A stretch of DNA of 47,761 bases from assembly GCA_030145205.1 (NCBI GenBank), contig JAQYVZ010000026.1, positions 1 to 47,761 of the forward strand, given 5' to 3'. Both the position numbers and the translations under genes were made by a program. Each line of letters opens with the position of its first letter. The stretch's first letter is position 1. The notes under the pieces are model-generated. The model did not search any database. It saw nothing but the letters and a program-made list of their open reading frames with translations, and was not told the DNA's origin. This document shows, piece by piece, positions 1 through 47,761 of the stretch. The DNA is from Desulfuromonadales bacterium. GTDB taxonomy: Bacteria; Desulfobacterota; Desulfuromonadia; Desulfuromonadales; BM103.

Positions 1-60
1 CAGCTCAGCATCTGGGCCCATGCGACCCGCCCTGTTGAGGATGGCAATCACGCTATCTAG
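1..60 (+). CDS. 3' end of an unidentified gene (partial)
   Basis: Frame 1 is open from the window edge to a TAG at 58-60 and gives 19 residues ending in DGNHAI. The codon use looks ordinary and the stop lies 28 bases before a strong terminator, as expected for the end of a real gene. Too little is visible to name a family, and a chance open frame is possible. Confidence 0.35.
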   Translation, partial: QLSIWAHATRPVEDGNHAI

Positions 61-87
61 ATTTTTGAAAAGTTCGACGCTGGAATC

Positions 88-121
88 AAAACGGCCGGGA
101 GAATTCCCGGCCGTTTTCTTT
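88..121 (+). terminator. Rho-independent terminator
   Basis: A perfect 13-bp inverted repeat (AAAACGGCCGGGA at 88-100, complement at 105-117) has a 4-base loop and runs into a T-rich tail. It closes the gene ending at 60. The A-rich left flank means it may also work on the minus strand. Confidence 0.85.
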
Positions 122-151
122 TACTCACAAAAAGTTTGATTGTGAAGAGAA

Positions 152-190
152 ATTGGCCACCTGGTTTTACTCGGTGGCCAATATTTTTTA
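152..190 (+). terminator. Second, tandem rho-independent terminator
   Basis: A perfect 10-bp stem (ATTGGCCACC at 152-161 with GGTGGCCAAT at 173-182) is followed by ATTTTTTA. With the hairpin 30 bases upstream it makes a double terminator. From here to 426 I see no gene and no convincing promoter. Confidence 0.8.
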
Positions 191-426
191 TAGAAACTCT
201 GGTCATGATTACCATCTCATAAGACAAGGTGCATGAGAGATCCTGTTTTCCTTCCGCGACCGGCGAAACATGGGCCACAAATCTGACGCTCGCAAGTCCT
301 GACTAATAAGGCACGAATCACGTCCTCCCTGTTCATGGGTCTGCTGATGAGCTAAACGCAACTTGTGTTACAATGACTAAAATGGATGTGTGTCTGAGTT
401 TATTTCTATCTTTAGGAGATTAGGAA

Positions 427-813
427 ATGAAATGTCCGTTGTGTGCAAGCAGGGAACACGTAGAGCTTGACTTACACGCAGAAGGGTTCTCCCAAGATGC
501 TCGCGAATGCGGTGAATGTGGCGGCATTTGGACTTTCTCCGGGGATGTCATCAAGGTCATCAAAGGGCGCGTCAAAGATCGACAAAAAGTCAGCACAAAC
601 TTTGTCTGCCCCACTTGCAAGTGCATGGTCAGCCATGAAACGGATTTGGATGCATTTCAATTTCACGAGGAGCTTTATGAATGTACTGTGTGTGGAACAG
701 TTTGTTCAGTTGCCCATAACCAGGTAGAAGTCATAAAAGATTCTCAGAAGGGGTCATTTCTGGACTCAACGGGAGATTTAGTAGAGGCAGACGACTACAA
801 CACTATGAAATAA
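427..813 (+). CDS. Small protein with paired CxxC zinc-ribbon motifs
   Basis: This 128-residue protein of unknown function has two cysteine-rich halves. The first carries CPLC at residues 3-6 and CGEC near 27-30. The second carries CPTC followed by another C near 60, and CTVC near 85. The spacing suggests two zinc ribbons, each built from two CxxC knuckles. An acidic tail follows. There is no signal peptide or membrane segment, so it is probably cytoplasmic. The start is set by an AGGAG Shine-Dalgarno at 414-418. It stands alone between the double terminator and a degenerate tRNA. A role in nucleic-acid binding or protein contact is typical of zinc ribbons, but nothing here shows it. Confidence 0.75.
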   Translation: MKCPLCASREHVELDLHAEGFSQDARECGECGGIWTFSGDVIKVIKGRVKDRQKVSTNFVCPTCKCMVSHETDLDAFQFHEELYECTVCGTVCSVAHNQVEVIKDSQKGSFLDSTGDLVEADDYNTMK

Positions 814-909
814 AAGTCATTGTAAGTATTTGCACTTTGCGAAGAAAGGAAAGTTTCTGCCTGTAGCTATTTGTGACCTTTCCTGCTTGAAACCGACAAA
901 GAACCTTTT

Positions 910-1013
910 CGGGATGTAGCGCAGTCTGTACACGCAGGGAGTGAGCACGCAACCGAGCGGACGATTCTGCTTCGGGAGCAGGGGGCGTTGGTTCGAACCA
1001 GTCATCCCGACCA
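910..1013 (+). pseudogene. Degenerate tRNA-Pro (anticodon CGG)
   Basis: The ends pair as a tRNA acceptor stem (CGGGATG at 910-916 with CATCCCG) followed by ACCA. The anticodon arm reads TCTGC, loop TTCGGGA, GCAGG, giving anticodon CGG for proline. Two faults argue against function: about 27 extra bases lie between the D-loop and the anticodon arm, and the T-loop has six bases (TTCGAA) instead of seven. The total is 104 bases against 77 for the intact tRNA-Pro at 47391. It may be an inactivated tRNA or the scar of an integration event. The rest of the 814-1259 gap holds no gene that I can support. Confidence 0.55.
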
Positions 1014-1259
1014 GTATTGTTGCTAACTTTGAGTTTTAATAACAATTGTCAAGCCAGCAGATTGTTTGCTTGTTGCGAGAGGATATTTACTATTTGTCTT
1101 CTCGCATTGTTTTGAGGCTTCAGGTTCCCAGAAACGCACAATTCTTACTTGCTCTGCAAAATGAGAATAGCCAAAATGTCCGGCTATCGCGCAAATGCGT
1201 TTTCAATATGAGTTTCCAATTTATGAATGTGCCATAAGGGTTTACGGTATGCCACTTTA

Positions 1260-1474
1260 TATAATGGTCTCCGAAGGCCTTAATTTAAAAGGCTTGCTTT
1301 CTGTAAACAGTTACTGTTATAGTTCCAATTCTTCGTGCCCTTCGGTCGGCACATGTTGTGTCCTCGGTTGCTTCTTGTTGATCTCCCCAGACACCACGCT
1401 TAATTTCTGCCAGCCTAGACCGTTCCTTTGTTAATTCATCGGTAGGCCGGTTCCCATTCAAAAGAAGAAAATTT
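1260..1474 (+). promoter_or_regulatory. Likely promoter and long 5' leader of rhlE
   Basis: A perfect TATAAT -10 box lies at 1260-1265 without a clear -35 box. Transcription from it would give a leader of about 200 bases before the rhlE start. Long leaders are common for cold-induced DEAD-box helicase mRNAs, so temperature control is possible. I could not identify a specific fold. Confidence 0.4.
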
Positions 1475-2785
1475 ATGACGTTCAATGACCTCGGTCTTTC
1501 GACCGAACTGCTTCGTGCTGTGTCCGATCAGGGCTACAGCCAACCCACACCCATTCAGGCCAAGGCGATTCCGGCTGTTCTCGAAGGCCGTGATATCCTG
1601 GCCGGGGCCCAGACTGGCACCGGCAAGACTGCTGGTTTCACCTTGCCGCTGTTGCAGCGCCTGAGTGCTCAAAAGCCGGCTCGTGGCCCGCGTCACGTTC
1701 GCGCCCTGGTGCTCACCCCGACACGTGAACTGGCCGCCCAGGTCGGCGAAAGCATTGCCACCTATGGCCGACATCTGCCGTTGCGCTCCACCGTTATTTT
1801 TGGCGGCGTCAATATCCGCCCGCAGATCCAGACCTTGCGCAACGGGGTCGATATCCTGGTGGCCACGCCGGGTCGTTTGCTCGATCACGTGGGGCAGAAG
1901 ACCCTCGACCTGTCTAAAGTAGAGACGTTGGTGCTCGACGAGGCCGATCGCATGCTCGACATGGGTTTTATTCATGACATCCGCAAAGTGCTCGCCCTGT
2001 TGCCCAAACAGCGCCAGAACCTGCTCTTCTCCGCGACTTTCTCGGACGAGATCAAGAAGCTCGCCGACGGTTTCATGACTGCGCCGCAGTTGATCGAAGT
2101 GGCGCGCCGCAATACGGCCGCCGAGGCGGTTAACCAGGTCGTCCATATGGTCGATAAAAAGCGTAAGCGCGCACTGCTTTCGCGTCTGGTTAGTACGAAC
2201 AACTGGCGGCAGGTGCTGGTTTTTACCCGCACCAAACATGGCGCCAACCGCCTGACCCGACAGCTTGAGCAGGACGGCATCAGTGCTGTCGCCATTCATG
2301 GCAATAAGAGTCAGGGAGCCCGGACCAAGGCTCTGGCCGACTTCAAGGCGGGCAAGGTACGGATGCTGATTGCGACCGATATTGCTGCCCGTGGTCTCGA
2401 TATCGATCAACTGCCCCAGGTGGTCAATTTTGAACTGCCGAACGTGCCCGAAGACTACGTGCACCGTATCGGTCGGACCGGCCGGGCCGGTAACGCTGGC
2501 GAGGCTGTTTCACTGGTTTCCATTGACGAGCACAAGCTGCTACGCGATATTGAAAAGGTGCTCAATCGCAAGGTTTCCCAGGTGACGATTGAGGGGTTTG
2601 AACCCGATCCGTCTATCAAGGCGGAACCGATCCAGAATGGTCGTCAGAAACCTGCCGGCGGAAATAAGAACAATAGTCGTCGCGGTGGCAGTTCTAGACC
2701 GAAAAATGGCCGGAACGCCAGTGAGAGCCCGGCGCGGACCGGGCGTGCTGCTGCGGCCAGGCCGAAGACGAGCTGCGTCGGTTGA
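1475..2785 (+). CDS. rhlE: DEAD-box ATP-dependent RNA helicase, RhlE type
   Basis: A 436-residue cytoplasmic RNA helicase that unwinds short duplexes in ribosome assembly or mRNA decay. The core is complete: the F and Q motifs near residues 3-26, Walker A AQTGTGKT near 46-53, PTRELA near 84, DEAD near 155, SAT near 186, then the second RecA domain with TDIAARGLD and [11 protein letters not shown] basic, Ser/Gly/Arg-rich tail of about 60 residues follows and probably binds RNA. Order and length fit the RhlE subfamily. No strong Shine-Dalgarno is visible, but GAAGAAAA precedes the ATG and the Q motif begins directly after it. It is preceded by a long leader that may serve cold regulation. Confidence 0.93.
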
Positions 2786-2866
2786 TAGCGGTGGAATCGG
2801 GATTTCACCATGAGAGTTCCGTAAGCGTATTCCCAGGGAATGTTTGTTTCTGTCGGAGATTGGCGT

Positions 2867-3079
2867 ATGAAGATTGATTTGAGGCGGCTGGATTATCTGA
2901 TCACCCGGCAGATCGATGACATCGAGATGATTGTTGCCGGAACAGGTTATCTTCCCCGAACCGTTATCGGTGTGGCGACCTTCCTGCTTGATAATGAGGG
3001 GAATATCGACCTGCTGACGTCGAAGCAACAGGTCACCTTCGAAAGGTTCATTAAGCCGTTGCTGGAAGTATCATCTTGA
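2867..3079 (+). CDS. Small conserved-looking protein of unknown function
   Basis: A 70-residue cytoplasmic protein beginning MKIDLRRLDY. GGAG at 2855-2858 stands eight bases before this ATG, so I prefer it to the ATG at 2840, which has no usable spacing. The protein mixes charged and aliphatic residues and has no membrane segment, signal peptide or cysteine motif. It lies between rhlE and the SpoU methyltransferase on the same strand with short gaps and may be cotranscribed with them. I do not recognise the family. Confidence 0.6.
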   Translation: MKIDLRRLDYLITRQIDDIEMIVAGTGYLPRTVIGVATFLLDNEGNIDLLTSKQQVTFERFIKPLLEVSS

Positions 3080-3130
3080 CCCGGATGGGGCTGCTTGCAC
3101 CAGCACCCCGCAGAGGCTCACATCAAACAG

Positions 3131-3646
3131 ATGAAGAAAACGAACATCTACATTGGCCTGAGCAACCCCAAGAGCCCGACAAATGTTGGTGGCGTGATGC
3201 GCGCGGCCGGCTGCTTCGGTGCAGACGCCGTTTTTTATACGGGGCAACGCTACGAGCGCTCTGCCAGGTTTCACACCGACACACATGATGCCAACCAGGA
3301 GATTCCCTTGACCGGGGTCTCCTGTTTGCTTGAAAGTGCCCCGGCCAACACGAAGATCGTCTGTGTTGAATTGGTCGAGGGCGCGACGGCGTTACCCGGA
3401 TATCAGCACCCGGACCACGCCTTTTATATCTTTGGACCTGAAGATGGAACCCTCACCCAGGACATCATCGATCGGGCCGATGACGTTGTCTATGTCCCGA
3501 CGACACACTGTATGAACCTAGCGGCAACGGTCAATGTTGTCCTTTACGACCGCATTGCCAAATCGGTGCTGCCGGTTTCAGATGATGAACTTATTCGTCA
3601 AAGTCGGGACAATAATAATCATGTCAAGGTCAGAAGTTTCGGGTAG
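3131..3646 (+). CDS. SpoU/TrmH-family RNA 2'-O-methyltransferase
   Basis: A 171-residue SPOUT-fold enzyme expected to transfer a methyl group from S-adenosylmethionine to a ribose 2'-OH in tRNA or rRNA. The three SpoU motifs are present: motif 1 NPKSPTNVGGVMRAA near residues 11-25, motif 2 FGPEDGTL near 110, and motif 3 VPTTHCMNLAATVNVVLYDR near 127-147, which forms the knotted cofactor site. The length is that of the bare catalytic domain without an RNA-binding extension. The frame is open from a TTG at 3095, but the ATG at 3131 begins the conserved KKTNIYIGL segment and has AGAGG about 15 bases upstream. The exact substrate cannot be assigned. Confidence 0.85.
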   Translation: MKKTNIYIGLSNPKSPTNVGGVMRAAGCFGADAVFYTGQRYERSARFHTDTHDANQEIPLTGVSCLLESAPANTKIVCVELVEGATALPGYQHPDHAFYIFGPEDGTLTQDIIDRADDVVYVPTTHCMNLAATVNVVLYDRIAKSVLPVSDDELIRQSRDNNNHVKVRSFG

Positions 3647-3686
3647 TTTCTTTTCACTGGAGACGCGTCCCTTAAAAGAGTGACAC

Positions 3687-4430
3687 ATGCAGATTGTCGT
3701 GATTCATGGATGGCCGCAGAATGATTCTGTGATGTTGCAAACCGTAGCCGAGACACTTGGCCTGCTGGTTTATGAAGTACGGCAGCGAATGGTGGGGGAC
3801 GGCCCGGTTGTCATCGCAAGCTTTGCTGATCCACAAGCAGCCGAGGCTGTCAGGGTCAAACTCGAACAGGCTGGAGTACAAACCCTCCTGATTGACAGCG
3901 ATGTTCGAACCGCAGCGTTTGTTGTGCGCCACTTTAAACTCACCGACAATATTCTGCAGGTTGCAACGGCGGGTGGCGAACTGCGGGAGATTTCATTTGA
4001 TCGGGTCACGCATCTGTTAGCAGCGACCACGGTGGTTGTGTCGGCCGAAGCGGGGGCTGTGGTGACGGAGCGGAAATTCAGCCTCGGCAAAACCATGCTG
4101 TCTGGCGGCATCCCGATGACTAAAAAAGTACAGCATCAGACGGCGGGTACGCAGGAGGAACGCGACGATGTTCTCTGCATCCTGGCGGAGCAGCAGTCGT
4201 TCCTTTTTCTGCGTAGCGGCCTGGATTATAGTGGGCTCGGCTCGGCCAAACAACTGACCCGTGAGCTCAATTTTAATATGCTAAAGACAGAATTGCAGCG
4301 CCGCGCGCCACAGGCTGTTTTTGACAATCGTCTCTGTAAACGCGCAACCCAGGTTCGCCTGCTCGGCACCTCGCTCGATCCTGATACTCACCTCGATCTA
4401 TCTTTCGACATTCTCTCCCGGACCATTTGA
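3687..4430 (+). CDS. Conserved-looking protein of unknown function
   Basis: A 247-residue protein with no signal peptide and no clear membrane helix. The N-terminal 70 residues alternate beta-like and helical stretches. The middle is hydrophobic with a run of valines near residue 115, and the C-terminal third is rich in Leu, Arg and Asp. I see no catalytic motif or cofactor site. It follows the methyltransferase by 40 bases on the same strand. It could be a regulatory or scaffold protein, but I do not assign a function. Confidence 0.6.
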   Translation: MQIVVIHGWPQNDSVMLQTVAETLGLLVYEVRQRMVGDGPVVIASFADPQAAEAVRVKLEQAGVQTLLIDSDVRTAAFVVRHFKLTDNILQVATAGGELREISFDRVTHLLAATTVVVSAEAGAVVTERKFSLGKTMLSGGIPMTKKVQHQTAGTQEERDDVLCILAEQQSFLFLRSGLDYSGLGSAKQLTRELNFNMLKTELQRRAPQAVFDNRLCKRATQVRLLGTSLDPDTHLDLSFDILSRTI

Positions 4431-4486
4431 ACGTCATTGCAGTACTTGGCAGCACGCTTCAGCGTGAACCGCACCACCCAATAAGT

Positions 4487-4516
4487 TTGACACTCACCGC
4501 CTTTCTGACGTATACA
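4487..4516 (+). promoter_or_regulatory. Sigma70-type promoter for the DUF815 ATPase
   Basis: TTGACA at 4487-4492, an 18-base spacer and TATACA at 4511-4516 fit a housekeeping promoter. The gene starts about 140 bases downstream, and small hairpins lie in this leader. Confidence 0.5.
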
Positions 4517-4657
4517 GACTCGCCGTTCCTTTGCGAACGACGTTTTGGTGGCAGGTCTAACCCCCGCGTGAAGCACTTCACTTCTGCAGTTGCCCCCTGA
4601 CGACAATCTATTACTTATCGCTTTGTGCGTTTATGATCACTTTAGAGGAGAGTCTGT

Positions 4658-5548
4658 ATGATGATCAGTATGAATTTGAAGCCTGAATCTGTCGCTCAGT
4701 TCGAGCGCTTGATGAGCTCTGTCGAAATGTTGCTGCCAAAAGCGGTTGAACCGGTTGACTGGTCGGCCTGTCATGCGGCCAACTGGCGTCGGCATTCTTT
4801 TTCGGGCTACCTGGAACCAGTCAAGGTGACTGACAGCACCCGCCTCGATCAGCTGCTTGGTGTGGAAGAGCAGAAACAGACCATGGTGAACAACACCAGA
4901 CAGTTCCTGCAGGGTCTGCCCGCCAATAATGCTCTGCTCTGGGGTTCGCGCGGTACCGGTAAATCGTCGATCGTCAAGGCACTGCTCAATGAGTTCGGTG
5001 ATGATGGTCTGCGGATCATCCAGGTTGAGAAGGAAGACCTGATCTATATTTCGGAGATCTTTGCTGCCGTTGAGAACCAGCCTTACCGCTTCATCATGCT
5101 CTGCGACGACCTGACCTTTGAGACGGGCGAGCTGGCCTACAAGATGCTCAAGAGCGCCCTCGATGGCTCGGTCTATTCGGCGCCGGAGAATGTGCTGATC
5201 TATGTGACCTCCAACCGCCGCTACCTGTTGCCGGAGTACGAAGGGGATCACTTAGGTGGAAAATACGTAAAAGGTGAGCTGCAACAGAGTGAAATACAAG
5301 AAGAAAAAAGCTCTCTTTCCGACCGCTTCGGCATCTGGGTGCCGTTTCATGTTTTCTCCCAGGAACGCTACCTCGAAGCAGTCAAGCTTTGCGTCGAACG
5401 ATGGGGTCAGAAGCTTGGTCGTGAAATCCCCTGGAGTGATGAGCTTGAGAATGCTGCGATTAAATGGTCACACGACAAGACCAAGCGCTGTGGGCGTACG
5501 GCCTACCAGTTTTCGAAAAACTGGGTTGGGAAATACCTGTTGAAGTAG
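4658..5548 (+). CDS. DUF815-family AAA-type ATPase
   Basis: A 296-residue P-loop ATPase. The N-terminal 70 residues precede the conserved LDQLLGVEEQK segment. Walker A is GSRGTGKSS near residues 100-108 and Walker B is FIMLCDDLTF near 146-155, with a sensor-1-like VTSNRR near 188. The layout fits DUF815, a widespread but poorly characterised AAA family of about 290 residues. GAGGAG about ten bases upstream supports the start, though ATG codons at residues 1, 2 and 5 make it uncertain by a few residues. It is soluble, probably cytoplasmic, and has its own promoter. The substrate is unknown. Confidence 0.85.
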   Translation: MMISMNLKPESVAQFERLMSSVEMLLPKAVEPVDWSACHAANWRRHSFSGYLEPVKVTDSTRLDQLLGVEEQKQTMVNNTRQFLQGLPANNALLWGSRGTGKSSIVKALLNEFGDDGLRIIQVEKEDLIYISEIFAAVENQPYRFIMLCDDLTFETGELAYKMLKSALDGSVYSAPENVLIYVTSNRRYLLPEYEGDHLGGKYVKGELQQSEIQEEKSSLSDRFGIWVPFHVFSQERYLEAVKLCVERWGQKLGREIPWSDELENAAIKWSHDKTKRCGRTAYQFSKNWVGKYLLK

Positions 5549-5648
5549 AGTAGGGGGGCGAAGCGTCCGATGCAACTCTCCGCCAAAAAATGCTAGAGTG
5601 ACAACGAGTTAGCTCAACTGTTGTTCGCAACCTGTCAGGATCTAAGAT

Positions 5649-6326
5649 ATGGCCAAACCCTGGAAAACCCTGGAGAGCGTGACCACGGATGAAGGTGTGC
5701 TGGAATTGCGGCAGCGTGATGCCCGGGATTTCCTGATTACTGTGGGTGGTTTGGTGCTGATGAACAGTCTGGCAAACCGGTCCGAAGTTGTCCTGGGTCA
5801 GCTTGGCTGTAAGAAGCTACAGACGCACAAACAGCCACGGATACTGGTTGGCGGTCTTGGTATGGGTTACACCCTTAAGGCAGCTCTGGACAGCCTGCCG
5901 GCCAGCGCACACGTTGTGGTCGCGGAACTCAACCCGGTCGTTCTCGGCTGGTGCCAGGGGCCGCTGGCGGTCCTGACCGATGATGCCGTGCATGATCCCC
6001 GCGTCAAAGTTGAAATCATCGATGTTGCGCAACGGGTCCGGCGGGCTAGTCAGGCGGAACCTTCGGAACGTTTTGATGCAATTATCTTCGATCTCTACAA
6101 GGGTCCGCATTTTCGCACAGATCCCGTGAATGACCCTCTTTATGGCAGCCGAGCAATTGCCCATGCCCGTGCCGCACTGAAGCCTGGCGGGGCCTTTGTG
6201 ATCTGGGGCGAAAATTACGATGAGGGTTTCGCCAAGAGGTTACAGAAGGCGGGCTTCAAGGTGAGCAGGCAGCGTCCCGGGCGCGGCGGCCTGCGGCATG
6301 TAGTGTTTATAGCAGAGACCTCGTAG
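5649..6326 (+). CDS. Spermidine synthase-like SAM-dependent methyltransferase fold protein
   Basis: A 225-residue Rossmann-fold protein. The glycine-rich motif LVGGLGMGYTLKAAL lies near residues 65-80, followed by an acidic strand end VVVAELNP near 92-99 and FDAIIFDLYKGP near 140-151. These match the cofactor site of the SpeE superfamily. It is shorter than true spermidine synthases (about 280) and no speD or agmatine gene is nearby, so the reaction may be a methylation rather than polyamine synthesis. It stands alone with about 100-base gaps on both sides. Confidence 0.7.
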   Translation: MAKPWKTLESVTTDEGVLELRQRDARDFLITVGGLVLMNSLANRSEVVLGQLGCKKLQTHKQPRILVGGLGMGYTLKAALDSLPASAHVVVAELNPVVLGWCQGPLAVLTDDAVHDPRVKVEIIDVAQRVRRASQAEPSERFDAIIFDLYKGPHFRTDPVNDPLYGSRAIAHARAALKPGGAFVIWGENYDEGFAKRLQKAGFKVSRQRPGRGGLRHVVFIAETS

Positions 6327-6420
6327 TCCCACCGGCTTAGATTCATCGCCACAAATCCTTTTTTGCTATCGAACCACAAATAGGGTTAGATTAAAGAATC
6401 ACGCTCCTCCCAAAACGAAT

Positions 6421-7101
6421 ATGTCAAAATTATCCATCAAACCCATCAAATTTATTTTCGGCTGCCTCTGGCTCAGCCTGTTCCTGTTCGCCCTGTTCAG
6501 TTGGTGGCGCTCGGGAATCTCCCTGGTTCAGGTCCCGAGACTCCTCAGTGAGTGGCTGGACGATACCGGTCTGTTCAGGGCCGCACTGATCTATATCGTG
6601 ATTTATGCCGTGCGACCCTTGATCCTGCTGCCGGCAACTTTGCTGACTGTAGCATCAGGCTTGATCTTCGGTCCCTGGCTCGGCACGCTTTTTACCATTG
6701 TGGGTGAGAACGCAAGTGCCAACGTCGGTTTTTTCCTGGCGCGTTGGTTCGGTCGGAGGGCTGTGGCTTCCCACGCATCGGTGAGGATGAGTCGTTGGGA
6801 TGGTAAGCTTCAACAAAACGGGTTGGTTGCTGTCATGACCATGCGGTTGATCATGCTCCCCTTTGATGCCGTCAACTTTGGCTGTGGACTAACCGCCATA
6901 CGTCACCGTGACTTTGCGGTTGGTACCTTTATCGGCATTCTGCCTTCCCTGGTCGGTTTTGTTCTTCTCGGCGGCGTTGCTGCGCCGGGTGTGCACAACC
7001 GGACCCTGGTGTTGGTCCTCTCCGCCCTGTTCATGCTCCTGGGCTTCGGTATCGCTCGTCATCTCAAGCAGAGGGAGCGGATGGCCGGAACACACCCTTG
7101 A
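6421..7101 (+). CDS. TVP38/TMEM64-family (DedA-like) inner membrane protein
   Basis: A 226-residue polytopic membrane protein with hydrophobic segments near residues 8-28, 55-70, 75-105, 140-160, 165-190 and 195-215. The family core is visible: ATLLTVASGLIFGPWLGTL followed by the re-entrant GENASANVGFFLARWFGRR. Relatives are linked to lipid flipping and membrane homeostasis, but the substrate here is unknown. The start lacks a clear Shine-Dalgarno. A possible promoter (TTGCTA at 6363-6368, 17 bases, TTAGAT at 6386-6391) lies just upstream. Confidence 0.85.
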   Translation: MSKLSIKPIKFIFGCLWLSLFLFALFSWWRSGISLVQVPRLLSEWLDDTGLFRAALIYIVIYAVRPLILLPATLLTVASGLIFGPWLGTLFTIVGENASANVGFFLARWFGRRAVASHASVRMSRWDGKLQQNGLVAVMTMRLIMLPFDAVNFGCGLTAIRHRDFAVGTFIGILPSLVGFVLLGGVAAPGVHNRTLVLVLSALFMLLGFGIARHLKQRERMAGTHP

Positions 7102-7205
7102 CGGCGTCTGATGGTTTGATGAAACCTCTGGTGTCTCTCATTTGTTACTCACGGGAGCTGCTTCTCACAGTCTTCAGTCCGGTGAGTTAAGGCACAGAGG
7201 AGGGC

Positions 7206-7253
7206 AAAAAAATACCGGGAGAGCAGTTGTTTGAAGACTGCTCAATCCCGGTC
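7206..7253 (-). terminator. Terminator of the gene at 7276-7701
   Basis: Nested inverted repeats (ACCGGGA/TCCCGGT outside, GAGCAGT/ACTGCTC inside) end on the minus strand in seven Ts. It lies directly after the stop of the minus-strand gene. Confidence 0.85.
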
Positions 7254-7275
7254 GATGCCCCGGTTGATGAAATTG

Positions 7276-7701
7276 TCAGCTTATGGCTTCTCTGATGATC
7301 TGGTCGAGTTCCTGAGCGAGTTCTGCTGAGGGGGTCACGACCACGTCACGGTTGGCAACGTGGGCTGTAAAGCGTTGGTCGTCCTGGTGGTGTTCGTAAG
7401 CGGATCCCAGCTTTTGACTGCATGCCAGCATTTGCGATGGGCTCATGCCGTGCTCCTTGGCAACCAGCTGGAAATTCTTGACTTCCCCCTGCTCAATCCA
7501 GGCGATACCGAACTTCTTCGGCGGCTTACCGATAAACACGTAGGTCTGCTTGGTGTCCGGTATGATTTCGATCGGGTCCTTCACCTGTTCCATCAGTGAA
7601 CCGAGCGGCTGCTTGATTTGCTCAACCTGGTTCGCCAGCGGGTTGTCGTCCTGCAGTTCCGGGTACTTTGGTTTACCTCCAAGTTTGTTGAATAAACCCA
7701 T
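7276..7701 (-). CDS. Small soluble protein of unknown function
   Basis: A 141-residue protein starting MGLFNKLGGK. AAGGAG stands six bases before this ATG, so the ATG 15 bases further upstream is not used. The N-terminal 50 residues are charged and probably flexible. The C-terminal 90 form an alpha/beta-like region with IGKPPKKFGIAWIE near 58-71 and a helical tail. It has no signal peptide, membrane helix or cysteine cluster. A strong terminator follows the stop, so it looks monocistronic. I do not recognise the family. Confidence 0.65.
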   Translation of the reverse strand: MGLFNKLGGKPKYPELQDDNPLANQVEQIKQPLGSLMEQVKDPIEIIPDTKQTYVFIGKPPKKFGIAWIEQGEVKNFQLVAKEHGMSPSQMLACSQKLGSAYEHHQDDQRFTAHVANRDVVVTPSAELAQELDQIIREAIS

Positions 7702-7900
7702 GAGTAACTCCTTCACATAAAAAAGTTAGCCGGGGCGATGTAACGTTATTAAACCTAACAAGATTTTATGGAAGGTCAAGTCAACTCACCGAAATTGAGA
7801 ATGAATGTTAATTGATTATGTCTCTGTGATGGCGTGCTCTATTGGTGTGTTTACGGGCGCCCGAATTTCTCATGCGAAGATTCGCCATCGTAGGAGATGG

Positions 7901-8509
7901 TTACAGCGGTTTGCCTGGGGAAAGTTTTTCAAGGTTTTTGAGCTGCTGTTCCGCTGTGGTTATTGCAATTTCAGAAGGGGAATGATTGGGGTAAAATGGG
8001 TCGATTTTTTTCCAGATACCCACTGCAGTGACTAACTCGCCTGCACGATAGGCCATCAGGCCGCTTTTCATTAATTCATCGGCACATTGCTCGAGTCGAG
8101 CGCTGATTTCCACCCGTGACAGTATGAGGGTCGATTGGAGCTGTGCATCTTTCGGATAGATGTCCAACGCCAAACGATACAGTCGACCGGCTTTGTTGAA
8201 TTGACTTGCCGAGATGGTTTGCTCAGCTTTATGCAGAAGCTGGTTCCCAACCTCTGTGTGGAGGTCGGCCAGCGAGATCTCATCGACCTCTTTGTGGCGC
8301 GATGCAAGGATTTCCGTTTGAGCCTGCACCAGGTTCCCTTCAGCCAGGAATCGCTCAATCTTCTGCCGCGCCTGTTGGGCTGGTGTTTCGGCTGGCCGGG
8401 CTATTTTCGTCGCCATTTTCCCAAGTGGATCCAGTTGGGTTGACGAGCAGCCACTGATCGCCAGGAGAAGCAACAGTAAGGCGTAGTGGAAACAGGTTAC
8501 GACGCGCAT
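7901..8509 (-). CDS. Lipoprotein with helical repeats, partner of the HD-GYP protein
   Basis: A 202-residue secreted lipoprotein. A hydrophobic signal peptide ends in the lipobox ISGC near residues 18-21. No Asp follows the cysteine, so the protein is probably sent to the outer membrane. The mature part is rich in Ala, Leu, Glu and Gln and reads as helix pairs (for example FNKAGRLYRLALDIYPKD near 104-121), like tetratricopeptide repeats. CGGAG supports the ATG. The start overlaps the end of the HD-GYP gene by 13 bases, so the two are translationally coupled. Nothing shows whether it senses or assembles something for that protein. Confidence 0.75.
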   Translation of the reverse strand: MRVVTCFHYALLLLLLAISGCSSTQLDPLGKMATKIARPAETPAQQARQKIERFLAEGNLVQAQTEILASRHKEVDEISLADLHTEVGNQLLHKAEQTISASQFNKAGRLYRLALDIYPKDAQLQSTLILSRVEISARLEQCADELMKSGLMAYRAGELVTAVGIWKKIDPFYPNHSPSEIAITTAEQQLKNLEKLSPGKPL

Positions 8510-9927
8510 AGGTACTCCGCCGGCATCATCTCGTCCGCGGTATTCTCTGGTGTGGAGAGGACGACGTCGATAAACAGTTCGGCCAACTCCGGGTTAAACT
8601 GGCTGCCGCTGCAGCTGCGGATCTCATCAATTGTTTCCTCACGGCTGAGACCTTTACGGTAGGGGCGTGAAGAGGTCATGGCATCGTAAGTGTCTGCCAG
8701 AGCGACGATCTGCGCGTGGAGGGGGATTGCGTCGCCGCTGAGCTGGTCCGGATAGCCGGTGCCGTCAAAGCGTTCATGATGATGTTTGACGGCCGGGATG
8801 TATTTGCGCAGGGATGGTGTGAGTTCAAGGATCTTTGACCCCAGCAGCGGATGTTTGGTCAGTTCTGAATATTCATCCTGGTCGAGTTTGGCCTGCTTGT
8901 TGAGGACAGCGTCCGGGACATGGATCTTGCCGATGTCATGCAGCAGGCAGCCCAACTCCAAATCCTTCTTCGCTTCCGTATTCAGCGCGAGTTTGTCAGC
9001 CAATCCAAGAGCGAGCCGGGCGACGCGGGCAGAGTGGCCGTAGGTATAATTGTCGCGCGCATCGAGTGCTGCAGCGAGAATTCGAACCATGTCGTTATAG
9101 GAGGCTTCCAGCTCACCGGCATAGTTGTGCAGGCTGGTTTTTTGTCGCTGGATCGTGCGTGCCATCTTGTTGAAATTGTGGGTCAGCTTACCTAATTCGT
9201 TGCGTGATCGCACGGGGATATTGCCCACATGTTCGTCCCTCCGCAACCTTGAAACCCCGTCGGCCAGTCGTTCGATGGGACGGGTGAAGATTGAAGAAGT
9301 CAGCATGGCGCCGAGCAGGCCGAGGGCCGTAACAAAAGCAGCCACCAGGAGGATCTTCTGGTGTGCTGACGTTTTGAGTGCCGCCAGTTGGCGAGTGCTG
9401 ATCCCGATGATAACGTTGCCGACGTGCTGTTCAGTAAAGTAGATCGGGCGGCGGAATTCCAGGCACTCAATCCCTTTGTGGAGTCCTTTCGTAATGACGA
9501 ATCCATCCGGATGGCCCTGCACTTCGCCTTCCATAAAAGAAAGCGTATCGCCGACCCGGTCAAGATGGTTGTGTGCCAGGATGCCTTGCTCAAGATCGAG
9601 AATGGCCACATATTCGACTTCTTCCTGAGAGCGCTTGATCTGCGCCGCAAGGTTGTCGAGCGCCAGACGATCATCTGTCAAAAGGCTGTATCCGGCCGGG
9701 ATGGCTGCGGCCTGGCTGATTGCACTGCCTCGTTTGGTCAGAGAGTCCATCAGGACGTGGTCCATGATCTGTATCACGATAAACGAAACACTGAATGTCG
9801 TGACGGCAATTAGCATCAGCACAAACAGGACAAGTCGGAAGCGGATACCCCGAAAGAAGTCGACAGAAAATCCGCCGCTTCGCAAGGCGCCGGAACGTTG
9901 CGTGCTGGATGGCATGAGAGCTTTCAT
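8497..9927 (-). CDS. Membrane HAMP/HD-GYP protein, predicted cyclic-di-GMP phosphodiesterase
   Basis: A 476-residue inner-membrane signalling protein. A transmembrane helix near residues 28-55 leads to a periplasmic domain of about 135 residues. A second helix near 190-212 leads into a HAMP linker (TRPIERLADGVSRL near 214-227), a coiled segment, and an HD-GYP domain from about 285. The domain has HSARVA, LLHDIGKIHVPD and HHERFDGTGYP, so the metal ligands and the GYP signature are intact and activity is expected. HD-GYP enzymes hydrolyse cyclic di-GMP, and some also cleave cGAMP. It begins 384 bases from a divergently oriented GEMM riboswitch. No strong Shine-Dalgarno is seen, and the in-frame ATG at 9915 is an alternative start. 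Confidence 0.9.
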   Translation of the reverse strand: MKALMPSSTQRSGALRSGGFSVDFFRGIRFRLVLFVLMLIAVTTFSVSFIVIQIMDHVLMDSLTKRGSAISQAAAIPAGYSLLTDDRLALDNLAAQIKRSQEEVEYVAILDLEQGILAHNHLDRVGDTLSFMEGEVQGHPDGFVITKGLHKGIECLEFRRPIYFTEQHVGNVIIGISTRQLAALKTSAHQKILLVAAFVTALGLLGAMLTSSIFTRPIERLADGVSRLRRDEHVGNIPVRSRNELGKLTHNFNKMARTIQRQKTSLHNYAGELEASYNDMVRILAAALDARDNYTYGHSARVARLALGLADKLALNTEAKKDLELGCLLHDIGKIHVPDAVLNKQAKLDQDEYSELTKHPLLGSKILELTPSLRKYIPAVKHHHERFDGTGYPDQLSGDAIPLHAQIVALADTYDAMTSSRPYRKGLSREETIDEIRSCSGSQFNPELAELFIDVVLSTPENTADEMMPAEYLCAS

Positions 9928-10258
9928 CTGTTATTGAAAAAGTGCGTGGAAGCCCATACGGCCAGGATCACGCAGGATGTTGGCAATACATCTCGGGAGG
10001 AAAAACGTGAGTGGTTCATGGAGCATGGAATATATCGCAGAATCGGAAATTAGTGCAACAGAGAAACGGTTAATGTGACACCTTGTCAAGCGACCCTTTT
10101 GGGAACATTACCCCCGAGTATTTCTATCGGAATATCTATTTGTTTTTCAGCTATTTGCTATACTGTGGTACGTGTAAAGTGGCTTGATGACTATTTAAGT
10201 AGTCTAAATAACTGAGTATATTAATTCTATCCTATGCGGATAAATAATTGTTTTTTTG

Positions 10259-10286
10259 TTGACGAGTGCTTTTATTTGTATAGTAT
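10259..10286 (+). promoter_or_regulatory. Sigma70-type promoter of riboswitch unit 1
   Basis: TTGACG at 10259-10264, a 16-base spacer and TAGTAT at 10281-10286 place the transcript start near 10293, about 20 bases before the aptamer. The remaining gap from 9928 to 10258 is AT-rich and I see no gene in it. Confidence 0.6.
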
Positions 10287-10311
10287 GTTTAATTATAAAT
10301 ATTAAATATTG

Positions 10312-10396
10312 GGTCGCCGAAAGGGTAAAGCTCGGGTAACCGGGTGGCACAAAACTACCGTCTGCATGGTCAGATCGTGGGGTTGTCGAAGTGACC
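10312..10396 (+). ncRNA. GEMM-I type (cyclic-di-GMP-I) riboswitch aptamer, copy 1
   Basis: Outer stem P1 pairs GGTCGC (10312-10317) with GTGACC (10391-10396). Inside it follow, in GEMM order, AGGGTAAAGC, a hairpin closed by a GTAA tetraloop, the conserved GGCACAAA-AC-TACCG segment, a variable hairpin, and GTGGGGTTGTCGAA. This matches the known Vibrio Vc2 aptamer element by element. The position equivalent to Vc2 G20 reads G, which favours cyclic di-GMP; the cGAMP-selective subclass has A there. A terminator and a REC-PilZ gene follow. Identification is by eye, without a covariance search. Confidence 0.85.
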
Positions 10397-10420
10397 AGTT
10401 TCTCAAGAAATGTTTTGAGA

Positions 10421-10452
10421 ATGCCCGCCCTTTTTACAGGTGGGCATTTTTT
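10421..10452 (+). terminator. Terminator in the expression platform of riboswitch 1
   Basis: ATGCCCGCC (10421-10429) pairs with GGTGGGCAT (10439-10447), with one G-T wobble, and a run of Ts follows. It lies between aptamer and coding sequence, so the switch probably acts by premature termination. A small hairpin (TCTCAA/TTGAGA, 10401-10420) lies in between. Confidence 0.85.
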
Positions 10453-10483
10453 GTTGATGCAGTTTTATGACAGGGAGGAAGAG

Positions 10484-11296
10484 ATGACAAAGACCGTGGC
10501 CATTGTTGATGACCATGAAACGATCGTGATGTTTCTCTCGTTGATTATGCGTCGAATGGGGTACACCGTGATGCCGGCACGTAGCGGTGAAGAGCTCTTT
10601 GATCAATTGGAGACCGGCTGCCCTGATCTGGTGATTACCGATTATTTTATGCCGGGCATGGATGGGTTGGCTGTTATCAAGGCAATGAAAGAGGATCCAC
10701 GTTATCAGCAGATACCCGTCATTTTGATGTCGGCTTACGGTGACAGTGATGTGATCAGAGAGAGCTACGAGCTGGGCAGCGCCGGTTTTGTGTCCAAGCC
10801 GGTCAAGGTCGCCAGTTTGAACCGGTTACTGCAAGAGTGTGTGATTTATCCAAACAACAAGAAGCGGAGGCATTTGCGGTGCCCGTACGACCGGGATGTC
10901 ACGATTCGCTTGAACGGTATACCATTGGAGTTGCGTGCAGTCACTCTTTCGGAGGGGGGAATCTTCCTGCGGACCGAGGATGCGCTGCCGATTGGTACCA
11001 GGTTGGGGGTCGAGCTGGAATTCTCTGAGGGTCAGCCGCTCTATACAAACGGTACGGTCATTTATCAGCAAAATATTATTGATGACAAAGCATCGTCGGA
11101 GGCGGGGATTGCGGTCAGGTTTGATGACCTGTCTATCGATGATTCTGTGCGTATTCACACCTATATTACGGATTTGTTGACTGAGGGCTCTCCGGACAGT
11201 CCGTCGCGGCAGACAAACACCGAATCGGAAGAGCGGTTGCAGAAGCGCTTGTCTGAGCTAAAGCAAAACTGGCGGGGAACGGACCGCACGAATTGA
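10484..11296 (+). CDS. Response regulator with PilZ domain (REC-PilZ), copy 1
   Basis: A 270-residue cytoplasmic protein. The receiver domain (about 1-125) has the acidic pair D9-D10, phosphoacceptor D53 in LVITDYFMPGMDG, and the conserved lysine in SKP. The PilZ domain (about 128-235) has an RxxxR motif (RRHLR) and TLSEGG in place of the usual [D/N]xSxxG. A charged tail follows. Such proteins usually join phosphorylation input to cyclic-di-GMP response in motility or surface behaviour. GGAGG at 10474-10478 fixes the ATG; the longer open frame runs back into the riboswitch and is not used. No histidine kinase gene is adjacent. Confidence 0.9.
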   Translation: MTKTVAIVDDHETIVMFLSLIMRRMGYTVMPARSGEELFDQLETGCPDLVITDYFMPGMDGLAVIKAMKEDPRYQQIPVILMSAYGDSDVIRESYELGSAGFVSKPVKVASLNRLLQECVIYPNNKKRRHLRCPYDRDVTIRLNGIPLELRAVTLSEGGIFLRTEDALPIGTRLGVELEFSEGQPLYTNGTVIYQQNIIDDKASSEAGIAVRFDDLSIDDSVRIHTYITDLLTEGSPDSPSRQTNTESEERLQKRLSELKQNWRGTDRTN

Positions 11297-11322
11297 AGCG
11301 AATCTGCCGGAAGATCACCTGA

Positions 11323-13179
11323 TTAGCCGGTTACGGAGACGATTTCACTGAAACTGGTGTGCCCCTCAAGTAGTTTGTGAATCGCCAACTCGCGCAAGGA
11401 TTTCATGCCGTCCTTGCGGGCGATAGCGTAGATTTCATCCATGTCTGTGTTTTCGGTGATGGCGGCTTTCAGTGCGTCGGTCATTTCAAGAATTTCGAAG
11501 ATGCCTGTGCGTCCTTTGTAGCCGGTGCCCCGGCAGTGGTCACAGCCTTTCCCTTCGCAAACCGTATACTCTTTCTTGACCAGCCCCAAGTAGGCGATTT
11601 CTTCGTCTGTCAGCAACCGCTCATATTTGCACTCGTGGCAGATGGTCCGCACCAGTCGCTGGGCGACGATGCCGTTGACTGTCGACTTGATCAGGAAGGA
11701 GGGGACGCCGATATCGAGGAGGCGGGTGATCGACGAGGGCGCGTCATTGGTGTGCAGGGTCGAAAGGACCAGGTGGCCGGTCAACGCAGCTTGGACCGCG
11801 TTGCTGGCGGTCTCCTGGTCACGGATCTCACCGATCATCAGGACATCGGGGTCCTGGCGCAGGATGTTGCGTAGCACTGTAGAAAAAGTTACGTTAATTG
11901 CAGGCTGTACACCTACCTGGTTAAAGTCTTCCATGACCATCTCAATCGGGTCCTCAACGGTCACGATGTTGATCTCCGGCGAGGCGATCGTCTTGAGCGA
12001 TGAGTACAGCGTAGTGGTCTTGCCGCTGCCGGTCGGGCCGGTGACCAGGATGATGCCGTTCGGTTTCCGGATGAAGTCGCTGTAAAGCTGATATTCCCGA
12101 TCGTAGAAGCCGATCCGGTCGAGCTTCTGCATGAGTATCTCCGGGTCGAAGATTCGGGTGACCACTTTTTCGCCGAAAGCAACCGGCAGGGTGGAGACGC
12201 GCAGCTCGATGTCTTTGCCGAGGTGCTCGGTTTTGATGCGCCCATCCTGGGGACGACGCTTCTCAGCGACGTCGAGGCGTGACAGCAGCTTGAGTCGTGA
12301 TACGATGGCCGGGTGGAGGTTCATCGGCACCGTGTGAATGTTGTGCAGGACGCCATCGACCCGGAAACGAATCTGCGACTTGTCCCGCTTCGGTTCAATG
12401 TGAATGTCGCTGGCGCGCTGATCGAAGGCGTACTTCAACAGGAATTCAACGGCGGAAATGATGTGTTTGTCGCTGCTTTCGATTTCATCGCGGCTGCGCA
12501 TCCGGAACAGCTGTTCCAGGTTGGACAGCTCTGAGCCGCTGCCCATCTCGATCTGGGCGGCCTGGACAGATGCCCGGAAGCCGAAAAACTCTTCCAGCAG
12601 CTTGAGGATGTCGCTACGGGACGCCAAAATCCGTCTGATCTGAATACCGAGGGCGTGCTGCAGGTCGTCAATCGGTCGGACATTGAATGGGTCGGCTACG
12701 GCGATCGTGATGAAACCTTCCTTCTCTTCGATCGGTACCACCAGGTTCTTCAGGGCAAAGGCCCTGGGAATCTGGTCAGTGACGGCATCCAGTTCCAGCT
12801 TGAGGGGGTCGATTTTGATATATTCAATGCCGGCCGCCTGCGCAATCAGTTCAGTGATCGCGTCCTCGGTCAGCTTCTTGTGTGTGGCTGGAATCTCGAA
12901 TTTGAATGATGTGATCACCTGAGCCGGCGAAGCGAGTTCGGCCAGGTAAATGTCCTTCTTGGCCTGGCTGCTCGGCAGGTGACTATTCAACCGCGCGGCT
13001 TGGGCCTTACCGCGCTTGAGGATCAGTTCGTACTGCTCGTCGTCAATCCTGCCGCGGTGGTGCAGGAGCTTGGCAACGTCCTTGATTGTCAAGGTTTGTT
13101 TGTGCGATTGCTGGCGGCTGAGCGGGGTTGTTTTCTTCTCAGGTTTTGTTCGCTGGAACTTCTCGTTTGAATGCGACAC
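11323..13179 (-). CDS. GspE/PilB-type secretion or pilus ATPase
   Basis: A 618-residue hexameric motor ATPase of the type II secretion / type IV pilus family. A basic, disordered N-terminus of about 40 residues precedes a helical MshEN/T2SSE-N region (about 45-195). The ATPase domain has Walker A GPTGSGKTT near 380, the Asp box IVTVEDPIE, Walker B DVLMIGEIRD and the His box LSTLHTNDA. Four cysteines near 517-552 (CHEC, and C-x2-C in GCDHC) would bind zinc. The start is GTG with GAGG upstream; no in-frame ATG fits better. No other pilus or secretion gene is adjacent. It converges with the REC-PilZ gene, 26 bases apart. Confidence 0.9.
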   Translation of the reverse strand: MSHSNEKFQRTKPEKKTTPLSRQQSHKQTLTIKDVAKLLHHRGRIDDEQYELILKRGKAQAARLNSHLPSSQAKKDIYLAELASPAQVITSFKFEIPATHKKLTEDAITELIAQAAGIEYIKIDPLKLELDAVTDQIPRAFALKNLVVPIEEKEGFITIAVADPFNVRPIDDLQHALGIQIRRILASRSDILKLLEEFFGFRASVQAAQIEMGSGSELSNLEQLFRMRSRDEIESSDKHIISAVEFLLKYAFDQRASDIHIEPKRDKSQIRFRVDGVLHNIHTVPMNLHPAIVSRLKLLSRLDVAEKRRPQDGRIKTEHLGKDIELRVSTLPVAFGEKVVTRIFDPEILMQKLDRIGFYDREYQLYSDFIRKPNGIILVTGPTGSGKTTTLYSSLKTIASPEINIVTVEDPIEMVMEDFNQVGVQPAINVTFSTVLRNILRQDPDVLMIGEIRDQETASNAVQAALTGHLVLSTLHTNDAPSSITRLLDIGVPSFLIKSTVNGIVAQRLVRTICHECKYERLLTDEEIAYLGLVKKEYTVCEGKGCDHCRGTGYKGRTGIFEILEMTDALKAAITENTDMDEIYAIARKDGMKSLRELAIHKLLEGHTSFSEIVSVTG

Positions 13180-13362
13180 AGCAGGCCTCGTAACTCGGAG
13201 GGGAATGATATCTCAATGGGCGTACTTTAACATAAAAATTATAAAAGTGGAGAGTTACAAACCCGCCGCATTAAATCGGTCAGATTGGCAAAAAGCTAAA
13301 ATCAGGCATACTTGTACTGTGTGCAAGAAGGGACACCCCGAACCGATGAGCGGAGGAGCCTG

Positions 13363-13944
13363 ATGAATATCCCCAATGCACTAAGCCTGTTGCGGATCTT
13401 TTTGGTGGCGCCGTTTTTGATCGCTGTCATCTACAAGATTTATCTGCTGGCTCTGATCCTTTTCGTTGTTGCCGGAGTGTCCGATTATCTGGATGGCTAC
13501 CTGGCAAGGCGTCTGGAGCAAAAGTCGGTTCTGGGCTCGTTTCTCGATCCGATGGGTGACAAATTGTTGATTGCCGTTGCTTTTGTCGCACTCGCACTGC
13601 AGGGATCCCTGCCTGCCTGGCTGGCCGTTATTGTCGTCGCCAAGGATGTTTATACCGCCATGGGAGCCGGAATTTTACATTTCTCCGGCCATTTTTCCGT
13701 AGCCATCCCAAGCTTTTGGGGTAAGTTGTCGACGCTGTTGCAGATAGTGACCATCGGGATGGTGTTGTTCGCAACCATGGTGTCGACGTGGCCGCTTTTG
13801 TTGAGCGGGCTGTTTATGGCAACGGGGTGTGTTTCGGTGATTGCCTGCGTGCAGTACATTCTGGGCGGCATCCAGGTCTTTGCTGACAACACCAGATCTG
13901 CCGGCCACCCGTCAATTTCCAACCAGAGGGGAGATGATGCGTAA
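13363..13944 (+). CDS. CDP-alcohol phosphatidyltransferase family membrane enzyme
   Basis: A 193-residue inner-membrane phospholipid-synthesis enzyme. The family signature DGx2ARx8Gx3Dx3D is complete at about residues 47-69, with the catalytic aspartates in FLDPMGDK. Five or six hydrophobic segments follow. PgsA-like phosphatidylglycerophosphate synthase or cardiolipin synthase are the likeliest activities, and sequence reading cannot choose between them. GGAGG at 13352-13356 fixes the ATG. The last 11 bases overlap the next membrane gene, which implies cotranslation. Confidence 0.88.
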   Translation: MNIPNALSLLRIFLVAPFLIAVIYKIYLLALILFVVAGVSDYLDGYLARRLEQKSVLGSFLDPMGDKLLIAVAFVALALQGSLPAWLAVIVVAKDVYTAMGAGILHFSGHFSVAIPSFWGKLSTLLQIVTIGMVLFATMVSTWPLLLSGLFMATGCVSVIACVQYILGGIQVFADNTRSAGHPSISNQRGDDA

Positions 13945-14539
13945 ACTCGGATTTCCGCATATTCTTGCATTTGTCTACGTGGTTTTCTTTGTCCTGCTGG
14001 GCATCAACCCTGTCTCGCGGGATGTCTGGGTGGCCGAGGTCATCCCGGTAGTGATCGTTTTTGCTCTGCTGGCAATCACTTACCCGCATTTCCGCTTCAG
14101 CAACCTGGCCTACGGGTTGATGGCCTTCTGGATCTTCTGGCATACGGTTGGCGGTCATTATACCTTTGCCAATGTGCCGTTCGGTTTTGTGACCGACCTG
14201 TTTGGCTTTGAGCGCAATCATTTTGACCGGATTGGCCATTTATCAGTCGGATTCTACGCTTATCCGCTGATGGAGTGGGTGACGCGCAAACGCTGGTGCG
14301 GACCGATCCTGGCCAGCTTCCTCGGGGTTTTCTTCATTATGAGCATTGCTGCCGGTTATGAAATTGTCGAGTGGTGGTTCGCTGTGGTGGTCGGTGGTGG
14401 GGCAGGGATCGAGTTTCTCGGTTCGCAGGGGGACATCTGGGATGCCCAAAAAGATATGCTGGCCGATACCCTCGGCGCGCTCGCGACCATGGTGTTATTC
14501 TGGCTGGTGCGGCCGGATCGGCGGGGCTGGGACGATTGA
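13934..14539 (+). CDS. DUF2238-family integral membrane protein
   Basis: A 201-residue polytopic protein with hydrophobic segments near residues 5-22, 30-48, 53-75, 105-120, 125-150 and 180-195. The DUF2238 pattern is visible: WHTVGGHYTFANVPFG, FDRIGHLSVG, YEIVEWWF and GDIWDAQKDMLADTLGA. The conserved His, Asp and Glu residues could bind metal, but no activity is established as far as I know. The start overlaps the phosphatidyltransferase gene, so the two probably form an operon. ATG at 13934 or 13937 is possible, both very close to AGGGGAG. Confidence 0.85.
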   Translation: MMRKLGFPHILAFVYVVFFVLLGINPVSRDVWVAEVIPVVIVFALLAITYPHFRFSNLAYGLMAFWIFWHTVGGHYTFANVPFGFVTDLFGFERNHFDRIGHLSVGFYAYPLMEWVTRKRWCGPILASFLGVFFIMSIAAGYEIVEWWFAVVVGGGAGIEFLGSQGDIWDAQKDMLADTLGALATMVLFWLVRPDRRGWDD

Positions 14540-14572
14540 TGCAGGAGTGATCGCGGCAGGTCGCGAATCAGA

Positions 14573-15343
14573 TTAAAAGCGGATCAATGCGCCGATATAA
14601 GGGCCGTCGAAGGTTGCATCGAGCTTAACATCACTCTTATCCAGATCGATATCCATGTAGCGGTAGCCAGCGAAGATGCCAACCATCGGTAGGGGGGAAT
14701 ACTCCAGCTGTGCATCAAAGTCGAGGAAGCTGCTGTCCTGATACTCCATGTAGCCGACCCGACCGACAATGCCGAGGGAATCGGCGATCGCCACACGGCC
14801 GCGCAGACCGATGGTGGGTACCGCAGCTTTGACTGATTCGGATGCTTTGATACCGCCTATGGAGGTCTCCTCCAGTTCGATATCCACATCAAGGTACTTG
14901 ATCGCAACTTCCGGGCCGAACTGAATGCGAGTCGGCAGGTCGTCGACGTTGATCATGTGCCAGGCGAGTCCTGCTTCGTAAATATCGATATCGACGTGGC
15001 TCTTGACGTGGCTGTTGGCGAGGAAGGTCTCGCCGTTGAAATCGACATCCTTGGTGAGCACGTTGTTGCCGGAGAAGCGGATCGGCTGATAGGCCGCTGA
15101 GAGTCGCAGTGAACCGAGCTGCAGGGCCGCTTCCAGGGTGAACTCGTCACTTTCTTCCAGGTCGAGGTCGTCTTCGACGTTGATGCTGGTTGCGCCGAGG
15201 CCGTTGCTTTCAACACCCACGCTGCCGTCCGGAGTCAGGTGCTGATAGCCGATTTTGAAAGAAACCATTTCGTCGGCCCAGGCGAGGGAAACGGTGAGGC
15301 AGAATAGAGCGGCTGTTAATAAGTAAACTTTGGCTTGGCGCAT
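14573..15343 (-). CDS. Secreted outer-membrane beta-barrel protein
   Basis: A 256-residue protein with a signal peptide ending in SLAWA near residue 21. The mature part alternates short hydrophobic and polar strands, is rich in aromatic and acidic residues, and ends in the terminal phenylalanine (GALIRF) typical of outer-membrane barrels. About ten strands are suggested, so an eight- to twelve-strand barrel is likely. AGAGGAAAG supports the ATG at 15343; the frame stays open 43 codons further upstream but that part lacks a ribosome site. The function is unknown. Confidence 0.8.
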   Translation of the reverse strand: MRQAKVYLLTAALFCLTVSLAWADEMVSFKIGYQHLTPDGSVGVESNGLGATSINVEDDLDLEESDEFTLEAALQLGSLRLSAAYQPIRFSGNNVLTKDVDFNGETFLANSHVKSHVDIDIYEAGLAWHMINVDDLPTRIQFGPEVAIKYLDVDIELEETSIGGIKASESVKAAVPTIGLRGRVAIADSLGIVGRVGYMEYQDSSFLDFDAQLEYSPLPMVGIFAGYRYMDIDLDKSDVKLDATFDGPYIGALIRF

Positions 15344-15720
15344 TCTTTCCTCTTCCAGAGCGGCCTGCGTGAGCAGGGTTGGTTTTGTTGAATGTCTCTC
15401 TAATATTGAGCAAGAAGCATACCCGTTTTCTGTTAAATAATAACTAATCTGGTCTTCCTTGTGATTCTCCATGGTTACCGTATTAATTAAAAAATAACTC
15501 TAATGAAAGTCATTGATTTATAAAGACTTTGTTGACAAAAAGCTACAGTCGATGCTGTGATAACACACAGGGGAGGTGACACGTTGTGCTGATGTGATGA
15601 GAGAACAACCTCTTTGGATTGCCAGATAAGACGAACTGTATAATGGCACTATTTGCCGGAAACCTTCTCGTGGTTGGAATTCTCCGTATGCATTTTACTG
15701 GGTGTTGTAGGTAATTATTG

Positions 15721-15748
15721 TTGACTGAGAATGTTTTTGAGGTAAAAT
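15721..15748 (+). promoter_or_regulatory. Sigma70-type promoter of riboswitch unit 2
   Basis: TTGACT at 15721-15726, a 16-base spacer and TAAAAT at 15743-15748 put the transcript start near 15755, about 20 bases before the aptamer, as in copy 1. Between 15344 and 15720 I see no gene. Confidence 0.6.
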
Positions 15749-15774
15749 GCTTCTAATAATAAAAATACATATTA

Positions 15775-15860
15775 GGTCACCGAAAGGGTGAAGCCTGGGT
15801 AACCAGGTGGCACAAAGCTACCGTCTGATATGATCAGATCGTGGGGTTGTCGAAGTGACC
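15775..15860 (+). ncRNA. GEMM-I type (cyclic-di-GMP-I) riboswitch aptamer, copy 2
   Basis: P1 is a perfect GGTCAC (15775-15780) / GTGACC (15855-15860) pair, against GGTCGC/GTGACC in copy 1, so the stem is kept while a base differs. Then come AGGGTGAAGCC, a hairpin TGG-GTAA-CCA with a GNRA tetraloop, GGCACAAAGCTACCG, a TCTGA/TCAGA hairpin, and GTGGGGTTGTCGAA. Core bases match the Vc2 GEMM aptamer, with G at the position that selects cyclic di-GMP. Confidence 0.87.
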
Positions 15861-15890
15861 AGTTTCTCAAGATGTTTTTATCTTGAGGAT

Positions 15891-15917
15891 ACCCACCCTT
15901 TGCGGTGGGTTTTTTTG
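15891..15917 (+). terminator. Terminator in the expression platform of riboswitch 2
   Basis: ACCCACC (15891-15897) pairs perfectly with GGTGGGT (15904-15910), followed by a T run. A separate hairpin (CTCAAGAT 15866-15873 with ATCTTGAG 15880-15887) sits between it and the aptamer, as in copy 1. Confidence 0.87.
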
Positions 15918-15947
15918 TTTAAGGGGTTTGTTGACGGGGAGGTATGT

Positions 15948-16775
15948 ATGGCGAAATCTGTGGCAATTGCCGACGATCATGAAACGATTGTGATGTATCT
16001 GTCGTTGATCATGCGTCGTATGGGATACACCGTTGAACCATCGCGCAGCGGTGAGGAGTTGCTCGAAAAGCTGGCAGTAGGCCAGACTGACTTGGTGATC
16101 ACAGATTATACAATGCCAGGCATGGATGGTCTGGCAGTGATTAAGGCCATCAAGGATGACATCCGTTTTTCGCAGATCCCGGTTCTGTTGATGTCGACCC
16201 ATAATGACTCTGAGGTCGTCAATAAATCTCTGGAGCTTGGTAGTGCCGGTTTCCTGTCCAAGCCAATTCAGGTTGCGACGTTGAATCGTCTCCTGCAGCA
16301 ATGCGTCGTCTATCAGGACAGCAAACGCAGGAAAAATCTGCGATGTCCCTACAACCAGGATGTCAAGATCTGGCAGGATGGTTTGCAGCAGGAATACCAT
16401 GCCTCAACGCTTTCTGAGGGAGGGATTTTCCTGTACACGAAGAAGCCCCTGCCGGTGGGTACCAGACTTGGAATTGACCTGGATTTTCAAAAAGATCTTC
16501 CGTTTTTTGTCCATGGCACGGTTATTTATCAGAGAGGTCAGCGTGATCCCCAGTCGGCATTGGAGCCCGGTATGGCGGTCAGGTTTGATGACCTGTCTGA
16601 GACGGCCGCTGCATGTATCAAGGAGTATCTGACGGCCTTGCTCACCGAAGACCTGTCTGATGCACGCTTTTTGACAGCAGATATCGGTTGTGAGGAGCGG
16701 AGCGCGCAATTCCAGGAGCGCCTGTCAGGGTTGAAGCAGGCCTGGCGTGGTCAAGGGAACTCCTCGCTGTCTTGA
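15948..16775 (+). CDS. Response regulator with PilZ domain (REC-PilZ), copy 2
   Basis: A 275-residue paralog of the protein at 10484, alike over nearly its whole length. The receiver domain has D9-D10, D53 in LVITDYTMPGMDG and K in SKP. The PilZ domain has an RxxxR motif (RKNLR) and again TLSEGG, so the threonine at the first position of the usual [D/N]xSxxG is shared by both copies. GGGGAGG at 15936-15942 fixes the ATG. The gene follows its own riboswitch and terminator. Divergence is spread evenly and both copies keep the phosphorylation residues, so both are probably functional. Confidence 0.9.
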   Translation: MAKSVAIADDHETIVMYLSLIMRRMGYTVEPSRSGEELLEKLAVGQTDLVITDYTMPGMDGLAVIKAIKDDIRFSQIPVLLMSTHNDSEVVNKSLELGSAGFLSKPIQVATLNRLLQQCVVYQDSKRRKNLRCPYNQDVKIWQDGLQQEYHASTLSEGGIFLYTKKPLPVGTRLGIDLDFQKDLPFFVHGTVIYQRGQRDPQSALEPGMAVRFDDLSETAAACIKEYLTALLTEDLSDARFLTADIGCEERSAQFQERLSGLKQAWRGQGNSSLS

Positions 16776-16901
16776 GGGTAATTATCAGGCATTCAAGCTT
16801 CTACCGGCTTGATGCTCCCGGAATGGCTGCGGTTGTGAGGGGTGCTGCGGCTTATGCAAAGTGACACTCAGACCACTTTAAAAATGAAGCTTGCGTAGAA
16901 A

Positions 16902-16944
16902 AGAGAACTGGGCGAGAATTGCGCCATTAGTTCTCTTTTTTTCT
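16902..16944 (+). terminator. Terminator-like hairpin in front of the LemA gene
   Basis: AGAGAACT (16902-16909) pairs with AGTTCTCT (16929-16936), followed by TTTTTCTTTT. It can end the REC-PilZ transcript. It also stands only four bases before the LemA Shine-Dalgarno, so lemA needs readthrough or a start within the hairpin region. Confidence 0.75.
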
Positions 16945-16957
16945 TTTAGGGGGACGC

Positions 16958-17551
16958 ATGTCTTCGGGATTGTTTGTCTTATTTGGATTATATCTGCTTT
17001 TGGGCCTGTTCATCGCCGGAGTTCTCCTTATCCCGGTGGTCATTCTGATTTACAATCGTTTTGTGGCGCTCAAGGAGTCTATTGATGCGGCCTGGAGTGA
17101 TATCGATGTGCTCCTGCGCAAACGGATTGATCTTCTTGGAAACTTGGCCGAAGCTGTCAAAGGGTACACCGACCACGAGGAGACGCTGTTTCGCGAGACG
17201 ACGGCTTTGCGCGCTGACGTGTTGCAAGGTGGGGAGTTGACGCCGGCCCGCGCCACAGAGGGGCCTATGCGGGGGTTGTTTCATAACCTGCTTGCCGTGG
17301 CAGAGAACTACCCTGAACTTAAGGCGGACCGAAGCTTTGCGGAGCTACAGGCTGCGATCGGTGAAACCGAGGACCGGATTGAAGAGGCTCGACGCGTGTA
17401 CAATCAGTGTGTCAAGTTTTACAACATCCGCCGGCAGGCGTTCCCATCAAATCTGGTTGCCAGGTTATTCGGTTTTACCAGCGCAGATTTTTTCGAAATT
17501 GAAGAGAGTGAGGCGAGACAAGGCTATTCGTTCGAGCTGAACGCCGACTGA
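16958..17551 (+). CDS. LemA-family membrane-anchored protein
   Basis: A 197-residue protein with one N-terminal transmembrane helix (about 7-32) and a long helical cytoplasmic domain. The family pattern is clear: IYNRFVALKESIDAAWSDIDVLLRKRIDLL near 31-61, then AVAENYPELKAD, FAELQAAI and ARRVYNQCVKFYN near 148-160. LemA proteins form helical bundles and their cellular role is not settled. AGGGGG just upstream fixes the ATG. A terminator-like hairpin directly before the ribosome site suggests attenuation. Confidence 0.88.
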   Translation: MSSGLFVLFGLYLLLGLFIAGVLLIPVVILIYNRFVALKESIDAAWSDIDVLLRKRIDLLGNLAEAVKGYTDHEETLFRETTALRADVLQGGELTPARATEGPMRGLFHNLLAVAENYPELKADRSFAELQAAIGETEDRIEEARRVYNQCVKFYNIRRQAFPSNLVARLFGFTSADFFEIEESEARQGYSFELNAD

Positions 17552-17624
17552 AGCATCTGTTTGCCGTTCGCGACCTGTCTGTTACATCTATCTATCCCGG
17601 CGCAATGACCCCAGGAGGTCAGTT

Positions 17625-18467
17625 TTGTCTGAAAATCTGAATGCTGAACAGCTTAAGTCGTTATTGGGACACCCCGAGGGTGCCATTGACCTGTCGGATG
17701 AGCAGCTTGACCAGGCACTGCACGCCCTGGCCGGCTTGTCAGGGAGTACGTCCGACCCCTCTGTTCTGGAGCAGCTCAAGCCGCTCTATCGGCATGCTTT
17801 GACCAGGCTTCACCCGGCCACACGGCTCCGCAATTATCAGGCGATGGTGGACCGTGTGATTGACGGAGCTGTGCCGGCTCAGGCGTTGCTGCCTTACCTG
17901 GTATGTGATAGCGACCGGACTTTGGTCTCCACCGCAGCTCTCGATTACGCCATTCTCGCTCCGACCAGTGAGGAGACACCAACTTTAGCTGCCGAATTTC
18001 TTGTCGATGCCTACCGGCATGAGGCTTTTGTGAATGGCCCGGCAGTGCTCGGAGGCTTGCTCCTTTCCGGCGACAGGCGCATCCTGTCGCTGCTGACGCC
18101 GGTTTGCCGGGAGATGGCGTGCGAAGAAGTGGAAGAACTGATCCAGTGCCATGGCAGCCTCCTGATGGCGGCGGTGGTTGAGTTCTACCTGGATTGGCTT
18201 GAGCAGCTCGATAGCTTGGTCGAGGAAGAGACGTTCGGGGCTGTCGCGGCCGGTCTGGCCAACCTGGTTATTGGTGACACGGATGGCATGGTTTACGACA
18301 TCGAGCGGGTGATTCCCAGTACGCGTGACAATGCTGTTCAGGTTCTCGACCAGTGGTCGCTTGCCGACTTTGCCGAGATAATCGCGCCTCGTCTGCAGAT
18401 GCTCACCGAGATGGAGCAGGGGGAGCCGGTTATGCCGGAAGTAATGTCGATCTGGCATCTTGGATGA
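17625..18467 (+). CDS. Helical protein of unknown function, TTG start
   Basis: A 280-residue soluble acidic protein. A perfect AGGAGG at 17613-17618 stands six bases before a TTG, which I take as the start; no ATG is suitably placed. The sequence is rich in Leu, Ala, Glu and Asp and reads as many short amphipathic helices, as in alpha-solenoid repeats, though I cannot define a repeat unit. It has no signal peptide or catalytic motif. It lies 73 bases after lemA and 40 bases before a sensor gene on the same strand, so the three may be cotranscribed. Confidence 0.7.
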   Translation: MSENLNAEQLKSLLGHPEGAIDLSDEQLDQALHALAGLSGSTSDPSVLEQLKPLYRHALTRLHPATRLRNYQAMVDRVIDGAVPAQALLPYLVCDSDRTLVSTAALDYAILAPTSEETPTLAAEFLVDAYRHEAFVNGPAVLGGLLLSGDRRILSLLTPVCREMACEEVEELIQCHGSLLMAAVVEFYLDWLEQLDSLVEEETFGAVAAGLANLVIGDTDGMVYDIERVIPSTRDNAVQVLDQWSLADFAEIIAPRLQMLTEMEQGEPVMPEVMSIWHLG

Positions 18468-18507
18468 GTCAGATGGTTGCCTGTAGCGCATGTCTCCGGA
18501 GCTGGGT

Positions 18508-20358
18508 ATGAACATCAAATGGAAGGCAATCAGTGCAGTCATGGCGTTAATTACTGCACTTTGCCTTGTTTTTAGTGGTCTGGCGGTGTATGGGAGCCGC
18601 CAGAACATTGATCTTCTCATTCAAAATAAATGTGAGCTTATCGATGGTGTCGCCTGGGCTATCGAACAACAAAGTCACACCCAATATCGCACCCGCATCA
18701 AAAGCCTGGTGAATGCCGAGGCGTCACCGAGCCGGGCGGAGATGATTGAGGCGTTTCGCGATCGTGACCGGGACGCGCTTTATCAGCGATCGTTGCCATT
18801 CTTCAAGGTTCTTCGCAAGGAAAACTCATTTTTTTCAACCTTTACCTGGGTATTGCCGGATAATCGCGTGTTTCTGCGTATGCAGAATCCTGATTATTAT
18901 GACGATAATATTGTGGGAAGGCGGCCTGATATTGTTGCCGCCAATCGGGAAAAGGTTCAGGTCTCCGGCTATGCAACGGCGGGGACCGGTCTCGAGTACC
19001 GGGTGATCCAGCCGGTTTATCATGAAGGTCATTACCTGGGTGTAATTCAATTTGGCTTGCATGGCGCCCAACTGCTCGATGCAATTGAAGAGAGAATTGA
19101 GGCGGAGGTTGGCCTGCTGATCAGCAAGGAACGGGCAATCCAGGGAGATATTGAAAATCCTAGTTGGCCGATTGCGCGCCTTGGTCAACAGATTGTCCAG
19201 ACGCTGCAGAAGGAAGCGTTCAGCCGCATGTCTGGGCAGATCGACTTGTCGCAGGCGCGACAAGTCTTGAGAGTTGAAGACCGTGATGTGGTCGTATTCA
19301 AGGCTCGTACGTTGCAGAATTATGAGCAGCGGAGTGAAGGTTGGCTGCTTGCTGCGCTGGATATCACTTCTCTCGTCGCGCATCAAAGAGACACTTTGAT
19401 GCTTATTTTTGTGCTGGCCGCAATTTTAGTACCTGTAAATATCATCGTATTATCAGTTAGTTTTGATAGTTTGTTGAAGAAGAATCTTGCGCTGACTGAA
19501 TCGCTTCAACAGATCAACCAAACTCTTGAAGCTCGTGTTGATGTTCGAACCCGGCTCGTCACTGAACAGAAACAGCAGCTCGAAAAAATTGTCAATAACC
19601 TGCCGGACATTGTCTTCCTGAAGAGTGGCGAAGGCGTCTGGTTGCTAGCCAACGATCAGGCTATTGACCTGTTTGAGTTGGATCGCGGCAGTTATGTCGG
19701 CAGTCGCGATGAGGAGTTGGCTCTGTTACAGCCTCCCGGCAGTTTCTTTCATAGGTGCCGCGAAAACGACGAGCAGGTCTGGGTGAGCGGCAAGCATCAT
19801 CAACAGACGCTTCCCTGTGATATGCCAGATGGGAAAGTGTGTATCTTGAATGTGGATAAGGTGCCGCTTTTTAATGACAACGGTGAGCGTTGGGCTCTGA
19901 TGACAGCGGTCCGAGATGTCACTGCGAGGGAAAAGGCCCGCAATCAGCAGATCAGCCTTGGGCAAATTATTGAATCCTCCTTGAATGAGATTCTCGTAAT
20001 CGACGGCCTGACAACTCATTTCAAGTTGGTCAATCGGGGCGCGCGCCAGAACCTGCAATATCCGGCAGAGGAATTGTTGGACCAGCCATTAGCGACGATT
20101 GCTCCCGAGTTTGCGCGACAGGATCTGCTGCAGAAATGTACACAGGTTATCCGCGACGACATGGAATTGGTGTTTGAGACCCGTTTCCGACGGAAGGATG
20201 AGTCAACATACCCGGTTGAGATCCGGATGCAGCGAACGTTGTTTAATGATCATCCCGCTGGATTGGTGATAGCGCGTGATCTGTCTTATCGGAATGAAGC
20301 TAGAGGTGCCGCAGTTTTAACCGCTGAAAAAGGGCAGAGGATGTTCGTCGAAGCCTAA
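18508..20358 (+). CDS. Membrane Cache-PAS-PAS sensor lacking an output domain
   Basis: A 616-residue receptor. A transmembrane helix at about 7-30 is followed by a periplasmic region of about 260 residues resembling a double Cache domain (LPDNRVFLRMQNPDYYDD near 112). A second helix lies near 297-318, then a coiled coil and two PAS domains (about 360-470 and 485-600). The protein stops about ten residues after the second PAS. No histidine kinase, GGDEF, EAL, HD-GYP or MCP domain follows and a terminator comes 38 bases later. It may act through a partner or be a truncated kinase. GGAG near 18497 favours the ATG at 18508 over 18490. Confidence 0.8.
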   Translation: MNIKWKAISAVMALITALCLVFSGLAVYGSRQNIDLLIQNKCELIDGVAWAIEQQSHTQYRTRIKSLVNAEASPSRAEMIEAFRDRDRDALYQRSLPFFKVLRKENSFFSTFTWVLPDNRVFLRMQNPDYYDDNIVGRRPDIVAANREKVQVSGYATAGTGLEYRVIQPVYHEGHYLGVIQFGLHGAQLLDAIEERIEAEVGLLISKERAIQGDIENPSWPIARLGQQIVQTLQKEAFSRMSGQIDLSQARQVLRVEDRDVVVFKARTLQNYEQRSEGWLLAALDITSLVAHQRDTLMLIFVLAAILVPVNIIVLSVSFDSLLKKNLALTESLQQINQTLEARVDVRTRLVTEQKQQLEKIVNNLPDIVFLKSGEGVWLLANDQAIDLFELDRGSYVGSRDEELALLQPPGSFFHRCRENDEQVWVSGKHHQQTLPCDMPDGKVCILNVDKVPLFNDNGERWALMTAVRDVTAREKARNQQISLGQIIESSLNEILVIDGLTTHFKLVNRGARQNLQYPAEELLDQPLATIAPEFARQDLLQKCTQVIRDDMELVFETRFRRKDESTYPVEIRMQRTLFNDHPAGLVIARDLSYRNEARGAAVLTAEKGQRMFVEA

Positions 20359-20395
20359 TTGCAGGTTGTTTGGTGAATGGTGCTGGTGAAATGAA

Positions 20396-20429
20396 AAACG
20401 GGAAATCCTGAGCAGGGGATTTCCCGTTT
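20396..20429. terminator. Bidirectional terminator between convergent genes
   Basis: AAACGGGAAATCC (20396-20408) pairs perfectly with GGATTTCCCGTTT (20417-20429). T-rich tails on both strands let it serve the sensor gene on the plus strand and aroC on the minus strand. Confidence 0.85.
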
Positions 20430-20446
20430 ATTGTTAGCAGAAACAC

Positions 20447-21541
20447 TTACTTTGGTTGACCGAAGCCGCGGCTTGCCTGTCGCATGGCCATGTCAACGAG
20501 AACCAGTGCGGCCATACTTTCGACGACCGGGACGGCCCGCGGCAGGATACAGGGGTCGTGACGGCCGCGTGCCTTGAACTCGGTCTCAGTTCCATTGAAG
20601 TCGGCTGTGGTCTGCGGTTGACCGATTGTTGCAGCCGGTTTGAAGGCCACCCGAAACAGGATATCCTCCCCGTTCGAGATCCCTCCCTGGATACCGCCGC
20701 TGTAGTTGCTGGAGGTCCCCAAGCGGTCGTCCTTCCAGACGAACGGGTCGTTGTGCTCCGAGCCGCGCATGCGTGCGCCAGCGAAGCCGGAACCGATTTC
20801 AAACCCCTTGCTGGCCGGGATGGAGAGCATGGCGTGGGCCAGCATCGCTTCGAGTTTGTCGAAGATCGGTTCACCCCAACCGGCGGGGACATTACGACAA
20901 AGGCATGTCACGACTCCACCAATCGAGTCGTTGTCGTCTTTGGCGGCGAGAATCTCCTGGCGCATGCGCTCTGCTATGGCGGCGTCCGGGCAACGCACAT
21001 CCGAGGCGTCCACCTGAGAGCGGTCGATCGAGGCCAGATCAGGGTCTGCCGCGTCGATTGTGCCAACCGAGCTGACCCAGGCGACAAACTCGATGCCGTG
21101 CTGCTGATGGAGAATTTTCTCGGCAATGGCGCCGGCCGCAACCCGACCGATTGTCTCCCGGGCGCTGGCCCGACCACCGCCGCTGGAGGCACGAATGCCG
21201 TATTTCTCCTGGTAGGTGAAATCAGCATGCGAGGGCCGTGGCACCTGGCTCATTTCGCGATAATCGCCCGGCCTCTGGTCGCGGTTGTCGACACGCAAGG
21301 CGATCGGCGTACCGAGGGTCAAGCCATGTTCCACCCCGGACAGGATGGCGACCTGGTCGGCTTCATCGCGTTTGGTGGTCAATTCGCTCTGACCGGGACG
21401 GCGGCGGTCCAGTTGGACCTGAATGTCTTCTGCTGTGAGCTCCAGGTTCCCCGGACAGCCATCAACCACCGCACCGACAGACGGGCAGTGAGACTCACCG
21501 AAGGTTGTCACCCGGAATAAAGTTCCGAAACTGCTGGACAT
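20447..21541 (-). CDS. aroC: Chorismate synthase
   Basis: A 364-residue enzyme that converts 5-enolpyruvylshikimate-3-phosphate to chorismate with reduced FMN, the last common step to aromatic amino acids and folate. Signatures include [18 protein letters not shown] near residues 14-31, RPSHADFTY near 102-110, [19 protein letters not shown] near 117-135 and [13 protein letters not shown] near 253. The length is typical. CAGGAG stands five bases before the ATG at 21541; a GTG six bases earlier is unlikely. No other aro gene is nearby. Confidence 0.96.
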
Positions 21542-21717
21542 GATCACTCCTGCTTGAAAATGAATTGAAGGCGGATTATAGCAGGAACTTCAGAAAATGT
21601 GGCCGGAGAATTTAATGCTTGAGTGATTCATGACAATGATGTCGCAAAAACACATTCCGGCCGGCTGGTTTTCCGTAGAATGACAATATAGCGTTTTTCA
21701 ATCCAACTGCAGTCAGC

Positions 21718-22491
21718 TTAGTTCGCTCCAAAAACTTTTTGCAGCAGGTCGGTGGTGCGTTTGACCGGATTGGCCCGGATAGCAGCCTCTTCCTGGGCCA
21801 GGTAATGGAACACGCCTTCCATGCCCTTGTTGACCACATATCCTGTAAGGTCAGCCTGGACGTCCGGAACAAAGGGGAAGGATTTGTATTTGCCCATCAC
21901 CGCATCATACGTTTGAATGGCTCCAACTTGCTGCAGGCTTTCTGATACGACGGGGTGCATCGCCTCAGCCAGTGGAGCGTTCATCTTTTCTTCAAAGTAG
22001 CGTGTCGCTGCATCTTCTGGGCCCTGATAAATATTGGTGATATCTTCCAGGGTCATGGCCTCAATCGCATCTAAAAACAGCTGTTTTGCCTTGGGTGTGG
22101 CTGCTTCAGCAGCACGATTTAGCTTCAGCTCCAGATCATCCATCATGCCGCTCATGCCGACCGATTTTAGAACAGAAGTGACTTTCGTAAAGTTGTCCGG
22201 CAGCGGGATATGAATGTCTGGGTCGGCGTTGAATCCGTCGACAGCACCGAGTTGTTTGACAACGGTTTCGCTCCCGACACGCAAAGCTTCTTTGAGACCG
22301 GACCCGATTTCTGCTTCAGTCAGAGCTGTGTCAGTCGCCGTAGCTTTCGGTTGAGTGACGGTTCCCAGAAGATCCTGGCCCTTTTTGAGCCAGTCGAGCT
22401 GCGCCTCAACGCTACTCGGCAGAATAAGAACGTACGCAAAACAGGATAGGATTATAAAGACTTTTAGGCTGAATCTATGCGTTTGGGTCAT
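21718..22491 (-). CDS. DUF4197-family secreted protein
   Basis: A 257-residue protein with a signal peptide ending near SSVEA (about residue 30). The mature part is helical and fits DUF4197: EIGSGLKEALRVGSETVV, IHIPLPDNFTKV, DLELKLNRAAEAATPKAK, YFEEKMNAPLAEAMHPVV, DLTGYVVNKGMEGVFHYLAQEE and a final helix ending RTTDLLQKVFG. The family is periplasmic or envelope-bound and its function is not known to me. A clear AGGAGAGGAAAG precedes the ATG at 22491. The long structured leader upstream hints at RNA-level control. Confidence 0.85.
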   Translation of the reverse strand: MTQTHRFSLKVFIILSCFAYVLILPSSVEAQLDWLKKGQDLLGTVTQPKATATDTALTEAEIGSGLKEALRVGSETVVKQLGAVDGFNADPDIHIPLPDNFTKVTSVLKSVGMSGMMDDLELKLNRAAEAATPKAKQLFLDAIEAMTLEDITNIYQGPEDAATRYFEEKMNAPLAEAMHPVVSESLQQVGAIQTYDAVMGKYKSFPFVPDVQADLTGYVVNKGMEGVFHYLAQEEAAIRANPVKRTTDLLQKVFGAN

Positions 22492-22699
22492 GATGTCTTT
22501 CCTCTCCTGAAATGAAAGGCCCGCCACCAGTTGCGCGGGCCTTCGTTGCTTTTTTTGACAAGCCCAGGTCAAGGGCTGGTCCGGCGGTTTTGAGACCGCC
22601 GGCAAAACGGACAACTATTCAACTGATCGGGGTTATTCTCGATAGGCTAACCTCCTTTTGTGAGAGTTGTCGTTTTAGCAGCGCTGCATCTTTATTATA
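22492..22699 (-). promoter_or_regulatory. Promoter -10 and long structured 5' leader of the DUF4197 gene
   Basis: On the minus strand a TATAAT lies at 22699-22694, without a clear -35 box, giving a leader of about 195 bases. In order it holds a 12-bp outer stem with one bulge (AAAACGACAACT with AGTTGTCCGTTTT) enclosing a small hairpin, a strong CCGGCGGT/ACCGCCGG hairpin, an AGCCC/GGGCT hairpin, and a 9-bp GC-rich hairpin (AAGGCCCGC/GCGGGCCTT) followed by TTTCATTT just before the ribosome site. The last looks like a weak terminator. It fits no riboswitch class that I recognise. Confidence 0.5.
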
Positions 22700-22794
22700 C
22701 CTGATGTGACCGACTTTGCAGGTTAGCAATATAAAAAACTCATATTTACGAAAAGTTTTTGAACATAAATTTCCCAGAAACGATTTCCTCTTCC

Positions 22795-22823
22795 TTGACA
22801 TCTTCAATTATCTGTTATGTTAT
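22795..22823 (+). promoter_or_regulatory. Sigma70-type promoter for the gene at 22865
   Basis: TTGACA at 22795-22800, a 17-base spacer and TGTTAT at 22818-22823. The transcript would start about 35 bases before the ATG. Confidence 0.6.
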
Positions 22824-22864
22824 TGTGCTTAATCACTATTCCATTGGTCTTAAAGGGGGTTTTT

Positions 22865-23671
22865 ATGCGTTTTGTTTTTTTGTTGTTTCTTGTGTTGCTA
22901 CTGCCCGTCTCATCCTTGGCTGCCGATATCCTGGCAACCTGGCAGGACGGCCAGGGGAACCTGTTGAAGGTGGCTCACCGGGATGATACACATATCCGGA
23001 TGGACACCCAGCCAGACAGCTATATGTTGCTGAGTGGCGACAAAGTCTACATCGTGACCAGGGATGAAGGGGAATGGCAGGTGGTTGACCTGGATCAGAT
23101 GTCCGGCATGATGGCTATGCTCGGCAAGGACGCAGCGCCCGCTGTCGCCGACTACAATACCAGCATGAAAAAGACCGGTCGTACCGAGAAAATTGCCAGT
23201 TACAAGGGAACGGTCTATGTTGTCGAGGTCCGTGACGCCAGTCAGCAGTTGGTCGACAAGGCGGAGATCGTCTTCAGCGGCAATAATGATGTGAAACGCG
23301 CCAGTCAGGCGATGACGACTCTTTCGGCAGAAATGGCCGGCAAGATGGGAGGTGGGGTTTCACAAGAGATGAGCGCAGCCATGCGTCAGGCAGAGGACCA
23401 CAATTACGGTGGGGTGCTGCGTTACGGTGCTGACATGACGCTGGTCAACCTTGAAAAAGGCGCCTTGCCGGCTGATTACTTCCAGTTGCCGCAAGGGGCT
23501 GGTCAGATTGATGTCGGCGGCCAACCCGCAACTCAAACCCAAAAGAAAGGCGGTTTCCTCGGAACCCTGTTGGGAGATTCCGAATCGGCCGCCAAAGATG
23601 AAACCCGTAGCAGCACGGTGGAAGAGGTGCGAGAAGGCGTGCGGGGGATGTTCAACAACTTGTTCGATTAA
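22865..23671 (+). CDS. Secreted protein of unknown function
   Basis: A 268-residue exported protein. A signal peptide of about 19 residues (MRFVFLLFLVLLLPVSSLAA) precedes a beta-rich domain starting ILATWQDGQGNLLKV, with a Met-rich stretch (QMSGMMAMLGKD near 81-92). A helical Ala/Met-rich part and a low-complexity linker lead to EVREGVRGMFNNLF at the C-terminus. A GGGGG stretch about six bases before the ATG supports the start. I do not recognise a catalytic motif; it may be a periplasmic binding or stress protein. It is the only gene between its promoter and a terminator. Confidence 0.75.
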   Translation: MRFVFLLFLVLLLPVSSLAADILATWQDGQGNLLKVAHRDDTHIRMDTQPDSYMLLSGDKVYIVTRDEGEWQVVDLDQMSGMMAMLGKDAAPAVADYNTSMKKTGRTEKIASYKGTVYVVEVRDASQQLVDKAEIVFSGNNDVKRASQAMTTLSAEMAGKMGGGVSQEMSAAMRQAEDHNYGGVLRYGADMTLVNLEKGALPADYFQLPQGAGQIDVGGQPATQTQKKGGFLGTLLGDSESAAKDETRSSTVEEVREGVRGMFNNLFD

Positions 23672-23697
23672 CGTACCGCGCCACAGCCGTTTTAAAA

Positions 23698-23734
23698 AAA
23701 GGGGCAACGCCAGTCGACCAGGCGCTGCCCCTTT
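23698..23734. terminator. Bidirectional terminator
   Basis: AAAGGGGCAACGCC (23698-23711) pairs with GGCGCTGCCCCTTT (23721-23734), with one mismatch. On the minus strand it runs into seven Ts, giving a strong terminator for the rhodanese gene. It also lies 27 bases after the plus-strand gene. Confidence 0.8.
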
Positions 23735-23787
23735 CATGTTCAGGCATTGCGGATCGTGAGATTGATCCGGTGAGGCTTGCGGCTCTT

Positions 23788-24219
23788 TTACTTGTTATCC
23801 ATCGTCAAGCCTGCATTCTGCCAGGCGCCATACCCACCCAACAGGGGCCAGACACGGGTGAAACCGTTTTCCTGCAACGTGAGCGCCAGACTGGCGCTCG
23901 AGGCTTCCGCGTGTCAGGTACAGTAGGTCACAATCGGCGTGTCTGGCGGGTAGCTTTTGACCAATTCCCGGATGTCACGAGCACTGGCCAGCCGGACCGC
24001 ACCGGGCAGCTTCTTATCAGCCCTGCTCCATTGCAAGTTGGTACGGGTGTCAATAAACAGGATGTCTTCACCGTTCGTCTGAATCTTCTGAACGTTTGCA
24101 ATGCTGATTCTCTGCGGATGGTTTTTGCTGAGCGTTGCTGCCGCAACCTGGGAGCCCCAGAATACGAGCAGCACAAGCAGGGCCAAAAGACAGACCAGCC
24201 GGTTGAGATAAAAATTCAT
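23788..24219 (-). CDS. Exported rhodanese-like sulfurtransferase, probable selenoprotein (TGA = Sec)
   Basis: Read through the in-frame TGA at 23914-23916, the gene gives a 143-residue protein that covers a full rhodanese domain. An N-terminal hydrophobic segment (about 5-27) exports or anchors it. DILFIDTRTNLQWSRA is the first conserved block. The active-site region reads YCTUHAEASSA, with residue 102 (U) where relatives have the catalytic cysteine of YCxCPxEA. The remainder (ENGFTRVWPLLGGYGAWQNAG) is the family C-terminus. A stop there would remove the active site and last strands. A hairpin like a bacterial SECIS lies 14 bases after the TGA. AAAGGA supports the ATG at 24219. It probably handles sulfur or selenium species in the periplasm. 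Confidence 0.8.
23881..23913 (-). promoter_or_regulatory. Candidate bacterial SECIS element
   Basis: On the minus strand, 14 bases after the TGA, GAGCGCC and GGCGCTC form a perfect 7-bp stem with apical loop AGTCT (23881-23899). E. coli fdhF has a loop AGGUCU at about the same distance, and its UGA is likewise followed by CAC. The loop G is about 23 bases past the TGA, within the range I know for bacterial SECIS elements. This is an identification by eye. Confidence 0.7.
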
Positions 24220-24437
24220 GGAAGGATCCTTTCCGTTTTTCATTAATTATATCATCAACCCTATTTGCACTGACAAGTGTCTGCATAAACTTTTTTCTGG
24301 AGATAGACGTTCATTGGCCGATTCTGCTTTGTATGCATGGTTGTGATGTGTTAAGAGAGGGAAATTTTTAATGCTGGTTTTTTCTTCTGCTGCCATGCAC
24401 GTGCGGCATTCAAGACCGGCCAACCAGAGGAGGTGAC

Positions 24438-24869
24438 ATGTCACAGGCAGAGAATGCAAAAACGGCAAAAGTTCATTACACCGGGACCTTGACTGATGGT
24501 ACGGTTTTCGATAGCTCGCGTGAGCGCGACCCTCTTGAATTTGCAGTAGGGTCCGGCCAGGTCATCAAGGGTTTTGACGATGCAGTGGAGGATATGGCCA
24601 TCGGTGATACCAAAACCGTAACCATTCCCGCTGAGGAAGCCTACGGGCCGCGTATTGATGAGCTGATTGTTGAGGTAGAACACAGCCAGTTCGCTGAAGG
24701 GGTTGTTCCTGAAATCGGCATGCAGCTGCAGGCAGCAAACGGCGAAGGTCAGCCCCCCACGGTGGTGACCGTAACCGCCGTGACCGAAGAGAAGGTCACT
24801 CTCGATGCCAACCACCCCTTGGCGGGCGAGGAGCTGACTTTTGAAATCGAACTGCTTGAGCTTGCCTAA
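24438..24869 (+). CDS. FKBP-type peptidyl-prolyl isomerase, SlyD-like
   Basis: A 143-residue cytoplasmic isomerase and chaperone. The FKBP half comprises [17 protein letters not shown] near residues 11-27, [19 protein letters not shown] near 35-53 and [10 protein letters not shown] near 64-73. An inserted-flap region of about 60 residues follows, then [19 protein letters not shown] near the end, as in SlyD/SlpA proteins. The His-rich metal-binding tail of E. coli SlyD is absent. AGGAGGTGAC immediately precedes the ATG, and a terminator follows the stop. A second FKBP of this type is at 31796. Confidence 0.93.
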
Positions 24870-24916
24870 GCAGGTTTGATTGTCCCCGCTCATACTGTTC
24901 ACGTTTGAAGAATTTC

Positions 24917-24945
24917 AAGAGGCCGCCGTTGCGGCCTCTTTTTTT
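24917..24945 (+). terminator. Rho-independent terminator after the FKBP gene
   Basis: AAGAGGCCGC (24917-24926) and GCGGCCTCTT (24931-24940) form a perfect stem with a 4-base loop, followed by a T run. Confidence 0.92.
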
Positions 24946-25035
24946 GTCCCGGCTTTTCAAGTAGGATGAAACCTGATTTTCACCTAAGCTTCTTTACGAT
25001 TGGTTAAGAACCGGGTGAAATTGCTGGAGGAGGGG

Positions 25036-25398
25036 ATGATACTTCACTTATTGCTGCTGATCAGCTGGATGGTTCTGCTCGGCTGGTTGTCCTTGATGTC
25101 TTCCCCCCCCCAGGTTCCTGGACTGTTTGGTTGGGACAAGCTGCAGCATGCTGTGGCTTATGGGCTGCTTGCCTGGCTGATGGCTTATGTCATGCTTAGC
25201 AGTAAAAAATTCCGGCCCTCTGCGACCTGGTGGTCTGCTGGACTGTGTGCTCTTTTGTTCGGGGCAGGCATGGAGCTTCTGCAACAGGCGATGCACGCCG
25301 GTCGCGCGGCTGAATGGCAAGATCTGGTCGCAGATGCCTTAGGTATTCTGCTAGCGTGTGTCATATTCCGTCAGACAATCAAGATTAAATCACACTGA
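25036..25398 (+). CDS. VanZ-like small membrane protein
   Basis: A 120-residue inner-membrane protein with hydrophobic segments near residues 3-20, 37-53, 65-85 and 95-115. The VanZ-type pattern is visible: DKLQHAVAYGLLAWLM near 33-48 and GMELLQQAMHAGRAAEWQDLVADALG near 80-105. VanZ relatives are linked to teicoplanin resistance in some Gram-positives, but in this setting the role is unknown. A GGAGGAGGGG stretch sits just before the ATG at 25036; the frame extends 12 codons upstream without a ribosome site. Confidence 0.8.
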   Translation: MILHLLLLISWMVLLGWLSLMSSPPQVPGLFGWDKLQHAVAYGLLAWLMAYVMLSSKKFRPSATWWSAGLCALLFGAGMELLQQAMHAGRAAEWQDLVADALGILLACVIFRQTIKIKSH

Positions 25399-25422
25399 AC
25401 CCAACGTTTTTTTAGAATCGCT

Positions 25423-28119
25423 ATGGACAGTCTCCTGAATGAACATGCCCACTCCGGGCTCCCGATTTTGACAGTCAATAACCGCCTTGCCCGGCTGTTG
25501 ACCGACCAGTATGACCAATGTCAATGTGATGCCGGTCTGACGGCCTGGCAACGCCCTGTCATTCTCAGCCTGAGTGCCTGGGCGGATACACAGCTGGGGA
25601 CGCTGATGGACGTGGATACGCGGCTCAATCGGGCACAGTGCCTCAACGTCTGGGAGTCGATCATTGAAGCTGACCAGGGTGCCGATAGATCGTCTCTGCT
25701 GCAAATCCCTCAGACAGCCAAGCGGGTTCACCAGGCACACCAGCTGTTGGTTCGCTACGGGACGAATTTCTCATCGGACGCCGCTGCACCAGATCACCAG
25801 GCCTTTCTCCACTGGCGGGCACGTTGGCACGAGCTGGCCCGGCAGCATGGGTGGCGCGATCCTGCCGAAACCTGTGACATGGTTGTGGCAGCCTTGACCG
25901 CTGGTCGCCTGGATCTTCCTCAAGCCATCATTCTGGCGGGATTCGATGAGTTGACTCCTGATGTTGATCGTCTCTGCAGCGCGATTCGTGGCTGTGGCTG
26001 CGCTGTGAATCTTTGGACCCCGCCACCCCGTGAGGACGTCGGCATTCATCGCTTTGACGACGCGCCGAATCCCTCGGAAGAGGTGCGCAGCTGTGCGCGC
26101 TGGGTCCGCCATCTGCTTGACGTTCAACCGCACGTCTCCATCGGCATTGTTGTGCCGCAACTGGAGGCGTACCGATCATTGTTTGACACGGTTTTTCAGG
26201 CTGAACTTGAACCGGAAGCAACGGTCGACGGCCATGAAGCCCCTCTCGCCTACAATATCTCTCTGCCGCGTCGGCTGGACCGCGAAGGGCCGGTGCGCGC
26301 CGCATTGAGCCTCCTGAAACTGGGCCGACAGATTGAGCAAGAGGCCCTCAGTTGGCTGATCCGTTCACCCTACATCGGGACTTCGGAAGCAGAACGTGCG
26401 CATCGTGGCCGGCTGGATCGCCGGATGCGAGAAGATGGTCGACCACTGTGGAGCCTCGGACAGGCCAAAACTTTTGCGGAACGTTTTGCGATTCGGTCCG
26501 GTTTGAAGCGGTGCGGGATCAGTCGTCTGCTCGCTGCGTGCGAACAGGGGCAGCGGACGGCAGCAAAGCGCAGACCGGGCGATTGGGCAGAAGCCTTCCT
26601 GCTCCTTTTGCAAAATGCAAGCTGGCCCGGGGCGCGAACGCTTTCAAGCCGTGAATTCCAGGTGGTGGAGGCGTTTCAGGCGGTCTTCGTCGATATGGCA
26701 AAGCTTGATCGCGTCTCCGGGCCGATTTCGCGCAAGATGGCCCTCGCTATCCTGCAGCGTCTGGCTGGGGACAGCCCGTTTCAGCCGGAGAGTCCGGCCA
26801 GCGCAGTCCAGGTCCTGGGTTTGCTTGAAGCAGGCGGTCTGTCCTTCGATTACCTCTGGGTGCCCGGTTTGCATGACGGCGCTTTTCCGCAACCACCCGA
26901 CCCTAATCCGTTTATCCCGCTGGATGTGCAACGCAGGTGTCAGATGCAGCGTGCAGACGCTGACCGGGAAAGGCTGTTCGCCCATCAGGTTGCCGAACGT
27001 CTGTTCCGCTCAGCCTCCCAGGTTGTGCTCAGTTGGCCGCAGCAGCGGGACGGTCTGGAACAGCGCCCCAGCCCTCTGATTACTGCTTACCCGGCGGCGA
27101 TCCCGGACATGTCTGCTCCCGCTTCCCCGCACAGGCAGATGATGACGTCCCGTAAGGCCTTGGAAACCCTGCTTGATGATCGGGCGCCGGCATTGAACTC
27201 CAAAAAACGCTTCAGCGGTGGCACCGGTATCCTAAAGGATCAGGCATTATGCCCGTTCCGTGCCTTTGCCCACTTCCGGCTGCGTGCCAGGGAGTTGAGT
27301 ACTGCCGAGATCGGTTTTGACGGTCTGGAGCGAGGCTCCCTTGCACATCACTCCCTGGAGTTTTTCTGGAAGGATGTCCAGGACCAGGCGGGCTTGATGA
27401 CCCTGACTCCGGAGGAACTGAAGCTTCGGATCAATTGTGCTGTCGATAAGGCCCTGGACCGGTTCGAGAAGGAAAAACGCAGGGATGTGCCGCCTCTCCA
27501 GAAAGCCCTTGAGTCGTCACGATTGTTTGGACTGCTGCAGCGCTGGCTGGCGCTTGAAGCCAAACGGCCGCCGTTCCGGGTCGATGTTGTTGAGTTGAAT
27601 CATACGATTGAAGTGGGTGGCCTGTTGATCAGCACCCGCATCGACAGGATTGATGAGCTGGGGGACGGCCGGGGGATGGCGATCATTGATTACAAGACGG
27701 GGCAGCCGGATCCCGCGCAATGGTTCGAGGAACGGATCACCGAACCACAGCTGCCGCTCTATTGTCTTTCTTTGCCTCAGAAACAGGTCGGTGCGGTTCT
27801 GTTTGCTCAGGTTCGCAGCAAGCCGTCGGAAAATACCTTTCGGGGCATCCTGCGCGATGAAGAGGGGAGCTGGTCGGGGCTGCGTTGTTACTCCCTCGAC
27901 CGGCTGTCTCAGGAGAAGGGGCTCTCGACGTTTGATGCAGTCCTTGAGTATTGGCAGACGACCCTGGCCAAGCTCGGCAATGCTTTTGTGGACGGCGACG
28001 CGCGGGTTGACCCTGTCGATCGGGATCTGGCCTGCAAATATTGTGACCTGAGCTCCTTGTGTCGCATTTATGAGGACAACAACGCGCCCCTGGTGTTGCG
28101 GGAGGGGATTCATGACTGA
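25423..28119 (+). CDS. AddB-like nuclease of the TIGR03623 DNA-repair family
   Basis: An 898-residue protein with an inactivated helicase-like N-terminal part (LPILTVNNRLARLL near 12-25) and a C-terminal PD-(D/E)XK nuclease domain. RGSLAHHSLEFFW lies near 635-647, RIDRIDEL near 737, and the catalytic IIDYKTGQ places D756 and K758. Cys610 (CPFRAF) with Cys871, Cys874 and Cys880 (C-x2-C-x5-C) would hold a [4Fe-4S] staple as in AddB. This layout fits the group annotated TIGR03623. It overlaps the helicase gene by eight bases, so the two should form one end-processing complex for double-strand-break repair. Confidence 0.87.
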   Translation: MDSLLNEHAHSGLPILTVNNRLARLLTDQYDQCQCDAGLTAWQRPVILSLSAWADTQLGTLMDVDTRLNRAQCLNVWESIIEADQGADRSSLLQIPQTAKRVHQAHQLLVRYGTNFSSDAAAPDHQAFLHWRARWHELARQHGWRDPAETCDMVVAALTAGRLDLPQAIILAGFDELTPDVDRLCSAIRGCGCAVNLWTPPPREDVGIHRFDDAPNPSEEVRSCARWVRHLLDVQPHVSIGIVVPQLEAYRSLFDTVFQAELEPEATVDGHEAPLAYNISLPRRLDREGPVRAALSLLKLGRQIEQEALSWLIRSPYIGTSEAERAHRGRLDRRMREDGRPLWSLGQAKTFAERFAIRSGLKRCGISRLLAACEQGQRTAAKRRPGDWAEAFLLLLQNASWPGARTLSSREFQVVEAFQAVFVDMAKLDRVSGPISRKMALAILQRLAGDSPFQPESPASAVQVLGLLEAGGLSFDYLWVPGLHDGAFPQPPDPNPFIPLDVQRRCQMQRADADRERLFAHQVAERLFRSASQVVLSWPQQRDGLEQRPSPLITAYPAAIPDMSAPASPHRQMMTSRKALETLLDDRAPALNSKKRFSGGTGILKDQALCPFRAFAHFRLRARELSTAEIGFDGLERGSLAHHSLEFFWKDVQDQAGLMTLTPEELKLRINCAVDKALDRFEKEKRRDVPPLQKALESSRLFGLLQRWLALEAKRPPFRVDVVELNHTIEVGGLLISTRIDRIDELGDGRGMAIIDYKTGQPDPAQWFEERITEPQLPLYCLSLPQKQVGAVLFAQVRSKPSENTFRGILRDEEGSWSGLRCYSLDRLSQEKGLSTFDAVLEYWQTTLAKLGNAFVDGDARVDPVDRDLACKYCDLSSLCRIYEDNNAPLVLREGIHD

Positions 28120-31100
28120 CCGTCCCGGCGATTGGGCCGCACGCCACAAGGCGATCGATATCAGCTGCTCCTGCATTGTGCAGGCACCGGCTGGCTCCGG
28201 TAAAACCGAGCTCCTGACCCAGCGTTTGCTGGCTTTGCTCGCGCAGGCAAAAAAACCGGAAGAGATTCTCGCAATCACCTTTACCCGCAAAGCTGCCGGC
28301 GAAATGAAAGCACGTCTGCTGGAGGCACTCGACGCAGCAGACCTGCCGACGGCGCCGATGGCGACACACGCCAGGGAGACCTGGGAACTGGCGCGGCTTG
28401 TTCTCGAGGCGGATCAGCGCAACGGCTGGCACCTGCGAGAGAATCCGGCGCGCTTACAGCTGCTGACAATTGACAGCCTGTGCGCTCACCTGACCCGCCG
28501 GATGCCCTGGCTGGCTCGTTTCGGCGATCAGCCGACCGTCACAGACCAGCCTGCAGAGCTCTATCGCCAAGCAACCGAGCACCTGCTGACGGACATCGAG
28601 GAGACCTCTGCTGTCGCCGCATCGATGAGGTGTCTGTTGGAACACCTCGATAATCGGATGAGCGTGCTGCGTGATCTTCTGGTCAGTATGCTTGGTCGTC
28701 GCGACCAATGGATCAGGCATGTTTTGCAGCAGCGCACTGATGAGGCGCGGCGCCTGCTGGAAAAGGGGTTGCAAGCCTACATCCAAAAAGAACTCGAGCA
28801 AACTCACGATCTCCTTGGTGTCGATTTCTGCCGGGAGCTGGTTGAGTTGGGTGTCTATGCAGCCGAGAACCTTGATGACCATGGTGCATCACCTCTGGCG
28901 GCACTGGCCGGCCGAACATCCCTGGATGCGGCCGTAGCCGATTTCGATGCCTGGCTGGCAATTGCCCATCTGACCTTGACAGCCCAGGGCGATCTTCGCA
29001 AAAGTGTCGACAAGCGCCTCGGATTCCCGGCGGCGAAGGCGGGGCCGGCTTTTGAGATGAAGCAGCGCATGAAAGACTGTCTGGAGGCCTTGCAGACGAA
29101 TCCGCAGGCCGTGGCAGCCCTATGCGAGTTACGACATCTCCCGGCAGCAATCTACACTGAGGAACAGTGGACGGTTCTGGATGCACTGATTGAGCTCTTG
29201 CCGGCAGTTGTTGTTGAACTGCAGCAGGTGTTCCGGACGCAGGGCGCCGTCGATTTTATCGAGATTGCCGGTGCGGCCCAGGCCGCTCTGGGACATGTTC
29301 AGCAACCGGAAGATCTGTTACTGCAGCTGGACAGCACGCTCCGGCATATCCTCGTTGATGAATTTCAGGATACGTCATTCACGCAATACACCCTTCTGGA
29401 AAAACTCACGGCTGGCTGGTCACCTGGAGATGGTCGGACGCTGTTCATCGTCGGTGATCCGATGCAGTCGATCTACCGTTTCCGCGAAGCTGATGTCGGA
29501 CTGTTTCTTCGGGTGTGTGAGCAGGGTTTGAACAGCCTGCCCATGGAACGACTCTGCCTGTCGGCCAATTTCAGGTCCCAGGCTCATCTTGTTGACTGGG
29601 CTAACGATTTCTTCCGCGAACTGTTCCCCGTGCGTGAAGATCAGTTGCGTGGCGCCGTGCGTTTCGCTCCGGCAACCGCCGTTCATCCTCCATTGGATGG
29701 TGGTGCCGTCACGTTCACCTGTTTTGAAAACCGCCAGGATCGAGCGGAAGCTGAGCAGGTTCTGGAGCTCGTGCAGCAGGCAAAGCGTCGGCGTCCCGAC
29801 GGCTCGATCGCTGTTTTGGTTCGCTCCCGACACCATCTGACCGAAATCGTGCGCACTTTGAAGGGCGCAGGGTTGATCTTCCAGGCTCAGGATATTGACA
29901 GCCTTGCACAGCGTTCAGTGGTCCAGGATTTACTGGCGTTGACCCGCGCTCTGCTGCTGCCGGCAGACCGGGTCGCCTGGTTGTCAGTTTTGAGGGCGCC
30001 CTGGTGTGGCTTGACCCTTGCGGACCTGCATGCTCTGTGCGGCCAGCAGTCGCCTGATTTGACGCTGTATGAGCTACTTGTTGGAAACATCCCTCAGATT
30101 GAAATGTTTGATGTTGTCAGTGAAGAGGGGAGACAGCGCATTGCGCGGGTGTTACCGGTTCTGCAGAGCGCCATGGCCTTACGTGGTCGACTGCCTCTGC
30201 GTCAGCTGGTCGAATCCGCCTGGTTGTCACTCGGTGGCCCGGCTTGTATTGACGAGGCGGGGCTGTTGGATGTCGAACAGGTGTTTACACTTCTGGAGAC
30301 ACAGGATGAGGGTGGTGATCTGTCTTCACTGCCGGAATTTGAAGAGGGCCTCGCCAGGCTGTTTGCTGCGCCTGACCCGCTGGCCGATGCCAGCCTGCAA
30401 CTTATGACGATTCACAAAGCGAAGGGGCTGGAGTTCGATACAGTTATTGTTCCGGGGATGGGCCGTGGTGTTAAGGGTAATGAGCGCTCGCTGCTGCGCT
30501 GGCTGGAACATCCGGATCTGGAGCTATTGCTGGCGCCGATACCAGCCAGTTGCGAAGATCGTGAAGATCAAACCTATCAGGCGCTGGGCCGGATCATGAA
30601 AGAGCGCGCCGACCTGGAAACGCTCAGGTTGATTTATGTCGCTGTCACCCGCGCCCGGGAACGTCTGCATCTGCTCGGTCATGTCCGACGAAATACTGCG
30701 GGCGATCTCAGGCCGGAGAAGGGCTCGTTTTTCGGTGAAACATGGGTTGTCAGTGCAGAACCGGCGGCCCGTCAGCTTTTCGGTGTTGATGAGCAGAATG
30801 AGGTTGTTTCGGCTCCGGCGTTGCTGACCCGGCTGCCGCACGACTGGTCTCTGCCGACGTTTGCCGACGCTGTCCGGCCGGGGGTTGAGGCATCGAAACG
30901 CGCGTCCGATACCGGGCATTATCGAACCGGTGAGGTCCGGACCATGCGAACTGAGGAGGGCCGGGTTGTTGGAACCCTGGTGCATGCCTGGCTGCAGAAG
31001 ATCAGCGAAAGCGGAGTTGACAGCTGGGACCGGTCACGTCTGGAGAGCCAGTGCAGCACGATGGTTGCGCAATGTTTCCGGAACGGCCTATCCCTGAGCC

Positions 31101-31498
31101 AGCATAAGCGCTGTCTGACGAAGATCATACAATGCCTAGTTACGACCATCGAAGACAGTCGCGGGCGCTGGCTGCTGTCCGATCATGCCGAGGCGGCCTG
31201 TGAGTTGGCCTTGAACGGGATGGTCGCGGGCGAACTCGTTCGGGCAAGCATTGACCGGACATTCCTTGATGCGGGCGTACGCTGGGTCGTGGATTACAAG
31301 ACTAGTCAGCCGACGGACGGTGCGACGCCTGAAGCCTTCATGGCCAGGGAAGCTGCACGGTATTCGGCACAAATGATGACGTATCGCAGTTTGCTGCAGG
31401 CGTTCGATCACGAACACCCGGTGCGCACAGCTCTCTATTTCCCGATGCTTGGTAGCTGGTATGAACTGAAGCCTGAGCAGGAGGATCTGCCAGGCTGA
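28112..31498 (+). CDS. AddA-like UvrD-family helicase-nuclease
   Basis: An 1128-residue superfamily 1 helicase. Motif I QAPAGSGKTELLTQR lies near residues 24-38 and motif Ia with AITFTRKAAGEMK near 54-66. Walker B ILVDEFQDTSFTQ is near 413-425, motif III GDPMQSIYRFREAD near 449-462, motif V MTIHKAKGLEFDTVIVPG near 765-782 and motif VI LIYVAVTRARERLHLLG near 840-856. The C-terminal region ends in a RecB-type nuclease with VDYKTSQP near 1062-1069. It resembles AddA and partners the AddB-like gene just upstream. GGGAGGGG fixes the ATG at 28112. The pair probably resects DNA ends for RecA, in place of RecBCD. Confidence 0.9.
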   Translation: MTDRPGDWAARHKAIDISCSCIVQAPAGSGKTELLTQRLLALLAQAKKPEEILAITFTRKAAGEMKARLLEALDAADLPTAPMATHARETWELARLVLEADQRNGWHLRENPARLQLLTIDSLCAHLTRRMPWLARFGDQPTVTDQPAELYRQATEHLLTDIEETSAVAASMRCLLEHLDNRMSVLRDLLVSMLGRRDQWIRHVLQQRTDEARRLLEKGLQAYIQKELEQTHDLLGVDFCRELVELGVYAAENLDDHGASPLAALAGRTSLDAAVADFDAWLAIAHLTLTAQGDLRKSVDKRLGFPAAKAGPAFEMKQRMKDCLEALQTNPQAVAALCELRHLPAAIYTEEQWTVLDALIELLPAVVVELQQVFRTQGAVDFIEIAGAAQAALGHVQQPEDLLLQLDSTLRHILVDEFQDTSFTQYTLLEKLTAGWSPGDGRTLFIVGDPMQSIYRFREADVGLFLRVCEQGLNSLPMERLCLSANFRSQAHLVDWANDFFRELFPVREDQLRGAVRFAPATAVHPPLDGGAVTFTCFENRQDRAEAEQVLELVQQAKRRRPDGSIAVLVRSRHHLTEIVRTLKGAGLIFQAQDIDSLAQRSVVQDLLALTRALLLPADRVAWLSVLRAPWCGLTLADLHALCGQQSPDLTLYELLVGNIPQIEMFDVVSEEGRQRIARVLPVLQSAMALRGRLPLRQLVESAWLSLGGPACIDEAGLLDVEQVFTLLETQDEGGDLSSLPEFEEGLARLFAAPDPLADASLQLMTIHKAKGLEFDTVIVPGMGRGVKGNERSLLRWLEHPDLELLLAPIPASCEDREDQTYQALGRIMKERADLETLRLIYVAVTRARERLHLLGHVRRNTAGDLRPEKGSFFGETWVVSAEPAARQLFGVDEQNEVVSAPALLTRLPHDWSLPTFADAVRPGVEASKRASDTGHYRTGEVRTMRTEEGRVVGTLVHAWLQKISESGVDSWDRSRLESQCSTMVAQCFRNGLSLSQHKRCLTKIIQCLVTTIEDSRGRWLLSDHAEAACELALNGMVAGELVRASIDRTFLDAGVRWVVDYKTSQPTDGATPEAFMAREAARYSAQMMTYRSLLQAFDHEHPVRTALYFPMLGSWYELKPEQEDLPG

Positions 31499-31519
31499 TA
31501 GGGCGGCGTTTGGTGGGCG

Positions 31520-31726
31520 TCAGCTCGAAAGGTCGTCCTGAAATGTTCTTCTTTCAGGGCCACGGTAGTCTTTCTTTGCTGTCAGCCTGATCGGATCGCG
31601 ACCAACGACGGCCCAGCCGTCGGCACGCTTGAAGCTGATCAGGGCGCTTTCTTCGAGCAGGGTGTCAAGCAAATCCGGCTTGACGATGTCGAAGGCGCCG
31701 TTGTTGTACATGACTCGAATCATCAT
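31520..31726 (-). CDS. GSU3473-type small protein
   Basis: A 68-residue protein starting MMIRVMYNNGAFDIVKP. It has a basic C-terminus with GRDPIRL and GPERR, a pattern I recall from the short GSU3473-type family common in Geobacter relatives. No function is known to me. AAGGAG nine bases upstream supports the ATG at 31726. The protein is probably cytoplasmic. It converges with the helicase gene, leaving 21 bases between the stops. Confidence 0.75.
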   Translation of the reverse strand: MMIRVMYNNGAFDIVKPDLLDTLLEESALISFKRADGWAVVGRDPIRLTAKKDYRGPERRTFQDDLSS

Positions 31727-31795
31727 GGTGTAACTCTCCTTGACTGCAGTCATTCCGTTGCTGTTCAACACCGGGGTCCATGCCCCCGCATGGTA

Positions 31796-32239
31796 TCAGT
31801 TCAGCGTTGGGCGGTCGAGGGTCAAGAGTTCGACTTGGAACGTCAGGGTTTGGCCGGCGAGCGGATGGTTCGCATCCAGAACCACGCTGGTCGGCCTGCG
31901 TTGAATGATCTTCATCCGGTAATACGTCCCGTCGGCCGCTTCAATTTCCAGGTGATTGCCTTCACTCAGGTCCAAGTCCTCGGGTAGCACGTCAAGGGAA
32001 ACTTCTTCAACCAGTTGCGTGCGTCTGATCCCGTAAGCTTCCTCCGGGTGAACGGTCACAATCTTGCGCTCACCGACGGCCATGCCGGTAATCGCCCGTT
32101 CCAGTCCGGGCAAAACTTCATGATTGCCTAGCACAAAGCTGGCCGTTTCGTCTTCGGCGTCCGGATTCGCCTGGTCGCCGTTTGGGCTGGCGCCACGACA
32201 GAGGATTGTGACTGTGTCGCCTTCCTGGGCTTTCAGCAT
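31796..32239 (-). CDS. FKBP-type peptidyl-prolyl isomerase, SlyD-like (second copy)
   Basis: A 147-residue isomerase with the same two-part plan as the FKBP at 24438: an FKBP half with HEVLPGLERAITGMAVGERKIVTV near residues 39-62 and PEEAYGIRR, an inserted flap, and [19 protein letters not shown] near the end. The first block is altered (TVTILCRGASPNGDQAN) where the usual YTG-DG-FDSS pocket residues stand, so proline isomerase activity may be weak and chaperone activity may dominate. The protein has no signal peptide, so it is cytoplasmic. It lies 69 bases upstream of the GSU3473-type gene on the same strand. Confidence 0.85.
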   Translation of the reverse strand: MLKAQEGDTVTILCRGASPNGDQANPDAEDETASFVLGNHEVLPGLERAITGMAVGERKIVTVHPEEAYGIRRTQLVEEVSLDVLPEDLDLSEGNHLEIEAADGTYYRMKIIQRRPTSVVLDANHPLAGQTLTFQVELLTLDRPTLN

Positions 32240-32383
32240 AATGGCTTCCTGTGTCTTCCGGGCTCTTTTTAGAATTGTACCTTATTTTCGTGTTGTGTGC
32301 CAGAGAAGTGCTCCGGAAATCAGCCGCCAGGCCAATGTGAATTGTGTAATTTTCGCCCAAATGAATTGCGAGGTGAGCCAGCT

Positions 32384-32412
32384 TTGAGGTAACATGAAAA
32401 TTGATGTATGAA
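32384..32412 (+). promoter_or_regulatory. Possible promoter of prc
   Basis: TTGAGG at 32384-32389, a 17-base spacer and TATGAA at 32407-32412. A GTTGGC/GCCAAC hairpin lies between it and the start codon. Confidence 0.4.
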
Positions 32413-32481
32413 ACGGATTGTGGCGGCGTTGGCTCAGCTGGCGCTCTCGGCCAACCCCTGGTGCTTTAACGGAAAGAACTT

Positions 32482-34632
32482 ATGTTGAATATCTTGAAAC
32501 GACTTGCTCAGCCAGCTGTCTGGCTGTTTCTTATTGTGACCCTGTGCCTGTCGTGGCCGACACTCGCTTCTACCGATGAAGATTTTGATGAAAATCGAGT
32601 GCGCTTGCTCAGTTTCGTACTGAAACGGCAGCTTCAGTATCATTTTAGCGGCAAGGAAATGAATGATCAGTTGTCTCGAGACGCTTTTCATCTTTATATC
32701 AGTCAACTCGACTTCCAGAAGCGTCTATTGCTCAAGAGCGAAGTCGACCGGTTGAATGCTTTTCGTGAAAAAATCGACGATGAGTTTCTTTCCGGCAGGA
32801 TTCAGCTGGCCCCTGCCGGAGCCGAAGCTCTGGACGTGGCGATTGAACGCGCCAGCCGTATTGTTCAAAGCATCATGTCGGAACCCTTCGATTTCAGTCA
32901 GCAGGAAGATTACGAAACCGACTCTGAAAAGCTGGAGTTTTGCTCCGACGAAAAGGCCTTGCGGGAACGGTGGCGTCAGGAGTTGAAATTTCTGACATTG
33001 AGCCGCTATCTGACTCTGATGGAAGATGAGGGCTTCGATGCCCCTGCTGCTGTACCCGTTGAGAAGGCTGTCGAACTGGAGGCCTTGGCTCGGGAGAAAA
33101 TTCTCAAGCGGCACGAAAACTACCTGACCCGACTGGAACAGGAAACGTTGCAAGACCATTACGACCGCTACCTGAATTCCATTACCCGGGCCTTCGACCC
33201 GCATACGGCGTATATGGCGCCCCAATCGAAAGAAGACTTCGATATCAGTATGCGTGGCTCCCTGGAGGGAATTGGCGCGACGCTGCGAGAAGAGGATGGT
33301 TTCGTTAAGGTTGTCAAGGTTCTGCCTGGGAGTGCCGCTGACCGGCAGGGACAACTTCAGGGCGATGACGTTGTGCTTGCTGTTGCCCAAGGGGCGGAAG
33401 AGCCTGTCGATGTCACTGATATGCGTTTACGGGATGCCGTGTCGCTGATTCGGGGAAAGAAGGGGACCGAAGTGCGCCTGACGGTGAAGCGTCCCGGGCA
33501 TAAATCATTCGTGATTCCGATCATCAGGGACATCGTCGTGATTGAAGAGTCCTTCGTCAAGTCGACTGTTATCGAGGACACGCAATCTGGTCAAAAGTAC
33601 GGCTACATCAAGGTGCCGAGTTTTTATCGCGATTTTGAAAATACCCGCAACGGCGGTACCGGACGAAACTCTACCGATGATACGCGCCAGGCCTTGCGGG
33701 AGTTTCGGTCCAGCCAGGTCAATGGCCTGATCCTCGACCTGCGGAATAACGGCGGTGGCGCCTTGACGGATGCCGTTGGTGTCGCCGGGCTGTTCATTGA
33801 AGATGGGCCGATTGTGCAAGTGCGGACCGGCGAGGGTCGCACCAAGATTCTCGAGGATGAGGATAAGGGGATTGAGTACAACGGGCCGGTGGTTGTGCTG
33901 GTAAACCAGTTCAGCGCGTCTGCTTCGGAAATTGTTGCCGGTGCTCTGCAGGACTACGGTCGGGCTGTGATCGTTGGCAGTGAGCACACCCATGGCAAGG
34001 GCACCGTGCAGGTTGTGCTCGGACTGGACCGAACCGTGATGATGCGCAGCATGCAGAAATACTTGCCGCTCGGCGCTCTCAAGTTGACCACCCAGAAGTT
34101 TTACCGGGTCAACGGCGGATCGACCCAGTCGCGGGGTGTGGTGCCAGATGTTGTCCTGCCTGATCGACGTCAGTCGAGTGAGTTTGGTGAGAAGTACCTG
34201 GATTACAGTTTGCCTTGGGATGAAATCCAGAGCGTACGCCACGAGCAATGGCCGCTAACCCACGCCGGTCTTGACAGCTTACAGGCGCGTAGCCAGGAAC
34301 GGGTTTCCCGGAGCGAGGATTTTGCTGAAATCATCAGGATTTCGAAGGTTGTTGCCGAACGCCTTGAAAACACGCGGCAGTCGTTGAATGTTGAAACGGT
34401 TTACCGGGAGTGGGAGTCCCTGCAGGATGAAAACTCTCCGCATGAGGCCGGTATGATGGGTGGTTCCGACGGGGAGGAGGCAGAGTCCGAGCAGGACCAA
34501 TTGTCAGCAGAAGAGAAGCTGCGCGTCCGAGTTCTCGAAGACCCTTACGCTACTGAGGCCATGAGTATTCTTACAGATCTCCTTACGCCGGGTGAACCCT
34601 TCGCATTTCACCCTGTCCCGCTTACGAATTAA
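32482..34632 (+). CDS. prc: Carboxy-terminal processing protease (tail-specific protease)
   Basis: A 716-residue periplasmic S41 serine protease. A signal peptide ends near residue 30 (TLAS). A helical N-terminal domain of about 200 residues is followed by a PDZ domain near 250-340 (GIGATLREEDGFVKVVKV). The protease core has YIKVPSFYRDF near 375 and LDLRNNGGGAL near 417. The catalytic serine lies in FSASASE at about residue 480 and the lysine in HGKGTVQ at about 506. A C-terminal helical domain follows, so the plan is that of E. coli Prc/Tsp (about 680 residues). It trims or degrades periplasmic proteins from their C-termini. It converges with bioD. Confidence 0.93.
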   Translation: MLNILKRLAQPAVWLFLIVTLCLSWPTLASTDEDFDENRVRLLSFVLKRQLQYHFSGKEMNDQLSRDAFHLYISQLDFQKRLLLKSEVDRLNAFREKIDDEFLSGRIQLAPAGAEALDVAIERASRIVQSIMSEPFDFSQQEDYETDSEKLEFCSDEKALRERWRQELKFLTLSRYLTLMEDEGFDAPAAVPVEKAVELEALAREKILKRHENYLTRLEQETLQDHYDRYLNSITRAFDPHTAYMAPQSKEDFDISMRGSLEGIGATLREEDGFVKVVKVLPGSAADRQGQLQGDDVVLAVAQGAEEPVDVTDMRLRDAVSLIRGKKGTEVRLTVKRPGHKSFVIPIIRDIVVIEESFVKSTVIEDTQSGQKYGYIKVPSFYRDFENTRNGGTGRNSTDDTRQALREFRSSQVNGLILDLRNNGGGALTDAVGVAGLFIEDGPIVQVRTGEGRTKILEDEDKGIEYNGPVVVLVNQFSASASEIVAGALQDYGRAVIVGSEHTHGKGTVQVVLGLDRTVMMRSMQKYLPLGALKLTTQKFYRVNGGSTQSRGVVPDVVLPDRRQSSEFGEKYLDYSLPWDEIQSVRHEQWPLTHAGLDSLQARSQERVSRSEDFAEIIRISKVVAERLENTRQSLNVETVYREWESLQDENSPHEAGMMGGSDGEEAESEQDQLSAEEKLRVRVLEDPYATEAMSILTDLLTPGEPFAFHPVPLTN

Positions 34633-34651
34633 TCGTTGACTGTCTGCTGCT

Positions 34652-35404
34652 TCAGGGATTGAGTCTGCCGTTCATCTGGCCGAGCCCGATTGCCTGAAGC
34701 AGCCACCCCAGCGTATTCATCCGGCCGAGATCATCGGCCAGTTTCTGGATGCACTCCCTGTCGTTGCCGGCGACCTTCGGTAATACGCCGAGCAGATCAG
34801 CCGAAGCAATCATGGCCAGCTGCTTCGGAGCCCCTTCCGAGGCTGCATCGGGCTGCTCTTCCATGCCATTCAACATGATGCCGGCTACCGGAATTCCCAT
34901 GTTTTGCGCCGCATAGACGGTCAACAGCGTGTGGTTAAGCGTTCCCAGGCCGGTTTTGGCGACGACCAGCAGCGGAACACCAAGCTGCGAGATCAGGTCT
35001 GCCATGAGGAAACCTCCGCGAATCGGCACCATCAACCCACCAGCCCCTTCAATGATCACAAAATCCTTATCCTTCGCCAGGACGCGCAGTGTCTCTTCGA
35101 GCGACGCCGGGTCGATCGTGACCTTGTCCAGGGTGGCGGCCTGAGCAGGAGCCAGCGGGGCCTTCAGCCGGTAAGGTGCAATGAGCTCATCCGGATCGGT
35201 TGACGCCGCAGCCCAGCGCAGCAGTTCGGCGTCAGGGCCTGGTCGCTCGGGTTGGTCGACGCCGCTTTCGACTGGCTTCATCACGCCGACGCGCAGGCCT
35301 CTGTCGGTTAGCAGGCGGGCCAGGGCCGCACCGACATAGGTTTTGCCGACACCTGTGTCGGTCCCAGTGATAAACAGGACGGGGCAGGGGAGTTCAACAC
35401 TCAT
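34652..35404 (-). CDS. bioD: Dethiobiotin synthetase
   Basis: A 250-residue ATP-dependent carboxylase-like enzyme that makes dethiobiotin from 7,8-diaminopelargonate and CO2, the step before BioB. The P-loop FITGTDTGVGKTYVGAALA lies near residues 12-30, MKPVESG near 42-48 and VIIEGAGGLMVPI near 118-130. The ATG at 35404 lies inside the end of bioB with GGAGG upstream, giving an 11-base overlap and translational coupling. Other bio genes (bioF, bioA, bioC) are not in the window. Confidence 0.95.
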   Translation of the reverse strand: MSVELPCPVLFITGTDTGVGKTYVGAALARLLTDRGLRVGVMKPVESGVDQPERPGPDAELLRWAAASTDPDELIAPYRLKAPLAPAQAATLDKVTIDPASLEETLRVLAKDKDFVIIEGAGGLMVPIRGGFLMADLISQLGVPLLVVAKTGLGTLNHTLLTVYAAQNMGIPVAGIMLNGMEEQPDAASEGAPKQLAMIASADLLGVLPKVAGNDRECIQKLADDLGRMNTLGWLLQAIGLGQMNGRLNP

Positions 35405-36371
35405 TAATCTCAACCTCCAGGTCTTCGAAAAGCTGTATGTCCGTTGCAAGCTCGCGTCCGGACGTGGTCAGGTAGTTTCCCACCATGGTGCCACTCGCTC
35501 CAGCCATAAAAATCCACGATTGCAGTTCACGCAGGTTGGTCTCGCGGCCACCGCAGATGCTAATCCGTTTGTTCGGTAAAAAATACCGGAACAGGGCGAT
35601 CGCTCTGAGACAGTCTAAAGGTGTCATGTCCCGTTTGCCCGCAAGAGGGGTTCCCTCAATAGGGTTGAGGAAGTTCAGGGGGACGGAATCAACATCCAGT
35701 TCGCGCAGGGTCCGGGCCAGTTCAATGCGCTGCTCCGGGCTTTCCCCCAGGCCGAGGATGCCTCCGCAGCACGTCTTCATGCCGTATTGTCTGGCGAGCC
35801 TGATGGTGTTGACGTCATCTTCATAATCGTGAGTCGTGCAGATTTCCGGGAAGAAAGAGCGTGCTGTTTCCAAGTTGTGATGATAAGTGATACAGCCGGC
35901 GTCAGCGAGCGCTTTTGCCTTTTCCTCGTCCAGAATTCCCAGTGAAGCTGAAGGCTCGATGTCCGTCGTCGCTCGGATCTCACGCAAGGCCTCAAGCAGG
36001 GTGTCGAACTCCTTGCCAGGTGCCGGGCTGGTGCCGCTGGTCACGATGCCAAAGCAAGTCGACCTCTGTTGACGTGCCACATACGCCGCGTCAATGATTT
36101 CCTGGCGACTTTTGAGTGGGTAGGTTGGAGTCGTCGTCTGAAAGTGCGACGATTGTGCACAGAAGGCACAATTCTCGGCGCATCGCCCGGATTTGGCGTT
36201 AATGATGGAGCAGAGAAAAATCGTGCTGCCGAAGGCGCGCTCTTTCAGCGCATGCGCGCCCGCCAGGATGTCTGTCAAGGCGGCCCCCTCAGCTGTCAGA
36301 ATGACGCGTCCTTCCGGGCTGTCGAGGGGTGGGCCATGTAAGGCTTGCTCAGTGAGTTGCTGGCGGGTCAT
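35394..36371 (-). CDS. bioB: Biotin synthase (radical SAM)
   Basis: A 325-residue radical SAM enzyme that inserts sulfur into dethiobiotin. CAENCAFCAQSS near residues 62-73 holds the CxxxCxxC ligands of the SAM-cleaving [4Fe-4S] cluster. Further family blocks are YHHNLETARSFFPEI, GGILGLGESPEQRIE, PLNFLNPIEGTPL and ISICGGRETN, which carry the remaining cluster and substrate residues. The length is typical. It is the first gene of a bioBD operon with a promoter overlapped by a BirA-type operator. Confidence 0.96.
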   Translation of the reverse strand: MTRQQLTEQALHGPPLDSPEGRVILTAEGAALTDILAGAHALKERAFGSTIFLCSIINAKSGRCAENCAFCAQSSHFQTTTPTYPLKSRQEIIDAAYVARQQRSTCFGIVTSGTSPAPGKEFDTLLEALREIRATTDIEPSASLGILDEEKAKALADAGCITYHHNLETARSFFPEICTTHDYEDDVNTIRLARQYGMKTCCGGILGLGESPEQRIELARTLRELDVDSVPLNFLNPIEGTPLAGKRDMTPLDCLRAIALFRYFLPNKRISICGGRETNLRELQSWIFMAGASGTMVGNYLTTSGRELATDIQLFEDLEVEINEC

Positions 36372-36404
36372 TGGATAGCTCTTCTCTTGGTGGTGTGCGG
36401 AGCG

Positions 36405-36433
36405 ATTATTCTTAAAAACAGGCCGTTTGTCAA
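36405..36433 (-). promoter_or_regulatory. Promoter of bioBD
   Basis: On the minus strand: TTGACA (36433-36428), a 17-base spacer and AATAAT (36410-36405). The -35 box lies inside one arm of the BirA-type operator. Confidence 0.7.
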
Positions 36434-36456
36434 CTTGATCTTCATTTGAGTTGACA
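36428..36456. promoter_or_regulatory. Candidate BirA (biotin repressor) operator
   Basis: TGTCAAC (36428-36434) and GTTGACA (36450-36456) form a perfect inverted repeat with a 15-base spacer, one further flanking base pair extending it inwards. Known BirA operators have a TGTnAAC-N15-GTTnACA form. It covers the bioB -35 box, so bound BirA with biotinyl-AMP would block transcription. Confidence 0.75.
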
Positions 36457-36481
36457 GCTCAGTACCATTTCAGGGGGGAAA

Positions 36482-36523
36482 ATTACATATTTTGTTGACA
36501 GTGTATATATGTAATGGTAAAAC
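36482..36523 (+). promoter_or_regulatory. Promoter of the XRE-cupin genes with an inverted repeat around the -35 box
   Basis: TTGACA at 36495-36500, a 17-base spacer and TAAAAC at 36518-36523. A perfect 8-bp inverted repeat, ATTACATA (36482-36489) and TATGTAAT (36508-36515), is centred within a base of the -35 box centre. It could be an autoregulatory operator. Confidence 0.55.
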
Positions 36524-36562
36524 ATCATTTCATTTAATTTTATATTTATGGATGGATGTCAC

Positions 36563-37126
36563 ATGATTAAGAGACTGATTGGTAAGAAGCTAAAATCGAC
36601 GCGCCTTAGAAATGATATGACTATTCAGGAGTTAGCGGAGGATTCCGGTGTATCCTCGAATATGATTTCCAGAATAGAACGAGGTCTTACGACACCTTCG
36701 GTTGATATCCTTATGAAGTTGGCTACGACCTTTGGTATGAGCATCAGCTATTTTGTGGAAGAAGCTGAAAAGGGCTCGACGATCATTCATACCCGGAAAG
36801 ATCAGGGTGAGCCGATTTTCTTTTTCGAGGATAAACATCAGATTCTCAGCCTGACCCAGGGGTTGCGCGATCCGGGGTTTACGGTTTTTCAGGATATCCT
36901 CGAAGAAGGCTGCAGCAGCGGCGATGGCGGCATGGTGCATACCGGAGAAGAGTTTGCCATGATCCTCGATGGCCACATGGAGTTTACCATAGATGGCTCC
37001 GTGTATGAGTTGAAAACGGGAGATTCTCTCGTATTCAAGGCCTCACATCCGCATCGGTGGCAAAACCTGAATGCCGGTCAGACCCGGGTCCTCTGGGTTG
37101 TCTCGCCGGCACCGAACCTCGCCTGA
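36563..37126 (+). CDS. XRE-type regulator with cupin domain, copy 1
   Basis: A 187-residue transcription factor. The helix-turn-helix lies near residues 5-62 (IQELAEDSGVSSNMISRIERG) and a cupin_2 domain near 105-182 with HTGEEFAMILDGHMEF and the sugar- or metal-pocket strand KASHPHRWQN. Proteins of this type bind a small ligand in the cupin pocket and repress nearby genes. The ATG at 36563 matches the start of the paralog that follows; ATG at 36548 would add five residues. It is divergent from bioB, but nothing shows that it controls it. Confidence 0.87.
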   Translation: MIKRLIGKKLKSTRLRNDMTIQELAEDSGVSSNMISRIERGLTTPSVDILMKLATTFGMSISYFVEEAEKGSTIIHTRKDQGEPIFFFEDKHQILSLTQGLRDPGFTVFQDILEEGCSSGDGGMVHTGEEFAMILDGHMEFTIDGSVYELKTGDSLVFKASHPHRWQNLNAGQTRVLWVVSPAPNLA

Positions 37127-37165
37127 CTTGTCTGAACAGATTCAACCTCCAAGGGGTTTGATTTC

Positions 37166-37732
37166 ATGATATTGAAAAAAATCATCGGTAAGAAGCTGAA
37201 GGCGATCCGCCTGAAAAACGATATGACCATCCAGGAACTGGCCGACCGGTCAAAGGTCTCTTCGAACATGATTTCCCGTGTCGAGCGGGGCCTGACCATT
37301 CCCTCCGTTCACATCCTGATGAAATTGGCGAGTGTGTTCGACAAAAGTATCAATTATTTTGTCGAAGAAGTCACCACCACCAACGAGGTCGTTTTCTCGG
37401 GTCCAGGTCAGCGCGACAAAACTGTTTATGATGATGAAAGCAACATGCATACGGAGTCATTCACCTCTGGACTACGTGATCCCCAGTTCATGTCCTTTCT
37501 CTGTACCGTTCCGCAGGGGGGCACCAGCGGTCGAGACCGTATGCACCATCCCGGGGATGAACTGATATATATCCTCGAGGGACAGGTTAGGGTCACGATT
37601 GTCGGTGAGACCTATGTCCTCAACCCGGGCGATAGTCTTTCATTCAAGTCGCACCTGCCGCACCGTTGGGACAATATCGGGGCAGAAGATGCCAAGGTCA
37701 TCTGGACCCTGTCTCCATTTACAACAATCTGA
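37166..37732 (+). CDS. XRE-type regulator with cupin domain, copy 2
   Basis: A 188-residue paralog of the gene 40 bases upstream. Its helix-turn-helix (IQELADRSKVSSNMISRVERGL) is nearly the same as that of copy 1. The cupin part differs more, with HHPGDELIYILEGQVRV near 129-145 and the pocket strand KSHLPHRWDN near 162-171. AAGG stands nine bases before the ATG. Similar DNA-recognition helices and different ligand domains suggest the two may bind related operators and respond to different signals. Confidence 0.87.
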   Translation: MILKKIIGKKLKAIRLKNDMTIQELADRSKVSSNMISRVERGLTIPSVHILMKLASVFDKSINYFVEEVTTTNEVVFSGPGQRDKTVYDDESNMHTESFTSGLRDPQFMSFLCTVPQGGTSGRDRMHHPGDELIYILEGQVRVTIVGETYVLNPGDSLSFKSHLPHRWDNIGAEDAKVIWTLSPFTTI

Positions 37733-37774
37733 TTACCTTCCTGCCAACCACGCCTCCTGCTCTCTCTTCCTGCG

Positions 37775-37829
37775 ATTGTCCGGATTTGTTCCGGACAATA
37801 CTTGACAGGAGGGGATGATTCTGTAGTAT
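37775..37829 (+). promoter_or_regulatory. Promoter of the HU gene with an upstream palindrome
   Basis: TTGACA at 37802-37807, a 16-base spacer and TAGTAT at 37824-37829. A perfect 9-bp inverted repeat, ATTGTCCGG (37775-37783) and CCGGACAAT (37791-37799), ends two bases before the -35 box. It lacks a T tail, so a protein-binding site is more likely than a terminator. Confidence 0.6.
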
Positions 37830-37922
37830 TATCAAATATCTGAAGGCGCACCTCGGATGCTGTCTGCGAAGTTGTCTGGTTCCGAGTTGCATTGTGGCTG
37901 ACTGTATGACGGGGAGGCTTCT

Positions 37923-38201
37923 ATGAATAAATCGGAACTGGTAGATTCTTTGGCGAGCAGCAACGGATTGACTTACAAGAAGGCCGAGGAGATCGTCAAC
38001 ATCATTTTCGATTCAATGTCGGAGACATTGGCAACTGGTGGGCGTATCGAAATTCGTGGTTTCGGCAGTTTTGTTGTCAAGGATTACAAGGCCTATATGG
38101 GTCGCAACCCGAAAACGGGTGAAGTGATCCAGGTGAGACCGAAAAAACTACCCTTCTTCAAGGTCGGCAAAGAACTGCGCGAGCGCGTCAATAATGGTTG
38201 A
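37923..38201 (+). CDS. HU/IHF-family DNA-bending protein
   Basis: A 92-residue nucleoid protein. N-terminal helices (NKSELVDSLASSNGLTYKKAEEIV) are followed by the saddle and arm with RIEIRGFGSFVVKDYKAYMGRNPKTG, where the RNPKTG tip inserts into the minor groove, and KLPFFKVGKELRERVN. Either an HU or an IHF-beta assignment is possible from sequence alone. The start has GGGGAGG nine bases upstream. It has its own promoter with an adjacent palindrome and a downstream terminator. Confidence 0.94.
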   Translation: MNKSELVDSLASSNGLTYKKAEEIVNIIFDSMSETLATGGRIEIRGFGSFVVKDYKAYMGRNPKTGEVIQVRPKKLPFFKVGKELRERVNNG

Positions 38202-38280
38202 CTTTTATTTCCTTAGAGATGCATGGTGCTTTCGGTTCGGATTGCCGGACGCTCAGGGGCTGCAAGCCCCAGACACTACG

Positions 38281-38315
38281 CCCGGAAGATGATATTTTTC
38301 CGGGTGTTCTGTTTT
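38281..38315 (+). terminator. Probable terminator after the HU gene
   Basis: CCCGGAA (38281-38287) pairs with TTCCGGG (38298-38304), followed by TGTTCTGTTTT. A GGGGC/GCCCC hairpin lies just before it. Confidence 0.6.
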
Positions 38316-38343
38316 GTGGTTTTGAGTTGGAGAGGTTCCAGAG

Positions 38344-38826
38344 ATGATTGATTCGAAGCTTTTTGTAGATATTATGGGCAGTGTCATGTTGCGTGACCTC
38401 TCGGAGGATGACCTGCAGATCCTTGCAACTCTGTGCGAAACTCGTCAGATGGGTGAGGGGACAACCATTTTTATTGAGAATATGCCCGGCGAGGCCCTGT
38501 TCCTGATCCGCAAGGGCATTGTGCGGATTTCTAAAATGTTCGCCGAAGGCGACGAGAAGACCCTGGTCGTGCTCGGTCCGGAGGATATTTTCGGGGAGAT
38601 GGCCATTGTAGACGGGTTACCTCGTTCCGCGACGGCACGCGTGGCTGAAGACGCCGAGCTGATCAGCCTGAAGAAAAAAGATTTCGAATCCTTGTGTCAA
38701 CAGAAGCCCGAACTGGCCCTGAAAGTCGTCATGAATATTGTCAAAGTCTTCAGCAAGAGAACCCGGGAAGCGAACGATGAATACCGGGATATGCTGCTGT
38801 GGTCCATGAAGTCCCCCGAGGCATAA
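38344..38826 (+). CDS. Stand-alone cyclic-nucleotide-binding domain protein
   Basis: A 160-residue cytoplasmic protein made almost entirely of a Crp-type sensor domain (about 15-130). The phosphate-binding cassette region FGEMAIVDGLPRSATARV near 83-100 holds the Gly-Glu and Arg residues expected for nucleotide binding. A long C-terminal helix follows but no helix-turn-helix, so it is not a transcription factor itself. It probably works by binding a partner. A terminator-like site separates it from the HU gene. Confidence 0.85.
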   Translation: MIDSKLFVDIMGSVMLRDLSEDDLQILATLCETRQMGEGTTIFIENMPGEALFLIRKGIVRISKMFAEGDEKTLVVLGPEDIFGEMAIVDGLPRSATARVAEDAELISLKKKDFESLCQQKPELALKVVMNIVKVFSKRTREANDEYRDMLLWSMKSPEA

Positions 38827-38930
38827 TCTGGCTCAAACTTCGGTCCGACCTTTCCCTCATCTCCGGTTCTGCCGGACCTCTTTCCTGCGTCACCTTTCAG
38901 CATTGAAAATTTAACTCCTTTGAGTTATAG

Positions 38931-38956
38931 TGCCCCCGCCTTTTCGGGGGCATTTT
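38931..38956 (+). terminator. Terminator after the cNMP-binding gene
   Basis: TGCCCCCG (38931-38938) pairs with CGGGGGCA (38945-38952) around a 6-base loop, followed by TTTT. Confidence 0.75.
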
Positions 38957-39002
38957 CAGGACGGTCTTAAGTTACCGAAATTCACTGAAAGAAAAGAAGA
39001 TT

Positions 39003-40694
39003 ATGATTGATGCCCTACTGAACCAGAAATTGATTTTCGGACTGGTGGGCGGCCTCGGACTCTTCCTGTTCGGCATGAAGATTATGTCGGAAGGCCTGCA
39101 GAAGGTGGCTGGCGACCGCATGCGCAAGATTCTGGCGGCCCTGACCACCAACCGCTTGGTCGGCACTCTGGTCGGTCTGTCGGTAACGGCCATTATCCAG
39201 TCATCCAGTGCGACGACTGTCATGGTGGTCGGTTTCGTGAACGCCGGGCTACTTTCCCTGGTACAGGCAATCGGAGTTGTGCTCGGCGCCAACATCGGTA
39301 CGACTGTCACAGCGCAGTTGATCGCATTCAAGATCACCAAGTATGCGTTGCCAGCAATTGGCCTCGGTACAGCATTGACCTTGTTTACCCGCAAGCAACG
39401 CTGGAAAAACTTCGGTGAGATCATGCTTGGTTTCGGTATGCTTTTTTATGGTTTGAAAACCATGAAGGATGCCTTCGCGCCTGTGAAGGACAGCCCGGAT
39501 TTTCAGCAGATATTCACGTATGTTGGCGACAACCCCCTGCTAGGCGTTTTGATTGGTGCGATCCTGACAATTATTGTGCAGAGCAGTAGCGCCACCATCG
39601 GTATTACTCTGGCGCTGGCCACGAGTGGTCTGCTCACCTTCGGCGGTAGCGTCGCCTTGATTCTTGGTGAAAATATCGGCACCACGATAACGGCCAATCT
39701 TGCAGCAATCGGCACCAACCTGGCGGCGCGACGAACAGCCTTGGCGCATTTTTTGTTTAATTCGCTGGGCGTCTGTTACATGCTGTTATTCATGAACTTC
39801 TTCATGGATTTCGTTTCTGGGATTACGCCCGGCGATGCCGACTTCGTCATCCAAACGCAGGAACAGGCGAGCCGACTAGGTGGCGTAATCGGCGACAAAC
39901 CGTTCATTGCGCGGCATATCGCGAACACGCACACCATGTTCAACATTATCAACACCCTCATCTTCCTGCCGATGGTTGGTATCCTGGCCAAACTGGCAAC
40001 CATGATGGTGCGCGGCCGCGAAGAAGAGATCGAGTTCCATTTGAAGTATCTGGATTCTCGTGTGCTCAATACACCGCCGATCGCACTCGGCCAGGCCCGC
40101 TCTGAGACAAAGCGGATGGCTGAGACCGCCCTGATGATGGCGAATGACACCTTGAAATTTCTTCAAGATGGCGACACCAAAGTATTGCCCTCATTGAGGA
40201 AAAAGGAGGATCTGGTCGATCTTCTTCAGAAGGAGATTACCAACTTCCTGGTTTCCCTGTCACAGCAGTCGATCACCCGGGAGACGTCGCAAGAGGTTGC
40301 TTCGATGATGCACATGGTCAACGATATTGAGCGTATCGGCGACCACTGCGAAAATCTCTGGCGGCTTGGCCAGCGCAAAGTCGAGGAGCGGATTGACTTC
40401 TCTGAGATCGCCAAACAGGAAATTGCCAGCATCTCCAAGGTCACCAAGGACTTCCTGGACCTTGTCGTTGAAGGCATGCGCCAGAGTGACAAGACCATCC
40501 TTGACCAGGCCCAGGTCCTCGAAGATGCGGTCGACCACCTTGAAGATTCGCTGCGCAACAATCATATCAGGCGCCTCAATACGGGTGAATGCAGTGTCGA
40601 CTCCGGTTTGATTTTCATCGACATGCTGCACAACTTCGAAAAGATCGGCGATCACTCCTACAACCTTGCTGAAGCGATTGTTGGTAACAAGTAG
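39003..40694 (+). CDS. Na/Pi cotransporter family protein with PhoU-like tail
   Basis: A 563-residue inner-membrane protein. Its two inverted NptA repeats each carry the QSSSATT/QSSSATI signature (VTAIIQSSSATTVMVVG near residues 60-76 and TIIVQSSSATIGITLA near 189-204), which line the phosphate and sodium sites. Eight or more membrane segments extend to about residue 345. The cytoplasmic C-terminal 200 residues are helical, with EVASMMHMVNDIERIGDHCENL and DMLHNFEKIGDHSYNLAEA, the two PhoU-type metal-binding helices. It probably imports or exports phosphate. Its stop codon shares a base with the start of the Ppx/GppA gene, so the two are coupled. Confidence 0.9.
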   Translation: MIDALLNQKLIFGLVGGLGLFLFGMKIMSEGLQKVAGDRMRKILAALTTNRLVGTLVGLSVTAIIQSSSATTVMVVGFVNAGLLSLVQAIGVVLGANIGTTVTAQLIAFKITKYALPAIGLGTALTLFTRKQRWKNFGEIMLGFGMLFYGLKTMKDAFAPVKDSPDFQQIFTYVGDNPLLGVLIGAILTIIVQSSSATIGITLALATSGLLTFGGSVALILGENIGTTITANLAAIGTNLAARRTALAHFLFNSLGVCYMLLFMNFFMDFVSGITPGDADFVIQTQEQASRLGGVIGDKPFIARHIANTHTMFNIINTLIFLPMVGILAKLATMMVRGREEEIEFHLKYLDSRVLNTPPIALGQARSETKRMAETALMMANDTLKFLQDGDTKVLPSLRKKEDLVDLLQKEITNFLVSLSQQSITRETSQEVASMMHMVNDIERIGDHCENLWRLGQRKVEERIDFSEIAKQEIASISKVTKDFLDLVVEGMRQSDKTILDQAQVLEDAVDHLEDSLRNNHIRRLNTGECSVDSGLIFIDMLHNFEKIGDHSYNLAEAIVGNK

Positions 40695-41623
40695 TGTTGG
40701 CCTCCATCGATATTGGCAGCAATACCGTCAGGTTGCTGATTGCTGAAGCCCGCTCAACCGGAGGGTTGCATCCGGTGCGTTACGAACGACGCATCACCCG
40801 CTTGGCCGGCGAGTTGAGCGATCGACATGGTTTGCACGCAGACGCGATGTCGCGGACTCTGACAGCGCTCGATGATTTTGGCGGCCTGTGCCGCGCATCT
40901 GGCGTTTCAGCCTGTCAGGCGGTCGGAACCGCAGCCTTTCGTCGTGCCGTCAACGGTCCGGTTTTTGCCGACCGTATATATGAGCAGACTGGTGTTCCCG
41001 TTAAAATTATTACCGGTGAGGAAGAAGCCCACCTGACGGCAGCGGGTGTCCAACTTGTTCTTACCGACCCTTCTGACAATCTCCTGATTTTCGACATCGG
41101 TGGCGGCAGTACGGAATTCATTCATGTTCTGAACGGTCGCGTGCAGTGGGTGGACAGCTTCCCCCTGGGTGTGGTGCGTCTTTGTGACGAGTTCGAGACC
41201 AGCGCTGCCATGGCCGATCAAATCCAGCTTCTGCTGAACAAACTCCCTGCCGAGATCCTGCGCCACGCCGGAACATTGACTCTGGTCGGGACTGCCGGAA
41301 CGGTCACAAGTCTGGCCGCAATGGAACTGGAAATGGTTCAATACGATTGGCGCCGTATCAACAATGCGGTCCTGCAGAGGACGAACCTGCAAGCGCTTCT
41401 GTCTCGCCTTGCGCCCATGACTCCTGCTCAAAGGGAGGCTCTGCCGGGATTGGAACCGGGTCGTGGTGATCTTATCCTGCCAGGCTTACAAATCGTCCTT
41501 GCTCTGCTCGAGATGTACCGCGCCGAATACTTGACTGTCAGCGATTTTGGGATTCTTGAAGGGGTGGCGCTGGAACTTGCTGGCGGTGGGTGTTTACAGA
41601 ATTTTCATCCTGCTCTGAATTGA
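40694..41623 (+). CDS. Ppx/GppA-family phosphatase
   Basis: A 309-residue enzyme of the actin/hsp70 fold that hydrolyses polyphosphate or pppGpp. The phosphate-1 motif is ASIDIGSNTVRLLIAEA at residues 3-19 and phosphate-2 is IFDIGGGSTEFIHV near 134-147, with LVGTAGTVTSLAAME near 201-215. It is the short form (about 300) without the C-terminal HD-like domain of E. coli Ppx. The start is GTG overlapping the upstream TAG by one base; a TTG directly after it is the alternative. Its link to the Pi transporter fits phosphate homeostasis. Confidence 0.9.
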   Translation: MLASIDIGSNTVRLLIAEARSTGGLHPVRYERRITRLAGELSDRHGLHADAMSRTLTALDDFGGLCRASGVSACQAVGTAAFRRAVNGPVFADRIYEQTGVPVKIITGEEEAHLTAAGVQLVLTDPSDNLLIFDIGGGSTEFIHVLNGRVQWVDSFPLGVVRLCDEFETSAAMADQIQLLLNKLPAEILRHAGTLTLVGTAGTVTSLAAMELEMVQYDWRRINNAVLQRTNLQALLSRLAPMTPAQREALPGLEPGRGDLILPGLQIVLALLEMYRAEYLTVSDFGILEGVALELAGGGCLQNFHPALN

Positions 41624-41648
41624 CAATTTCAGAGCAAGCGATTATGAT
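41611..41648 (+). promoter_or_regulatory. Promoter of the ior-paaK operon with an operator-like inverted repeat
   Basis: TTGACA at 41620-41625, a 17-base spacer and TATGAT at 41643-41648 make a strong promoter. A perfect 9-bp inverted repeat, TGCTCTGAA (41611-41619) and TTCAGAGCA (41628-41636), encloses the -35 box. No T run follows, so this is more likely an operator than a terminator. Confidence 0.7.
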
Positions 41649-41721
41649 CAAAAACCTTTGTATTTTCATTCTGTTAATTGCGAATTTCTCAAAATAAAAG
41701 CATTTTTTAAGGAAAGTTGAC

Positions 41722-43482
41722 ATGCAGAAAACGGTACTGTCTGGTAACGAGGCTTTCGCCCGTGCCGCTTATGAGGCTGGTGTCCAGGTTGCTTCGGCTT
41801 ATCCGGGAACGCCATCCACGGAAATTCTGGAAAATATTCATCAGTATGAGCGTATCGACGCGTCGTGGGCACCGAACGAAAAAGTCGCTCTCGAAGTTGG
41901 TATCGGTGCTTGTATGGGCGGCGCGCGCGCGCTGGTAACGATGAAGCATGTCGGGGTTAATGTTGCCGCCGACCCACTGTTTACTCTGTCGTACACCGGT
42001 GTTCGAGGTGGTCTGGTGCTGGTCGCTGCAGACGATCCTGAAATGCACTCTTCCCAGAATGAACAGGATAGCCGTCACTATGCACGTGCTGCGAAAGTGC
42101 CGATGTTTGATCCGGCCGACAGCCAGGAGGCTCTTGATTTCACCCGTCTCGCTTTTGCTGCCAGCGAAGAGTTTGATACCCCGATCATGATGCGCAGCAC
42201 GACCCGGATCTCACATTCCAAATCGGTCGTGACCCTGGGAGAGCCTGTTGAAGTCCTGCCCGCTACAGGGCTGACCCGTGACGCCAAGAAGTTTGTCATG
42301 CTGCCCGGCAACGCCCGCATCCGGCATCCTTTTGTCGAAGACCGCCTTGAGCGCATGGCGGAATGGGCCTGTGACCAGTCTTTTAATCGCATTGAGACAG
42401 GGCAGGGCGAGATCGGAATCATTACGGCAGGTGTTGCCTATCAGTATGCCCGCGAGGTTTTTCCGGATGCTGATATTTTGAAACTGGGACTGGTTCACCC
42501 TCTACCGAAACGACTGATCCGCGAATTTGCAGCACGCTATCAGACTCTTTATGTCATCGAGGAACTGGATCCAGTGATTGAAGAGCAGGTTCGTGCGATG
42601 GGGATTGACGTTGTCGGCAAAGAAAGAGTGCCGATCTGTGGAGAATTGACTCCCGGTCGGTTGCGCAAGGCCTTTGATCTGCCGATGGAGACGCCCCTGG
42701 CAGGGGAAGAGGGTCTGCCGCCGCGGCCGCCCAACATGTGTCCAGGATGCCCTCATCGCGGAGTATTCCATGCGCTGAATCGTCTCAAGGCATTCGTGAC
42801 TGGCGATATCGGCTGTTATACGCTTGGTTTCATGCCACCTCTGTCGGCGATGGACACCTGCATCTGTATGGGTGCCAGCATCGGTAATGCCACCGGGCTC
42901 AGCAAAGTGCTTGAGGCAGAGGACCAACAAAAAGTTGTTGCCGTAATCGGCGATTCGACCTTCCTGCATACCGGCGTCAATGGCCTGATGGATATGGTTT
43001 ACAACCAGTCGCCGGCAACAGTCATCATTCTGGACAACAGTACGACTGGCATGACCGGCCGTCAGGACAACCCCTCCACCGGTTACACGCTGTCTGGTGA
43101 AAAGACCTATCAAGTTGACCTTGAGGCACTCTGCCGTTCTTTGGGCGTGACCAGCGTACGGACGGTTGACCCTTACCAGATGGACGAAACCCGTCAGACT
43201 ATTCGTGAGGAGATGGCGCGGCCGGAAACGTCTGTTGTGATCACCCGACGTCCCTGCGTGCTGATCAAGCACGACGTCCTTGAAAATAAGCCCCCTTTGT
43301 TTGTCGATGCTGAAAAATGTACGGCTTGCAAGGCCTGCCTGAAGCTGGGATGCCCGGCGATTGAGTGGGAGCCGGGCGAAGGGGAGTCAAAAGGTTATGC
43401 CAAGGTAGACCGGATGCTGTGTACCGGTTGCGGCATCTGTGAACAAGTTTGTAAATTTGGTGCATTTGGAGTCTGCTCATGA
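41722..43482 (+). CDS. iorA: Indolepyruvate ferredoxin oxidoreductase, alpha subunit
   Basis: A 586-residue thiamine-diphosphate enzyme that oxidises aryl pyruvates to aryl-acetyl-CoA with ferredoxin as acceptor. The N-terminal pyrimidine-binding domain starts LSGNEAFARAAYEAGV with SAYPGTPSTEI. The pyrophosphate-binding region has CPGCPHRG near 339, GDIGCYTLG near 359 and GDSTFLHTGVNGLM near 413-426. The C-terminal ferredoxin domain carries two cluster motifs, CTACKACLKLGCPAI and CTGCGICEQVCKFG, for two [4Fe-4S] clusters. AAGGAAAG precedes the ATG. It overlaps iorB by four bases. The substrates are the transamination products of Trp, Phe and Tyr. Confidence 0.95.
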   Translation: MQKTVLSGNEAFARAAYEAGVQVASAYPGTPSTEILENIHQYERIDASWAPNEKVALEVGIGACMGGARALVTMKHVGVNVAADPLFTLSYTGVRGGLVLVAADDPEMHSSQNEQDSRHYARAAKVPMFDPADSQEALDFTRLAFAASEEFDTPIMMRSTTRISHSKSVVTLGEPVEVLPATGLTRDAKKFVMLPGNARIRHPFVEDRLERMAEWACDQSFNRIETGQGEIGIITAGVAYQYAREVFPDADILKLGLVHPLPKRLIREFAARYQTLYVIEELDPVIEEQVRAMGIDVVGKERVPICGELTPGRLRKAFDLPMETPLAGEEGLPPRPPNMCPGCPHRGVFHALNRLKAFVTGDIGCYTLGFMPPLSAMDTCICMGASIGNATGLSKVLEAEDQQKVVAVIGDSTFLHTGVNGLMDMVYNQSPATVIILDNSTTGMTGRQDNPSTGYTLSGEKTYQVDLEALCRSLGVTSVRTVDPYQMDETRQTIREEMARPETSVVITRRPCVLIKHDVLENKPPLFVDAEKCTACKACLKLGCPAIEWEPGEGESKGYAKVDRMLCTGCGICEQVCKFGAFGVCS

Positions 43483-44063
43483 TGAACGATAAAGTAACCA
43501 ATATCCTCATGGCCGGGGTCGGTGGACAGGGTACGCTGCTGGCCAGTGAAATCCTTTCAGAGGTTCTGATGCAAGCCGGCTATGATGTCAAAAAAGCTGA
43601 AGTGCATGGCATGGCCCAGCGCGGCGGCAGTGTGGTCTCGCATGTCAGGTTTGGCAAAAAGGTCTATTCTGCGATTATCCCCGAAGGTGATGCAGACGTG
43701 TTGTTTGGCTTTGAGCTGCTCGAAACCTACCGCTATCTGCCGCTGGTTTCACCGCGGGGGACGGTCGTCGTCAATAACCTGAGGATCGCACCACCTTCAG
43801 TCGCGCTTGGTCAGGAAGCCTATCCGCAGGACATCCCGGCAAAGCTGCGTGGTCAGATTGACGATGTGCGGGTGGTTGACGGTCTGCAGTTGGCCGAAAA
43901 GGCGGGGAACCCGCGGACCGTAAATACTGTGTTGCTCGGGACGCTTTCCAACCTTTTGGAACCTGCTGAGGAGCAATGGCTTGCGGCAATTAAGGCTCTG
44001 GTGCCGGAAAAGTTTCTCCAGGTTAACCTAGACGCTTTCAAACTGGGGCGGATGGTCAAATAG
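43479..44063 (+). CDS. iorB: Indolepyruvate ferredoxin oxidoreductase, beta subunit
   Basis: A 194-residue gamma-type subunit of the 2-oxoacid:ferredoxin oxidoreductase family. NILMAGVGGQGTLLASEILSE near residues 7-27 and EVHGMAQRGGSVVSHVRFG near 43-61 are the conserved blocks. It completes the alpha-beta complex with IorA and takes part in CoA-dependent release of product. The start overlaps the iorA stop as ATGA; the second ATG three bases later is also possible. The gene is followed after 42 bases by paaK. Confidence 0.94.
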   Translation: MMNDKVTNILMAGVGGQGTLLASEILSEVLMQAGYDVKKAEVHGMAQRGGSVVSHVRFGKKVYSAIIPEGDADVLFGFELLETYRYLPLVSPRGTVVVNNLRIAPPSVALGQEAYPQDIPAKLRGQIDDVRVVDGLQLAEKAGNPRTVNTVLLGTLSNLLEPAEEQWLAAIKALVPEKFLQVNLDAFKLGRMVK

Positions 44064-44105
44064 GCAAGAGAGTGGCGTTGTATCGAGTGACGAGAGGGAA
44101 AAGCG

Positions 44106-45407
44106 ATGATCTGGAACGACGAATTTGAAACCTTGCCGAGAGAGGCGATTGAATCTCTCCAGTTGAAGCGGCTGCAGCAAACTCTGGAACGCGTGCATGC
44201 AACGGTACCTTTCTATCGTGAACAGTTCGCAAAGGCCGGCGTAAACCTGGAACAGATCAAGAGCCTGGAGGATCTGCAGCGCCTGCCGTTTACGCTCAAG
44301 CAGGATATGCGGGACAACTACCCCTACGGCTTGTTCGCCGCTCCCCTGGATCAGATTGTCCGCATCCATGCGTCGTCCGGCACCACCGGCAAGCCGACCG
44401 TGGTCGGTTACACCCGTCGTGATATCGACAACTGGACCGAGATGATGGCCCGCTCCTTTTCTGCGGCCGGCGCTCATCGCGGTGATGTGATCCACAACGC
44501 CTACGGTTACGGTTTGTTCACCGGCGGTCTCGGTGCCCATTACGGCGCGGAGAAGATCGGCGCTTCGGTTATCCCGATGTCGGGAGGAAACTCGAAGAAA
44601 CAGTTGATGATCATGCAGGACTTCGGCTCGACGGTTTTGACCTGCACCCCGTCTTACTGCCTCTATCTGGCTGAAATCGCAGCGGAAGAAGGGATTGATA
44701 TCCGTTCTCTCAAGCTCGAAGTCGGTATCCTCGGCGCTGAGCCATGGTCTGAAAAGATGCGTGACGAAATCCAGGAAAAAGTTGGTATTCGTGCCATCGA
44801 CATCTATGGACTGTCGGAGATTCTTGGTCCTGGCGTCGGCATTGAGTGTATCGAGGCGCAGTCCGGTCTGCATATCTGGGAAGACCATTTCATTGTGGAA
44901 ATCATTGATCCGGATACGTGCGAAGTCTTGCCGGTTGGCGAACAGGGTGAACTGGTGATTACGACGATCACCAAGGAAGGTATCCCGATGATTCGCTATC
45001 GAACCCGCGACATCACCCGGATCATCGCCGAACCGTGCATTTGCGGACGGACCCATCGCCGGTTGCAGCGAATGAGCGGCCGCTCTGATGATATGCTGAT
45101 TATTCGCGGTGTTAACGTCTTCCCCTCACAGATCGAGAGCGTTCTGATGAGCATCGAAGGGGTTGAGCCGCACTACATGCTGATTGTTGACCGCGACGAG
45201 AACCTGGACACGCTTGAGGTTCAGGTTGAGGTGAACGAGAAGACCTTCTCGGATGAGATCAAGGTCCTGCAGAAGATGTCCCGCACCATCCAGGATGCCA
45301 TTAAAGACATGCTGGGCATTACTTGTCGCGTCAGACTGGTTGAACCGAAAACGATTGCCCGGAGCGAGGGGAAGTCGCAGCGGGTCATCGATAACCGCCC
45401 GAAATAG
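44106..45407 (+). CDS. paaK: Phenylacetate-CoA ligase family enzyme, first copy
   Basis: A 433-residue AMP-forming ligase that joins aryl acetates (phenylacetate, perhaps indoleacetate) to CoA. The ATP motif [15 protein letters not shown] lies near residues 92-106, the adenine-site [11 protein letters not shown] near 236-246, and [13 protein letters not shown] and [20 protein letters not shown] at the domain hinge. A zinc or structural cysteine pair sits in CICGR. GAGGG precedes the ATG. It follows iorAB, which makes the same class of CoA thioester from the 2-oxoacid. The two enzymes may act on successive steps or in salvage of free acid. Confidence 0.93.
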
Positions 45408-45421
45408 AGGAGGTTTATGTT

Positions 45422-45853
45422 ATGAAAGTCACGCAAATATCGATTTTTATTGAGAACAAGTCGGGTCGTCTGGCTGAAGTCAGCCGGGTGTTGGGAGAGA
45501 CGGGCGTTAATATCAGGGCTTTATCGCTGGCCGACACCTCCGATTTCGGGATTTTACGCCTGATTGTCGACAATACGGATCTGGCAAAAGAGACCTTGAA
45601 GGAATGTGGTTTTACTGTCAGCAAAACGGAAGTGGTTGCTGTCGAGGTTCCGGATCGACCCGGTGGCCTATCGTCTATCCTGCAGGTGCTCGACGAAGCC
45701 AATGTCAACGTTGAGTACATGTATGCCTTCGTTGAGCGCAGCGCTGGTAACGCCGTTATCATCTTCCGTTTCGATGATGTTGACCAGGCAATCGAGGTTC
45801 TTCAAGCGAACAAAATCACCGTTCTTCCGGGAGAACGTATCTACGGAATCTGA
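45422..45853 (+). CDS. Tandem ACT-domain protein
   Basis: A 143-residue protein made of two ACT domains. The first (about 3-68) begins [30 protein letters not shown] and the second (about 70-140) begins [32 protein letters not shown] domains bind amino acids, and proteins like this often dimerise as sensors or as regulators of partner enzymes. Between two aryl-acetate ligase genes in an aromatic amino acid operon it may sense phenylalanine, tyrosine or tryptophan. GGAGG eight bases upstream fixes the ATG. Confidence 0.9.
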
Positions 45854-45909
45854 TGTTTTTTCGCAATGTTGACTTAGAGTAATTAAAGTAAACAGTTAAA
45901 GTGAATGCA

Positions 45910-47217
45910 ATGATTGAGCATAGAATATGGGATCCGCTGCACGAGAGCCTGGAGCGGCCAGATATTGAGCGGCTTCAGCTTGAGCGGCTCAAGAACATCT
46001 TGCGCCGGGTCAGCCAGGTCCCCTGTTATCGGGATAAGTTTAAAGAGGCCGGAGTAGGGCCAGACGATGTCCATTCTTTGCAGGATATTGCCAAGTTTCC
46101 CTTTACGATCAAGGACGATTTGCGCCTGAATTATCCCTACGGAATGTTTGCTGTTCCGATGAAGGATGTGGTTCGGATTCACTCTTCGTCCGGTACGACG
46201 GGTAAACCGACCGTAGTGGGATACTCCCGCAAGGACTTGAATGACTGGTCCGGACTGGTGGCCCGTTTTATGACCGCTGCCGGCGTCACGTCAGAGGATA
46301 TTGTCCATATTGCCTTTGGCTACGGTCTGTTCACTGGCGCCTTCGGCCTGCATTATGGGGCTGAAAAGATCGGTGCCGCGGTCATCCCCATGTCGGGTGG
46401 CAACACCGAACGGCAGATCATGATTCTGAAGGACTACGGGGCAACGGCTCTGGTTTGTACGCCGTCTTATGCACTGACCCTGGCTGATCGCATTGAAAAA
46501 ATGGGTGAGGACCCAAGACGTCTGAGCCTGAAGGTCGGCCTGTTTGGCGGTGAGCCCTGGAGTGAGGAGATGCGCCGCGAGATCGAGGAGCGCCTGGATA
46601 TCGTGGCTACAGACAATTACGGCCTGTCCGAAATCATGGGTCCGGGGGTTGCCGGAGAGTGTCTCGAAAAGACGGGCATGCACATCTTTGAAGATCATTT
46701 TCTACCCGAAATCATTGATCCCGACACGGGAGAAGTTTTACCGCCGGGTGAGAAGGGCGAGCTCGTTCTGACCAACCTGGTTCAGGAAGCAATTCCGCTT
46801 ATCCGTTACCGAACTCGGGACATAACCCGCCTGCACTATGAAAAGTGCCGTTGTGGCCGCACCCTGGTGCGGATGGACAAAACCATGGGCCGCAGCGACG
46901 ATATGCTGATTATTAAGGGTGTCAACGTCTTCCCGACGCAGATCGAAGAGGTGTTGTTCCAGGTTGAAGGGTGCGAGCCTCATTACCAGCTGATTGTCGA
47001 TCGGGTTGGATCTACCGACACGCTTGAGGTCCAGGTTGAAGTTAACGAACATATCTTCTTCGATGAGATGCGCAAGCAACGCGCTTTCGTGGACATGGTT
47101 GAGAAGAAGTTGGCGACGACCATTGGTCTGCACGCCAAGGTTAAACTGGTTGAACCTTCGGCGATAACACGCCACGAAGGGAAGGCTCAGAGGGTCATTG
47201 ATAAACGCTCTCTGTAG
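45910..47217 (+). CDS. paaK: Phenylacetate-CoA ligase family enzyme, second copy
   Basis: A 435-residue paralog of the ligase at 44106, alike along its length. The ATP motif [15 protein letters not shown] lies near residues 95-109, [11 protein letters not shown] near 238, and [21 protein letters not shown] and [20 protein letters not shown] follow. I prefer the ATG at 45910, which aligns with the start of the first copy, over a GTG at 45901; neither has a strong ribosome site. The two copies may differ in substrate, for instance phenyl- and indole- or hydroxyphenylacetate. No terminator separates it from the ACT gene. Confidence 0.92.
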
Positions 47218-47273
47218 AGATAACATATTGTTTTTATTGGAGTAATTGTCTTGTTTGGTGTTGTTTAAATCGC

Positions 47274-47302
47274 TTGACAACCTCGTACAAATAAAGCATA
47301 AT
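47274..47302 (+). promoter_or_regulatory. Promoter of tRNA-Pro
   Basis: A consensus TTGACA at 47274-47279, a 17-base spacer and CATAAT at 47297-47302. The leader before the mature tRNA is about 80 bases. Confidence 0.75.
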
Positions 47303-47390
47303 TCGCATTCGTTGTTTGACGGGGCGTAGAGTAGCCTGTAGCCTTTTTCGGGGCAGGCCAATAAGTAAGTAACAGCTTAATTGCTGCAAT

Positions 47391-47467
47391 CGGGATGTGG
47401 CGCAGTCTGGTAGCGCACTTGACTGGGGGTCAAGGGGCCGTAGGTTCAAATCCTATCATCCCGACCA
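47391..47467 (+). tRNA. tRNA-Pro (anticodon GGG)
   Basis: A complete 77-base tRNA with encoded CCA. The acceptor stem is CGGGATG/CATCCCG, the D stem GCGC/GCGC, and the anticodon stem CTTGA/TCAAG with loop CTGGGGG (anticodon GGG). The T stem is GTAGG/CCTAT with loop TTCAAAT. It reads CCC and CCU codons. Confidence 0.97.
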
Positions 47468-47473
47468 TAATGA

Positions 47474-47504
47474 AAGCCCACTGAATAATCAGTGGGCTTT
47501 TTTG
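47474..47504 (+). terminator. Terminator of tRNA-Pro
   Basis: AAGCCCACTGA (47474-47484) pairs perfectly with TCAGTGGGCTT (47489-47499) around a 4-base loop, followed by a T run. Confidence 0.93.
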
Positions 47505-47761
47505 TATCAATCTTGTCACAAATCTTCTCAGGCATATATCTTAATATTGCTGACTGATATCTAAGATCTCAAGCATCCTTCCGTAAACTTCCCCTGGAAT
47601 TACAATTTATAATTAGAGAGCAGGGGTGCTTGAAATTTTCATAATCATGCAATCTGTCTGTTTGGAATAACTTGACTTACCGCTTTGGCCAATCTCAATA
47701 TATAACGTCGCATAATATATATTATGTAAACTTTTGTATTGCTATGCAATGTGAAAGTTTA
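47505..47761. other. AT-rich non-coding end of the window
   Basis: No gene is supported here. An imperfect long inverted repeat (TCAAGCA at 47569-47575 with TGCTTGA at 47627-47633, and CCCCTG with CAGGGG inside) is the only structure. The drop in GC directly after a tRNA is compatible with the edge of an integrated element, but too little is visible. Confidence 0.4.

Follow-up and report, generated by a model that had tools for sequence, protein, structure and literature searches.

A predicted exported rhodanese selenoprotein with a C-x-U active-site loop in a Desulfuromonadales genome

Rhodaneses carry sulfane sulfur on a cysteine of the active-site loop. The closest described relatives of the protein reported here are collected in the family model NF041203 (rhodanese_LYCAU, rhodanese-related (seleno)protein), which appears in the accessible part of PMC13188914 as "Rhodanese-like domain-containing protein form 3" with the motif CxU. 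A rhodanese form with CxU is also listed as a predicted selenoprotein in the accessible part of PMC9312934. Rhodanese selenoproteins with a C-x-U motif are therefore an already known predicted kind, and the protein described here adds to it. The earlier note on this DNA states that selenocysteine-containing rhodanese-like proteins have been reported in surveys of selenoproteins. In the literature search, the accession NF041203 was found only in PMC13188914. Searches for rhodanese selenoproteins outside the subscription literature, also in combination with Desulfuromonas or Geobacter, returned no title on such an enzyme, and no biochemical test of any CxU rhodanese was found in the accessible text of the literature searched.

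The window analysed here is a stretch of 47,761 nucleotides from a Desulfuromonadales bacterium (assembly GCA_030145205.1, contig JAQYVZ010000026.1). The gene of interest lies on its minus strand and is interrupted by an apparent stop codon, behind which the earlier note had placed a hidden rhodanese selenoprotein.

Reading frame and domain structure

The following features of the gene are referred to below:

23788..24219, minus strand: coding sequence of the predicted rhodanese selenoprotein, from ATG 24219 to TAA 23788-23790, 143 residues including Sec102.
24136..24219, minus strand: signal-peptide-like N-terminus, residues 1-28, a hydrophobic helix followed by AAA (from the sequence; helix 3-28 in the structure model).
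23920..23922, minus strand: codon of C100, the residue that most likely serves as canonical rhodanese nucleophile (MAFFT, hhalign and part of the phmmer alignments).
23914..23916, minus strand: UGA predicted to be read as selenocysteine (U102), codon 102 from ATG 24219, residue 2 of the C-T-U motif.

The start codon is preceded at 24227-24234 by GGAAAGGA, as read by eye. Direct reading of the sequence places the TGA at 23914-23916 in frame as codon 102, and beyond it the frame is open to the TAA at 23788-23790. Frame translation that stops at the TGA gives a product of 101 residues. The 143-residue translation contains a single rhodanese domain behind a hydrophobic N-terminus ending in AAA. 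The match to the Pfam family Rhodanese (PF00581) covers residues 49-136 and thus spans the TGA, with a score of 44.4 bits versus a gathering cut-off of 22.2, in agreement with the earlier claim that the frame past the TGA encodes the rest of the rhodanese domain and ends in the TAA at 23788. The AlphaFold model of the protein has a mean pLDDT of 89.4, and its best PDB matches by both Foldseek and VIA-align are rhodaneses, the best by VIA-align being GlpE (1gmx; Z 14.3, rmsd 2.2, 104 residues aligned). An open reading frame of 158 amino acids on the opposite strand (23770-24246, plus strand), which has no Pfam match at E 0.01, was put aside as an overlap.

The hydrophobic N-terminal stretch is present in all 42 measurable selenocysteine genes of the order, the remaining two of the 44 being too short. 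Because of this stretch and of the LLAC sequence in a second copy of the gene in the same genome, the CxU rhodanese family is predicted to be exported. The LLAC sequence is presumably lipobox-like, and the second copy is perhaps a lipoprotein.

Decoding of the UGA codon

The apparent stop codon is conserved among the relatives of the gene. A TGA occurs once in each of the 20 best matches from a search of 40 genomes, the gene's own among them; these matches come from 19 genomes. The same TGA is found in the ortholog from the same genus (genome G001), with 55% identity to the window protein, and in the second copy in the window genome (contig C75), with 39% identity. Among 136 genomes of the order, all 59 matches listed at 64.9 bits or more hold a TGA, and one of them also a TAA. 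The exact TGA codon was read in 44 genes of the order, including the window gene and the second copy, and in 24 of 30 loci retrieved from the phylum with NF041203; these 68 rows were picked by the motif YC-x-TGA and not by the hairpin described below, and they show the spread of the UGA form rather than its rate. The motif scan found no site in L074, L077, L214, L218, L219, L224, L228 and L239, and L090, a duplicate of L008, was dropped before the counts.

If the UGA were a true stop, the gene would encode a 101-residue protein, and the downstream frame would be a remnant or a separate gene. Such a product would end within the active-site loop, with the likely nucleophile C100 still in place, but it would lack most of this loop and the domain's C-terminal portion. 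In the 17 homologs that were aligned (L013, L016 and L017 being left out), residues G119, L126, G128, G129 and W133, all downstream of the TGA, do not vary, so that similarity among the homologs continues past the TGA instead of ending there. Selection on the two parts of the frame was compared by Nei-Gojobori proportions in 14 homolog pairs, using up to 75 codons before the UGA and the codons after it. The downstream pN/pS is defined for 13 of the 14 pairs, ranges there from 0.07 to 0.62 and is lower than the upstream value in all 13, also after removal of the first 14 codons, which hold the hairpin, with synonymous change near saturation in the distant pairs. The L013/L014 pair has no synonymous change downstream, which leaves its ratio undefined. 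Between the window gene and its same-genus ortholog, pN/pS is 0.27 downstream and 0.48 upstream. Judged by these ratios, the downstream frame is under purifying selection, and a true stop is very improbable.

An in-frame UGA does not by itself name the residue that is inserted, which might be something other than selenocysteine, such as Trp, or the codon might be passed by general readthrough. The residues found at this site in stop-free relatives, which are nearly all Cys, Ser or Ala, argue against such decoding. Twenty stop-free stretches, a subset of the stop-free matches, were fetched. Six of these loci (L240, L241, L253, L256, L257 and L258) have YC-x-C or FC-x-C at the TGA site, L251 has CxC in both its sites, L254 has YSTC, and the remaining stretches have mostly Ser or Ala; Trp is present at the site in none of the 20 stretches read. 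The Cys forms L240 and L241 nest in the LYCAU selenocysteine clade with an SH-aLRT of 98, beside Desulfofustis glycolicus, in a quick tree with weak deep forks. Cys-containing homologs that align across the TGA thus exist, with two of the six CxC loci inside a selenocysteine clade. The named relatives in the tree include Desulfuromonas, Desulfuromusa and Desulfuromonadales genomes. The CxC rhodaneses L253, L257 and L258 lie in open frames of 315-326 amino acids and, given this length, probably belong to proteins longer than the selenocysteine form with its one domain. A search with a Cys-for-Sec query returned no relative; its site pattern was a Cys codon, which is unable to match a TGA.

The machinery for selenocysteine insertion is encoded in the window's genome (G000, completeness 100). 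The genes selA (601 bits), selB (402 bits) and selD (369 bits) score above their curated cut-offs and are adjacent to one another on contig C248. A tRNA-Sec with a score of 76.8 bits, for which ARAGORN gives the anticodon tca, is located on contig C98, so that selA, selB, selC and selD are all present. A further match to the tRNA-Sec model, on contig C82, scores 48.2 against a gathering score of 47. The selD gene (C248:12346-13269, L058) has an in-frame TGA at SGUAAKL and is itself a predicted selenoprotein gene.

Downstream of the UGA the transcript can form a hairpin:

23881..23899, minus strand: bacterial SECIS-like hairpin of 8 bp with apical loop GUC at 23889-23891 (from the sequence and homolog comparison).

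The stem is formed by GAGCGCCA and UGGCGCUC, and the GUC loop begins 23 nt after the UGA. According to the accessible part of PMC1088965, a bacterial SECIS directly follows the UGA as a stem-loop whose small apical loop includes a G; the hairpin found here has both the stem-loop and the loop G. Its folding energy is ordinary (z = -0.32; matched by 64 of 200 dinucleotide shuffles), and free energy, not being significant, was dropped as an argument. Equal stem length and a loop G at the same distance are reached by 41 of 2000 synonymous recodings of the window gene, by a criterion of stem length, loop G and distance that was set after the hairpin was seen. In 19 other genes the same test gives 26 to 586 of 2000, with 586 for the second copy (L002). 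The recoding result is modest in the window gene and not significant in several homologs.

Across the 68 selenocysteine genes the hairpin occupies the same place without gaps, and the loop G (column 26) is invariant. In 66 of the 68 genes every one of the stem pairs 2-6 is standard, versus 1 of 15 non-selenocysteine sites in the same geometry, the single exception being L253, which keeps pairs 2-7. For this control, 16 of the 20 stop-free stretches were used, with L250, L251, L252 and L259 left out; L242 was then filtered out and one out-of-frame row of L248 was uncounted, giving the 15 sites. Pattern matches at no fewer than 119 loci were kept out of the comparison because the pattern contains the hairpin. 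The outer pairs are weaker, with pair 7 in 29 of 68 genes and pair 8 in 42. Codons 108 and 112 pair through their third positions, with UA in 35, CG in 21, UG in 10 and another combination in 1 of the 67 distinct rows. Covariation as high as observed is reached by 0 of 500 shuffles, although kinship among the rows and the leniency of the shuffle control mean that the covariation is overstated. When the partner is slid by 1-3 columns, pairing falls from 85% to 22-44%. In L229, where the codons differ, seven pairs are kept, and in two of these both partners have changed. It is solely through this comparison across homologs that the hairpin becomes convincing, and the earlier proposal of a SECIS-like hairpin at the right distance holds on that basis.

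The presence of the selenocysteine machinery and the near restriction of the hairpin to UGA genes, added to the residues at the site, make insertion of a different amino acid, or general readthrough, exceedingly improbable. A pseudogene or sequencing error, in which a Cys codon (TGC or TGT, one base from TGA) had recently mutated to a nonsense codon or been miscalled as one, would produce the same local picture in one genome but is just as improbable given the same TGA in the G001 ortholog, in the second copy and across the order, the pN/pS below one past the TGA in 13 of 13 defined pairs, and the compensating changes in the conserved hairpin. Pseudogene, sequencing error, true stop and Trp recoding were accordingly rejected on the orthologs, selection and Cys homologs. 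The conserved UGA, the interchange of U and C, the conserved hairpin, the selenocysteine machinery, the purifying selection downstream and the rhodanese fold point to a selenoprotein, as the earlier note had supposed. Codon 102 is almost certainly decoded as selenocysteine, by means of SelB, tRNA-Sec and the hairpin directly downstream of the UGA, and it is very likely, at slightly lower confidence, that the product is both a selenoprotein and an exported single-domain rhodanese.

Genomic context and further selenocysteine rhodaneses

The gene is followed by one further element:

23694..23731, minus strand: likely intrinsic terminator with an 11-pair stem, a 9-nt loop and a T7 tail, 57 nt after the TAA (read by eye).

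A terminator scan with a loop limit of 8 does not list this element, the loop of which has 9 nt. The gene is flanked on one side by genes for chorismate synthase, a DUF4197 protein and a 284-aa open reading frame, and on the other by FKBP, VanZ, PDDEXK and UvrD genes. The G001 ortholog is also near VanZ and PDDEXK genes, followed by a 1128-aa open reading frame. The genes scanned beside the ortholog in genome G005 and beside the second copy differ from those of the window, and the neighbourhood therefore gives no clue to function. No sulfur-metabolism partner gene was found among the genes scanned beside the window gene, the G005 gene and the second copy. Elsewhere in the window, two c-di-GMP-I riboswitch matches score above the gathering score (10314-10390 and 15777-15854).

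The second CxU selenocysteine rhodanese of the genome (G000:C75:85634-86068, plus strand; L002) belongs to another branch of the tree than the window copy. Two tandem rhodaneses of the same genome, L035:1450-2199 (plus strand, contig C214) and L036:1150-1896 (minus strand, contig C99), have an in-frame TGA at C-L-G-x-T-U, a C-x4-U site, followed by SECIS-like hairpins. This site has TGA also in L266, L267, L268 and L283-L286, and Cys in, for example, L269, L270 and L272. In the accessible part of PMC13188914, rhodanese form 1 is described by UxxS (WP_010941598.1). The C-x4-U tandem rhodaneses, with their U-x-x-S context, may be this form 1, and novelty as an unlisted form is not claimed for them. 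The term CxxxxU was not found in the accessible text of PMC13188914 or elsewhere in the literature searched.

Active-site loop, proposed chemistry and comparison with known systems

The active-site loop of the window protein reads I-V-T-Y-C-T-U-H-A-E-A-S-S-A and is two residues longer than the canonical rhodanese loop, so that either C100 or residue 102 can take the place of the canonical Cys in gap-free alignments. In three MAFFT modes, the canonical Cys of single-Cys rhodaneses from the fetched loci falls over C100 in five of five sequences and over residue 102 in none, and hhalign likewise places it at C100. The phmmer alignments pair C100 with the loop Cys of BpPRF, Wolinella Sud and 2hhg. 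In the best phmmer match, 6mxv, the loop Cys of both domains pairs with residue 102 instead, so that three of four phmmer alignments support a nucleophilic Cys at the start of the loop, with 6mxv as the exception. Assuming a tag offset of 20, the BpPRF residue paired with C100 would be C314, and the title of the structure of the C314S mutant calls the change rhodanese-inactivating. All 17 homologs in the alignment have C100.

The canonical catalytic Cys is thus most likely C100, two codons upstream of the TGA, and the TGA provides the U of the CxU motif; C100 is a likely rather than a proven nucleophile. The earlier note had placed the TGA exactly at the catalytic Cys of a YCxCPxEA loop. Both parts of that assignment call for revision, since the loop reads Y-C-T-U-H-A-E-A and the canonical Cys most likely aligns with C100. 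Its statement that standard annotation would truncate the protein at 101 residues is correct, but the active site would not be lost entirely, because C100 would be kept, though most of the loop would be gone.

The selenoprotein could be a thiol/selenol oxidoreductase or peroxidase, in which C100 and Sec102 form a redox pair without sulfane-sulfur transfer. The CxU motif resembles redox motifs, and a 2022 review expects, in its accessible part, redox roles for most uncharacterised predicted selenoproteins (PMC9312934). The rhodanese fold and the Cys kept at the likely nucleophile position would favour persulfide chemistry over this function, which is nevertheless a serious possibility, if short of a probable one.

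Sulfane-sulfur chemistry at C100 and Sec102 is put forward tentatively, as a possible function. In this proposal, polysulfide, thiosulfate or a persulfide outside the cytoplasm would supply the nucleophile C100 with sulfane sulfur. Sec102, two residues further in the same loop, would attack the C100 persulfide and release HS-, leaving a C100-Sec102 selenenylsulfide to be reopened by an external reductant. The mode of action would resemble that of the polysulfide-sulfur transferase Sud, with the addition of a built-in selenol that resolves the persulfide. A more specific role is conceivable but unlikely: an exported sulfane-sulfur reductase, in which sulfur from polysulfide is cut off as HS- by the enzyme's own selenol, and which would be one member, alongside the other TYCTU copy and both C-x4-U tandem rhodaneses, of a selenium-based sulfur relay outside the cytoplasm. 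What a selenol placed two residues from a rhodanese nucleophile does is directly testable.

The window protein has the C-x-U loop motif of NF041203 in the form YCTU. Its score against this model is 86.4 bits (79.1 in the genome search), below the curated cut-off of 115, and it is therefore treated as a sister group and not as a member of the family. Its kin L002, L004 and L005 score 97.3, 94.2 and 97.5 bits, all under 115, and two LYCAU proteins of the order score 147 and 163 bits. In the quick tree, the window protein and its nearest kin are outside the LYCAU clade. Gene finding that reads UGA as a stop cuts the protein at 101 residues, and the NF041203 cut-off does not reach the subfamily, so that the window protein will probably be overlooked along with its TYCTU kin. 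Taken together, the UGA forms, the Cys forms and the hairpin indicate that genes of this family in the order usually have a TGA, and with them the family model could be widened.

Several known systems can be compared with the window protein. The rhodanese/DsbD fusion TsoB (NF045694, UxxxxU) is likewise a rhodanese-related selenoprotein, but it has other selenocysteine sites, is a fusion, and is matched only weakly (17.2 bits versus a cut-off of 805). GlpE from E. coli (1gmx), the closest fold by VIA-align, is cytoplasmic, has one Cys in a loop of canonical length and is not known to contain selenocysteine. Sud from Wolinella (PDB 1qxn, titled polysulfide-sulfur transferase) is periplasmic and shares the fold, at Foldseek rank 16, and the Cys of its VVFC aligns with C100; however, its aligned loop lacks a second Cys or Sec two residues further, and the similarity is low (E 0.001). 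The LYCAU proteins of NF041203 share with the window protein the single rhodanese domain, the C-x-U loop, the same UGA site and hairpin (in those LYCAU genes that were read), and the existence of Cys forms.
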